Made by a program: the position numbers and the translations under genes. This document shows, one piece after another, positions 1-41,237 of a stretch of 41,237 nt of DNA. The stretch lies in contig JACCYU010000159.1 of the NCBI GenBank assembly GCA_013696315.1, positions 1 to 41,237 of the forward strand. Reading direction: 5' to 3'. Origin of the DNA: Gammaproteobacteria bacterium. GTDB taxonomy: Bacteria; Pseudomonadota; Gammaproteobacteria; JACCYU01. The notes beneath the pieces are model-generated. The model was not told the origin of the DNA. It saw nothing but the letters and a program-made list of their open reading frames with translations, and ran no database searches. Position 1 is the stretch's first letter. Every line of letters starts with the position of its first letter.

Positions 1-110
1 CGGAGCAGCACAGCAGGCACGGGAATACAGCCCGAAAACGCGCCCGGGAAGGTGAACCGACGCCGCGCTAACGGCGTGTATCTCACTTGCGTCAGAGGCA
101 ACACCAGGGC

Positions 111-155
111 GCCCGGAGTGCGCTTCGCTTCTTCCGGGCTACAACGATTTTTTTT
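111..155 (+). repeat. REP-like palindrome followed by a T-run
   Basis: GCCCGGA (111-117) pairs with TCCGGGC (133-139) around a 15-base loop that contains GCGCTTCGC. Nine bases later comes a run of eight T (148-155). A CCCGGA...TCCGGG palindrome with this kind of loop resembles the REP-like intergenic repeats common in Proteobacteria. The T-run makes a terminator for an unseen upstream gene possible, but it is too far from the stem for a classical one. It ends 22 bases before the start codon of the next gene. Nothing recognisable precedes it in bases 1-110. Confidence 0.45.
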
Positions 156-177
156 GACCACGCAACAGGAAAAAACC

Positions 178-1735
178 ATGCAAACCAAACACAGTACCGG
201 CAATAGCATTCAATACGACCACGTCGTGGCGGCATGGCGGGAGCAGTTGGTTCAAGCCTTAAATGATCCAGCATTCAAGCAGCGACTTGTAAATCACGAA
301 CGTGAGCTGTTGCCCCGGTTCGCGGCGCAGTACACGAAGTTGCAGACCTTGCCCCGCCGTGCGCGTCGGGCGATGCAGCGGCAGTGGAAGCGATCCTTGG
401 CCGGCGTGGCGCTGCTGTTGGCGCTGGGTCAGACACCGGCGCTGGCCGCCACGATCAATATCGGCGGCGGAGGTGGGCAGACCAGCGCGCCCATCAAGGT
501 CTGCTCCTTGGTAGACGCCATCACAGCGGCCAACACGGATACCTCCACCGGCGGCTGCCCGGCTGGTAGTGGTGCGGATACGATCGTGTTACCCAAAGGC
601 AGCACGCAGACACTGACGGCGATCAACAATTCGGAAGCTGACCAGTACGACCGCTTTTTTTCTGGTCCAAACGGGCTGCCTCTGGTAACCAGTGCGATCA
701 CGATCCAGGGCAATGGCGCGACGATCAGGCGGGCCAGCAGCGCGCCGGAGTTCCGTATTTTCGCCGTGGATTTTGATGGCAGGCTGAGTTTGCAACGAAC
801 CAGGGTAAGCGGCGGAAAGACTCCTGACGGCGGCGGCGGTATAGCCAGCGCCGGCAGGGTCATCTTATCCAGCAGCACGATCTCCGGTAATTCAGCCTCG
901 GGCGGCGGCGGCGTACTCAACTTGGGTACCCTTACCGTCACTAGAAGCACGATATCAAATAACTCTTCCGCCGCCGGTGGTGGTGGTGGTGGTGGCGTGC
1001 GGAGCGATGGCGAGGCGGGCGGAGGTAATCTAACCATTATTAACAGCGCCATCTCGGGCAATTCCGCCAAGGGAAGCTCCGGAGGCGGGGTGTGCATCGA
1101 TTACGCCACACTTACGGTCACCGGTAACACCATCTCGGGCAATCGCGCAACCGGCGGCAGAGGCGGCGGCGTAGAAAGCTTTCAGAGCGACCTCACTTTG
1201 ACCAACAGCACCATCTCGGGCAATTCCGCAAATGGTATCGGCGGCGGTATCAGCATTACTCTAGGCAATAATCAATGATGATTCCCTGACCAACGCCACC
1301 ATCACACGCAACTCCGCCTCGCAATCGGGCGGCGGTATTTATATTTATGCAACTGATCTCACGCTGCACAAAACGTTAATCTCGGGCAATACCGCGCCCA
1401 AGGCGCGGGAAGTGGATAGCAGTAACTACGGCACCGTCAATGCCAACGACTTCAACGTCTTCGGGTTCAACCGCAACGCAGGACTTTCGGGCTTTAAAAA
1501 AGGCGCCACCGACATCGTACCCAGTGTAGGTCTCGCGAAAGTTCTAGACACCACCCTCGCCAACAACGGTGGGCGAACCAGAACCCATGCATTGCCCGCG
1601 GGCAGCCCGGCGATCGATTCGGTCAGCGACGGCACCTGCCCGCCTCCGAGGACAGACCAGCGCGGCGTAAGAAGGCCGCGGGATGGCAATGGCGACGGCG
1701 GCGCGGCCTGCGACACCGGTTCATTCGAGCGTTGA
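178..1735 (+). pseudogene. Secreted right-handed beta-helix (choice-of-anchor Q type) protein, frameshifted
   Basis: ATG 178 is preceded by AGGA at a good distance. The frame runs to a stop at 1276-1278; the +1 frame then continues the same protein (NDDSLTNATITRNSAS...) to the stop at 1735, so one base appears to be gained near 1262-1276. The repaired product is about 518 residues. It has a hydrophilic N-terminal stretch of about 65 residues, then a basic and hydrophobic signal segment ending ALA-A, a CSLxDAI segment like that of CSLREA-domain proteins, many degenerate repeats around the phrase (T/A)ISGNSA rich in Gly, and a tail (LPAGSPAID ... DxxxxRG.RRPxxGxxDxGAxE-like) typical of choice-of-anchor Q proteins. 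Such repeats form beta-helix coils in exported adhesins or surface proteins. Whether the frameshift is real cannot be decided here. The exact function is unknown. Confidence 0.7.
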
Positions 1736-1742
1736 GAAACAT

Positions 1743-1816
1743 GGCGCGTAGGCTCGGATGAGTCAGCGAATCCCAGCTATTCAAGATAAACGTCGGCAAA
1801 GGATTGCCGACCTACC
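1743..1816. repeat. Pair of REP-like hairpins
   Basis: GTCGGCAA (1792-1799), loop AGGA, and TTGCCGAC (1804-1811) form a perfect 8-bp hairpin followed by CTACC. Just upstream, TAGGCTCGGAT...ATCCCAGC (about 1749-1777) is an imperfect palindrome of similar type. No T-run follows, so a terminator is less likely than a mobile-type intergenic repeat pair. It lies between the beta-helix gene and the Uma2 remnant. The rest of 1736-1889 shows nothing. Confidence 0.4.
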
Positions 1817-1889
1817 ACTACAGCGCTATACCTCGTCTGGTGAGCAACTTGCGCAAGCGTAAGTCGTCATCCCGCCGACCGCCTGCCCT

Positions 1890-2442
1890 TCAATTGCTAA
1901 ACAGTTGTGCGGGGAGAAGAATCAGATAAGGCAGCACGGCGGTGATTACGCGCTCGTTGGCGGTAAACACGCGACGCTCACCGAAACCGTTACCGGTTTG
2001 ATTGCGCACCTCTACCCGCTTCTGAGACTCTCGACCAGCCACATTACCTTAACGCCGAGTGCCGCGTAATTATCGGCTTTGGCGTTGCGGTCATAGATCG
2101 CCGATCCAGGCGATACGACTTCGATCACGAGATTGGCCGTGGTGCGATGACCTGGATCGAGTCGCGCTTCCAGTTCAGCCGAGACATAGAACTGGTCAGG
2201 CTCAAAGTAGGTGCTCGGGCCCGTCCACATGGCGGCGCGGGGACGTATAGCGTTCCTTGAGTGCCTGTCGAGCGCAGGCGAGCGGATAGTAATTCATTAA
2301 GGCGCGGCCAGTCAGGCGGCGGCGTCATGTAGAGCACTCCCGCGATAAGTTCGAGCTTGGAGCGGTCAGGCGGATCGGGTAGCCGCCAGAATTCATCGAG
2401 CGTGTAGGTCTTGACCAACGGCGAAGTGCTGACCGAGGTCAT
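1890..2442 (-). pseudogene. Uma2 family (DUF820) endonuclease-like protein, two frameshifts
   Basis: Start ATG at 2442 has GAGGAG six bases upstream. The N-terminal part (TYTLDEFWRLPDPPDRSKLELIAG...) and the middle (EPDQFYVS, then LVIEVVSPGSA..DRNAKADNYAALGVKVMWLVE) match the DUF820/Uma2 family, whose PD-(D/E)xK-like fold includes the E-V-SP...D..K..Y...GV region seen here. Reading must shift at the GGGG run at 2239-2242 (plus strand; one base missing) and again at CTCTC 2028-2032 (an AG repeat on the coding strand; two bases gained or one lost) to reach the natural end PYLILLPAQLFSN and stop at 1890. The repaired length of about 184 residues is normal for the family. Uma2 genes are often multicopy and unstable; their cellular role is poorly known. 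Confidence 0.7.
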
Positions 2443-3071
2443 GTCGATCTCCTCAAGCAATGGCGTGGTCATATTAATTCCTAACATTGCCGCGGCGTCA
2501 TTTTCGCTGCGCCCCCTGTACACAAAGAGCCGTTGCGATCCAGCCAATCTCGGAAAGTAAATACATACCTGCCCCAGGCGTTGCCAGCCCGCGCAATGTT
2601 GTATAGCGATTCAAGCGCCGCTGTGCGGCGGAAATCTATTATCACCGGCGAATGTTCGAATCCGTATGCAATCGGTGGGTACGCCGGCCGTAAGCTCTCC
2701 CGTGTGAAGAAAGAGACAGCGGATGTGACGGAAGTGCATTAGTTCAGAATTTCTAAAAGGCGAAAAAAAGGAGGTCAGCATGTAAGCGTAGCCATAACTA
2801 CAGTTCATTTTTTTCTGCGTTCTCCCGTCATTACGGGAACCTGATAGTAACAACCGCAAGAGTCTGCACATCCAGTCGTGGCATCTGCCCTCAAAGTCTG
2901 AACCCGGGCATGGGGGGCGTATTGGCAGCGCCATCGTCGCTACTCCGGCGGTTGCGTCGGACGTGCGGATAAACAAGCGCCGAACGGCGTGGTCATTCAT
3001 CGGCGTCAGCTACGCTTGTTCGCGGCCAGCCGGCGCCCTCGCTAGTAGCCTAATTGCTTGGGGTAAATTCA
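2443..3071. other. Divergent intergenic region without a supported gene
   Basis: About 630 bases separate the Uma2 remnant from the polysaccharide lyase-like gene. Open frames here have no ribosome-binding site or family resemblance and were not accepted. A small hairpin TCCCGT-CATT-ACGGGA lies at 2823-2838 without a T-run on its 3' side. The stretch probably holds promoters for both flanking genes, but no convincing -35/-10 pair was found. Confidence 0.4.
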
Positions 3072-3827
3072 GTGAAAACTCAATGTTCAGTATTGTTTGT
3101 CAGCGCGTTAATGCTGGCCTCTTCGGCTAACGCCGCTGTTCTGTATAGCGACAATTTCGACGCACAGTCTTTCTCCGGCTGGCGACCTTCCGGTAACAGC
3201 ACGGCGAAGATCGTCAATTCTCCGATCCGTGGCGGCAACTATGCGGCGGAGCTTAAACTCGACCGGCTCAATGACAAGGTCTCATACCGCACCGAGCTCA
3301 CCCTGCAAAATCCAAAGTTCGACATCGGCAAGGAATACTGGATCGGTTTCAGCAACCAGATACCGACTTCCGGGGGCGACGGTTTTTTCGCCTTCCAGAT
3401 ACACAAGCGTCCCGATGCCGGGGATCAGGGCGGCCAACAGCCGATACTCCTGAGAGCTAACTCGAGCGGCTACCGTATCGACGTTAATTACGATGCGAAC
3501 GCCACGACAACTGCTTCGACACAGGGTAGCAAGATCTTCAGCGCGGGCAGTCTGAGCAAAGGTCAATGGACCGACTGGGTGATCCATGTCGATTTTTCGT
3601 TTGGCAGCGACGGACTGCTCGAGATATGGAAGAACGGCAGCATGATCGTTAACTACCATGGGCCCAACTGCTACAACGACGCGCTCGGCCCTTATATGAA
3701 AGTCGGCATTTACATCCCGGGGTGGCGGAGTCGCTCGGGTGCCACGGCGTCCGATCAGCGCACCATCTATTACGATGAGGTTACCGTGGGCGACGCAGCG
3801 GCCGGCTACAGCGGCGTCGCGCCATAG
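3072..3827 (+). CDS. Secreted polysaccharide lyase-like (PL20 / heparin-lyase-I fold) protein
   Basis: A protein of about 251 residues beginning at GTG 3072, which directly opens a Sec signal peptide (MKTQCSVLFVSALMLASSANA-A); a TTG at 3054 in frame would add six residues and cannot be excluded. The mature part has the pattern of concanavalin-type beta-jelly-roll lyases: an N-terminal LYSDNFD strand, SYRTELTL with the R-x-E pair, GFFAFQIHKRPD with the Q-x-H motif, then WTDWVIHVDFS, GLLEIWKNG and YMKVGIYIPGW near the C terminus. These features fit glucuronan lyase (PL20) and related heparin-lyase-I-like enzymes that cleave uronic-acid polymers by beta-elimination in the periplasm or outside. 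No transporter or sugar gene is adjacent, so the substrate is unknown. It is intact, unlike its two left neighbours. Confidence 0.72.
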   Translation: MKTQCSVLFVSALMLASSANAAVLYSDNFDAQSFSGWRPSGNSTAKIVNSPIRGGNYAAELKLDRLNDKVSYRTELTLQNPKFDIGKEYWIGFSNQIPTSGGDGFFAFQIHKRPDAGDQGGQQPILLRANSSGYRIDVNYDANATTTASTQGSKIFSAGSLSKGQWTDWVIHVDFSFGSDGLLEIWKNGSMIVNYHGPNCYNDALGPYMKVGIYIPGWRSRSGATASDQRTIYYDEVTVGDAAAGYSGVAP

Positions 3828-3922
3828 CGCGATTCATGATCCTTATCGAACGGACTGACTAAGTAATAACCTCAAAGGGCGGGCGCATTACAAGGACGCA
3901 ATCCGCCCCGGGGCGTGAACGG

Positions 3923-5365
3923 TCAGCGGTCCGTCGGGATGGCATACTTCTCCATGCGATAACGCAGCGCCATGCGGGTAACGCCTAACCGCCGCGCGGC
4001 CTCCGACACGTTGCCGTCCGCGCGTTGCAGCGCCTGTCTGATTAGCTGATATTCGGCGGCTTCCAGAGTCATGTCCTCAAGCGCTTCGCCGACCTCCGGC
4101 TGCTGGTCATGGTGCGCGTCGCCGCTTTCCAGGCTCATGGCCGCGAGGGTCAGGCGTCGGCCGTCACTCAGTAACACTGCGCGTTCGACCAGATGCTGAA
4201 GCTCCCGCACATTGCCGGGCCACGTGTAGTTGCACAGCGCCGTGACCAGTTCCTGAGATATCTCCGGTTCCGGCAGCCCGTAACGGTGCGCGGTCTGTTT
4301 CGCAAAATGGCGCGCGAGCAGCACGGGATCGTCGCCTCGTTCCCGCAGCGGCGGCATGGTCAGGGTCAAGACCTTCAGCCGGTAGAACAAATCGGAGCGA
4401 AAGCGTTCCTGTTTGACCATCTCCGCCAGATTGCGATTCGTGGCGGCGATAAACCATGCCGGCACGCGCCGTTCGCGGCTGCTGCCCACCTGCCTGACCG
4501 TACGGCGTTCGAGCACCGTCAGCAATTTCGATTGCAGTTCCAGCGGCAGTTCGGCGATCTCGTTCAAGAATACCGTGCCGTCCTCGGCGGCGACGACCAG
4601 GCCGGTGCGCGCGGTGTGTGCGCCGGTATAGGCGCCCTTCTCGTGACCGAACAGCTCCGCTTCGATGAGGTCCTTGGGCAGCGCGGCGCAATCCACGTGT
4701 ACAAACGGACGCTCACGACGGCTGCTTGCCAGGTGCAACAGCCTGGCCGCCAGATCCTTGCCGCAGCCGGTTTCGCCCAGAATCAAAACGGTAGGCGGTG
4801 AGTCGCTCGAATTGGCGGTAATCGCACCAATACGCTGAATCTGTTTGCGCAATTGTACGATTGCGTCGCTTTCCCCAAGCAACGTCGCGGACTCCAGCGC
4901 CCGGCCGTCGCGTTGCCGCGAATATTCAAGGCTCTGCCGCACCTCCACCTGCCTGAACACCTTCTCGACGATCACCAGCAATTCGTCCAGATCCACCGGC
5001 TTTTTCAGGTAATCCAGCGCTTTGAGTTTTAATGCCGCGACGGCGTCCTCCAGTTCACCGTACGCCGTCATCACCACCACCGGAATATCCGCGCTATCGC
5101 GCTCTCGCAACTGCTCCAGAAAATCCAGCCCGGAGCCATCCGGCAAGCGCATGTCCAGTAGAATCAGGTCAGGTGTAGCACGCGTAATCTGCTCACGCGC
5201 GGTTGCGAGCGTGCCGGCGACATCGCTGACATAACCTTCCTTGCGAAAGCGCTTGGCAATGGCTTTGGCCAGCATCGCCTCGTCTTCCACGATGAGTATG
5301 TGGACTTCAGAGGCAGCACCTCCGTTGGAGGGCTCGGCCGCAGACGTTTTTTCTTCGAGGGTCAT
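3923..5365 (-). CDS. NtrC-family sigma-54-dependent response regulator
   Basis: 480 residues in three domains. The receiver domain (about 21-135) has phosphoacceptor D71 in LLDMRLP, T100 and K121. The AAA+ sigma-54 activator domain (about 162-400) has Walker A GETGCGKD (197-204), the sigma-54 contact loop GAYTGA (244-249; usual form GAFTGA) and Walker B FLNEI, in which N268 replaces the usual Asp before E269. A Fis-type helix-turn-helix lies at about 433-475 (NVSEAARRLGVTRMALRYRM). It should bind enhancer DNA and drive open-complex formation at -24/-12 promoters. It overlaps the upstream kinase gene by four bases (ATGA), so the two are a cotranscribed two-component pair. The nearest -24/-12 promoter is that of pqqA on the other side of the kinase gene, its likely target. 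The Walker B change may lower ATP hydrolysis. Confidence 0.93.
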   Translation of the reverse strand: MTLEEKTSAAEPSNGGAASEVHILIVEDEAMLAKAIAKRFRKEGYVSDVAGTLATAREQITRATPDLILLDMRLPDGSGLDFLEQLRERDSADIPVVVMTAYGELEDAVAALKLKALDYLKKPVDLDELLVIVEKVFRQVEVRQSLEYSRQRDGRALESATLLGESDAIVQLRKQIQRIGAITANSSDSPPTVLILGETGCGKDLAARLLHLASSRRERPFVHVDCAALPKDLIEAELFGHEKGAYTGAHTARTGLVVAAEDGTVFLNEIAELPLELQSKLLTVLERRTVRQVGSSRERRVPAWFIAATNRNLAEMVKQERFRSDLFYRLKVLTLTMPPLRERGDDPVLLARHFAKQTAHRYGLPEPEISQELVTALCNYTWPGNVRELQHLVERAVLLSDGRRLTLAAMSLESGDAHHDQQPEVGEALEDMTLEAAEYQLIRQALQRADGNVSEAARRLGVTRMALRYRMEKYAIPTDR

Positions 5366-6840
5366 ACGGATTCAATTTCAATGGAATCGTTCGTTGGCAG
5401 CGACAAGCGTACGCGCGTACCGCCGCCGGGCGCCTGCTCAAACACAATCCTGCCGCCGTGCGCCTGACTCACCTTGAACGCGAACGGAATGCCGAGCCCG
5501 GTGCCGAAGCGCTTGGTCGATGGCACCGGCGCCAGCCCTTTAGGATCGGGATTCATCGGCATACCGGGGCCCTGATCGTCGATGATCAACGTGATCTCAC
5601 CTGCCGACGACACGATCGCAAGCCCGATCTCCCCGCCCGGCGGCGAGGCGTCGGCGGCATTGTTGATCAGCCCGTGAATCGCCTGTTCCAGCAGATCGGT
5701 ATCGACGAGTAACGCCTGATCACGCCGCCACGCAGAACGCCTGATAGTAAGCTTTTTTGCCTCGAGCTTCGGCTTGAGCGGCGCCAGCGCGCCCTCCACC
5801 ACGGCGGCGAGCGTGGTGCGCGTCTTGTGCGGTTTTAATGGATGCAGATAGGACAGCAGCGATTTGATCCAGCGTTCCAGGCGATCCACCGTGTCGATGA
5901 TCTCCTGCCGCGATTCCCGCAAATCCTCCGCGTCATCCACGTCGTCCATCACCTGCGCGGTAGCTCGAATGCAGGCCAGCGGATTGCGAATGTTGTGCGC
6001 CACCACTGGCACCAGCGCGCCCAGCGCGGCCTGCTTTTCGCTTTCCACGAGCGCATCACGACTCGCAGCGAGCTCGCTCGCCATGTTATTGATCGAGCGC
6101 GCTACCACGGTCACTTCATCCACACCCCAGGTCGGGATGCGATGGTCGAGTCGGCCTTCGCTGATACGCTTGGCGCCCGACACCACCTCACGCATCGGCG
6201 CCACGAAACCGCGCCGGAAACTGCGGTGCGAGAAAAACAGCAATGCCGCCGCCAGCAGGATGGGCGCGGGAATCAGAATGGGCGCCAGCCGCGTCCAGTA
6301 TTCGATCGTCTGCTCCAGCGCCCGGCGCTGTCGCGCAATGATTTTCGAGAATTCCAGAAAAGCATCTTCGAAATTGCCCAGCATCATCCGGTCGTAAGCC
6401 GGGTCCAGGAGCTTTATGCGCTCTGTCACACTGACTGGGGACGCCAGAAACTGATTCATCTCCGCCTGCATCAGGCTGTACGACTGCTGCATGGAGTCGA
6501 TGGCGCGCGTCTCGGCCACGGAATCGGCATGCTGTTGCAATGCGTAGAAATGCTTATCGATGAGATACAGGCGATGCCAGTATTGATCCAGCGCATTGGG
6601 ATCACCGCCCGCGCCGGAACGGGTGATTTCCTTGAGCTGCCGGTACAAATCCCCGCGCACCAGCTGCGCCTCGATCAGCAAGGCGTTGATGCGCACCGAT
6701 TCCTCCGAGGTCTGCTGCCAGAAATACGCCCACAAGCCGCCGATCGCCCCGGTGATAATCACCAGCAGCAGAAAGCTCGTCTGATAAACGAGCAGCAGTT
6801 TTTTTAGCGACCGTGTGCGGATCATTAACTGACGATGCAT
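5362..6840 (-). CDS. Membrane sensor histidine kinase, partner of the NtrC-type regulator
   Basis: 492 residues. A basic N terminus and transmembrane helix (about 14-40) are followed by a helical periplasmic sensor region (about 41-185), a second membrane helix (about 187-206), a HAMP linker (about 207-262), a dimerisation/phosphoacceptor region with H282 in AHNIRNPL, and a C-terminal HATPase with N box (LINNAADAS), G1 (DDQGPGMP) and G2 (GTGLGIPFAFKVSQAHGG). The residue after the phospho-His is Asn where most HisKA kinases have Glu or Asp. The all-helical sensor domain resembles four-helix-bundle sensors but no ligand can be read from it. The gene starts a two-gene operon with the response regulator and is divergent from pqqA across a 439-base intergenic region. 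Confidence 0.92.
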   Translation of the reverse strand: MHRQLMIRTRSLKKLLLVYQTSFLLLVIITGAIGGLWAYFWQQTSEESVRINALLIEAQLVRGDLYRQLKEITRSGAGGDPNALDQYWHRLYLIDKHFYALQQHADSVAETRAIDSMQQSYSLMQAEMNQFLASPVSVTERIKLLDPAYDRMMLGNFEDAFLEFSKIIARQRRALEQTIEYWTRLAPILIPAPILLAAALLFFSHRSFRRGFVAPMREVVSGAKRISEGRLDHRIPTWGVDEVTVVARSINNMASELAASRDALVESEKQAALGALVPVVAHNIRNPLACIRATAQVMDDVDDAEDLRESRQEIIDTVDRLERWIKSLLSYLHPLKPHKTRTTLAAVVEGALAPLKPKLEAKKLTIRRSAWRRDQALLVDTDLLEQAIHGLINNAADASPPGGEIGLAIVSSAGEITLIIDDQGPGMPMNPDPKGLAPVPSTKRFGTGLGIPFAFKVSQAHGGRIVFEQAPGGGTRVRLSLPTNDSIEIESV

Positions 6841-6992
6841 TAGCTAATGAAGCCGTGATCCGCGGCCGCTTCTCAAGCGCACAAACTTTGGCATAAGGGC
6901 AGTATACTCAAGAGCGGGTGTCGATCGACCGCTCCCTTGCGCACGCGATTCCCGCCTCGTTAACGCGATTAGGCACCGAAGCGCATACTGAA

Positions 6993-7045
6993 GTGGTTGT
7001 TTTCAATCATACAGGTGGTTTATATCAACCGATAACCTGTGGTTG
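6993..7045 (+). promoter_or_regulatory. Putative upstream activator (enhancer) sites for the NtrC-type regulator
   Basis: GTGGTT occurs at 6993, 7015 and 7039, spaced 22 and 24 bases, about two helical turns. The first two copies are followed five bases later by CAATC and CAACC, giving two related imperfect palindromes GTGGTT-N5-CAAYC (6993-7008 and 7015-7030). CAACC (7026-7030) also pairs with GGTTG (7041-7045). The cluster lies 107-160 bases upstream of the -24 element at 7152, the normal distance for enhancers of sigma-54 activators, with an AT-rich stretch (about 7088-7115) between that could bend. Binding by the adjacent regulator is inferred. Confidence 0.55.
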
Positions 7046-7149
7046 CTTTCGGGATCGAACCTGCTCCGGTAGTTGGGCCATAGGCTGAAATTCCTATAAC
7101 TTGTTATTTATTCAGAGCTTGTTTATGCCGCATCATCCATTTAGTACGT

Positions 7150-7166
7150 CTGGCACGCAATCTGCT
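7150..7166 (+). promoter_or_regulatory. Sigma-54 (-24/-12) promoter for pqqA
   Basis: The sequence CTGGCACGCAATCTGCT matches the consensus YTGGCACGRNNNTTGCW except at two positions (C for R at 7158 and C for the first T of TTGC at 7162). The invariant GG (7152-7153) and GC (7164-7165) have the required ten-base spacing. The transcript would start near 7177, leaving a leader of about 100 bases before pqqA. The divergent operon encodes a sigma-54 activator, which supports the call. Confidence 0.72.
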
Positions 7167-7279
7167 CTAATTGGGGACATAGTGAAGTTGTGGCACTATC
7201 CGGCTTCAGTTATGTAAGAGGTAACAAACGCCAGTAATTGCTGGCAGATTCAACCTTCAACCCAAGTGGAGATAAACTC

Positions 7280-7354
7280 ATGAAGTGGACAACCCCAGAA
7301 TATAGCGACGTACGTTTTGGTTTTGAAATCACGATGTACATCAACAACCGGTAA
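7280..7354 (+). CDS. pqqA: PQQ precursor peptide PqqA
   Basis: A 24-residue peptide beginning MKWTTPEY and ending FEITMYINNR. It carries the conserved E-x3-Y pair (E16 and Y20) whose side chains are crosslinked to become the backbone of pyrroloquinoline quinone, and the usual I-x-N-R C terminus. GGAG lies eight bases before the ATG. The known pathway is PqqA bound by PqqD, crosslinked by the radical SAM enzyme PqqE, cut out by proteases, then finished by PqqB and PqqC. Here pqqE follows 294 bases downstream after a terminator. Transcription is probably from the sigma-54 promoter at 7150-7166. Confidence 0.95.
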   Translation: MKWTTPEYSDVRFGFEITMYINNR

Positions 7355-7364
7355 TGCCTCCGGT

Positions 7365-7395
7365 AACCGGGGACTGCAAAGTCCCCGGTTCTTTT
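7365..7395 (+). terminator. Rho-independent terminator/attenuator after pqqA
   Basis: AACCGGGGACT (7365-7375), loop GCAA, AGTCCCCGGTT (7380-7390): a perfect 11-bp stem with a GNRA-type tetraloop followed by CTTTT. It sits 10 bases after the pqqA stop. Strong but leaky termination here would give many more pqqA than pqqE transcripts, as reported for other pqq operons where the peptide substrate is needed in excess. Confidence 0.85.
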
Positions 7396-7648
7396 GGCCC
7401 ATCGGGACCGACACCCGTAATATCACCGGCCACGAAACAAGGCGTACGGTTCAGTCCTGAAGCGTACCGCCATCATTATGTAGCAACCCTTCGAGCTCCG
7501 ACCCGCCGCGGCGCAGGTTCGCATTTACGCTCGATCTCAACCTTCTCTTCCCGCCGCACCGATCCAACGATTAGATTGCGGGCAACGACATGTGCCCTGG
7601 CCAGCCGCCAGAGCAATTGTGGAGCCTGAGCAATGAGGAGAAGATGCC
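7396..7648 (+). other. Spacer between pqqA terminator and pqqE; no pqqB, pqqC or pqqD
   Basis: No frame in this spacer resembles PqqB, PqqC or PqqD; PqqD (about 90 residues) would have just fitted. The open frame 7354-7629 overlaps the pqqA stop and the terminator stem and has no family resemblance. A ribosome-binding site for pqqE (GAGGAGAAG, 7635-7643) ends the spacer. No clear promoter for pqqE alone was found. Confidence 0.5.
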
Positions 7649-8815
7649 GTGAATGAGGTTTCCGCTCGCGATCCCAAGCCGGGGATGCCATTATGGCTGC
7701 TGGCCGAACTCACCTACGCCTGCCCACTGCAATGCCCTTACTGCAGTAACCCGCTAGACATGGCGCAGCAAGGCAAGGAGCTGGATACCGACACCTGGCT
7801 GAGGGTTTTGCGCGAGGCGCGCGCCATGGGCGCGACGCAGCTGGGACTATCAGGTGGGGAACCGTTGTTACGGCGCGATCTTGAAGTAATTATCGCCGAG
7901 GGCCGCAAGCTCGGATTCTATTCGAACCTAATTACGTCGGGTATCGGCATGGATGAGGAGCGCGTAGAAACGTTTCGGCGCGCCGGCCTCGACCACATCC
8001 AGATCAGCTTTCAGGCAAGCTCGCAGGAACTCAACGATTTCCTGGGCGGCACGCACTCATTCGAGCGCAAGCTCGAAATGGCGCGCGCGGTCAAGCGGCA
8101 CGATTATCCAATGGTGCTTAATGTGGTTCTGCACCGCCACAACATCGAGCAACTGGACCAGATTCTGGAAATGGCGATTTCCCTGGATGCGGATTATGTC
8201 GAGCTGGCCAACACTCAGTATTACGGCTGGGCGCTGCATAACCGCGAACAGTTGCTGCCGACGCGCGAGCAACTGCAACATGCGGAAGTTGTCGCCAATG
8301 AGTACCGCGAGCGCCTCAAGCAGCGGATGAAAATCTACTACATCATCCCGGATTATTACGAGGAGCGACCAAAAGCCTGCATGAACGGCTGGGGTAACGT
8401 ATTTCTCACCATTACGCCGGATGGCACCGTCCTGCCCTGCCACGCGGCGCGACAATTGCCTGGGCCTGAACTTCCCAATGTTCGCGACGCGAGCATCGAA
8501 TGGATCTGGCGCGACTCGCCCACGTTCAATCAGTTTCGCGGCTTCGACTGGATGAAGGAACCTTGCCGCAGCTGCCCGGAAAAGACCCGTGATCTCGGCG
8601 GTTGCCGCTGTCAGGCCTACATGCTCACCGGCGATGCGGCGAATGCCGACCCGGTATGCAGTAAATCACCGCATCACGAAACCGTGCTGGATGCTCTCGC
8701 GCGCGCCAACAGCGCGGAGTCCAGAGGCAATCCCAAACCTCTGGTATTCAGAAATCCGCGCAACTCGAAGCAGATTACCGCCGAGCAGCGGGCGACGCCG
8801 GAACATGCAAACTAA
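7649..8815 (+). CDS. pqqE: PqqE, radical SAM enzyme of PQQ biosynthesis
   Basis: 388 residues from GTG 7649, with GAGGAG about nine bases upstream. The radical SAM cluster motif C25-x3-C29-x2-C32 lies in [11 protein letters not shown]. The GGEPLLR motif follows, and the C-terminal SPASM region has its cysteines in CMNGWGN...[22 protein letters not shown] and a final DPVCS. The enzyme makes the carbon-carbon bond between the Glu and Tyr of PqqA, with PqqD as peptide chaperone. PqqD is neither fused nor adjacent. The C terminus extends about 35 residues past the last Cys. The gene ends 21 bases from the convergent aminopeptidase gene. Confidence 0.95.
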
Positions 8816-8836
8816 CGATACGCTCGCCTGACGCTT

Positions 8837-9802
8837 TCAACCGACGAGGCGAGTCGCCATCTGATCGAATACCTGCACCAGCACTTTACCGATCGCTGGG
8901 TCATTCGCGACATGCCCACCGGCTTCCACAACACGTAACTCTGATCCAGGCAGCGCGCGATGCGCCGTCCACGCGGATTCCAGTGGACACACGAGATCAC
9001 GCTGGCCGTGAACGATGGTGCAGGGTTTGTCGTTTAAAACTTCGAAATCCAGCGGCACGCCCTCGCCGCCCAGAAAAAATTTGTAATGGGCGTAGTGATT
9101 GACGATCGCCGCGCGGCGGTGGATTTCATCCGCATCCATGCTGCCGGCTTTATTATTTCTCGTCGGCATAAATTGCCTGACCACCCGTGTTTCCCAGGCG
9201 TTCCAGCCACGCGCGGCGGCCATTTGTACGCTCTGTTCCGGCGCGTGCAGCAAGCGATGGTACTCGGATACCGGACTCGCGCGCTCCGGCTCAGGAAGAT
9301 GCTCGATGAACGACGCGTAGTCTTGCGGGAACAGGCGCCCGACGCCATCCTTGCTGTAAAACCAAGCCAGATCGCGCAATCGCGCGAGGAACGTGCCGCG
9401 CAGCACCAGCGCTGCAACGCGTCGCGGCCACCGCCTTAAATAAAGCAGCGCCAGGGTAGCGCCCCATGAGCCGCCATACAGCAACCACTGTTCGATATCG
9501 AGGTGCGACCTTAATCGCTCCAGGTCCGCGAGCAATGCCTGCGTATTGTTATTCTTCAGGCAACCGGCGGGGTGCGAGCGCCCGGCGCCACGCTGATCTA
9601 TCAGCACGATTCGGTAAATGGCTGGATTAAAGAAGCGCCGATGACTGGGCGCGCAGCCCGAACCCGGGCCGCCATGCAGAAACAGGACGGGAATGCCGTC
9701 GGGATTTCCGCACTGTTCGTAGTAAAGCCTATGCGGCTGCTCCACATCAAGCATACCCGACGCGTACGGCTCTATTGCAGGATAGAGATACTGATCTGAC
9801 AC
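8837..9802 (-). CDS. pip: Prolyl aminopeptidase (peptidase S33)
   Basis: 321 residues from GTG 9802 (MSDQYLYPAIEPYASGML...), the usual length for the family; the frame stays open further upstream, but that part only mirrors the neighbouring permease gene. The alpha/beta hydrolase features are the oxyanion motif HGGPGSG (43-49), DQRGAGRS, nucleophile S112 in GGSWGATL, the catalytic Asp in VHGQRDLVCP and His in EAGGHVAND. Prolyl aminopeptidases remove N-terminal proline from peptides in the cytoplasm. It is the last gene of the long minus-strand series, 32 bases after the PedC-type permease, and faces pqqE tail to tail. PQQ needs proteolysis of crosslinked PqqA, so a role in trimming that peptide is possible but not shown. 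Confidence 0.9.
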   Translation of the reverse strand: MSDQYLYPAIEPYASGMLDVEQPHRLYYEQCGNPDGIPVLFLHGGPGSGCAPSHRRFFNPAIYRIVLIDQRGAGRSHPAGCLKNNNTQALLADLERLRSHLDIEQWLLYGGSWGATLALLYLRRWPRRVAALVLRGTFLARLRDLAWFYSKDGVGRLFPQDYASFIEHLPEPERASPVSEYHRLLHAPEQSVQMAAARGWNAWETRVVRQFMPTRNNKAGSMDADEIHRRAAIVNHYAHYKFFLGGEGVPLDFEVLNDKPCTIVHGQRDLVCPLESAWTAHRALPGSELRVVEAGGHVANDPAIGKVLVQVFDQMATRLVG

Positions 9803-9834
9803 GAAAGAAGTTTCACGATGAACGATCCGCCCCT

Positions 9835-10644
9835 TCAGGCAGGAGTCGGCGCGCGACTCGCCATGCCGCGCTGCGGGTCGTAACCATATACCGAGAGCAC
9901 GAAAAACACGATTCCGCTGCCCACAACTACGGCCAGACTGATTGCGTTGAGCTGACCGTAGAGCGCGAAGCGGATCAGCTCGATTGTGTGCGTGAAGGGA
10001 TTGAACCGCGCAAGCGTATAAATGATTTCGGCGCCGGACGCATCCAGCTTCCGCAGGGGGTAAAGCGCCGAAGAAATAAAGAACATCGGGAAGATGACGA
10101 AATTCATGGTGCCCGCAAAGTTTTCCAGCTGCTTGATATGCACAGACAGCAGCAGGCCCAGCGAACCCAGCATCATACCGCCCAGAACGAGGGCCGGCAG
10201 GGCATAAAGCCAGCCGATCATTGGAATGTCCACATCGAACAGCACGCACAACAGCAAGAACGCGTACGCCTGCAATACAGAGAGCAATGTCCCGGCCATG
10301 AGCTTGCACAGCAACAGATACCAACGGGGCAACGGCGCCGTCAGCAGCAACCGCATCAGGCCCATTTCACGATCGTAAACCATCGACAGCGAAGACTGCA
10401 TACTATTGAACAGCAGCACCATTCCGAGCAGGCCGGGCGCGATGTAGACCTGGTACTCGACTTGAGCATCGTAAGGCGGAACGACGGCCACGCCGGACAT
10501 GTGCTGAAAGCCAGCCGCGAATACAATCAGCCATAACGCGGGACGCACCAGCGCAGAAATCAGACGCCCTTTCTGATGCCAGAATTTGGTGACCTCGCGG
10601 CTGCCCAGCGCCTGCATGCCCCGCAGCGCGTGCATAGGCGTCAT
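9835..10644 (-). CDS. ABC-2 type permease, PedC-like, PQQ-associated
   Basis: 269 residues with about six membrane helices and the ABC-2 permease pattern: LISALVRPALWLIVFAAGF early, the YDREMGLMRLLLTAPLPRWY cytoplasmic loop in the middle, and FPMFFISSALYPL near the C terminus. GGAG lies eight bases before ATG 10644. The sequence and its pairing with the ATPase just upstream fit the permease family that accompanies PQQ-dependent alcohol dehydrogenase clusters (PedC type). The substrate of these transporters is not known; export is suggested by the ABC-2 fold. A 123-base gap separates it from the ATPase gene. Confidence 0.85.
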   Translation of the reverse strand: MTPMHALRGMQALGSREVTKFWHQKGRLISALVRPALWLIVFAAGFQHMSGVAVVPPYDAQVEYQVYIAPGLLGMVLLFNSMQSSLSMVYDREMGLMRLLLTAPLPRWYLLLCKLMAGTLLSVLQAYAFLLLCVLFDVDIPMIGWLYALPALVLGGMMLGSLGLLLSVHIKQLENFAGTMNFVIFPMFFISSALYPLRKLDASGAEIIYTLARFNPFTHTIELIRFALYGQLNAISLAVVVGSGIVFFVLSVYGYDPQRGMASRAPTPA

Positions 10645-10767
10645 GAGCGCGCTCCGTTGATATCAGATGGGACGACAACCCAGGCATACGCCCCGCAACG
10701 TTGCGTGCGCCTGATGACAACCCTTTTTAGACACGTGTTCGGCGTCCACCGTCGCAATGCATCCATG

Positions 10768-11535
10768 CTACCGCTCACCGCTCTTCTCTGGACTAACGCC
10801 AGTCATGCTCAGGAATGCTTGCGACAAGCTGCCGGCGCGCGTGTCGCGCAGCAATTCCGTCGGCGTCTTCGCCGCCAGCAACCGCCCCTGATGCAACACC
10901 AGCACTCTGTCCGCCTGTTCCGCCTCGTCCACCAGATGCGTGGCCCATAACACGCCCATGCCGCGCGCGGCGCAGAGTTCATGGACATAGCTGACCAGCG
11001 AGGAGCGCGAAGCGGGATCGAGACCCACCGTCGCTTCGTCCATCAACAGCACGTTGGGGTCGTGCAGCAGCGCGCGCGCGAGCTCGATCTTACGACGATT
11101 ACCACCGCTTAACGCCCGACAGGATTCCTCCGCCCGGCCTTCGAGACCGAGACGTTGCAACTCTACCTCGATGCGCGTGCGGGCGCGTTCCCTGTTCAGG
11201 CCATGCAGCCGGCAGTGAAACAGCAGATTGGCGCGCACGCTCATGTCCATATCGAGGGTAGGCTGCTGGAACACCACACCGATGCCGGCCAGGGCGTGGA
11301 TGGGTTTGCGGCGGATGTCATGGCCGCGAATGTGAATGTCGCCGCTATCCGCGACGAAGAGTCCGGTCAAAAGCTGGAACAGGGTCGTCTTGCCCGCGCC
11401 GTTCGGGCCCAGCAGGGCGACAAACTCGCCCGTGTCCACGTGCAGACTGACGTTGTCCAGCGCCTTGCGCGCGCCGTAGGACTTGCTGGCGGATGCGACC
11501 TTCAGCACCTTTTCCCGCGCCTGGGTAGCGCACAT
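10768..11535 (-). CDS. ABC transporter ATPase of the PQQ-associated family
   Basis: 255 residues from ATG 11535; an in-frame TTG at 11556 with AAGG upstream would add seven residues. Walker A is GPNGAGKTT, the Q-loop VFQQPTLDMDMSV, the signature LSGGNRRKIE, Walker B LLMDEATVGLDP (DEAT instead of DEPT) and the H-loop WATHLVDE. The wording FQQPTLDxDxSV, VGLDPASR and LWATHLVDE is what I know from ATPases of PQQ-dependent-catabolism gene clusters, and it pairs with the PedC-type permease downstream. It would power transport at the inner membrane. It starts 58 bases after the binding-protein gene and probably shares its transcript. Confidence 0.88.
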   Translation of the reverse strand: MCATQAREKVLKVASASKSYGARKALDNVSLHVDTGEFVALLGPNGAGKTTLFQLLTGLFVADSGDIHIRGHDIRRKPIHALAGIGVVFQQPTLDMDMSVRANLLFHCRLHGLNRERARTRIEVELQRLGLEGRAEESCRALSGGNRRKIELARALLHDPNVLLMDEATVGLDPASRSSLVSYVHELCAARGMGVLWATHLVDEAEQADRVLVLHQGRLLAAKTPTELLRDTRAGSLSQAFLSMTGVSPEKSGER

Positions 11536-11593
11536 GGCCGCGCCGGTATCGTTCAAGCGCCGCGCCTTTCGATCACTTCACCCGGTGCCACGG

Positions 11594-12781
11594 TCACCTC
11601 GCGGGCGACCCGATTGTGAAGCCGCGCCAAAAAGTGCCGGGACTTAACGAAGTGCTGGACCCCACGAGTTCGCTGCCGCCCTCGCGCGCCAGTATCGCGA
11701 ATACCTGCTTCGCGGCCTCGATTTCCGCATTGCCAAAGTGCAGCGGAATGCCCTCCCGGTACGCCTTTCTTAACGCCTGCAATGTCGCTTCGTCCCGCGC
11801 CTGGGTGAGCGGTGCGATGCGCTCCCATTCCTGCTCCGACTCAGCCAGAATATGCTTGGCGGCGTAGGTCGCGCGCAAAAACCCCTGCGCCAGCGTCGGG
11901 TTCTTCACAGCCCAGTCTTCGCTGAACACCCACACCAGCAGCGGCACCGGTTCTTCAACCCCCAGCTCGGCTAACGCCTCATCGATGCCGATCAGCGGCT
12001 TCATGCCAGCCGCTTCAAGCCGCGCCGCGTAATGCCAGTAGTTAATCAACGCGGGCAAAACACCCCTGAGCGCCAGTACGTTCAGCAGCGGCGGCGCGGC
12101 ATAAGTGGGCTCCACCATGTCCGCCAGGTCTTCGTTAAGTGTTTGACGCGCGTAGGCGCGCAGCAACAGCCAGCTCTTGTCGACCGGACCGCCAGCCACA
12201 CCCAGCTTCCTGCCGGCCAGGTCCGCGAGCACGTCGATGCCCGCGTCGGGCCGCACCAGCAGCGCACCTTCCGTAAGGGAATACGGCACGGCCGTAAAGT
12301 TCCGGTTGGCGGCACGCTGCCGGGACACCCAGATCCAGTCGCCCACCACCATGTCGATATCACCGCTTCGCAGCGCCACGTTCAGCGCACTGGTGGAACT
12401 GAGCGGCACGATTTCCATTTCCACGCCCTCGCGCTCGGCGAGCCCATGCTGCGCCACGACATCCAGTTCCCACGATACCGTGCCGAAATGCAGCACACCT
12501 ACCCGCACTGGCTCGAGCTCCCCGGCCCGCGCCGCGCCGCAAACAATCAACAGAAAACAAATGACGAAAACCGCCTCAAAAAGATGGCGCAAAAACGGCC
12601 GCGCAAGATCAAAAGGCGCGATCATGCGAACAACGGCGAGGCTCATTGGCAGGGTCGGCTGTTTAGACGTACCGAATGTGGACACGACACTGTGCACAAA
12701 ATTCACTACTTGAGTCAGGGCAGACGACCGCCGCATGCGGGAAAGCATCCGGGTCGCGCGCCGCCGCATGACACTCTTCAC
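11594..12781 (-). CDS. SsuA/THI5-like periplasmic binding protein
   Basis: Up to 395 residues from GTG 12781, which overlaps the AttH-like stop as GTGA and has GGAG five to six bases upstream, pointing to coupled translation. This start puts about 52 residues before the hydrophobic signal segment (AVFVICFLLIVCGAARA). In-frame ATGs at 12646 and 12625 would give a conventional signal peptide but lack clear ribosome-binding sites. The mature part has the NMT1/SsuA pattern: VRVGVLHFGTVSWELDVVAQHGL, SALNVALRSGDIDMVVGDW, LAGRKLGVAGGP. Such proteins bind small organic ligands for import. Here the following transporter is ABC-2 type, so an import role is uncertain; the protein may act as a sensor or periplasmic accessory. 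Confidence 0.82.
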   Translation of the reverse strand: MKSVMRRRATRMLSRMRRSSALTQVVNFVHSVVSTFGTSKQPTLPMSLAVVRMIAPFDLARPFLRHLFEAVFVICFLLIVCGAARAGELEPVRVGVLHFGTVSWELDVVAQHGLAEREGVEMEIVPLSSTSALNVALRSGDIDMVVGDWIWVSRQRAANRNFTAVPYSLTEGALLVRPDAGIDVLADLAGRKLGVAGGPVDKSWLLLRAYARQTLNEDLADMVEPTYAAPPLLNVLALRGVLPALINYWHYAARLEAAGMKPLIGIDEALAELGVEEPVPLLVWVFSEDWAVKNPTLAQGFLRATYAAKHILAESEQEWERIAPLTQARDEATLQALRKAYREGIPLHFGNAEIEAAKQVFAILAREGGSELVGSSTSLSPGTFWRGFTIGSPAR

Positions 12782-13923
12782 GTTCTCTCCGCATAGCCTG
12801 TCAGCTCCACGTAACCCATGCCGCTGACTCGGTCAGTGCCGCACAAGCCCGTAACATCGACCGCGCCTTCCCAGTAGCGCACCAGCACGTCCAGCTCCTG
12901 ATCGGCCATGATGGGCGTGACGATTAAACGGCAGTCGCACGCAGGTATTGTCAGCCGCCAGCGCGCCGGGTAGCGACCACCGCGCGGGCTGGACCAGTGC
13001 GCCAGCGTTTCGATCCGCACGTCGCTGGCGACCAGCGTAACGCTGTTGCCGAGCGCGTCAACCCAGACACCGCCGCTGTTGGGATCAGTCGCATCACGCG
13101 TGTCACGCAGGCGATAAAACATGATATCGGCACCATCGTTCAGTTGCAGCGCGAACCAGTCCCAACCCTGCTGATCGTCCGCGAGCGAGCCGCTGCTCCA
13201 CTCCCTATCCAGCCACGACAAGCCGTTGAGGTCAATGATCTCACCATCCAGGGTGAGCGTGCCGACGGTGCTCAGACGCGTGAAAGAGTAATAATACGAT
13301 GCATGACCTTTCGCGCTCTTGCGGTCCAGACCACGATTACCCTGCAACACCAGCGGCTTTTGTGGCGACAGCGCCAGCGCCAGCCGCCAATTGCCGGCGT
13401 TGGCTTCCAGCCGCCACGGAAAACCACCGCCTGGGCGCGCCGCGACTCGCCAATCTTCCAGCCATACTCGAAACGGCGCGGTCCGCGCGCCCGCCAGACC
13501 CATCGCGCCGCGGCTGAAACGCTCGTAACACTCGAACCGATGCTCTTGCCGGTCGGTTAACGCGAGGTGCGCGGTATAGAGCTGATCGGTGCGCCACGCC
13601 GACCTGCCCGGCGTCTGGTTGGGGCTTAGCGCAATACGGAACAGGGTCAGCTCATACCCGAAGCGTCGGCCATCGGCGGCCTGTAAGTTGCCCGTGAAAT
13701 ACCACCACTCCTGGCGGAAATCCGGATGCGCGCCAAAGTCGGCCGGAAACCGGAAGCGGCGCGCCCGATCCGCCTGCGCATAGCCCGCGCTGTCGCCGAG
13801 CACGCCGGCAAGATCGTTTTCGTGCACGGGCGGCGCCGTATCACGGTCGGTAAAGAGAACGCGCAAACTCAGCGTTATCAGGACAATGAGCAATCCGCAT
13901 ATAATCAACCGGACCCGCGCCAT
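12778..13923 (-). CDS. AttH-like lipocalin/carotenoid 1,2-hydratase-fold secreted protein
   Basis: 381 residues with an N-terminal membrane anchor or uncleaved signal (about 4-24), then the two-lipocalin AttH/CrtC pattern: FPADFGAHPDFRQEWWYFTGNL near the N terminus, GYELTLFRIAL, YTAHLALTD, GHASYYYSFTRL, LNGLSWLDREWSS and GWDWFALQL in the middle, and YWEGAVDVTG, GMGYVELTGY at the end. These proteins are usually encoded next to an ATPase and FtsX-type permease (the AttEFGH arrangement), exactly as here, where its ATG directly follows the permease stop. The molecular role is not established; a hydrophobic ligand handled at the periplasmic face is a common guess. It overlaps the next gene by four bases. 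Confidence 0.87.
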   Translation of the reverse strand: MARVRLIICGLLIVLITLSLRVLFTDRDTAPPVHENDLAGVLGDSAGYAQADRARRFRFPADFGAHPDFRQEWWYFTGNLQAADGRRFGYELTLFRIALSPNQTPGRSAWRTDQLYTAHLALTDRQEHRFECYERFSRGAMGLAGARTAPFRVWLEDWRVAARPGGGFPWRLEANAGNWRLALALSPQKPLVLQGNRGLDRKSAKGHASYYYSFTRLSTVGTLTLDGEIIDLNGLSWLDREWSSGSLADDQQGWDWFALQLNDGADIMFYRLRDTRDATDPNSGGVWVDALGNSVTLVASDVRIETLAHWSSPRGGRYPARWRLTIPACDCRLIVTPIMADQELDVLVRYWEGAVDVTGLCGTDRVSGMGYVELTGYAERT

Positions 13924-16476
13924 TTATTCCGCCCGCAATCCTGCCGCAGGGCGCGAGGTCGCCGCCTGGAAACCGGGATAGATACTGGCCGCCAGTGCCG
14001 CGGTGAGCGCCAGCGCCAGCGTCTGCAACAGCGCCTCTGGCGCGATTGAGACTGGCATGCTCCAGCCAAACGACCGCCGATTGATCACCTCGATCAATAC
14101 CAGCGACATTACCACCCCAAGCGGCATTGCCAGCAGGCCCGTGCATAAGCCCAGTAATCCGGCTTCGCCCGTAATCAGCACGACGATCTGGCCTTGTGTA
14201 AAGCCGGTCGCGCGCAACACCGCGAACTCCTTGCCGCGTTCCAGCAGCAGCGCCATGAACGCGCTCAAGACACCCACCACGGCGACCACCATAGTCAGCA
14301 CTCGCAACACCTGCGTGATCGCGAAAGTACGGTCGAAGATCGCCATCGTCTGCGCGCGCAACTCGCCGGTGGCGCGGACCAGCACCGGCTGCAAACCTTG
14401 GACCGCGGCCCGCAATCGCGCCCGCACCTGACGCGCGGCCACGCCCCCGCTTAACCGAACGCCAAGCGAGGAGACGCTGCGGTCCCGCCACCAGCGCGCA
14501 TAAAGCGCGCGCGACATCGCCACCACACCTTGATCCGAGCCGTAATCATAGAACATGCCGGCAATCCTGAAGCCCCGTTTGCCATGGTCGGTTCGCAACA
14601 CGATGAAGTCGCCCGGCACCCGTTGATGTCTATACGCATAAGGTTCGGAGACTAGGACCGCTGTCCCGCGTCTGAACGCACGTCGCGCGGCGTCCGGATC
14701 GCCGGCCTTGAACATAAAGCCGAGCCGCGCGGATGGCGAGTTTTCGATCACGTGTAAGCGGGCTTCATGCGCGCCTGTCCGCACCGTGACCCAGCGGTGC
14801 GCTTCGACATCCGCGACGCCTTGTACGTTTGCGATCCGCCGCACGAGTCTCTGCGACAGTACCGACTCTGCGCCTTCTACGTCGGATGAGGGCGTGATCA
14901 CATAGAGATCGGCGCGCAAGGTCGCGCCCAGCCAGGCGGCGACCGAGCCGCGAAAGCTGTCGATCATGATTGTTACGCCAGCCACCGCCGCCACGGACAC
15001 GACCAGCGCTGCGCTCGCCACGGCGGTGCGGCTCAGACTGGCTTGTGCGCCGCGCGCGGCGAGGCGGCCCGGCGATCCGAACCAGTAAGCAAGCGGAGCT
15101 TGCGCCAGTTGCATCATGGTGGCCACCGCCGCTGGTGTGACCAACGCATAGCCCGCACTGACCAGCAGTAGCGCAACAAATCCGAGCCACAGCGACTGAC
15201 CCGCGGTCAATAGCACGGCGCCTGCAAGCATGATCGCCACACCCGCCGGCGCCAGCCACCTGACCAGCCGTCGCGCACCGCGCTCCAGGTGCGAGCGGGT
15301 GCGCGCCTCCAGCGGTGTTGCGCGCGCCGCTTCCAACGCCGGACCCATCGCGGCCAGCAGACTGGCGCCGATACCGAGCGCAGCACCCTTGGTCAGGGTG
15401 CCCGCATCGACAGCCCAGGTGTTGACGCTGAATGTAAAGTACAGATCGTTGATCGTGCGGGTGACCAGCGCGAGCAGCCCCTGCGCCAGCACCGCACCGC
15501 CCGGCAGGCCGATAGCCACCGCGAGCAGGCTCAACCCCACCGCCTCCACCAGTATCAGACGGAAGATCTGTGTCCGGCCCGCGCCCAGCATCCGCAGGTT
15601 CGCGATCAGTCCACGGCGCCGAAAAACCGAGAGGCTCATGGTGCTGTAGATCAGGAACATGCCGATCAGCAGCGCCAGCAGACTCATCGCTGTCAGATTG
15701 GTGGCGAATGCGTGCGTCATCTGCGTCATGGCCTCGCTGCGCGCGGCGGCGCGTTCGACCCGGGCATCCGCCGGCAGCAACGCACCAATTCGCGCGCGCA
15801 GGCGCTCACCCTGCAAGCCCGCGGGCAGCCTCAGGTCGATACCGCTCAGACGCCCGAACCGGTCCAGCAGCGTCTGCGCCGTGGCGATATCCGCGATCAT
15901 CAGGCCGTCGATCGCCGCCTGCGGCTGGGCGGCATGAGCCAGGTGCGCGAGCAGCTGAACCGATCGTTTGCGGCCACTGGCCTTGACCTTGAATCGGTCG
16001 CCGGTTGCAACACGCAGACGCTCGCCGGTCGCGCGTGACATCAATACGGCGCCCGGTTCCGTAATCAGTTGGTCGATCGGAATATCGCCACCGAAGGTAA
16101 CGTATTTGCGGATAGGCGCCTCCGCGATGGGATCGACACCGAGCAGCCGCAGGGTTTCGCCGCGCACCTCGACGAACCCCTCCAGCACCGGCGCGCTGTT
16201 CCGCAACGCCAGCCTGACGCGCAGTTTTCGATAGAGCGCCTCATCCAGCCCGTGCGCGCCGCCAGTGATGCGATGCGTGGCGCGGCCTGAAGCCGCTTCT
16301 ATGGAACCCCGGAAAGAACGCTCCGCGGCGCTGGTCGCGCCGTCGACCGCGACCACCATGGCTACACCGACCGCGACGCCGGCGACGGCCATACCAAGCT
16401 GCCAGGGGTAGCGGAGCAGATAGCGCAGGCTCGCCCGCACCAGCAAGGTATCAGCGTAGGAAACCAACCAGAACAA
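13924..16476 (-). CDS. FtsX-type ABC permease, fused AttF/AttG-like
   Basis: 850 residues with the double MacB/FtsX-type permease layout: one membrane helix near the N terminus (about 27-47), a large periplasmic domain (about 48-255), three helices (about 260-385), a central pair (about 405-460), another helix (about 490-512), a second periplasmic domain and three C-terminal helices (about 715-840). Such proteins move lipids, lipoproteins or small hydrophobic compounds out of the inner membrane. The start is uncertain: TTG 16476 has no clear ribosome-binding site, and start codons slightly downstream (such as the GTG before RASLRYLLRYPW) are possible. Its ATPase lies 153 bases upstream and its AttH-like partner begins immediately downstream. 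Confidence 0.88.
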   Translation of the reverse strand: MFWLVSYADTLLVRASLRYLLRYPWQLGMAVAGVAVGVAMVVAVDGATSAAERSFRGSIEAASGRATHRITGGAHGLDEALYRKLRVRLALRNSAPVLEGFVEVRGETLRLLGVDPIAEAPIRKYVTFGGDIPIDQLITEPGAVLMSRATGERLRVATGDRFKVKASGRKRSVQLLAHLAHAAQPQAAIDGLMIADIATAQTLLDRFGRLSGIDLRLPAGLQGERLRARIGALLPADARVERAAARSEAMTQMTHAFATNLTAMSLLALLIGMFLIYSTMSLSVFRRRGLIANLRMLGAGRTQIFRLILVEAVGLSLLAVAIGLPGGAVLAQGLLALVTRTINDLYFTFSVNTWAVDAGTLTKGAALGIGASLLAAMGPALEAARATPLEARTRSHLERGARRLVRWLAPAGVAIMLAGAVLLTAGQSLWLGFVALLLVSAGYALVTPAAVATMMQLAQAPLAYWFGSPGRLAARGAQASLSRTAVASAALVVSVAAVAGVTIMIDSFRGSVAAWLGATLRADLYVITPSSDVEGAESVLSQRLVRRIANVQGVADVEAHRWVTVRTGAHEARLHVIENSPSARLGFMFKAGDPDAARRAFRRGTAVLVSEPYAYRHQRVPGDFIVLRTDHGKRGFRIAGMFYDYGSDQGVVAMSRALYARWWRDRSVSSLGVRLSGGVAARQVRARLRAAVQGLQPVLVRATGELRAQTMAIFDRTFAITQVLRVLTMVVAVVGVLSAFMALLLERGKEFAVLRATGFTQGQIVVLITGEAGLLGLCTGLLAMPLGVVMSLVLIEVINRRSFGWSMPVSIAPEALLQTLALALTAALAASIYPGFQAATSRPAAGLRAE

Positions 16477-16629
16477 TTACGTAAAGAGATCGGTCCCCGC
16501 GGTTGAAAGCGCTGCTGGGAGACGCAGCACGGAAACGGAGGGCAGGCTCGCGCCGCATGCATGAGCCTGACAGAATCGGCCGCTGGGGGCGCACGCGTAC
16601 GGGCGGCATGTGGTTCGCTCCCCTGCCCA

Positions 16630-17313
16630 CTAAACCGGCCGCAGGCGACCGTCAGCCATCAGCAGAACACGGTCGGCCAGCGCCGCGAGTTGCTCGCTGT
16701 GGGTCACCAGAATCAAGGTCGCGCCCGCGGCGCGGACTAGGCTGTCCAGCAGCGCCGCGACGCGTGCGCCGCTGTCCGCGTCCAGATTGCCGGTCGGCTC
16801 GTCCGCCAGAATCAACCGTGGTTTATGCACCAGCGCGCGGGCTAAAGCGATCCGCTGCTGCTCGCCTCCGGACAGCACGTCGGGATAGCTGTCGGTGCGA
16901 TCCGCCAATCCGACTTGCGACAGCATCGCCTGCGCCTGATCGCGCGCACGCGGCGGCCGGTGACCATTCAACGCCAGCGGTAGACACACGTTTTCGAGCA
17001 CGGTGAGGGTTGGGATCAGATTGAATGATTGATAAATGAAGCCGATATGGGAGCGCCTGAACACGGTGCGCTCCCGCTCGGAAAGACCGGTAACGGTCTG
17101 ACCATCGATCTCGATGCTGCCTGCATCGGGACGATCGATGCCGCTGATCAGATTCAGCAACGTGGATTTGCCGCAACCGCTCTGCCCGACCACCGCCGCG
17201 AACTCGCCCTGGGCAAACTCGACACTCAGATCATTCAGCACCGCGCGTGCGCGTTCACCTTCAACGTAACAGCGGCTCACACCGCGCAAACATACGAATT
17301 CAGAGCCTTGCAC
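16630..17313 (-). CDS. LolD/MacB-type ABC ATPase, AttE-like
   Basis: 227 residues, the usual length. It shows Walker A GQSGCGKST, the Q-loop IGFIYQSFNLIPTLTVLENV, signature LSGGEQQRIALARAL, Walker B LILADEPTGNLD and H-loop VTHSEQL. The FIYQSFNL and DEPTGNLD wording is typical of ATPases serving FtsX-type permeases. It begins the minus-strand series whose next members are the fused permease and AttH-like protein, so the three form one transport complex at the inner membrane. The gene is divergent from the second histidine kinase, across 326 bases. Confidence 0.92.
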   Translation of the reverse strand: MQGSEFVCLRGVSRCYVEGERARAVLNDLSVEFAQGEFAAVVGQSGCGKSTLLNLISGIDRPDAGSIEIDGQTVTGLSERERTVFRRSHIGFIYQSFNLIPTLTVLENVCLPLALNGHRPPRARDQAQAMLSQVGLADRTDSYPDVLSGGEQQRIALARALVHKPRLILADEPTGNLDADSGARVAALLDSLVRAAGATLILVTHSEQLAALADRVLLMADGRLRPV

Positions 17314-17639
17314 GATAATCGAATCAAGAGCGTTGACGACTGCGCAGCGGTGGTAAGGCGCCGAAGATAATCTCAGGCGCGACGGTTAAGTCTGCGCCGT
17401 CGGATCGCGCCATTCAAGCCGCACCGCCAAAGGACTTTGCCCCGTGGAAACGCGATAGTAACAAGCCGCCTTGGCCGCGAACTCCTCTAGCGACCGCGCG
17501 GCCGATGCCGTAGCCCCGCGCGCGAGCGATCCCGCTCTCGCGCGGCTTGAGTTGATTTGTCAGCGGCCGGTTAACAGCGTATACAACCAGCACGTCGTCC
17601 GGCCGGCCCGACGACGGACGCCCGGATTCAACTAAACGC
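17314..17639. other. Divergent intergenic region with two hairpins
   Basis: It lies between the AttE-like gene (leftward) and the second kinase gene (rightward). Two inverted repeats are visible: CCGCGCGCGAG (17516-17526) against CTCTCGCGCGG (17535-17545) with one mismatch, and CGTCGTC (17593-17599) against GACGACG (17610-17616), perfect. The second lies about 25 bases before the kinase ATG and could affect its translation or bind a regulator. No good promoter hexamers were found. Confidence 0.4.
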
Positions 17640-19111
17640 ATGCGTATCGCTCTCCAAAACACGCTGGCGCTGCTGGCGCTGTATTTAGTTCTGGTAATCT
17701 GCCTCATTGTTGTGCTCCGGGCTGAACTTGGCGCTGCGCTGTTCGACCGTATTTACGCCAGCGTGCTGCTGGCGGCGCTCAGCGGGCTCGGATCCATAAT
17801 CCTCATTGGCGCGTTGCTGCAGGTGCAGTTGAAACGCATGAGCGCGGGGCTGGCGGCGCTGATGGAGGCCGTGGCAAACGGCGACACCGAGGCGTTGAGG
17901 CAGCGGGACGATGAATTTTCGGCCGTGCGTGATGCCGCCAACAGGTTAGGGAACGAAATCACGGCGGCGCGCGACAAGCTGGACGCGGTAGCCAATGTTT
18001 TCGATGTTGGTGTCATCCTGATATCGCCGGACGGCTCCCCTGACTATATCAACCAGACCGCACGCCAGATCCTCATCTGCAATCGCGTGCAGGATTTCGC
18101 GGCGCGCTTCACCGAAATGTATGTGAAACTGAAAGAGGCCATCGACAAAGTATGCCAGGGCAGCGGGGGGGGGAGAGACTGACCAATATCGAATTAACTG
18201 TCGGCAAGGCCGGTGTTACTAAACGGCTGCGGGTGGAATTGCAAGCGCTCGGCTCTGCCGATAACCGGGGTTGCCTGCTTATCGTAGAGGATCAAGATCT
18301 GATTGATGCGCTGGACGAGGATCTGCGCGCGGCCACGCAGGCGCGCGGCCTGTCCCGCCTGTATGCGGCCGCAGCGCACGACCTCAAGGCGCCGCTCAAC
18401 GCCATGAACCTTAACATGGAGATGCTCAAACGCAGCCTCGATGCCGATGACGCCAACGCCCGCCCGCGGCGGGAACATTATCTCAAGGTAATAATTCAGG
18501 AATCCGCACGGCTGAACCGATTGCTCAACTCACTGCTGGAGCAGAGTGCGCCGGCCGCGGAGGGTCGCACCACGGTCGACCTTGTGCGGCTCATCGACGA
18601 GCTGGCGACCTTGCTGACGCCGCAGGCGCGTCACCAGCAGGTCACGTTCGACGTTAGTCTGCCGATTGACGCCGTGCGGATATTCGGTAACGCGGGTCAA
18701 CTCAAGCAGGCTTTGCTGAACATTATCCTGAACGCGCTGGAATGCGTGACGGAAAACGGGCGCGTGGGGGTCTCGCTCCGCACCGAGGCATCTTCAGCGT
18801 TAATCGAGATCGAAGACGACGGGGCCGGCGTCCCTGCGTTACTGCAACCCAGCATCTTCGACATGCACTTCACCACCAAAGAGACCGGCACCGGTATCGG
18901 TTTGTATGTCGCGCGAGCGGTGATCGAACGGCATGGCGGCGAAATCCAGCTTCAATCCAGATCAGGCGCGGGTACCCGATTCATTCTGTCATTGCCGTTG
19001 CATCAGCGAGCCTCACCGCCGGCCAAGATGCGCCTCCCGAAATTAACCCTACGTCCGCGCGATAGCTTTCCGGTCGCGCCGGCGCAACGTAACAGACCGG
19101 CTTGCAGATGA
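17640..19111 (+). pseudogene. Sensor histidine kinase split by a frameshift in a G9 tract
   Basis: The first part (ATG 17640 to stop 18182) encodes two membrane helices (about 6-28 and 43-66), a HAMP-like linker, a coiled segment and a PAS-like domain (FDVGVILISPDGSPDYIN). The second part continues in another frame through ERLTNIELTV..., then the H box AAHDLKAPLNAM, N box LLNIILNALECV, G1 IEDDGAGVP and G2 TGIGLYVARAVIERHGG, ending at 19111. The frames join at the run of nine G (18165-18173): a tenth G would restore one protein of about 490 residues. The lesion separates sensor from kinase domains. It could be a phase-variation tract, an inactivating mutation or a homopolymer read error. No response regulator is adjacent. 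The kinase half has an in-frame ATG at 18152 but no good ribosome-binding site. Confidence 0.8.
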
Positions 19112-19243
19112 TGCCCCCCATTGCGCAATGAACCAAGGGCGGTCATGCCGCCACGCGCTGGCACGATCGATGCGCATACTGGTTTACACGTGGTTAAGTT
19201 AGCGGCAAAAAGCTTTCTGACTGCATCAAAGGGGGGTAAAACT

Positions 19244-19642
19244 ATGAAAAAATCAACTCATAAGACTGGAGCCGGCTGGTTGCTGGCCATCACTGTGTCG
19301 GTCGCTGGCGTCACTGCTCAGGCACGCGATCACGCAACACCCGTCGCGCAGGAAAAGGCGCAGGCCATCGGAATGCACGGCTTTACCGAGCAAAAGCTGG
19401 ACGCGTTCGCCTCCGCATATGTAAAAATAGCCGATATCTACAATCGCCATGCCCCGCAGGTCAAGGAGGCGCGCAATTCTGAAGAGGCCTACAGCGCGCA
19501 AATGTTGATTGAGGATCAGATGTCGCAAGCCATCAGGGAAGAAGGGATGAGTCCCGACGAGTACAATCGTGTTGTTCGCACGATCAATCAGGATCCGCAT
19601 CTGGGTCAGAAGGTGGCGCAGAAAATCCGCACCCTTCAATAG
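19244..19642 (+). CDS. Small exported DUF4168-like protein
   Basis: 132 residues from ATG 19244, preceded by a GGGGGG run seven bases upstream; the frame is open further upstream but without a start that fits. MKKSTHKTGAGWLLAITVSVAGVTAQA is a clear Sec signal peptide with cleavage after AQA. The mature part is helical and polar: FTEQKLDAFASAYVKIADIY, a short charged stretch, then EEGMSPDEYNRVVRTINQDPHLGQKVAQKI. This helix pattern with the M-S-P-x-E-Y-N phrase and a closing KI fits DUF4168 proteins, which are periplasmic and of unknown role. It follows the broken kinase gene by 132 bases and is probably transcribed separately. Confidence 0.75.
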   Translation: MKKSTHKTGAGWLLAITVSVAGVTAQARDHATPVAQEKAQAIGMHGFTEQKLDAFASAYVKIADIYNRHAPQVKEARNSEEAYSAQMLIEDQMSQAIREEGMSPDEYNRVVRTINQDPHLGQKVAQKIRTLQ

Positions 19643-19786
19643 GCTGAATATAACAGAGGGGCAATGTCAGCGCCGGGTAACGGTTTGGCGGCTCAGGTCG
19701 TCGTGTTACGGTGACAGGAAAAGCATCGGGTAATCAAGATGCTGGATATCGGGAATGGCGCGCCGTTGGGAATCGGCGACAGGCAG

Positions 19787-20644
19787 TCAACCATATCGAC
19801 GCACAACTTCCGGCTGGCTGGCATCTCCACCGGCCTGAACCTGAACGACCATATCATTGATCGCGTCGGCCACAATTTGCGGATGATCTTCCGGCGAGAA
19901 GTGACCCCCCTTGAAGATGTATTGAAGCGTCGCATCCAAGTCTCGCGCAAAACGAAAACCGTAGCGCACCGGCAGGATGCGATCCCTGGCGCCCCAGATT
20001 ACGCATTTGGGCGCGGCAATCTGCTGAAGAGCCGTAATCACGTTCCGGGTATCACGCAAGTGCAGGTCCTTCGCCTGCCGGACGAATGCGCGCGGACCGT
20101 CCTCCGCGTAATACGGCCAGTATAATGCAAACGCCTCATCCGCCGCGGCGCGAGTGACATGGGAAATTCGCATCAACCGGCGGAAGGCGAGGCGGAACAG
20201 GAATTTGGGCAGGCGCTCGACGAGTCGCGGAAACCGTCGCGTAATGTTGACCGCAGGCGTAGGCCAGGCGTCGTAACCAACGCTGTTGACCAGCACCAGC
20301 CCCTGACACACCGCCGGCTTGCGCTTGAGCGCGACCTGCAGCACGCCGCCGCCCAGCCCGTGACCTACAAAAATCGCGCGCCGGATCCGCAACGCCCGTA
20401 GCCAGTCGAGCAGATAGACAGCCTGTTGCGCCACCGAAATGTTGCGTCGCGCACCCTGCGACATTGAGTTCCCGTAGCCTACAAGTTCCCACGCAAGGCA
20501 GCGAGCGCTCGATACTTTCGGCATGACATTACGCCACAGCATGGGCGAGGTCGCGAGACCATGCACCATGACCACGGGAAGCCCCTCACCGGACTCCCGC
20601 CAGTTCATCCATAAGCCATTGACGTCACGATGCCGGCGTTTCAT
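19787..20644 (-). CDS. Alpha/beta hydrolase-fold protein lacking the nucleophile serine
   Basis: 285 residues from ATG 20644, chosen because GGAG lies five bases upstream; longer starts have none. The fold is clear: VVMVHGLATSPMLW with the HG oxyanion motif, AWELVGYGNS, the nucleophile-elbow region IFVGHGLGGGV, a cap domain rich in Arg and aromatic residues, IWGARDRILP with the acid, and IFKGGHFSPEDHP with the His. At the elbow the usual G-H-S-x-G reads G-H-G-L-G (codon GGG), so the catalytic Ser is absent while Asp and His remain. The protein may be a non-catalytic relative, use another mechanism, or be inactive. It stands alone, facing the DUF4168-like gene, and no substrate can be suggested. 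Confidence 0.82.
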   Translation of the reverse strand: MKRRHRDVNGLWMNWRESGEGLPVVMVHGLATSPMLWRNVMPKVSSARCLAWELVGYGNSMSQGARRNISVAQQAVYLLDWLRALRIRRAIFVGHGLGGGVLQVALKRKPAVCQGLVLVNSVGYDAWPTPAVNITRRFPRLVERLPKFLFRLAFRRLMRISHVTRAAADEAFALYWPYYAEDGPRAFVRQAKDLHLRDTRNVITALQQIAAPKCVIWGARDRILPVRYGFRFARDLDATLQYIFKGGHFSPEDHPQIVADAINDMVVQVQAGGDASQPEVVRRYG

Positions 20645-20888
20645 GCTTTCTCCGGTTCTCGTTAAGGTCTCCATCGACCGACTTGTCGTAATTAGGCAAG
20701 CTTCATACCACTGTGGCAGGTGCATGAATGTCTGATTTCCACTTCTACGGCGCGTACATTCAGCGGTGAAACATAGGCATGACCTCATACCATGTAGAAA
20801 TTACCCCATGATGTGCAAAATCGGATGCACGATTCACGCGGTCATGGTTAAGCTGAGCGTATCGATGTCCAGACAAGCCGGCTCATGA

Positions 20889-21419
20889 ATGACCGCGCGG
20901 CTCCGAAACCATTCACTGTGGCTGATGCCGGAGGAAGCTGCGCGCGCACGGCTGGACCGCATCATTGAAGACCTGAGTAACACACACCGCACGCCCCGCT
21001 TCCATGCGCATGTGACGCTGCTTGCGCGCGTTTTGCAGCCGGCGCACGATGTGGTGGCGAAAACCCAAGCGCTGGCAATTGCCGGAAAACTACCGCAATT
21101 GTCGCTTACTCTGGGCAGCCTCGCGATGACCAATGCCTATTTTCTCAGCCTTTTCGCAATCGTGGACCCCGGTGATTACTTGCTCGCCGCCCACGAGCGT
21201 TTAAAAAGCTGCTTCCACGTGCAGTCAATCGGCGCGTTTACGCCCCATCTCAGTCTGCTCTACGGCAAGCTCGCGGAGGTGGACAAACATGCGATCGTCG
21301 CGCGGCTGCACCGTCGTTATCCAGAACGCTTCACCGCGCGCGAAATCGCGGTATTCGATACCTCGGGCGCGCCGGAGCACTGGCGGCAGGTCGGGTCGGT
21401 TGCGCTCACGGAACCTTGA
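20889..21419 (+). CDS. Cyclic phosphodiesterase-like (2H superfamily) protein
   Basis: 176 residues with both Hx(T/S) signatures of the 2H phosphoesterase superfamily: HAHVTLL (about 39-45) and PHLSLLYG (about 118-125). The opening SLWLMPEEAARARLDRIIEDLS and the length fit the CPDase branch (Pfam CPDase), which opens 2',3'- or 1'',2''-cyclic phosphates such as ADP-ribose cyclic phosphate in RNA-processing by-products. The ATG at 20889 is four bases inside another ATG in a different frame (20885), and no strong ribosome-binding site is visible. It is a single-gene unit between two minus-strand genes. The physiological substrate in bacteria is uncertain. Confidence 0.85.
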   Translation: MTARLRNHSLWLMPEEAARARLDRIIEDLSNTHRTPRFHAHVTLLARVLQPAHDVVAKTQALAIAGKLPQLSLTLGSLAMTNAYFLSLFAIVDPGDYLLAAHERLKSCFHVQSIGAFTPHLSLLYGKLAEVDKHAIVARLHRRYPERFTAREIAVFDTSGAPEHWRQVGSVALTEP

Positions 21420-21497
21420 CCCGACCGTACGCATCAAGCCGGGAAATCTGAAATCGGGAATATCGATGCCGCGCCGCCCGCGGCTCAGGCCCACAGT

Positions 21498-22271
21498 TCA
21501 CGTATAAGCCGCAATCGCTTCGCCAAGCTCGTCCGGCGTGCCGATATCAAGCGCCCGACCCGTCGCGAAGCATTCCGCTTCAACCGACAACCCATCGTCA
21601 ATCGCGGCCTGTATTACGTCGCCAATGAACAATTCCCGCGACGGCGTGGACTGTCGGCTCAAACGCGCGGCGAGATGATGGTGCATGAATTCGGAAAAAA
21701 CCGGCGTCCACACCGCCGTCATCCAGGTGAAGCGCAGCTCGGTGGCAAACGGCTTGACGACGATTCGCCGCACGCGCCCGTGCTCGTCGATATCTACCAA
21801 GTCGCATTTCCGCGGACGACTCGCCGGAAAGAGACCAAGCACGACCGTGGCGCCGGTGCGGGTTTGACGCGCGAGCAGGCTGGCGTAGACATCGACAGGC
21901 TCAAACAGAATATCCGGGAACCCGAGCGCCACGCGCGCATGGCGCACGAACGGCCAGGCCTGATCCAGTGTATACGGCGTGCCGAACGGCGCCCCCATCA
22001 ATAGATAAGCCAGATCCATGGAGAGCCAGGCGCCGTCGCCGAAATAGGCCGGAATATCCCATTTCCCGGCGCGCAGGATGATAAACACGCGCCGCACGCC
22101 GGCAACCCGCAGCCGCTCCAGCAGGTAGTGACTGACGACCTTCGGCGTGCGCGCGGGATCGGTCTGAAAACCGATCGGATAGAGTTCCTTGCTGCAGGGC
22201 AGCCGCCCAAGGCGCGTCGCCTGCCCGCCTGCCGGAATCAATCCGATAACGTCGTCCTGCGGCTCGGTCAT
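21498..22271 (-). CDS. Sugar-phosphate nucleotidyltransferase-like protein
   Basis: 257 residues of the GT-A nucleotidyltransferase fold. The N-terminal signature is IGLIPAGGQATRLGRLPCSKELYPIG, a variant of the usual AGGxGTRLxPLTxxxPK in which GG-x-x-TR and a following K-E-L are kept. VFIILRAGKWDIPAYFGDG, GFPDILFEP (the metal-binding D region) and VEAECFATGRALDIGTPDEL (the typical GxxxDIGTPxxL end of NDP-sugar pyrophosphorylases) follow. It should join a sugar phosphate to a nucleoside triphosphate. The substrate cannot be read from the sequence and no sugar-modifying gene is next to it. It sits 105 bases downstream of purA and may be cotranscribed. Confidence 0.8.
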   Translation of the reverse strand: MTEPQDDVIGLIPAGGQATRLGRLPCSKELYPIGFQTDPARTPKVVSHYLLERLRVAGVRRVFIILRAGKWDIPAYFGDGAWLSMDLAYLLMGAPFGTPYTLDQAWPFVRHARVALGFPDILFEPVDVYASLLARQTRTGATVVLGLFPASRPRKCDLVDIDEHGRVRRIVVKPFATELRFTWMTAVWTPVFSEFMHHHLAARLSRQSTPSRELFIGDVIQAAIDDGLSVEAECFATGRALDIGTPDELGEAIAAYT

Positions 22272-22376
22272 GACGCATGATCAGAGCTGCTGACGACGCG
22301 GCCCGGCGCCCGCTGCCCACGCGCTAATACGGATATAGCGGCTCCCCGCGTCGCGTGCGAATGTACTTGCGAGTCG

Positions 22377-24847
<2,471 letters not shown>

Positions 24848-24908
24848 GCAAGAAGCCTGTGGTCGGGTGCCTACGGCCGCGGGCGCAACGGCGCGCAAAA
24901 TCGCACGG

Positions 24909-25097
24909 CTAGTGCCTCACGACGTACAACAGGAGCGCGCCCACGAGCATGCAACCCAGCCCGACGGCGCGCAGTACGCGATCGGGCATATTCGCAATCT
25001 GTTGCAGCGCCTGGCGCAGACCGCCCGGATTCAGAAATGGCGCCACACCTTCGATGATCAGCACCAGCGCTACCGCCGCCAGAAAATCCTTCCACAC
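24909..25097 (-). CDS. DUF2065 (YjeT-like) small membrane protein
   Basis: 62 residues with two hydrophobic helices: about 4-23 (FLAAVALVLIIEGVAPFLNP) and about 43-60 (VGLGCMLVGALLLYVV). The motif EGxxPFLNP..LR and the position directly after hflC match YjeT of Escherichia coli. The gene starts 19 bases after the hflC stop, so it is cotranscribed. Its function is unknown; location suggests a link to the HflKC complex at the inner membrane. Confidence 0.9.
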   Translation of the reverse strand: MWKDFLAAVALVLIIEGVAPFLNPGGLRQALQQIANMPDRVLRAVGLGCMLVGALLLYVVRH

Positions 25098-25116
25098 GCG
25101 GCGCTCGGCTCGCTGC

Positions 25117-25992
25117 CTATTTGCCCGCAGGCGGGGGTTCAGACTGATTGAAATAGCGGAAAAACTTGCCGCGCGGGTCCAGTATCAGTACGTCGCCGTT
25201 GTCATTGAAAGTGGTCATGTAAGCATTGAGGCTGCGATAGAAATTGTAGAACTCCGGATCTCTTTCATAGGCTTGAGCGTATACTTCGGCGGCTGTGGCG
25301 TCGCCCGCACCGCGCGTGCGCTGCGCGTCGCGATAGGCTTCGGCGAGAATGACCGTGCGTCTGCGTTCGGCGTTGGCCCGGACTCGCACGCCCTCTTCGC
25401 GTCCTTGCGCGCGCAGCTCCTTGGCGACCAGTGCCCGCTCGGTGCGCATACGGTTATATACCGATTCGCTGACCTCCGCCGGCAGATCGATGCGGCTCAC
25501 GCGCACGTCCACCACCTGCACGCCGTATTGCTGGGAAATCTTGTTGACCTCGGTGCGCACCGCCTGCATGAGTTCGCCGCGCTCGCCGGAGACCGCTTCC
25601 TGTATGGTGCGCTGACCGAACGCGTTGCGCATTTCGTCCTTGGTGATCTGCGCGAGGCGATCGTACGCATTGCGCTCGTCCGCACCGAACGAACGATAGA
25701 ACAGCGCCGTGTCCACGATGCGCCACTTGATGAAGAAATCCACCGTCACGTTCTTTCGCTCTGCGGTCAAGAACCGATCCGGCTCACCGTCAAGACTCAG
25801 CACCCGCCCATCGTACTTGACCACGTTGTTGATGAACGGAAATTTGAAATGCAGACCCGGCTCAATGTCCATGCGCTTGATTTCGCCCAAACTGAACAGT
25901 ATGACCCGCTGCGTTTCGTGCACGGTATATGCCGACAGCGCGAGCACCCCCAGCAACACCGCGACGATGATTCCGATAGCGCGAAAGGTCAT
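25117..25992 (-). CDS. hflC: HflC, SPFH-domain regulator of FtsH
   Basis: 291 residues with one N-terminal membrane helix (about 5-21) followed by the SPFH/band-7 domain (about 22-185: VHETQRVILFSLGEIKRMD, EPGLHFKFPFINNVVKYD, VDFFIKWRIVD) and a coiled region rich in Arg, Glu and Ala (RTERALVAKELRAQGREEG). HflC and HflK form a large periplasmic ring complex that surrounds and modulates the FtsH protease. The C terminus ends with a short Pro-rich tail. It begins two bases after the hflK stop, in the usual order. Confidence 0.95.
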   Translation of the reverse strand: MTFRAIGIIVAVLLGVLALSAYTVHETQRVILFSLGEIKRMDIEPGLHFKFPFINNVVKYDGRVLSLDGEPDRFLTAERKNVTVDFFIKWRIVDTALFYRSFGADERNAYDRLAQITKDEMRNAFGQRTIQEAVSGERGELMQAVRTEVNKISQQYGVQVVDVRVSRIDLPAEVSESVYNRMRTERALVAKELRAQGREEGVRVRANAERRRTVILAEAYRDAQRTRGAGDATAAEVYAQAYERDPEFYNFYRSLNAYMTTFNDNGDVLILDPRGKFFRYFNQSEPPPAGK

Positions 25993-25994
25993 GA

Positions 25995-27152
25995 TTAACG
26001 CGCCTCCCGGCCGCTCATCAGCGAACGAGGCGGACGGATAGGGCTCTGTTGATTGAAACCGCTACCCGTATCCGGCAAGTTGAAATCCGGAAGTAAGTGC
26101 CGGCTGGGCGTCTCCCCGCCTTGCCGCATCAGCTTGTCCAGCGGCAGGTACATGAGATTATTACTGTCTTGCGTGCCCATCAGAACTTTGCTGCTGCTGG
26201 ATAACACCGACTCCATCGCGCCCAGATACAACCGGTCGCGCGTGACTTCTGGGGAGCGCGCGTATTCCGTCAGCACCTGCGCGAAGCGGTCGGCCTCACC
26301 CTGTGCGGACGCGACGACCTGGTCACGATAGGCGATTGCCTGCTGCATGACTTTGGCCGCGGCGCCGCGCGCCTGCGGAATAATCCCATTGGCGTATGAC
26401 TCCGCCTGGTTGACATAGCGGATGCGGTCTTCCCGCGCCATCACAACATCGGCGAAGGCGGGCTGCACCGGCTCCGGCGGCTGCGCCTGCTGCAGGTTGA
26501 CGGTGATGACGCTGAGACCCGACTGATACTGATCCAGCATTTGCTGAATGCGGGCGCTGATCGCGTCGGCGACCTCGGCACGCCCTGCGCCCAGCACGTA
26601 CTCCAGTGTGTTCGCCCCCACCGCTTCACGGGTGGCGGCCTCCATCGCCTGCCGCAGAGTCGTGTCCGGGACGCGCACTTCAAATGCGTAATCGCTGGCT
26701 CGCTTGACCCGATACTGAACCGCCACGTCAACCGTGACGATATTCTCATCCTTGGTAAGCATGGACGTCTCGTGCTGCGCGTCACGCACCAGATCGACGG
26801 CGACCGTCTCCACGGTCTCGACGGGATACGGAATGTGCCAGTGCGGGCCAGGCCCGGTGGTATTAATGTACTCACCGAAACGAAGCACCAGCCCGCGTTC
26901 ACCCGCATCGACGATATAGATGCCGGAAAACAGCCACACGACCAGCAGCACCATCGCAACTATCGATGCACCAACCGCCGCGCCCTTGCCGCCACCGCCA
27001 GAGCCACTGCCGGCGGCCGCGCTCCCGCCGCCACCGAACAGCCCGTTGAAGCGGGCAGTCAGCTTGCGCAGCAGCTCCTCAAGGTCCGGTGGACCCTGAT
27101 TTTTGTTGCGATTCCCCCAGGGGTCTTTGCCACCCGGTTCATTCCAAGGCAT
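25995..27152 (-). CDS. hflK: HflK, SPFH-domain regulator of FtsH
   Basis: 385 residues. The N terminus is typical (MPWNEPGGKDPWG, then a QGPPDLEELLRKL phrase), a Gly/Ser-rich linker follows (about 41-57), then a membrane helix (about 59-78) and the SPFH domain (IYIVDAGERGLVLRFGEYINTTGPGPHW...). The C-terminal half has the coiled helix (YANGIIPQARGAAAKVMQQA) and LYLGAMESVLSSSSKVLM. It forms the FtsH-regulating ring with HflC, encoded two bases downstream. A 174-base gap to hflX could carry its own promoter. Confidence 0.95.
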   Translation of the reverse strand: MPWNEPGGKDPWGNRNKNQGPPDLEELLRKLTARFNGLFGGGGSAAAGSGSGGGGKGAAVGASIVAMVLLVVWLFSGIYIVDAGERGLVLRFGEYINTTGPGPHWHIPYPVETVETVAVDLVRDAQHETSMLTKDENIVTVDVAVQYRVKRASDYAFEVRVPDTTLRQAMEAATREAVGANTLEYVLGAGRAEVADAISARIQQMLDQYQSGLSVITVNLQQAQPPEPVQPAFADVVMAREDRIRYVNQAESYANGIIPQARGAAAKVMQQAIAYRDQVVASAQGEADRFAQVLTEYARSPEVTRDRLYLGAMESVLSSSSKVLMGTQDSNNLMYLPLDKLMRQGGETPSRHLLPDFNLPDTGSGFNQQSPIRPPRSLMSGREAR

Positions 27153-27326
27153 TCATTTTACTCCGTGTCAGGCAGCCAGGATTTAGTCGGATTATTGTTC
27201 TGTGATGGGTATTGACAGCGTTTATCGACACGCAAGCAGCCACAATTGAAACTGGCTGAAAAGAGGCGGCCAGCGCAGGCACACATTCTAGGGGCAGCCT
27301 ACCGCGCCCGCAAGCAACGGGGAAAG

Positions 27327-28607
27327 TTAGTTGCGCAACACCGGTGCCGGCAGCCTCTCGCGCCGCGCAAACATTTCGAACTGGCCGCGTGACATCTGGA
27401 CCTGCAAATGGCTGGCGCCATCGTCGTCGATCTTTTCCTGCAACACGGCGCCCATGGCGAACAACCGCGCCCGTGCGCGGCCCGGCGGCAGATCCAGCCA
27501 GCCACGCACCGCTTCGCCGTGCAGTTCCCGGCGCAACAGATCACGCAACTGTCCGGCGCCGGCGCCGCTGGCAGCCGACAACCACACGCGCATCACGCGT
27601 TCCTCCGGGCAATGCTCCACGCGCGGCTCGATGCCCAGCAGATCGATCTTGTTATACACGAGCACCTGCGGCGCATCGGCGCCAATTTCGCCCAGCACCC
27701 GGTTGACCTGCTCGACCTGGAATTCGCGTTGCGGATCGCTGGCGTCGATCACGTGTATCAACAGATCGGCCTCGCGCGTTTCCTGCAGGGTCGCATGAAA
27801 CGCGTCGATGAGATCATGCGGAAGCTGCCGCAGAAACCCGACCGTATCGACCAGCACCACGTCGTTGGCATCACCCAATTCCACGCGGCGCAGAGTCGGA
27901 TCCAACGTCGCGAACAGGCGATCCACCGCCAGTACGCCTGCTCGCGTGAGCTGATTGAACAGGGTCGACTTGCCGGCGTTGGTGTAACCGACCAGTGATA
28001 CGGTAGTGACCGCAGCCTTCTTGCGGGCGCGGCGGCCTTGATCACGCCGCCTGCGCACCTTCTCCAGACGCTTGTGAATCTGCTTGATGCGGATTCCGAT
28101 CAGACGACGATCCGTTTCAAGCTGGGTTTCGCCAGGCCCCCGCAGCCCGATGCCGCCGCGCTGACGCTCCAGATGGCTCCAGCCTCGCACCAGGCGGGTT
28201 GACATATGGTTGAGTTGCGCCAGCTCGACTTGCAGCTTGCCTTCGAACGAGCGCGCGCGGCGCGCAAAAATGTCAAGTATGAGGCCGGTACGGTCCAGCA
28301 CCCGGCACCCGCAGACTTTCTCCAGATTGCGTTCCTGGCTGGGACTCAAGGGATGATCGAAAATGGCAAGGCCGGCGCGCGTGGCATGCGCCTGGTCGCG
28401 GATTTCCTCGGCCTTGCCGCTGCCGACAAAATATCTGGGATCAGGCGTCTTGCGGGTACCCGTGATTACCGCCGAGGTCTCGACGCCGGTTGAATCCACC
28501 AGTTCCCGAAACTCCGTGAAATCTTTTCCGTTCGCGCCTGCGCCGGCCGCACCGAAGTCGATGTGGACAAGCGTGGCGCGCTCACCGCCAATCGAACGTT
28601 CAATCAA
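27327..28607 (-). CDS. hflX: GTPase HflX, ribosome-splitting factor
   Basis: 426 residues from TTG 28607. The start codon is uncommon but aligns the protein with relatives (MIERSIGGERATLVHIDF). The N-terminal HflX domain (about 10-190) holds the GLILDIFARRARSFEGKLQ and RGGIGLRGPGETQLETDRR phrases; the GTPase domain has G1 GYTNAGKST, switch region ATLDPTLRR, G3 DTVGF, G4 NKID and G5-like SAASG. HflX binds the large ribosomal subunit and splits stalled ribosomes, for example under heat stress. It lies 53 bases downstream of hfq. Confidence 0.95.
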   Translation of the reverse strand: MIERSIGGERATLVHIDFGAAGAGANGKDFTEFRELVDSTGVETSAVITGTRKTPDPRYFVGSGKAEEIRDQAHATRAGLAIFDHPLSPSQERNLEKVCGCRVLDRTGLILDIFARRARSFEGKLQVELAQLNHMSTRLVRGWSHLERQRGGIGLRGPGETQLETDRRLIGIRIKQIHKRLEKVRRRRDQGRRARKKAAVTTVSLVGYTNAGKSTLFNQLTRAGVLAVDRLFATLDPTLRRVELGDANDVVLVDTVGFLRQLPHDLIDAFHATLQETREADLLIHVIDASDPQREFQVEQVNRVLGEIGADAPQVLVYNKIDLLGIEPRVEHCPEERVMRVWLSAASGAGAGQLRDLLRRELHGEAVRGWLDLPPGRARARLFAMGAVLQEKIDDDGASHLQVQMSRGQFEMFARRERLPAPVLRN

Positions 28608-28660
28608 TGGCGCAGCTCACCTCGCGCGGCCCGCGGACCGCGCACAATCTACAATCGACG

Positions 28661-28903
28661 TCAATCCGACTCGGCCTCCTCGTTGTTATAAGCAATCTTG
28701 ACCGCCCGGGCGGGCACGATCGTCGAAATGGCGTGCTTGTACACCATCTGGCTCACGCTGTTACGCAGCAAAACCACAAATTGGTCGAACGAGTCGATTT
28801 GTCCCTGCAGCTTGATGCCGTTGACGAGATAAATCGATACTGGCACCCGTTCTCTGCGCAATGCGTTGAGGAAGGGTTCTTGTAACGTTTGCCCTTTTGC
28901 CAT
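28661..28903 (-). CDS. hfq: RNA chaperone Hfq
   Basis: 80 residues from ATG 28903, with AGGAG eight bases upstream; a longer open frame upstream is only the AT-rich leader. It has the Sm1 motif ([28 protein letters not shown]), F-D-Q-F-V-V-L-L and the Sm2 YKHAISTI motif with the KH that binds uridine-rich RNA ends. Hfq hexamers pair small RNAs with messages. The C-terminal tail is short (about 14 residues after the Sm core). The 133-base AT-rich gap to miaA contains candidate promoter elements, including TTGAAA-N17-TATCCG on the minus strand. Confidence 0.97.
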
Positions 28904-29036
28904 GATCCTACTCCTGTCAAAAATTTGAATAATTATTATGTCACGCTGGACAATCAACCCGCGGATAGTCAAATCTACGCAAATTTTCAACCACAATTTT
29001 GCATAATCTGGAAGTATAGCGGTCATTGGGCGCTAC

Positions 29037-29978
29037 TCATACAAGCTGCGAGTCAATAGCCGCAACAATTCGCGCGGGCGACCGGTCCTCAGGGTCGAAC
29101 CTCCTGGCGTTGGGCTCGGCGCGCAACCACGTCAATTGTCGTTTCGCCAGCCTGTGCCCCGCGGTTCTCGCCGCGATCACCATGTCCCGATAACTGATTG
29201 CGCCGTCCAGATACTGCCAGATCTGTCGATACCCCACCGCCCGCAACGCGGGCAGTCCTGGGTGCAGCTCGTCCCGGCGATGCAGGCCTGCGACCTCATC
29301 CATTAGCCCTTTCGAAAGCATGCCGTCAAAACGCTCGGTAATCCTTGCGCGCAGCTTTTCACGGTTATCAGGCATCAGTATCAGGCGATTTATGCTGTAC
29401 TGCAATATTTCCGACCGGGGCCGCGCACAAAGGTCAGTCATCGGCTGGCCGGCGAGTTCGTAAATCTCCAAGGCGCGCTGCACGCGCTGCGGATCGTTGG
29501 GATGGATTCGCGCCGCGGCAAGCGGATCGACCTCGCTCAGGCGCGCGTGCAGGGACGCCCAGCCTCGCTCGGCGGCTTGCGCATCGATGCGCGCGCGCAC
29601 TGCCAAGTTGGCTTCCGGCAGCGCGCTCAAGCCTTCGTAAAGCGCCCGGAAGTACAGCATGGTGCCGCCCACCAGCAGCGGCACTTTGCCGCGCGCGGTA
29701 ATCTCGGCCATTTCCCGCAACGCATCCGTACGGAAGCGGGCCGCGGAATAGGTCATCTCGGGGTCCAGGATATCGATCAGCCGGTGTGGCGCTATCGACA
29801 AGGTGTCCGCATCTGGTTTGGCGGTGCCGATATCCATGCCACGGTAAACCATCGCCGAATCGACGCTGATGATCTCCAGGGGCAGGCGCTGCACAAGCTC
29901 GACCGCCAGCCCGGTCTTGCCGCTGGCCGTGGGGCCCATGAGAAATATGGCCGCTGGCAGGCGGGACCCGAGGCCCAT
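29037..29978 (-). CDS. miaA: tRNA dimethylallyltransferase MiaA
   Basis: 313 residues from ATG 29978 (MGLGSRLPAAIFLMGPTASGKT); an upstream in-frame ATG would run into mutL. The P-loop GPTASGKT, DSAMVYRGMDIGTAKPD, RLIDILDPEMTYSAARF and VGGTMLYFRALYEGL are the family signatures, and the C-terminal RQLTWLRAEPNARRFDP follows. The enzyme adds the dimethylallyl group to N6 of A37 in tRNAs that read codons starting with U, the first step to ms2i6A. It starts five bases after the mutL stop, so the two are cotranscribed. Confidence 0.96.
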   Translation of the reverse strand: MGLGSRLPAAIFLMGPTASGKTGLAVELVQRLPLEIISVDSAMVYRGMDIGTAKPDADTLSIAPHRLIDILDPEMTYSAARFRTDALREMAEITARGKVPLLVGGTMLYFRALYEGLSALPEANLAVRARIDAQAAERGWASLHARLSEVDPLAAARIHPNDPQRVQRALEIYELAGQPMTDLCARPRSEILQYSINRLILMPDNREKLRARITERFDGMLSKGLMDEVAGLHRRDELHPGLPALRAVGYRQIWQYLDGAISYRDMVIAARTAGHRLAKRQLTWLRAEPNARRFDPEDRSPARIVAAIDSQLV

Positions 29979-29983
29979 TTTAT

Positions 29984-31786
29984 TTATTGTCCGCGCAAGA
30001 ACAGCTTGTCCAGTTCCCGCAGACCGAGTTGCACCCAGGTCGGACGCCCGTGATTGCACTGGCCGCTGCGCGGGGTTGCCTCCATGTCGCGCAGCAGCCG
30101 ATTCATTTCCGGCACCGTCAAGTTGCGATGCGCGCGCACGGCGCCGTGACAGGCGACACTGGACATCAGTTCATCGATCGCAAGGCGTATACGATCGCTG
30201 CGCGCATGCGCAAGCAGATCGGCCAGTACGTCCCGCACCAGCGGCTCCACATCAACACCAGCCAGCGCGGCAGGCACCTGACGCACGACCAGCGCTTCCA
30301 CACCCAGCCTGCCCAGATCCAGTCCGAGTTCACGAAACGCGCCGACGTGTTGCTCGGCGGCATCCGCCTCCGCGCGGCTGACATTGACGCAGAGCGGCAC
30401 CAGCAATGCCTGGGCCTTAATGCCCTCGCCCTCGAACGTCTGCTTCAACTGCTCGTACAGAATGCGCTCGTGCGCGGCGTGCATCGACCAGCACCAGGCC
30501 GCTCGTGTTCTGGGCGAGCACAAACACGCCATGCAACTGGGCCAGCGCGTAACCTAGCGGCGGCGCCGGATCCTGAGCATCAACGTGCGGCGGTGGCGCC
30601 GGTGAGTGACCGACATTCACGTAACCGTGCGTTGACTCGGCCACATGCAGCGCAAGGTTCGATTGCGATGGCATCTGACGAAACTCCGAGTTCGCGGGGT
30701 TTATAGCGTCGGGCGCGCCCCAGGCTTTAGCCGCTCCGGTGGCGGGCGTTTGCTGCGCTGGCCTATCGCCCGGTTGCAACTGCGCGATCGCCCGTTTCAG
30801 GGTCGTGAACAGAAAGCCGTGCACGGAGCGGCTATCGCGGAAGCGGATTTCATGCTTGGTCGGATGCACGTTGACATCGACCAGCGCGGGATCGAGGAGC
30901 AGATAAAGTACGCAGGCGGGGTGCCGGCCGTTATACAGAACATCGCGGCATATGCCTGACGCACCGCATGCGCCAGCACCTTGTCGCGCACCGCGCGGCC
31001 GTTGACGTAAAAATACTGCAAATCGGCCTGCGTGCGGGACGCCGTGGGCAGCCCGAGCCAGCCGTGCAATCGGAAATCCCCGACCTCGTGTTCGACGTAC
31101 ACCGCCTGCTCGACGAAGCGGCCGCCGCATACGTCCGCCAGGCGCTGTTCGCGCGCCGCGGGGTCTGGCGCCGCACGCAAGCGGGAGATGCTCCGCCCGT
31201 TGTGCGTGAGGTCCAGCGCCACATCGAAGCGACTCAATGCGATCCTGCGCAACAGCGTATCCGCGTGACCGAATTCGGTACGCACGGTGCGCAGGAACTT
31301 GCGGCGCGCGGGTACGTTAAAAAACAGGTCCAGCACTTCGACCGAGGTGCCCGCCGGATGCGCGGTCGGTACGATCGCGCCTTCGGAGTCGTCACCGCGA
31401 CTGCCAATGCGCCATGCGACGGTGCCGTTCACCGTGCGCGAAGTCAGGGTCAGGCGCGAGACCGAGGCGATACTGGGCAGCGCTTCGCCGCGAAATCCAA
31501 GACTGGCGACCGAGGCAAGATCGTCCAGAGTGCCGATCTTGCTGGTGGCGTGACGGCTCAACGCCAGGGTCAATTCGTCTTTGGCAATGCCGCTGCCGTC
31601 GTCGGTTACGCGCAGGCGTTTGACCCCGGCCTGCTCCAGCTCGATGGCGATATGCGTGGCGCCCGCGTCCAGACTGTTTTCGAGCAGTTCCTTGAGCACC
31701 GAGGCCGGGCGCTCGACAATCTCGCCGGCGGCGATCTGGTTAACCAGTTGCGGCGACAGCCGGCGAATAGACACAGGCGTAGTCAC
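29984..31786 (-). pseudogene. mutL: DNA mismatch repair protein MutL with two frameshifts
   Basis: The N-terminal frame (from 31786) has the GHKL ATPase motifs [19 protein letters not shown] and [14 protein letters not shown] but loses identity after VRQAYA. The next frame resumes with [15 protein letters not shown] and [13 protein letters not shown]; one base is missing near 30945-30950. The third frame resumes with [10 protein letters not shown]; two bases appear lost near 30481-30484, where GATATGCAC would be expected and GATGCAC is present. The two changes total three bases, so the outer parts are in the same phase. The repaired protein (about 601 residues) would be the endonuclease type, with D-x-H-A-x2-E-x4-[10 protein letters not shown] and CNHGRPT. 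As written, the product would be truncated and would lack the endonuclease domain. Read error is a serious alternative. Confidence 0.9.
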
Positions 31787-31896
31787 TCTGGCACATCAAC
31801 ACGCCGACAAGCATGATATGCCCCGCGCCGGCATGCAAGCCGCCTGACCCACAACCTGGGCAACGCTCGATTCAGGAATCGTCAGCCTGGGCTCGT

Positions 31897-33357
31897 CTAG
31901 CCTTGCGTCGGCACCGAGATATAAAGCGCGTTACCACCTCTTTGCACCAGCAATGCGATGGAGTCGCCTTCGTGCGAATCCAGCAACGACGTGAACCGCT
32001 CGACGTTGCGTACCTGCGCGTTGTTGATGGCGAGCACGATGTCGCCGCGCTGAATGCCGGCCTTGGCCGCCGCCCCCTGCGCGCGCACCACGACGACGCC
32101 GCCGTTCACGCCGGCCTGCCGCCGCTGCATGTCGGTAAGCGGGCTCACCACCAGGCCCAGGGCGCCGGAATCCTCTTTTGCGCCGCCGCTGCTTGCCACC
32201 TTCCCGCTCTCGAAAGCGCCCACGACCAGCTCGAAAGTCTGGGTCTCGCCCTGGCGCAACACCTCGACTTCGACGTTCTCCCCAGGCTTGGTCGCCGCCA
32301 CCATGATGGGCAATTCGTTCATGCTCTCGACCGGCTGTCCGTCGTAGGCAAGGATGACGTCGCCCGCGCGAAGCCCGCCCCTGGCGGCCGCGCTATCCTT
32401 TTCGATGGCCGCGACCAGCGCGCCGGCCGGCTGCTCCATACCGAACGACTCGGCCAGATCCGGCGTGACCTCCTGGATTTGTACGCCCAGTTTGCCGCGG
32501 CTGACCTGGCCTGTGTCACGCAACTGCCCGGCGATATCCATCGCAAGCTGGATGGGGATCGCGAATGACAGTCCCATATAGCCGCCCGTGCGGCTGTAGA
32601 TCTGCGAATTGATGCCGATGACTTCGCCCTGCATATTGAACAGCGGTCCGCCGGAGTTGCCGGGGTTGAGCGCCACATCCGTCTGCAGGAACGGCACATA
32701 GGTGTCGCCCGGCAGCGAGCGCCGCTTGGCGCTGATGATGCCGGCAGTCACCGTATTCTCAAATCCGAACGGCGAGCCGATGGCGACCACCCAGTCGCCG
32801 ACCTGCGACTTGTCCGCTTTGCCAACCGGCACAACCGGCAAGCCATTGGCGTCAATTTTCAGCAGCGCCACGTCCGTCGGGCGGTCCTGACCAACCACCT
32901 CAGCTTCCAGCTCGCGGCCGTCGATAAGCTTGACCGTGATCTCGTCCGCCTCGCCTATTACGTGCGCGTTGGTCAAAACATAGCCATCGTCGCTGATAAT
33001 GAAGCCGGAGCCGAGCGACTGAGTTTCGAACTCCTGCGGGCCAGGTGGCTGCTGCTGAGGAGCGAAACGGCGGAAAAAGTCATAGAATGGATGATCCTCG
33101 TCCAGGCCCGGAAACTGCGGGCCGAAAGGCATCATGGGTTCGCGGCTTACAGTTTGCGTGGTACTGATATTGACCACCGCCGGCCCCTGTTTTTTGACCA
33201 GTTCGCGGAAGTTGGGCAATTGAATGTTGACGTCCGATTCCGGCGCCGTGCGTTCGAATCCTTTCTCCGGTTTGGCCGACGATGGCCCGCAGGCGGTAAA
33301 CACCAGAGGCAGAACAAGCGGAATCAGAAATTTTTTGGCAAGAGATTTTTGTGACAT
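31897..33357 (-). CDS. Do-like (DegP/MucD) serine protease with two PDZ domains, probable lipoprotein
   Basis: 486 residues from ATG 33357 with AGGA seven bases upstream. The signal peptide ends LVFTAC, a lipobox-like site with Cys at +1, so a membrane-anchored periplasmic form is likely. The trypsin-like domain has the His in VLTNAHVI, Asp in DVALLKID and nucleophile Ser in NPGNSGGPLF. Two PDZ domains follow (about 270-360 and 385-480), each with RGDI/AGDVIL loops. Such proteases degrade misfolded envelope proteins. The gene lies 110 bases upstream of mutL in reading order and is divergent from the TerC-like gene; a weak extracytoplasmic sigma promoter is possible. Confidence 0.93.
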   Translation of the reverse strand: MSQKSLAKKFLIPLVLPLVFTACGPSSAKPEKGFERTAPESDVNIQLPNFRELVKKQGPAVVNISTTQTVSREPMMPFGPQFPGLDEDHPFYDFFRRFAPQQQPPGPQEFETQSLGSGFIISDDGYVLTNAHVIGEADEITVKLIDGRELEAEVVGQDRPTDVALLKIDANGLPVVPVGKADKSQVGDWVVAIGSPFGFENTVTAGIISAKRRSLPGDTYVPFLQTDVALNPGNSGGPLFNMQGEVIGINSQIYSRTGGYMGLSFAIPIQLAMDIAGQLRDTGQVSRGKLGVQIQEVTPDLAESFGMEQPAGALVAAIEKDSAAARGGLRAGDVILAYDGQPVESMNELPIMVAATKPGENVEVEVLRQGETQTFELVVGAFESGKVASSGGAKEDSGALGLVVSPLTDMQRRQAGVNGGVVVVRAQGAAAKAGIQRGDIVLAINNAQVRNVERFTSLLDSHEGDSIALLVQRGGNALYISVPTQG

Positions 33358-33699
33358 CGATTTATCCTGATACATATTGACGGGTAGTGTTGACGACCGC
33401 GAGTGCACACTTTAATGTTCCGGCGGCAGTGTTTCTGGACGACCTTGACGAGTGCAACTGAAATACAACCGAAGCCAGGATAAATGGTTCCGGCGCTCAG
33501 GCATTTTCCAAACGCAGTCTGACGATCGATTCGGTAACGAACGAGACACTCGCGGTCGGCGGGAAGTTCCTTAAGGCAGTGGGGACGCCCGGAACAGGCA
33601 ACGTCATCGCGAACTTCGCTAACACCTGCCTGCTAGTAGTCTGTCAGTGGTCCGAGCCACTGCCAGATCCACAACGTTAACCCGGTCAGCTCCATAATC
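33358..33699. other. Divergent intergenic region between the Do-like protease and TerC-like genes
   Basis: The 342-base region holds a 10-bp perfect inverted repeat, ATTTATCCTG (33360-33369) and CAGGATAAAT (33476-33485), 106 bases apart; the left copy contains the protease ribosome-binding site. A hairpin CAGTGG-TCCGAG-CCACTG lies at 33646-33663 in the leader of the TerC-like gene, without a T-run. No manganese (yybP-ykoY) riboswitch core was recognised although some relatives of this membrane family carry one. Confidence 0.4.
33392..33421 (-). promoter_or_regulatory. Possible sigma-E/AlgU-type promoter for the Do-like protease
   Basis: On the minus strand GGAACAT (33421-33415) is followed after 17 bases by GTCGTC (33397-33392). 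This resembles the extracytoplasmic pattern GGAACTT-N15/16-GTCTAA, with one mismatch in the -35 and two in the -10 part and a slightly long spacer. Genes for Do-like proteases are classic members of that regulon, which is the main reason to list it. Confidence 0.3.
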
Positions 33700-34650
33700 A
33701 TGTCAGAGATCGCGCTCTACAGCGTGTTTGCCGCCATCGTCACCATCCTGCTGGCGATTGATCTGTTCGTGGTCCAACGCCATACACACGCGGTTTCCAT
33801 CAAGGAAGCCGCCATCTGGACGGGCATCTGGATCAGCGTGTCGGTAATATTCGGTCTGTTTATGCCGCAGTTCTACCAGGGCGCCGGCGGCGAGGACATG
33901 GTGCTTTATTTCACGGGCTACCTGATCGAGTGGTCGCTGTCGGTCGACAACGTGATGCTGTTTTTGCTGATCTTCCAGACTTTCGCTGTTCCTCCGGAGT
34001 TTCAGCATCGCGTGCTCTTCTACGGTGTGCTGGGCGCGATCGTTATGCGCGTAATCGTGATCCTGGCCGGCACTGCACTGGTCGAGGCCTTCGAATGGCT
34101 ACTCTATGTTTTCGGCGCGTTTCTGCTGTATGTGGCCTGGAAGACCTGGACACACCGCGGCGAACAGGAAAACGTCGCGGACATGCGCCTGATGCGGATC
34201 GTCAGGCGCTTCCTGCCAACCACCGAAAATTACCGAGGCGAGCACTTCTTCGTGCGCGAACATGGCCGCCTGCTTGCCACGCCGTTGTTCATGGTGCTGG
34301 TGGTGATCAACATCGTCGATCTGATCTTCGCCACCGACTCGATCCCGGCAATCTTCGCGATTACGCGCGACCCGTTCATCGTCATCACGTCCAACATCTT
34401 CGCCATCATGGGCCTGCGCTCGCTGTATTTTCTGATCGCGGGCCTCGCCGACCGCCTGCATTATCTGAAAGCCGGACTGGCGGTCATTCTCGCGTTCGTC
34501 GGCCTTAAGCTCTTGACCGAGAACATGCATGGCCTCTGGCATCCGAGCCCGCTCGTGAGCCTCGGCATTATCGCGACGATCTTCGCCGTGACGGTGGTGA
34601 TGAGTCTGATGCGCGAGCCGGATGGCGAAAAATCCTCGTCTCGATCCTGA
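33700..34650 (+). CDS. TerC/Alx family integral membrane protein
   Basis: 316 residues with about nine hydrophobic segments. The family motifs are present: AIDLFVVQRHTH in the first helix, EWSLSVDNVMLFLLIF with conserved E and D-N in the third, and DLIFATDSIPAIFAITRDPF with two conserved Asp in the middle. Proteins of this family are linked to metal-ion (manganese) efflux and metalation of exported proteins, or to tellurite resistance by name. The length and the hydrophilic loop GEQENVADMRLMRIVRRFLPTTE match Alx-type members. It is monocistronic, convergent with the ABC-2 permease gene 20 bases away. Confidence 0.93.
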   Translation: MSEIALYSVFAAIVTILLAIDLFVVQRHTHAVSIKEAAIWTGIWISVSVIFGLFMPQFYQGAGGEDMVLYFTGYLIEWSLSVDNVMLFLLIFQTFAVPPEFQHRVLFYGVLGAIVMRVIVILAGTALVEAFEWLLYVFGAFLLYVAWKTWTHRGEQENVADMRLMRIVRRFLPTTENYRGEHFFVREHGRLLATPLFMVLVVINIVDLIFATDSIPAIFAITRDPFIVITSNIFAIMGLRSLYFLIAGLADRLHYLKAGLAVILAFVGLKLLTENMHGLWHPSPLVSLGIIATIFAVTVVMSLMREPDGEKSSSRS

Positions 34651-34670
34651 CACATTCCAGCCGTCTGGCG

Positions 34671-35699
34671 TCATTCCCAGCGAAACCAGAACGAGCCGGC
34701 CATCAGCAGCGCCGCACTCATCAAGGTCAGCGTGACGAGTTGCGGCGCCACCGCCGTCAGGCCCGCGCCATCCAGCATGATCGCCCGCGCCGCTGAGGTG
34801 ACATGGGTCAGCGGAAATATCAGCGCCAGCTGTTTTAACAGCGGGTGCATGCCTTCCAGCGAAAACCACACGCCCGACAAGCCCATCATCGGCCAGCTCA
34901 CGATGTTCAACAGGCCGCCGGCGAGTTCCTCGCTGGCGGTACGGGCGGCGACCAGCAGACCCAGACTGATCATGCACACCGCACCCATCACGAACACCAG
35001 CAACAGCGTCAAATAATTGCCGTACATGGTGAAACCGACCACCAGATGGGTGCCGATGAAGACCAGCACGGTGATGGCGATAATCAGCCATAGCCGCGAG
35101 ACTACCTGCGCGGTGAGGAACTCGGCGGTCGTGAGTGGTGTCGCCTTGAGGCGCTTGAGGACGCCGTTTTTGCGGTAGCGCACGATCACGTAGCCCACCC
35201 CGAACAGCGAACTGAACATCATGTTCATGCCCAGCACCCCGGGAATGAGCCAGTCCACATAGCGCACCGGCCGGCCGCTGATCTGCTGACGTTCAAGGCT
35301 GGCTGGCTGCGTGCCGGCCAGCACCCGCTCCAGTATATAACCCCTGGGCGATTTGTCGTTGACCCAGTAACGCCGCGCGTGCGGATCGATCAGCATATCC
35401 AGTTGATGCCGCCGCACCTTGGTGATCGCAAGCTCGCGGCTGGCAATCGGGATAAAGTCGATGTGCTCGGTTCTGGTAAAGGCTGCCGCCGCGCTGTCTT
35501 GCGTCTTTCCATAAACGCCGACCTTGTACAGGCTGGGCGGCTCGCCTGAAAACGCGAATGCGAAACCGAACACGATCAGCGCCGGCAGTAGGATATTCCA
35601 TATCAGTGCCGATCGGTCCCTTAAGAATTCGCGATTGCGCGCCGCCAGCACCGCGCGAAAACGCGTGACGCTGATCACGCGCCGGACGCCTGCGCTCAC
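34671..35699 (-). CDS. ABC-2 type transporter permease
   Basis: 342 residues from GTG 35699, which overlaps the ATPase stop as GTGA. One membrane helix near the N terminus (about 32-50) is followed by a periplasmic domain of about 120 residues (SLYKVGVYGKTQDSAAAAF, then DMLIDPHARRYWV), then five or six helices in the C-terminal half (WLIPGVLGMNMMFSSLFGVGY, KRLKATPLTTAEFL, MGLSGVWFSLEGMHPLLKQL). This is the layout of YhhJ/NodJ-type exporter permeases with an N-terminal periplasmic insert. The substrate is unknown. Confidence 0.9.
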   Translation of the reverse strand: MSAGVRRVISVTRFRAVLAARNREFLRDRSALIWNILLPALIVFGFAFAFSGEPPSLYKVGVYGKTQDSAAAAFTRTEHIDFIPIASRELAITKVRRHQLDMLIDPHARRYWVNDKSPRGYILERVLAGTQPASLERQQISGRPVRYVDWLIPGVLGMNMMFSSLFGVGYVIVRYRKNGVLKRLKATPLTTAEFLTAQVVSRLWLIIAITVLVFIGTHLVVGFTMYGNYLTLLLVFVMGAVCMISLGLLVAARTASEELAGGLLNIVSWPMMGLSGVWFSLEGMHPLLKQLALIFPLTHVTSAARAIMLDGAGLTAVAPQLVTLTLMSAALLMAGSFWFRWE

Positions 35700-36580
35700 G
35701 CGCGCAGCTCAGTGCCGGTCAGTTCCAGAAACAGATCCTCCAGGGTGCGTTCGCGAATCCGCAGGTGCGTGAGCGGCACGTCGCGCTCGATCAGCCGCGT
35801 AATGGTGCCATTTACGTCCGGAGTCGCGATCTCGATCACGCCGCGATGACGCACCACCGGCATCTCCAGTCCGTCGCACGCGGGCTCAAAATCCTGGGCG
35901 GGCAGTTGCAGAATCACGTCATCGAAATGCGCGGCGAGCAACTGCCGCGGCGTTCCCTGCGCGATGATACGGCCGTGATCCATGATCGCGATCTCGTCGC
36001 ACAGCACGTAGGCTTCTTCCATGTAATGCGTGGTAAGAACCACGGTCTTGCCGCGCGCCTTGATGCCCTCCACCAGAGCCCAGAAATTGCGCCGCGCCTG
36101 CGGGTCCAGGCCGGTAGTTGGCTCGTCCAGAAAGATGATTTCGGGATCGTTGACCAGCGCGATCGCCAACAGCAGACGCTGGCGCTGGCCACCCGACAGC
36201 TTGCGCGTATCGCGATCCAGGAATTCCCTTAAGGAACATTGTTCGATCACAGACGCCACCGGCGCGCTCTTACAGTAAAGGCGCGCGAACATTTCGAGGG
36301 TTTCGCGAACGGTAATAAAGTCCTGCAACGCGGTGGACTGGAACATGATGCCCGCCTCGTCACGGAAACGCGGTCCCAGCGGCTGGCTTTTGTACAGTGT
36401 TTCGCCGCCGGTGGGCGCCGTCACGCCTTCCAGCATTTCCACCGTGGTAGTCTTGCCGGCGCCATTTGGCCCCAGCAGCCCGAAACACAGGCCGGGTTCA
36501 ATCGCGAAGCTGACGCCATCCACGGCCGTAACGCCGCGATAGTGCTTGATGAGCGCTTTGACTTCCAGCAAAGGAGGCAT
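35696..36580 (-). CDS. ABC transporter ATPase, NodI/CcmA-like, partner of ABC-2 permease
   Basis: 294 residues from ATG 36580, close after GGAGG on the coding side being absent; an ATG nine codons further upstream is also open. Walker A GPNGAGKTT, Q-loop MFQSTALQDFITVRE, signature LSGGQRQR, Walker B IIFLDEPTTGLDP and H-loop TTHYMEEAYVLCD are intact. The C-terminal extension of about 80 residues ends TLEDLFLELTGTELRA, as in drug- and polysaccharide-export ATPases. The stop overlaps the permease start by four bases, so the two make one exporter. The gene begins about 30 bases after the PhoD-like stop and may share its transcript. Confidence 0.92.
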   Translation of the reverse strand: MPPLLEVKALIKHYRGVTAVDGVSFAIEPGLCFGLLGPNGAGKTTTVEMLEGVTAPTGGETLYKSQPLGPRFRDEAGIMFQSTALQDFITVRETLEMFARLYCKSAPVASVIEQCSLREFLDRDTRKLSGGQRQRLLLAIALVNDPEIIFLDEPTTGLDPQARRNFWALVEGIKARGKTVVLTTHYMEEAYVLCDEIAIMDHGRIIAQGTPRQLLAAHFDDVILQLPAQDFEPACDGLEMPVVRHRGVIEIATPDVNGTITRLIERDVPLTHLRIRERTLEDLFLELTGTELRA

Positions 36581-36610
36581 TGATAAAGCGCTACGGGTAG
36601 CAGGCACGCA

Positions 36611-38266
36611 TCAGAGCGGACCGTCCAGTGCGGATTCGAATACCTGGTTCAGTATGGGCTCGCCGGCCTGGTCCAGCACTGGTTTCTCGATTTGCAACCG
36701 CGCCCGGCGCCCCCGCATTTCGAGTGTGGCGATCTGGTTGCCGAACCAGGGTTCAGCATGCATCAGCTGCCACTCCAGGATCGGTGGCGGCACGCCGGCC
36801 GCGCGGGCCAGCGCCTTGCCGACGGAAGCCACCGGCGCGCTCCAGCCGAACCGCATCGCCCGACGTTCGCTGGCGCCGAGGGCGTTGCGCAGCGGTGAGC
36901 ACACCGCCTGATAGATGCTGCTTCTGATCGCTTCGCCACGCGGGAAAGACGCCTTGGCGAGATACGCGTGATGCACGTCGCCGGAGAGCAAAATGACGGT
37001 GGCCGGCGCATGGCCGCGCGCGCCGCTGGCGATCTCGTGCAGCAGTTCGGTGAGTTGCGTGAAGGAGCGATCGAATGCGCTCCAGTGTTCCAGATCCACC
37101 GCCTGGCGCAGTTTTTCGGCCGCGCCCACCGGCCATTTGCCCCACGCGCCGTCGCACACCGCTTCGCTCCAGGCCTCCAGATAATGGATCGCCGGCGCCA
37201 GCAACATCGGCAGCGATGCGCCCAGCAGCACATGATCGAAATCGCCGTGCGCATGCTGCGCGATCCAGGCCCACTCGTCCGCGTCGATCATGGCGCGCGG
37301 GTCGTCGAGCACCCGCGCGGCGCGCGAGTCCATCATCACCAGGCGCACGCGTCCGAAATCCCGGTAGAAACTCCAGCGGCAGCCACTCGGATAGCGGTCG
37401 GCGCGCGCCGCGAACTCACGCAACAGCGAACCGGCGTCATTGCGCGCGTCCCGAACCTGCCGGAACATCTCATCGTCTTTGAGTTCCCGCGGGGAGAGAT
37501 TGCCCAGATGCTGGTAAATCCAGTACGACATGAAACCGCCCACGATGCGCGACTGCCACCATGGCTGCGCCCGTTTCTCCGCGACCCAGGCTGCCGAAAT
37601 ATTCCAGTCGTCGTTGACGTCGTGATCGTCGAAGATCATCGCGCTGGGCAGGGTGGACAGCAGCCAGCGAATAGTCGGTTCGCCCCAGGTCTCACGGTAG
37701 AGCCGCGTATATTCCTCGAAATCCGCGATCTCCTCGCCGGGTGGCAGATCGGTGTCGCGGCGTCCGCGGATGAACTGCCGCGTTTCCGGCGACACTTCGT
37801 CGGCGTAAATCTGATCGCCCAGAAACAACAGCGCGTGCGGCCATTGATCCGGCGGCTCGCCTCGCAGACGCAGAGCAAGCGTCCGCAACGCGTCGATGCC
37901 ACGGCCGCGGGCGTCCTGCTCCCTGAGCAGGGTGAACGGCGGCACCTGCGGCAGTGAGATACGACAGGAGCCGAATACCAGCCGCAGCGACTGATCAGGA
38001 TGCGGGGTGTAGATGGTGCTGGGCGGAAACCGCGAATCCGGCTCGGGCCATACGGCTTCGCCGTCCAGCAATACTGCGTATTGATAGTTGCGCCCGGGTT
38101 CCAGCCCGGTCAGATAAACGATCGCGTAATGGTGGCCCTCGACGTGAAATGTGGGCGCACGGTGGTCGAGTATCTCGACGTCGCAGGCCGCCGAGGTCTC
38201 CACCCACACGGTTGCGTCACAGGGGCCGACATAGCGCAGCAGTGGCCCCAGAATCAGCTCTGTCAT
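36611..38266 (-). CDS. PhoD-like metallophosphatase
   Basis: 551 residues with the PhoD-like metallophosphatase arrangement: an N-terminal fibronectin-like domain (about 1-80, VGPCDATVWVETSAACDVEI), then metal-site motifs FGSCR, LFLGDQIYADE, MIFDDHDVNDDWN and LLSGDVHHAY. No signal peptide or Tat motif is present at the N terminus, unlike classic secreted PhoD, so a cytoplasmic enzyme is likely. Family members hydrolyse phosphate mono- or diesters using Fe and Ca ions; the substrate here is unknown. It is upstream of the ABC-2 transporter genes and may be cotranscribed with them. The 194-base gap to amiB shows nothing clear. Confidence 0.9.
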   Translation of the reverse strand: MTELILGPLLRYVGPCDATVWVETSAACDVEILDHRAPTFHVEGHHYAIVYLTGLEPGRNYQYAVLLDGEAVWPEPDSRFPPSTIYTPHPDQSLRLVFGSCRISLPQVPPFTLLREQDARGRGIDALRTLALRLRGEPPDQWPHALLFLGDQIYADEVSPETRQFIRGRRDTDLPPGEEIADFEEYTRLYRETWGEPTIRWLLSTLPSAMIFDDHDVNDDWNISAAWVAEKRAQPWWQSRIVGGFMSYWIYQHLGNLSPRELKDDEMFRQVRDARNDAGSLLREFAARADRYPSGCRWSFYRDFGRVRLVMMDSRAARVLDDPRAMIDADEWAWIAQHAHGDFDHVLLGASLPMLLAPAIHYLEAWSEAVCDGAWGKWPVGAAEKLRQAVDLEHWSAFDRSFTQLTELLHEIASGARGHAPATVILLSGDVHHAYLAKASFPRGEAIRSSIYQAVCSPLRNALGASERRAMRFGWSAPVASVGKALARAAGVPPPILEWQLMHAEPWFGNQIATLEMRGRRARLQIEKPVLDQAGEPILNQVFESALDGPL

Positions 38267-38460
38267 TGTTTTTTGCGCTTCCCGCGTGCCAGTGAACCAT
38301 CCAGCCTTGGCCTTGACCCGCCACTATGCTAGCCGGAACGCGTGGCCGCGGAAAGTAAGGGCGCGGCGATATACGGCTCAATGAGGAACAATCCGGATGG
38401 CGAACTAGCCAGGGATAGACCACCACCGCCGAAACGCAGGTCACGCGCCTCGTGACGCGG

Positions 38461-39846
38461 CTAACCGTCGCTGGTTGGTATCAGCAACACCTGTCCGACG
38501 CGCAGCACGTCGCCATTCAGCGAATTACGCGCACGCAGCGCGTCGACGTTGACGCTGTAATGCTGGGCGATCGTGGAGAGCGTGTCCCCGTAACGGATGA
38601 CGTGTCGATCGCGCAGATCGCTGGCGTACAACGTGCCCGGCGGGGAATGATCGCTGAAATATACGCGTAGGCCGTTCAGCATGGCGAGCGCCACCTGCTC
38701 CTGATACGCGGACGTGCGCAGGCGCTGCTCCTCCTCGGAATTGGAGATATACGCCGTCTCCACCAGCACAGAAGGAATATCGGGGGACGTCAGCACCGCG
38801 AAACCGGCCTGCTCGACGCTGCTGCTGTGTATATCGCCCACCAGCTCCAGTTCGCCCAGGACGTCCTCCGCCAGCGTCATGCTTGCTTCGATGGTCGCGG
38901 TCTGCGACAAATCCATGAGCACCCGCGCCAGGGTGTCGTCCTTGTCGTTCAAACGTACACCGCCCATCAGATCCGCGGCGTTTTCGCGCTCGGCCAGCCA
39001 GCGCGCGGCCTCGCTGCTGGCCCCGGTGCGCGACAGCACGTAAACGGAACTGCCGCTTGCGTAAGAACTTAGCGCCGCGTCGGCGTGTATTGAGATAAAC
39101 AGATCTGCCTCGTGTGCGCGGGCACGCGCGATGCGGTCACGCAGCTCCAGGTAAATGTCGCTGTCTCGAATCATCACCGGCCGCATGCCCGGCTCGGCCT
39201 GAATCAGCTCCTCTAGACGCCTGGCGATGGACAACACGACGTCCTTTTCGTAGGTTCCGTAGGGTCCTACAGCGCCGGGATCCTCGCCGCCGTGACCGGC
39301 ATCAATGGCGACCACCACGTCGCGCAGGGACGCGGCATCGTCGTCAGCCACGATTACCGGCGTAGGCGCGGATGTCGGGGGAGGTACAGGTGTCGCGGGT
39401 GTCGAGACGTGCGCGCCGGGATGATAGAGGTCCACCACCAGTCGGTGGTCATAGCCGCCGACCGGTGGCAGCAGAAAGCTTTTCAGAGTCGCTGAATTTT
39501 GCAGGTCCAGCACCACCCGCAGATCGGTGCCGTCTCGTGCGGCGTGACGAATAGCCAGAATCGCGGACGCGCCCAGCTCCGCATGCTGGGCGAGCTCCGC
39601 CAGTTTGGCGTTTTCAAGGTCGATAACCACTCTTTCGGGATCGTGTAGCGAGAACAGACGGTGCTCCACCGGACCGCTGAGATCGAGTACCACACGGGTG
39701 CTGTCGCTGCTGTATGAAAGGCGGATATTCTTTACCGCCACGCCCCACTCCGCCCCCAGGGGCGCCGTCACCAGACACAAAATTGCAGCGATGCCGAGGC
39801 TGCCGCAGCATAGCAAGCGGCGCAAACACGGGAATATCTCGCCCAA
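38461..39846 (-). CDS. amiB: N-acetylmuramoyl-L-alanine amidase AmiB
   Basis: 461 residues from TTG 39846, which has AAGGA six bases upstream. A signal peptide (about 1-32) is followed by an AMIN domain (about 35-140, SYSSDSTRVVLDLSGPVEHR), a Pro/Thr linker, the amidase_3 catalytic domain (about 178-400) with zinc ligands in IDAGHGGEDPGA, E in GTYEKDV and SIHADA, and a C-terminal LysM domain (about 415-460, YGDTLSTIAQHYSVNVDALRARN). The enzyme cuts stem peptides from peptidoglycan at the division site, with activators of the EnvC/NlpD type. In the usual order mutL follows directly; here 6.6 kb intervenes. Confidence 0.94.
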   Translation of the reverse strand: MGEIFPCLRRLLCCGSLGIAAILCLVTAPLGAEWGVAVKNIRLSYSSDSTRVVLDLSGPVEHRLFSLHDPERVVIDLENAKLAELAQHAELGASAILAIRHAARDGTDLRVVLDLQNSATLKSFLLPPVGGYDHRLVVDLYHPGAHVSTPATPVPPPTSAPTPVIVADDDAASLRDVVVAIDAGHGGEDPGAVGPYGTYEKDVVLSIARRLEELIQAEPGMRPVMIRDSDIYLELRDRIARARAHEADLFISIHADAALSSYASGSSVYVLSRTGASSEAARWLAERENAADLMGGVRLNDKDDTLARVLMDLSQTATIEASMTLAEDVLGELELVGDIHSSSVEQAGFAVLTSPDIPSVLVETAYISNSEEEQRLRTSAYQEQVALAMLNGLRVYFSDHSPPGTLYASDLRDRHVIRYGDTLSTIAQHYSVNVDALRARNSLNGDVLRVGQVLLIPTSDG

Positions 39847-39959
39847 GATCCTTCTCCCTCAAGTAGTTTTAACTACCTAGGCCTATAGTTTGTGGCAAGC
39901 ATATAACAAAATGCAATAACTAATTATCAGCAATTTTAGGTGCATACACTGCTTTTCTA
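39847..39959 (-). promoter_or_regulatory. AT-rich spacer with putative amiB promoter
   Basis: The 113 bases between tsaE and amiB are far richer in A and T than the window. On the minus strand TTGTTA-N16-TATAGG and a perfect inverted repeat GTAGTT-TT-AACTAC (about 39862-39876) lie just upstream of the amiB ribosome-binding site. They suggest that amiB has its own promoter and possibly an operator. Confidence 0.4.
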
Positions 39960-40433
39960 TTAGATTTTATGAGCACTGATGCGAGTTAGGGCGACAACGC
40001 CCGCGGGTGTTGACGCATGCAAGGTGACGCGACGGGCATGCGCCTGGCCCTCAACGATAGTGGCAATGGCGACGTCGACATCGGGTCGCGGCAGACGATC
40101 CAGCGCCCGTTCAGGCCATTCGACCAGACATATCGCATCGCGGCGAAAGTAATCCCGAAACCCCATGAACTCCAGTTCTTCAGGGTCTGATAGTCTATAC
40201 AAGTCAAAGTGATAAACATTGACTGCGGTTAACTCGTACGGCTCGACTAGCGTATATGTCGGGCTTTTTACCGCACCATGATGACCCAGCGCGCGCAGAA
40301 AACCGCGGGTCAAGGTGGTCTTGCCGGCGCCCAGTGCGCCGCGCAGAAAAAACGACAGGCCCGGCTCGCAGTCCACAGCCAGCCGCGCGCCCAGCGCCTC
40401 CATCGCGCTTGCGTCGGGCACTTCGACGATCAC
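39960..40433 (-). CDS. tsaE: tRNA threonylcarbamoyladenosine biosynthesis ATPase TsaE
   Basis: 157 residues from GTG 40433, overlapping the nnr stop (GTGA). It has the P-loop GALGAGKTT, KSPTYTLVEPYE, the Walker B-like YHFDLYRLSDPEELEFMG and CLVEWPERA, all typical. TsaE works with TsaB and TsaD to make t6A37 in tRNAs that read ANN codons. The position between nnr and amiB is the common gammaproteobacterial one. Confidence 0.96.
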   Translation of the reverse strand: MIVEVPDASAMEALGARLAVDCEPGLSFFLRGALGAGKTTLTRGFLRALGHHGAVKSPTYTLVEPYELTAVNVYHFDLYRLSDPEELEFMGFRDYFRRDAICLVEWPERALDRLPRPDVDVAIATIVEGQAHARRVTLHASTPAGVVALTRISAHKI

Positions 40434-41237
40434 GGGTTGAGCAGCGATTGCAAATGGTCGAAGAGATCAGTCGCCAGCAATCCGCGTTCGCCGCGCACGG
40501 CAGCGGCGCGGTCGGCCGCGGCCGCGTGCACGCACACACCCAGTTCGGCGGCCCACGGAGCGCTTAAACCTTGCGCCATCAGGCCGGCGATTACACCCCC
40601 CAGGACATCGCCCATGCCGCCGCTCGCCATGCCGGGATTGCCGCCCGCGCAAACTGCGATGCGCTCGCCGGATCCGATCAACGTACCGGCGCCTTTCAGC
40701 ACACAACCGCCGCCATACCGGTCGTGCAGCAGCATTACCGCGGCGTACCGATCCTGCTGAATTGCCTTGGTGCTCATGCCCAACAGTCGCGCCGCCTCGC
40801 CCGGATGTGGCGTCAACACCCAATTTTCGCGCCGCAATGGGTCGCTGGCGAGCAGATTGAGACCATCGGCATCAATCACCGCGGGCAAGCCAGCATCCAG
40901 TACCGCGCCCAGCATGGCGCGGCTCCAGACGGTCTGCCCCAGACCCGGACCGATCGCCACTACCGTGGCGCGTCTTAGCAACGGCAGAAGATCAGCCGCA
41001 GCCTCGATCGCGTGCACCATCAACTCCGGTCGCATGATGTTCACGAACGCGGCGTGCTCCGGCTTTGTGGCCACACTCACCAGCCCGGCGCCCATCCTTG
41101 CGGCGGCTTCAGCGGCCATACGGGGCGCACCCGCCATGCCGCGTTCACCACCGATCACCAGCACATGCCCGAAGTGCCCCTTGTGGCTGGTGCGCGATCG
41201 CGGCGCCAGCCAGTCGTCGAACCGCGCGCGTTCGACT
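40430..41237 (-). CDS. nnr: ADP/ATP-dependent (S)-NAD(P)H-hydrate dehydratase domain (Nnr), cut by window edge
   Basis: The 3' part of the gene, about 269 residues; the reading frame continues past 41237 (SHKGHFGHVLVIGG...), so the GTG at 41164 is not the start. Motifs of the carbohydrate-kinase-like domain are VIGGERGMAGA, VVAIGPGLGQ, TPHPGEAARLLG and GNPGMASGGMGDVLGG with the catalytic Asp. The enzyme repairs hydrated NAD(P)H. In relatives this domain follows an epimerase domain on the same chain, which would lie outside the window. It overlaps tsaE by four bases. Confidence 0.95.
   Translation of the reverse strand, partial: VERARFDDWLAPRSRTSHKGHFGHVLVIGGERGMAGAPRMAAEAAARMGAGLVSVATKPEHAAFVNIMRPELMVHAIEAAADLLPLLRRATVVAIGPGLGQTVWSRAMLGAVLDAGLPAVIDADGLNLLASDPLRRENWVLTPHPGEAARLLGMSTKAIQQDRYAAVMLLHDRYGGGCVLKGAGTLIGSGERIAVCAGGNPGMASGGMGDVLGGVIAGLMAQGLSAPWAAELGVCVHAAAADRAAAVRGERGLLATDLFDHLQSLLNP

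Follow-up and report, generated by a model that had tools for sequence, protein, structure and literature searches.

A series of seven minus-strand genes in a gammaproteobacterial contig brings together two ABC systems, an AttEFGH-like one and a PedC-type one, with a periplasmic binding protein and a prolyl aminopeptidase, all beside the PQQ biosynthesis genes pqqA and pqqE. An initial annotation had proposed that these components share a role in moving a PQQ-related or hydrophobic substrate across the envelope. Whether they form one system, or separate systems that have come to lie side by side, is considered here. The window comprises positions 1 to 41,237 of contig JACCYU010000159.1 (GCA_013696315.1; genome G000), and it was compared with a sister species of the same genus (G001), a member of another genus of the same family (G002) and a sample of 369 Gammaproteobacteria, from which G002 was left out because it is 78% complete.

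Gene content and organisation of the locus

All seven genes between nt 8837 and 17313 are present and intact, and the coordinates, order and, apart from the binding protein, family identities given in the initial annotation were recovered (Table 1). They would be transcribed in the order attE, attFG, attH, the gene for the substrate-binding protein (SBP), pedB, pedC and pip, and dN/dS values relative to G001 lie between 0.07 and 0.32 across all seven.

Table 1. Features of the seven-gene series and the adjoining pqq genes (window coordinates).
Feature	Position	Strand	Evidence
pqqA, MKWTTPEYSDVRFGFEITMYINNR, with E-x-x-x-Y	7280..7354	+	Read and translated from the sequence
pqqE	7649..8815	+	TIGR02109, 568 bits; convergent with the series
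Prolyl aminopeptidase Pip, S33, GTG start	8837..9802	-	TIGR01249, 333.8 bits (cut-off 259.75)
PedC-type ABC-2 permease, LutF-like	9835..10644	-	TIGR03861, 361 bits (cut-off 241.35)
PedB-type ABC ATPase, LutE-like	10768..11556	-	TIGR03864, 329.9 bits (cut-off 302.25)
PqqT-family periplasmic PQQ-binding-type SBP (predicted)	11594..12646	-	PDB 9b1u/9b1v, E 9.2e-59
AttH, periplasmic CrtC/Lipocalin_9 protein	12778..13923	-	PF07143, 199 bits; PF17186, 145 bits
AttFG, fused double FtsX-type permease, 850 aa	13924..16476	-	PF02687 and PF12704, two stretches each
AttE-like ABC ATPase, LolD/MacB type	16630..17313	-	TIGR02211, 227 bits (under equivalog cut-off); PF00005

The gaps are 154 bp between attE and attFG, 0 bp between attFG and attH, 37 bp between the SBP gene and pedB, 123 bp between pedB and pedC, and 32 bp between pedC and pip. 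The distance from attH to the SBP gene is about 131 bp with the ATG near nt 12646 taken as the start, while an alternative GTG start at nt 12781 gives a 4-bp overlap with attH. On the gene layout, one shared transcript for the whole series is plausible. Scans of the window for promoters and terminators gave counts at or under the shuffled expectation, and an Rfam search of the window returned zero matches. The series had been described as ending at pqqE, but that gene lies on the plus strand, tail-to-tail with pip, with the 3' ends 21 bp apart. Because it is convergent with the seven genes it is not co-transcribed with them, and both pqqE and pqqA were ruled out as the end of the operon by their opposite strand.

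Two sets of regulatory genes lie nearby. A sensor histidine kinase (nt 17640–19111) is read in two overlapping frames with a break near nt 18170, while in G001 the same kinase is a single frame of 548 aa (L017, 7132–8775); the split in the window reflects either a frameshift mutation or a sequencing error. An AtoSC/NtrC-type sensor kinase with a sigma-54 response regulator (nt 3923–6840) lies immediately upstream of pqqA, on the other strand, and at least the sensor kinase of this pair is shared by the sister species (L017).

PQQ genes, XoxF and a second prolyl aminopeptidase

The remaining biosynthetic genes, pqqB, pqqC and pqqD, are carried on a separate contig (L016; G000:C203, 3815–5855), where MoxR-like and DUF58-like genes were recognised by inspection as neighbours. 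The genome encodes one clear PQQ alcohol dehydrogenase, a XoxF (G000:C111:2632–4293) that matches the lanthanide-dependent XoxF structure 6dam with 907.8 bits (E 4e-272) and shares its WDYDG motif, including the DYD pair. Genes for MBL-fold, SoxYZ-like and pentapeptide-repeat proteins surround it, again by inspection (L160; G000:C111, 3–4500). Among the 369 Gammaproteobacteria, PedC exceeds its cut-off in 20 genomes, and 17 of these also carry pqqE, against 2.7 expected. This enrichment, together with the encoded XoxF, makes a lanthanide/PQQ context for the PedC-type genes well supported, and the PQQ link suggested by the initial annotation is further borne out by the identity of the SBP (see below).

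The peptidase at the end of the series aligns with prolyl aminopeptidase 1azw over 307 residues, including the GGSWG nucleophile motif, in agreement with its score above the family cut-off, and thus resembles an active S33 enzyme (1azw, 1qtr) in both sequence and motifs. It differs from the housekeeping enzyme, encoded at G000:C101, in being a divergent second copy tied to pqqE and PedC. With the window and G001 left out, Pip was found within about 7 kb of pqqE in 17 of 52 gammaproteobacterial pqqE loci (L176–L178, L182, L183, L185, L187–L192, L203, L204, L208, L147 and L152). It lies downstream of pqqE in all 17 and is convergent with it in 16. Random placement would give about 0.5 such loci (P about 1e-21 with p=0.01 per locus, the related genomes not being independent). 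A dihydropteroate synthase gene, folP, recognised by motif, comes next after pip in at least 11 of the 17. In a tree with 20 housekeeping rows, where the placement of the mis-framed L236 and L239 was disregarded, most copies linked to pqqE or PedC stand apart from the housekeeping copies, and the window Pip is placed together with the copies of G208 and G075, both likewise next to PedC or PedB (support 93/90; bootstrap not settled).

PqqF was considered as a counterpart of Pip; M16-type matches occur in 48 of 51 genomes, one of them over the cut-off, and show no complementary pattern. Among the papers searched, none joins pqqE with a prolyl aminopeptidase or proline iminopeptidase, and the link of Pip and FolP with PQQ biosynthesis is recurring and apparently undescribed. 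As guesses at what Pip does beside pqqE, it could trim the PqqA peptide or have a role connected with pterins.

A reduced Ped cluster with a PqqT homologue

The SBP had been annotated as SsuA-like. Its best Pfam and NCBIfam family matches are weak (NMT1/SBP class), and direct sequence comparison instead identifies a homologue of PqqT of Methylorubrum (Methylobacterium) extorquens AM1: residues 49–343 align with residues 3–297 of 9b1u, the full mature length, and a profile of 11 cluster SBPs matches the PqqT structures with an E-value of 3.7e-88. Structures of SsuA, TauA and NrtA were not among its structure matches at E<=1e-3, and a sulfonate-binding identity was rejected, as the SsuA score is 25.9 bits against a cut-off of 163.5. 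PqqT is described as binding PQQ with a Kd of 50 nM, and is proposed to prevent PQQ loss and help in its capture (PMC12124388). Structure 9B1V is described as PqqT with PQQ and Gd3+, and K142 as the residue exchanged in an engineered La3+-binding variant (PMC12828617). The lysine of a DK(S/N)W motif, invariant in all 11 SBP relatives, probably corresponds to K142, the PqqT lysine in contact with PQQ, assuming an offset of 27 residues between crystal chain and precursor (likely the signal peptide). Unlike PqqT of AM1, the window SBP is an orphan without an SsuC/SsuB-type partner, and adjoins PedBC and AttH.

PedB retains intact Walker A, signature and Walker B motifs, and PedC is 56–82% identical to PedC of other clusters. 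In Pseudomonas putida, PedA1A2BC is required for growth at nanomolar La3+ and dispensable for calcium-dependent growth with PedE (PMC6839425). Its homologue in M. extorquens, LutABEF, functions in the transport of lanthanides: on methanol with La3+, growth is slow in lutA and lutB mutants and fails in lutE and lutF mutants. Lanthanide accumulates in the periplasm of the latter two (PMC7391723). That slow growth indicates that the core can work, poorly, without A1 and A2. Movement of PQQ by a PedC-type transporter, as had been suggested, is unlikely, because deletion of pedA1A2BC in P. putida leaves the PQQ-dependent PedE growth unharmed (PMC6839425). The genome of the window shares with these systems PedB and PedC over their cut-offs, XoxF and the pqq genes. 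It differs in lacking PedA1 (TIGR03863) and PedA2 (TIGR03866) and in having a PqqT-type SBP next to PedB; the cluster is therefore not a full PedA1A2BC system, but may still work as the core alone does.

Comparison with other PedC loci shows what is missing. Of the 18 PedC genomes that belong to other families, eight have a PqqT-type SBP, an SsuC-type permease and an SsuB-type ATPase within the PedC locus, as does G002, and the order PqqT-SsuC-SsuB-PedB-PedA2-PedA1-PedC is found in G027, G128, G168 and G002. G000 and G001 have PqqT-PedB-PedC instead, the genes being 37 and about 120 bp apart. PedA1 is present in 18 of the 20 PedC genomes, and in G002; G000 and G001 are the sole exceptions, with no match at E<=1e-3 in these draft genomes (96% and 99% complete). 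PedA2, clear in G002, G027, G075 and G128, gives weak partial matches in the two species (best 70.5 bits against a cut-off of 287.3), and searches of both genomes for SsuC gave no meaningful match. The 123-bp gap between pedB and pedC holds no recognisable scar of PedA1 or PedA2. Of the two ABC machines reported as complete in the initial annotation, that of the AttEFGH type is so, but the PedC-type one lacks PedA1 and PedA2, and the SBP its SsuC and SsuB. In G002 the SsuC-type permease gene (L027; G002:C387, 5402–6102) has a frameshift and an in-frame TGA, and so the SsuC part is already decaying within the family. An intermediate arrangement was observed in G142 (L157, L194), where the cluster reads PqqT-SsuC-SsuB-PedB-PedC and PedA1 is carried by a different contig, some 8.5 kb away from pqqE.

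The ancestral operon was probably PqqT-SsuC-SsuB-PedB-PedA2-PedA1-PedC, from which the genus of the window lost SsuC/SsuB and PedA2/PedA1. The genes that remain have low dN/dS between G000 and G001 (pedC 0.073, pqqT 0.216, pedB 0.232) and, with the motifs of PedB intact after the losses, they are under selection. The reduced operon would most likely supply XoxF, whose gene lies at another site in the genome. Its PqqT homologue would capture or hold PQQ in the periplasm, and PedB-PedC, the catalytic core of PedA1A2BC/LutABEF, would move Ln3+ or a lanthanide complex inward, either less efficiently or together with a different binding partner. Pip would belong to a kind of peptidase found repeatedly next to pqqE and PedC. 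Against this, the only known sign of lanthanide import without PedA1 and PedA2 is a weak residual phenotype.

One candidate for the other partner is PqqT itself, which may have taken over from PedA1 the part of binding protein to PedBC, to give a hybrid importer of PQQ, or of a PQQ-Ln3+ complex, for XoxF. In G000 and G001 alike, pqqT abuts pedB with a gap of 37 bp, all three genes are under purifying selection after both cognate partners were lost, and PqqT with PQQ is described as crystallised with Gd3+ (PMC12828617). However, the junction may be no more than the trace of a deletion, and SBPs of the PqqT type normally pair with SsuBC-type, not ABC-2, permeases. We regard such an exchange as rather unlikely, because PqqT acting alone as a periplasmic PQQ reservoir explains its retention equally well.

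The loss of four of the seven cluster genes in the genus, and the damaged SsuC of G002, could also mean that PedBC and PqqT are the decaying and now functionless remainder of a lanthanide/PQQ importer. This is very improbable given the low dN/dS of pedC, pqqT and pedB (values above) and the intact ATPase motifs; the loss is older than the split of G000 and G001, yet selection persists. There is similarly slight likelihood that PedBC, which has an ABC-2 exporter fold and no PedA1 in the genome, became, or always was, a DrrAB-like exporter, for example of PQQ or a lanthanophore. Growth with PedE after deletion of the whole transporter in P. putida shows that the family is not needed for PQQ export there (PMC6839425), and the periplasmic lanthanide accumulation in lutE and lutF mutants (PMC7391723) also speaks against export.

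AttEFGH and its neighbourhood

AttE of the window is 50–62% identical to AttE proteins adjoining AttH in other phyla. AttFG consists of two MacB_PCD/FtsX halves, and its position between attE and attH is conserved in other genomes. The lipocalin-like identity proposed for AttH was confirmed by its CrtC and Lipocalin_9 domains and by a match to PDB 2ich ('Putative AttH'; E 8.7e-57). When about 85,000 species genomes were scanned for AttH, 80 loci were fetched, and attE, attFG and attH occur together in at least 60 of them, many of the remainder being cut off at contig edges. The loci with all three genes come from Gamma- and Deltaproteobacteria, Myxococcota, Chloroflexi, Gemmatimonadetes, Planctomycetes and others, and in these fetched loci no PedC, PqqT-type SBP, Pip or pqqE was found beside AttEFGH, consistent with its earlier description as a separate unit. 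The window shares the gene order and domain content of this LolCDE/MacB-type unit with dozens of bacteria, and differs from them in the PQQ/lanthanide supply operon downstream, which is found only in its family. AttEFGH is best read as free-standing and functionally apart from the Ped genes. Its family suggests an ABC machine of type VII (LolCDE/MacB-like) that works with a two-domain lipocalin in the periplasm; at the inner membrane it would most likely extract or handle lipids or other hydrophobic compounds.

Among the 369 Gammaproteobacteria, AttH is found in 85 genomes and occurs together with PedC in 8, against 4.6 expected (P=0.06); attH and pedC are adjacent only in G000 and G001. AttH and PedC share genomes barely more often than expected. 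AttH and pqqE occur together in 21 genomes against 11.5 expected (P=0.001, uncorrected for kinship or genome size), somewhat more than chance, which leaves room for a loose link. Outside the family, attH and attFG are missing from all 18 PedC loci. The initial annotation had named in advance, as evidence against a joint role, a neighbouring genome in which the two ABC systems are separated, and such a separation was found in G002. There attFG is followed by a short remnant of attH and by a MATE-like gene in the opposite orientation, beyond which lies the Ped cluster. The attFG-SBP neighbourhood is kept in both genera, a point against the reading as two units. Still, since the MATE-like gene interrupts it in G002, the junction of AttEFGH and Ped genes is a neighbourhood at the level of the family that one of the three members has already broken up. 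A widespread fusion of the two was rejected, the adjacency being confined to this one family (three genomes). The MATE-like gene itself (L027, 7350–8978) lies between attFG and the PqqT cluster.

A single envelope transport system, in which AttEFGH and PedBC/PqqT act on one PQQ-related or hydrophobic substrate, would fit the tight spacing in G000 and G001, the attFG-SBP neighbourhood of G002 and the slight excess of AttH with pqqE, but is most improbable in view of the free-standing AttEFGH of other bacteria, the PedC loci without attH or attFG, and the interrupted G002 locus with its reduced attH. The locus is probably a composite island instead, a reading built on the identities and order of the genes, the losses, the purifying selection and the encoded XoxF. 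A reduced PQQ/lanthanide-supply operon, with predicted substrates, direction of transport and transcription, would here lie beside a functionally separate AttEFGH.

How lanthanides and PQQ are delivered to XoxF-type enzymes is an active question. The genus of the window is apparently a natural deletion mutant of PedA1A2BC/Lut in which PedB, PedC and PqqT have been kept under selection, and it lets the dispensability of PedA1 and PedA2, and cooperation between PqqT and PedBC, be tested directly. In several gammaproteobacterial families, PedABC clusters also house PqqT with its SsuBC-type transporter, which ties PQQ recapture to lanthanide uptake.
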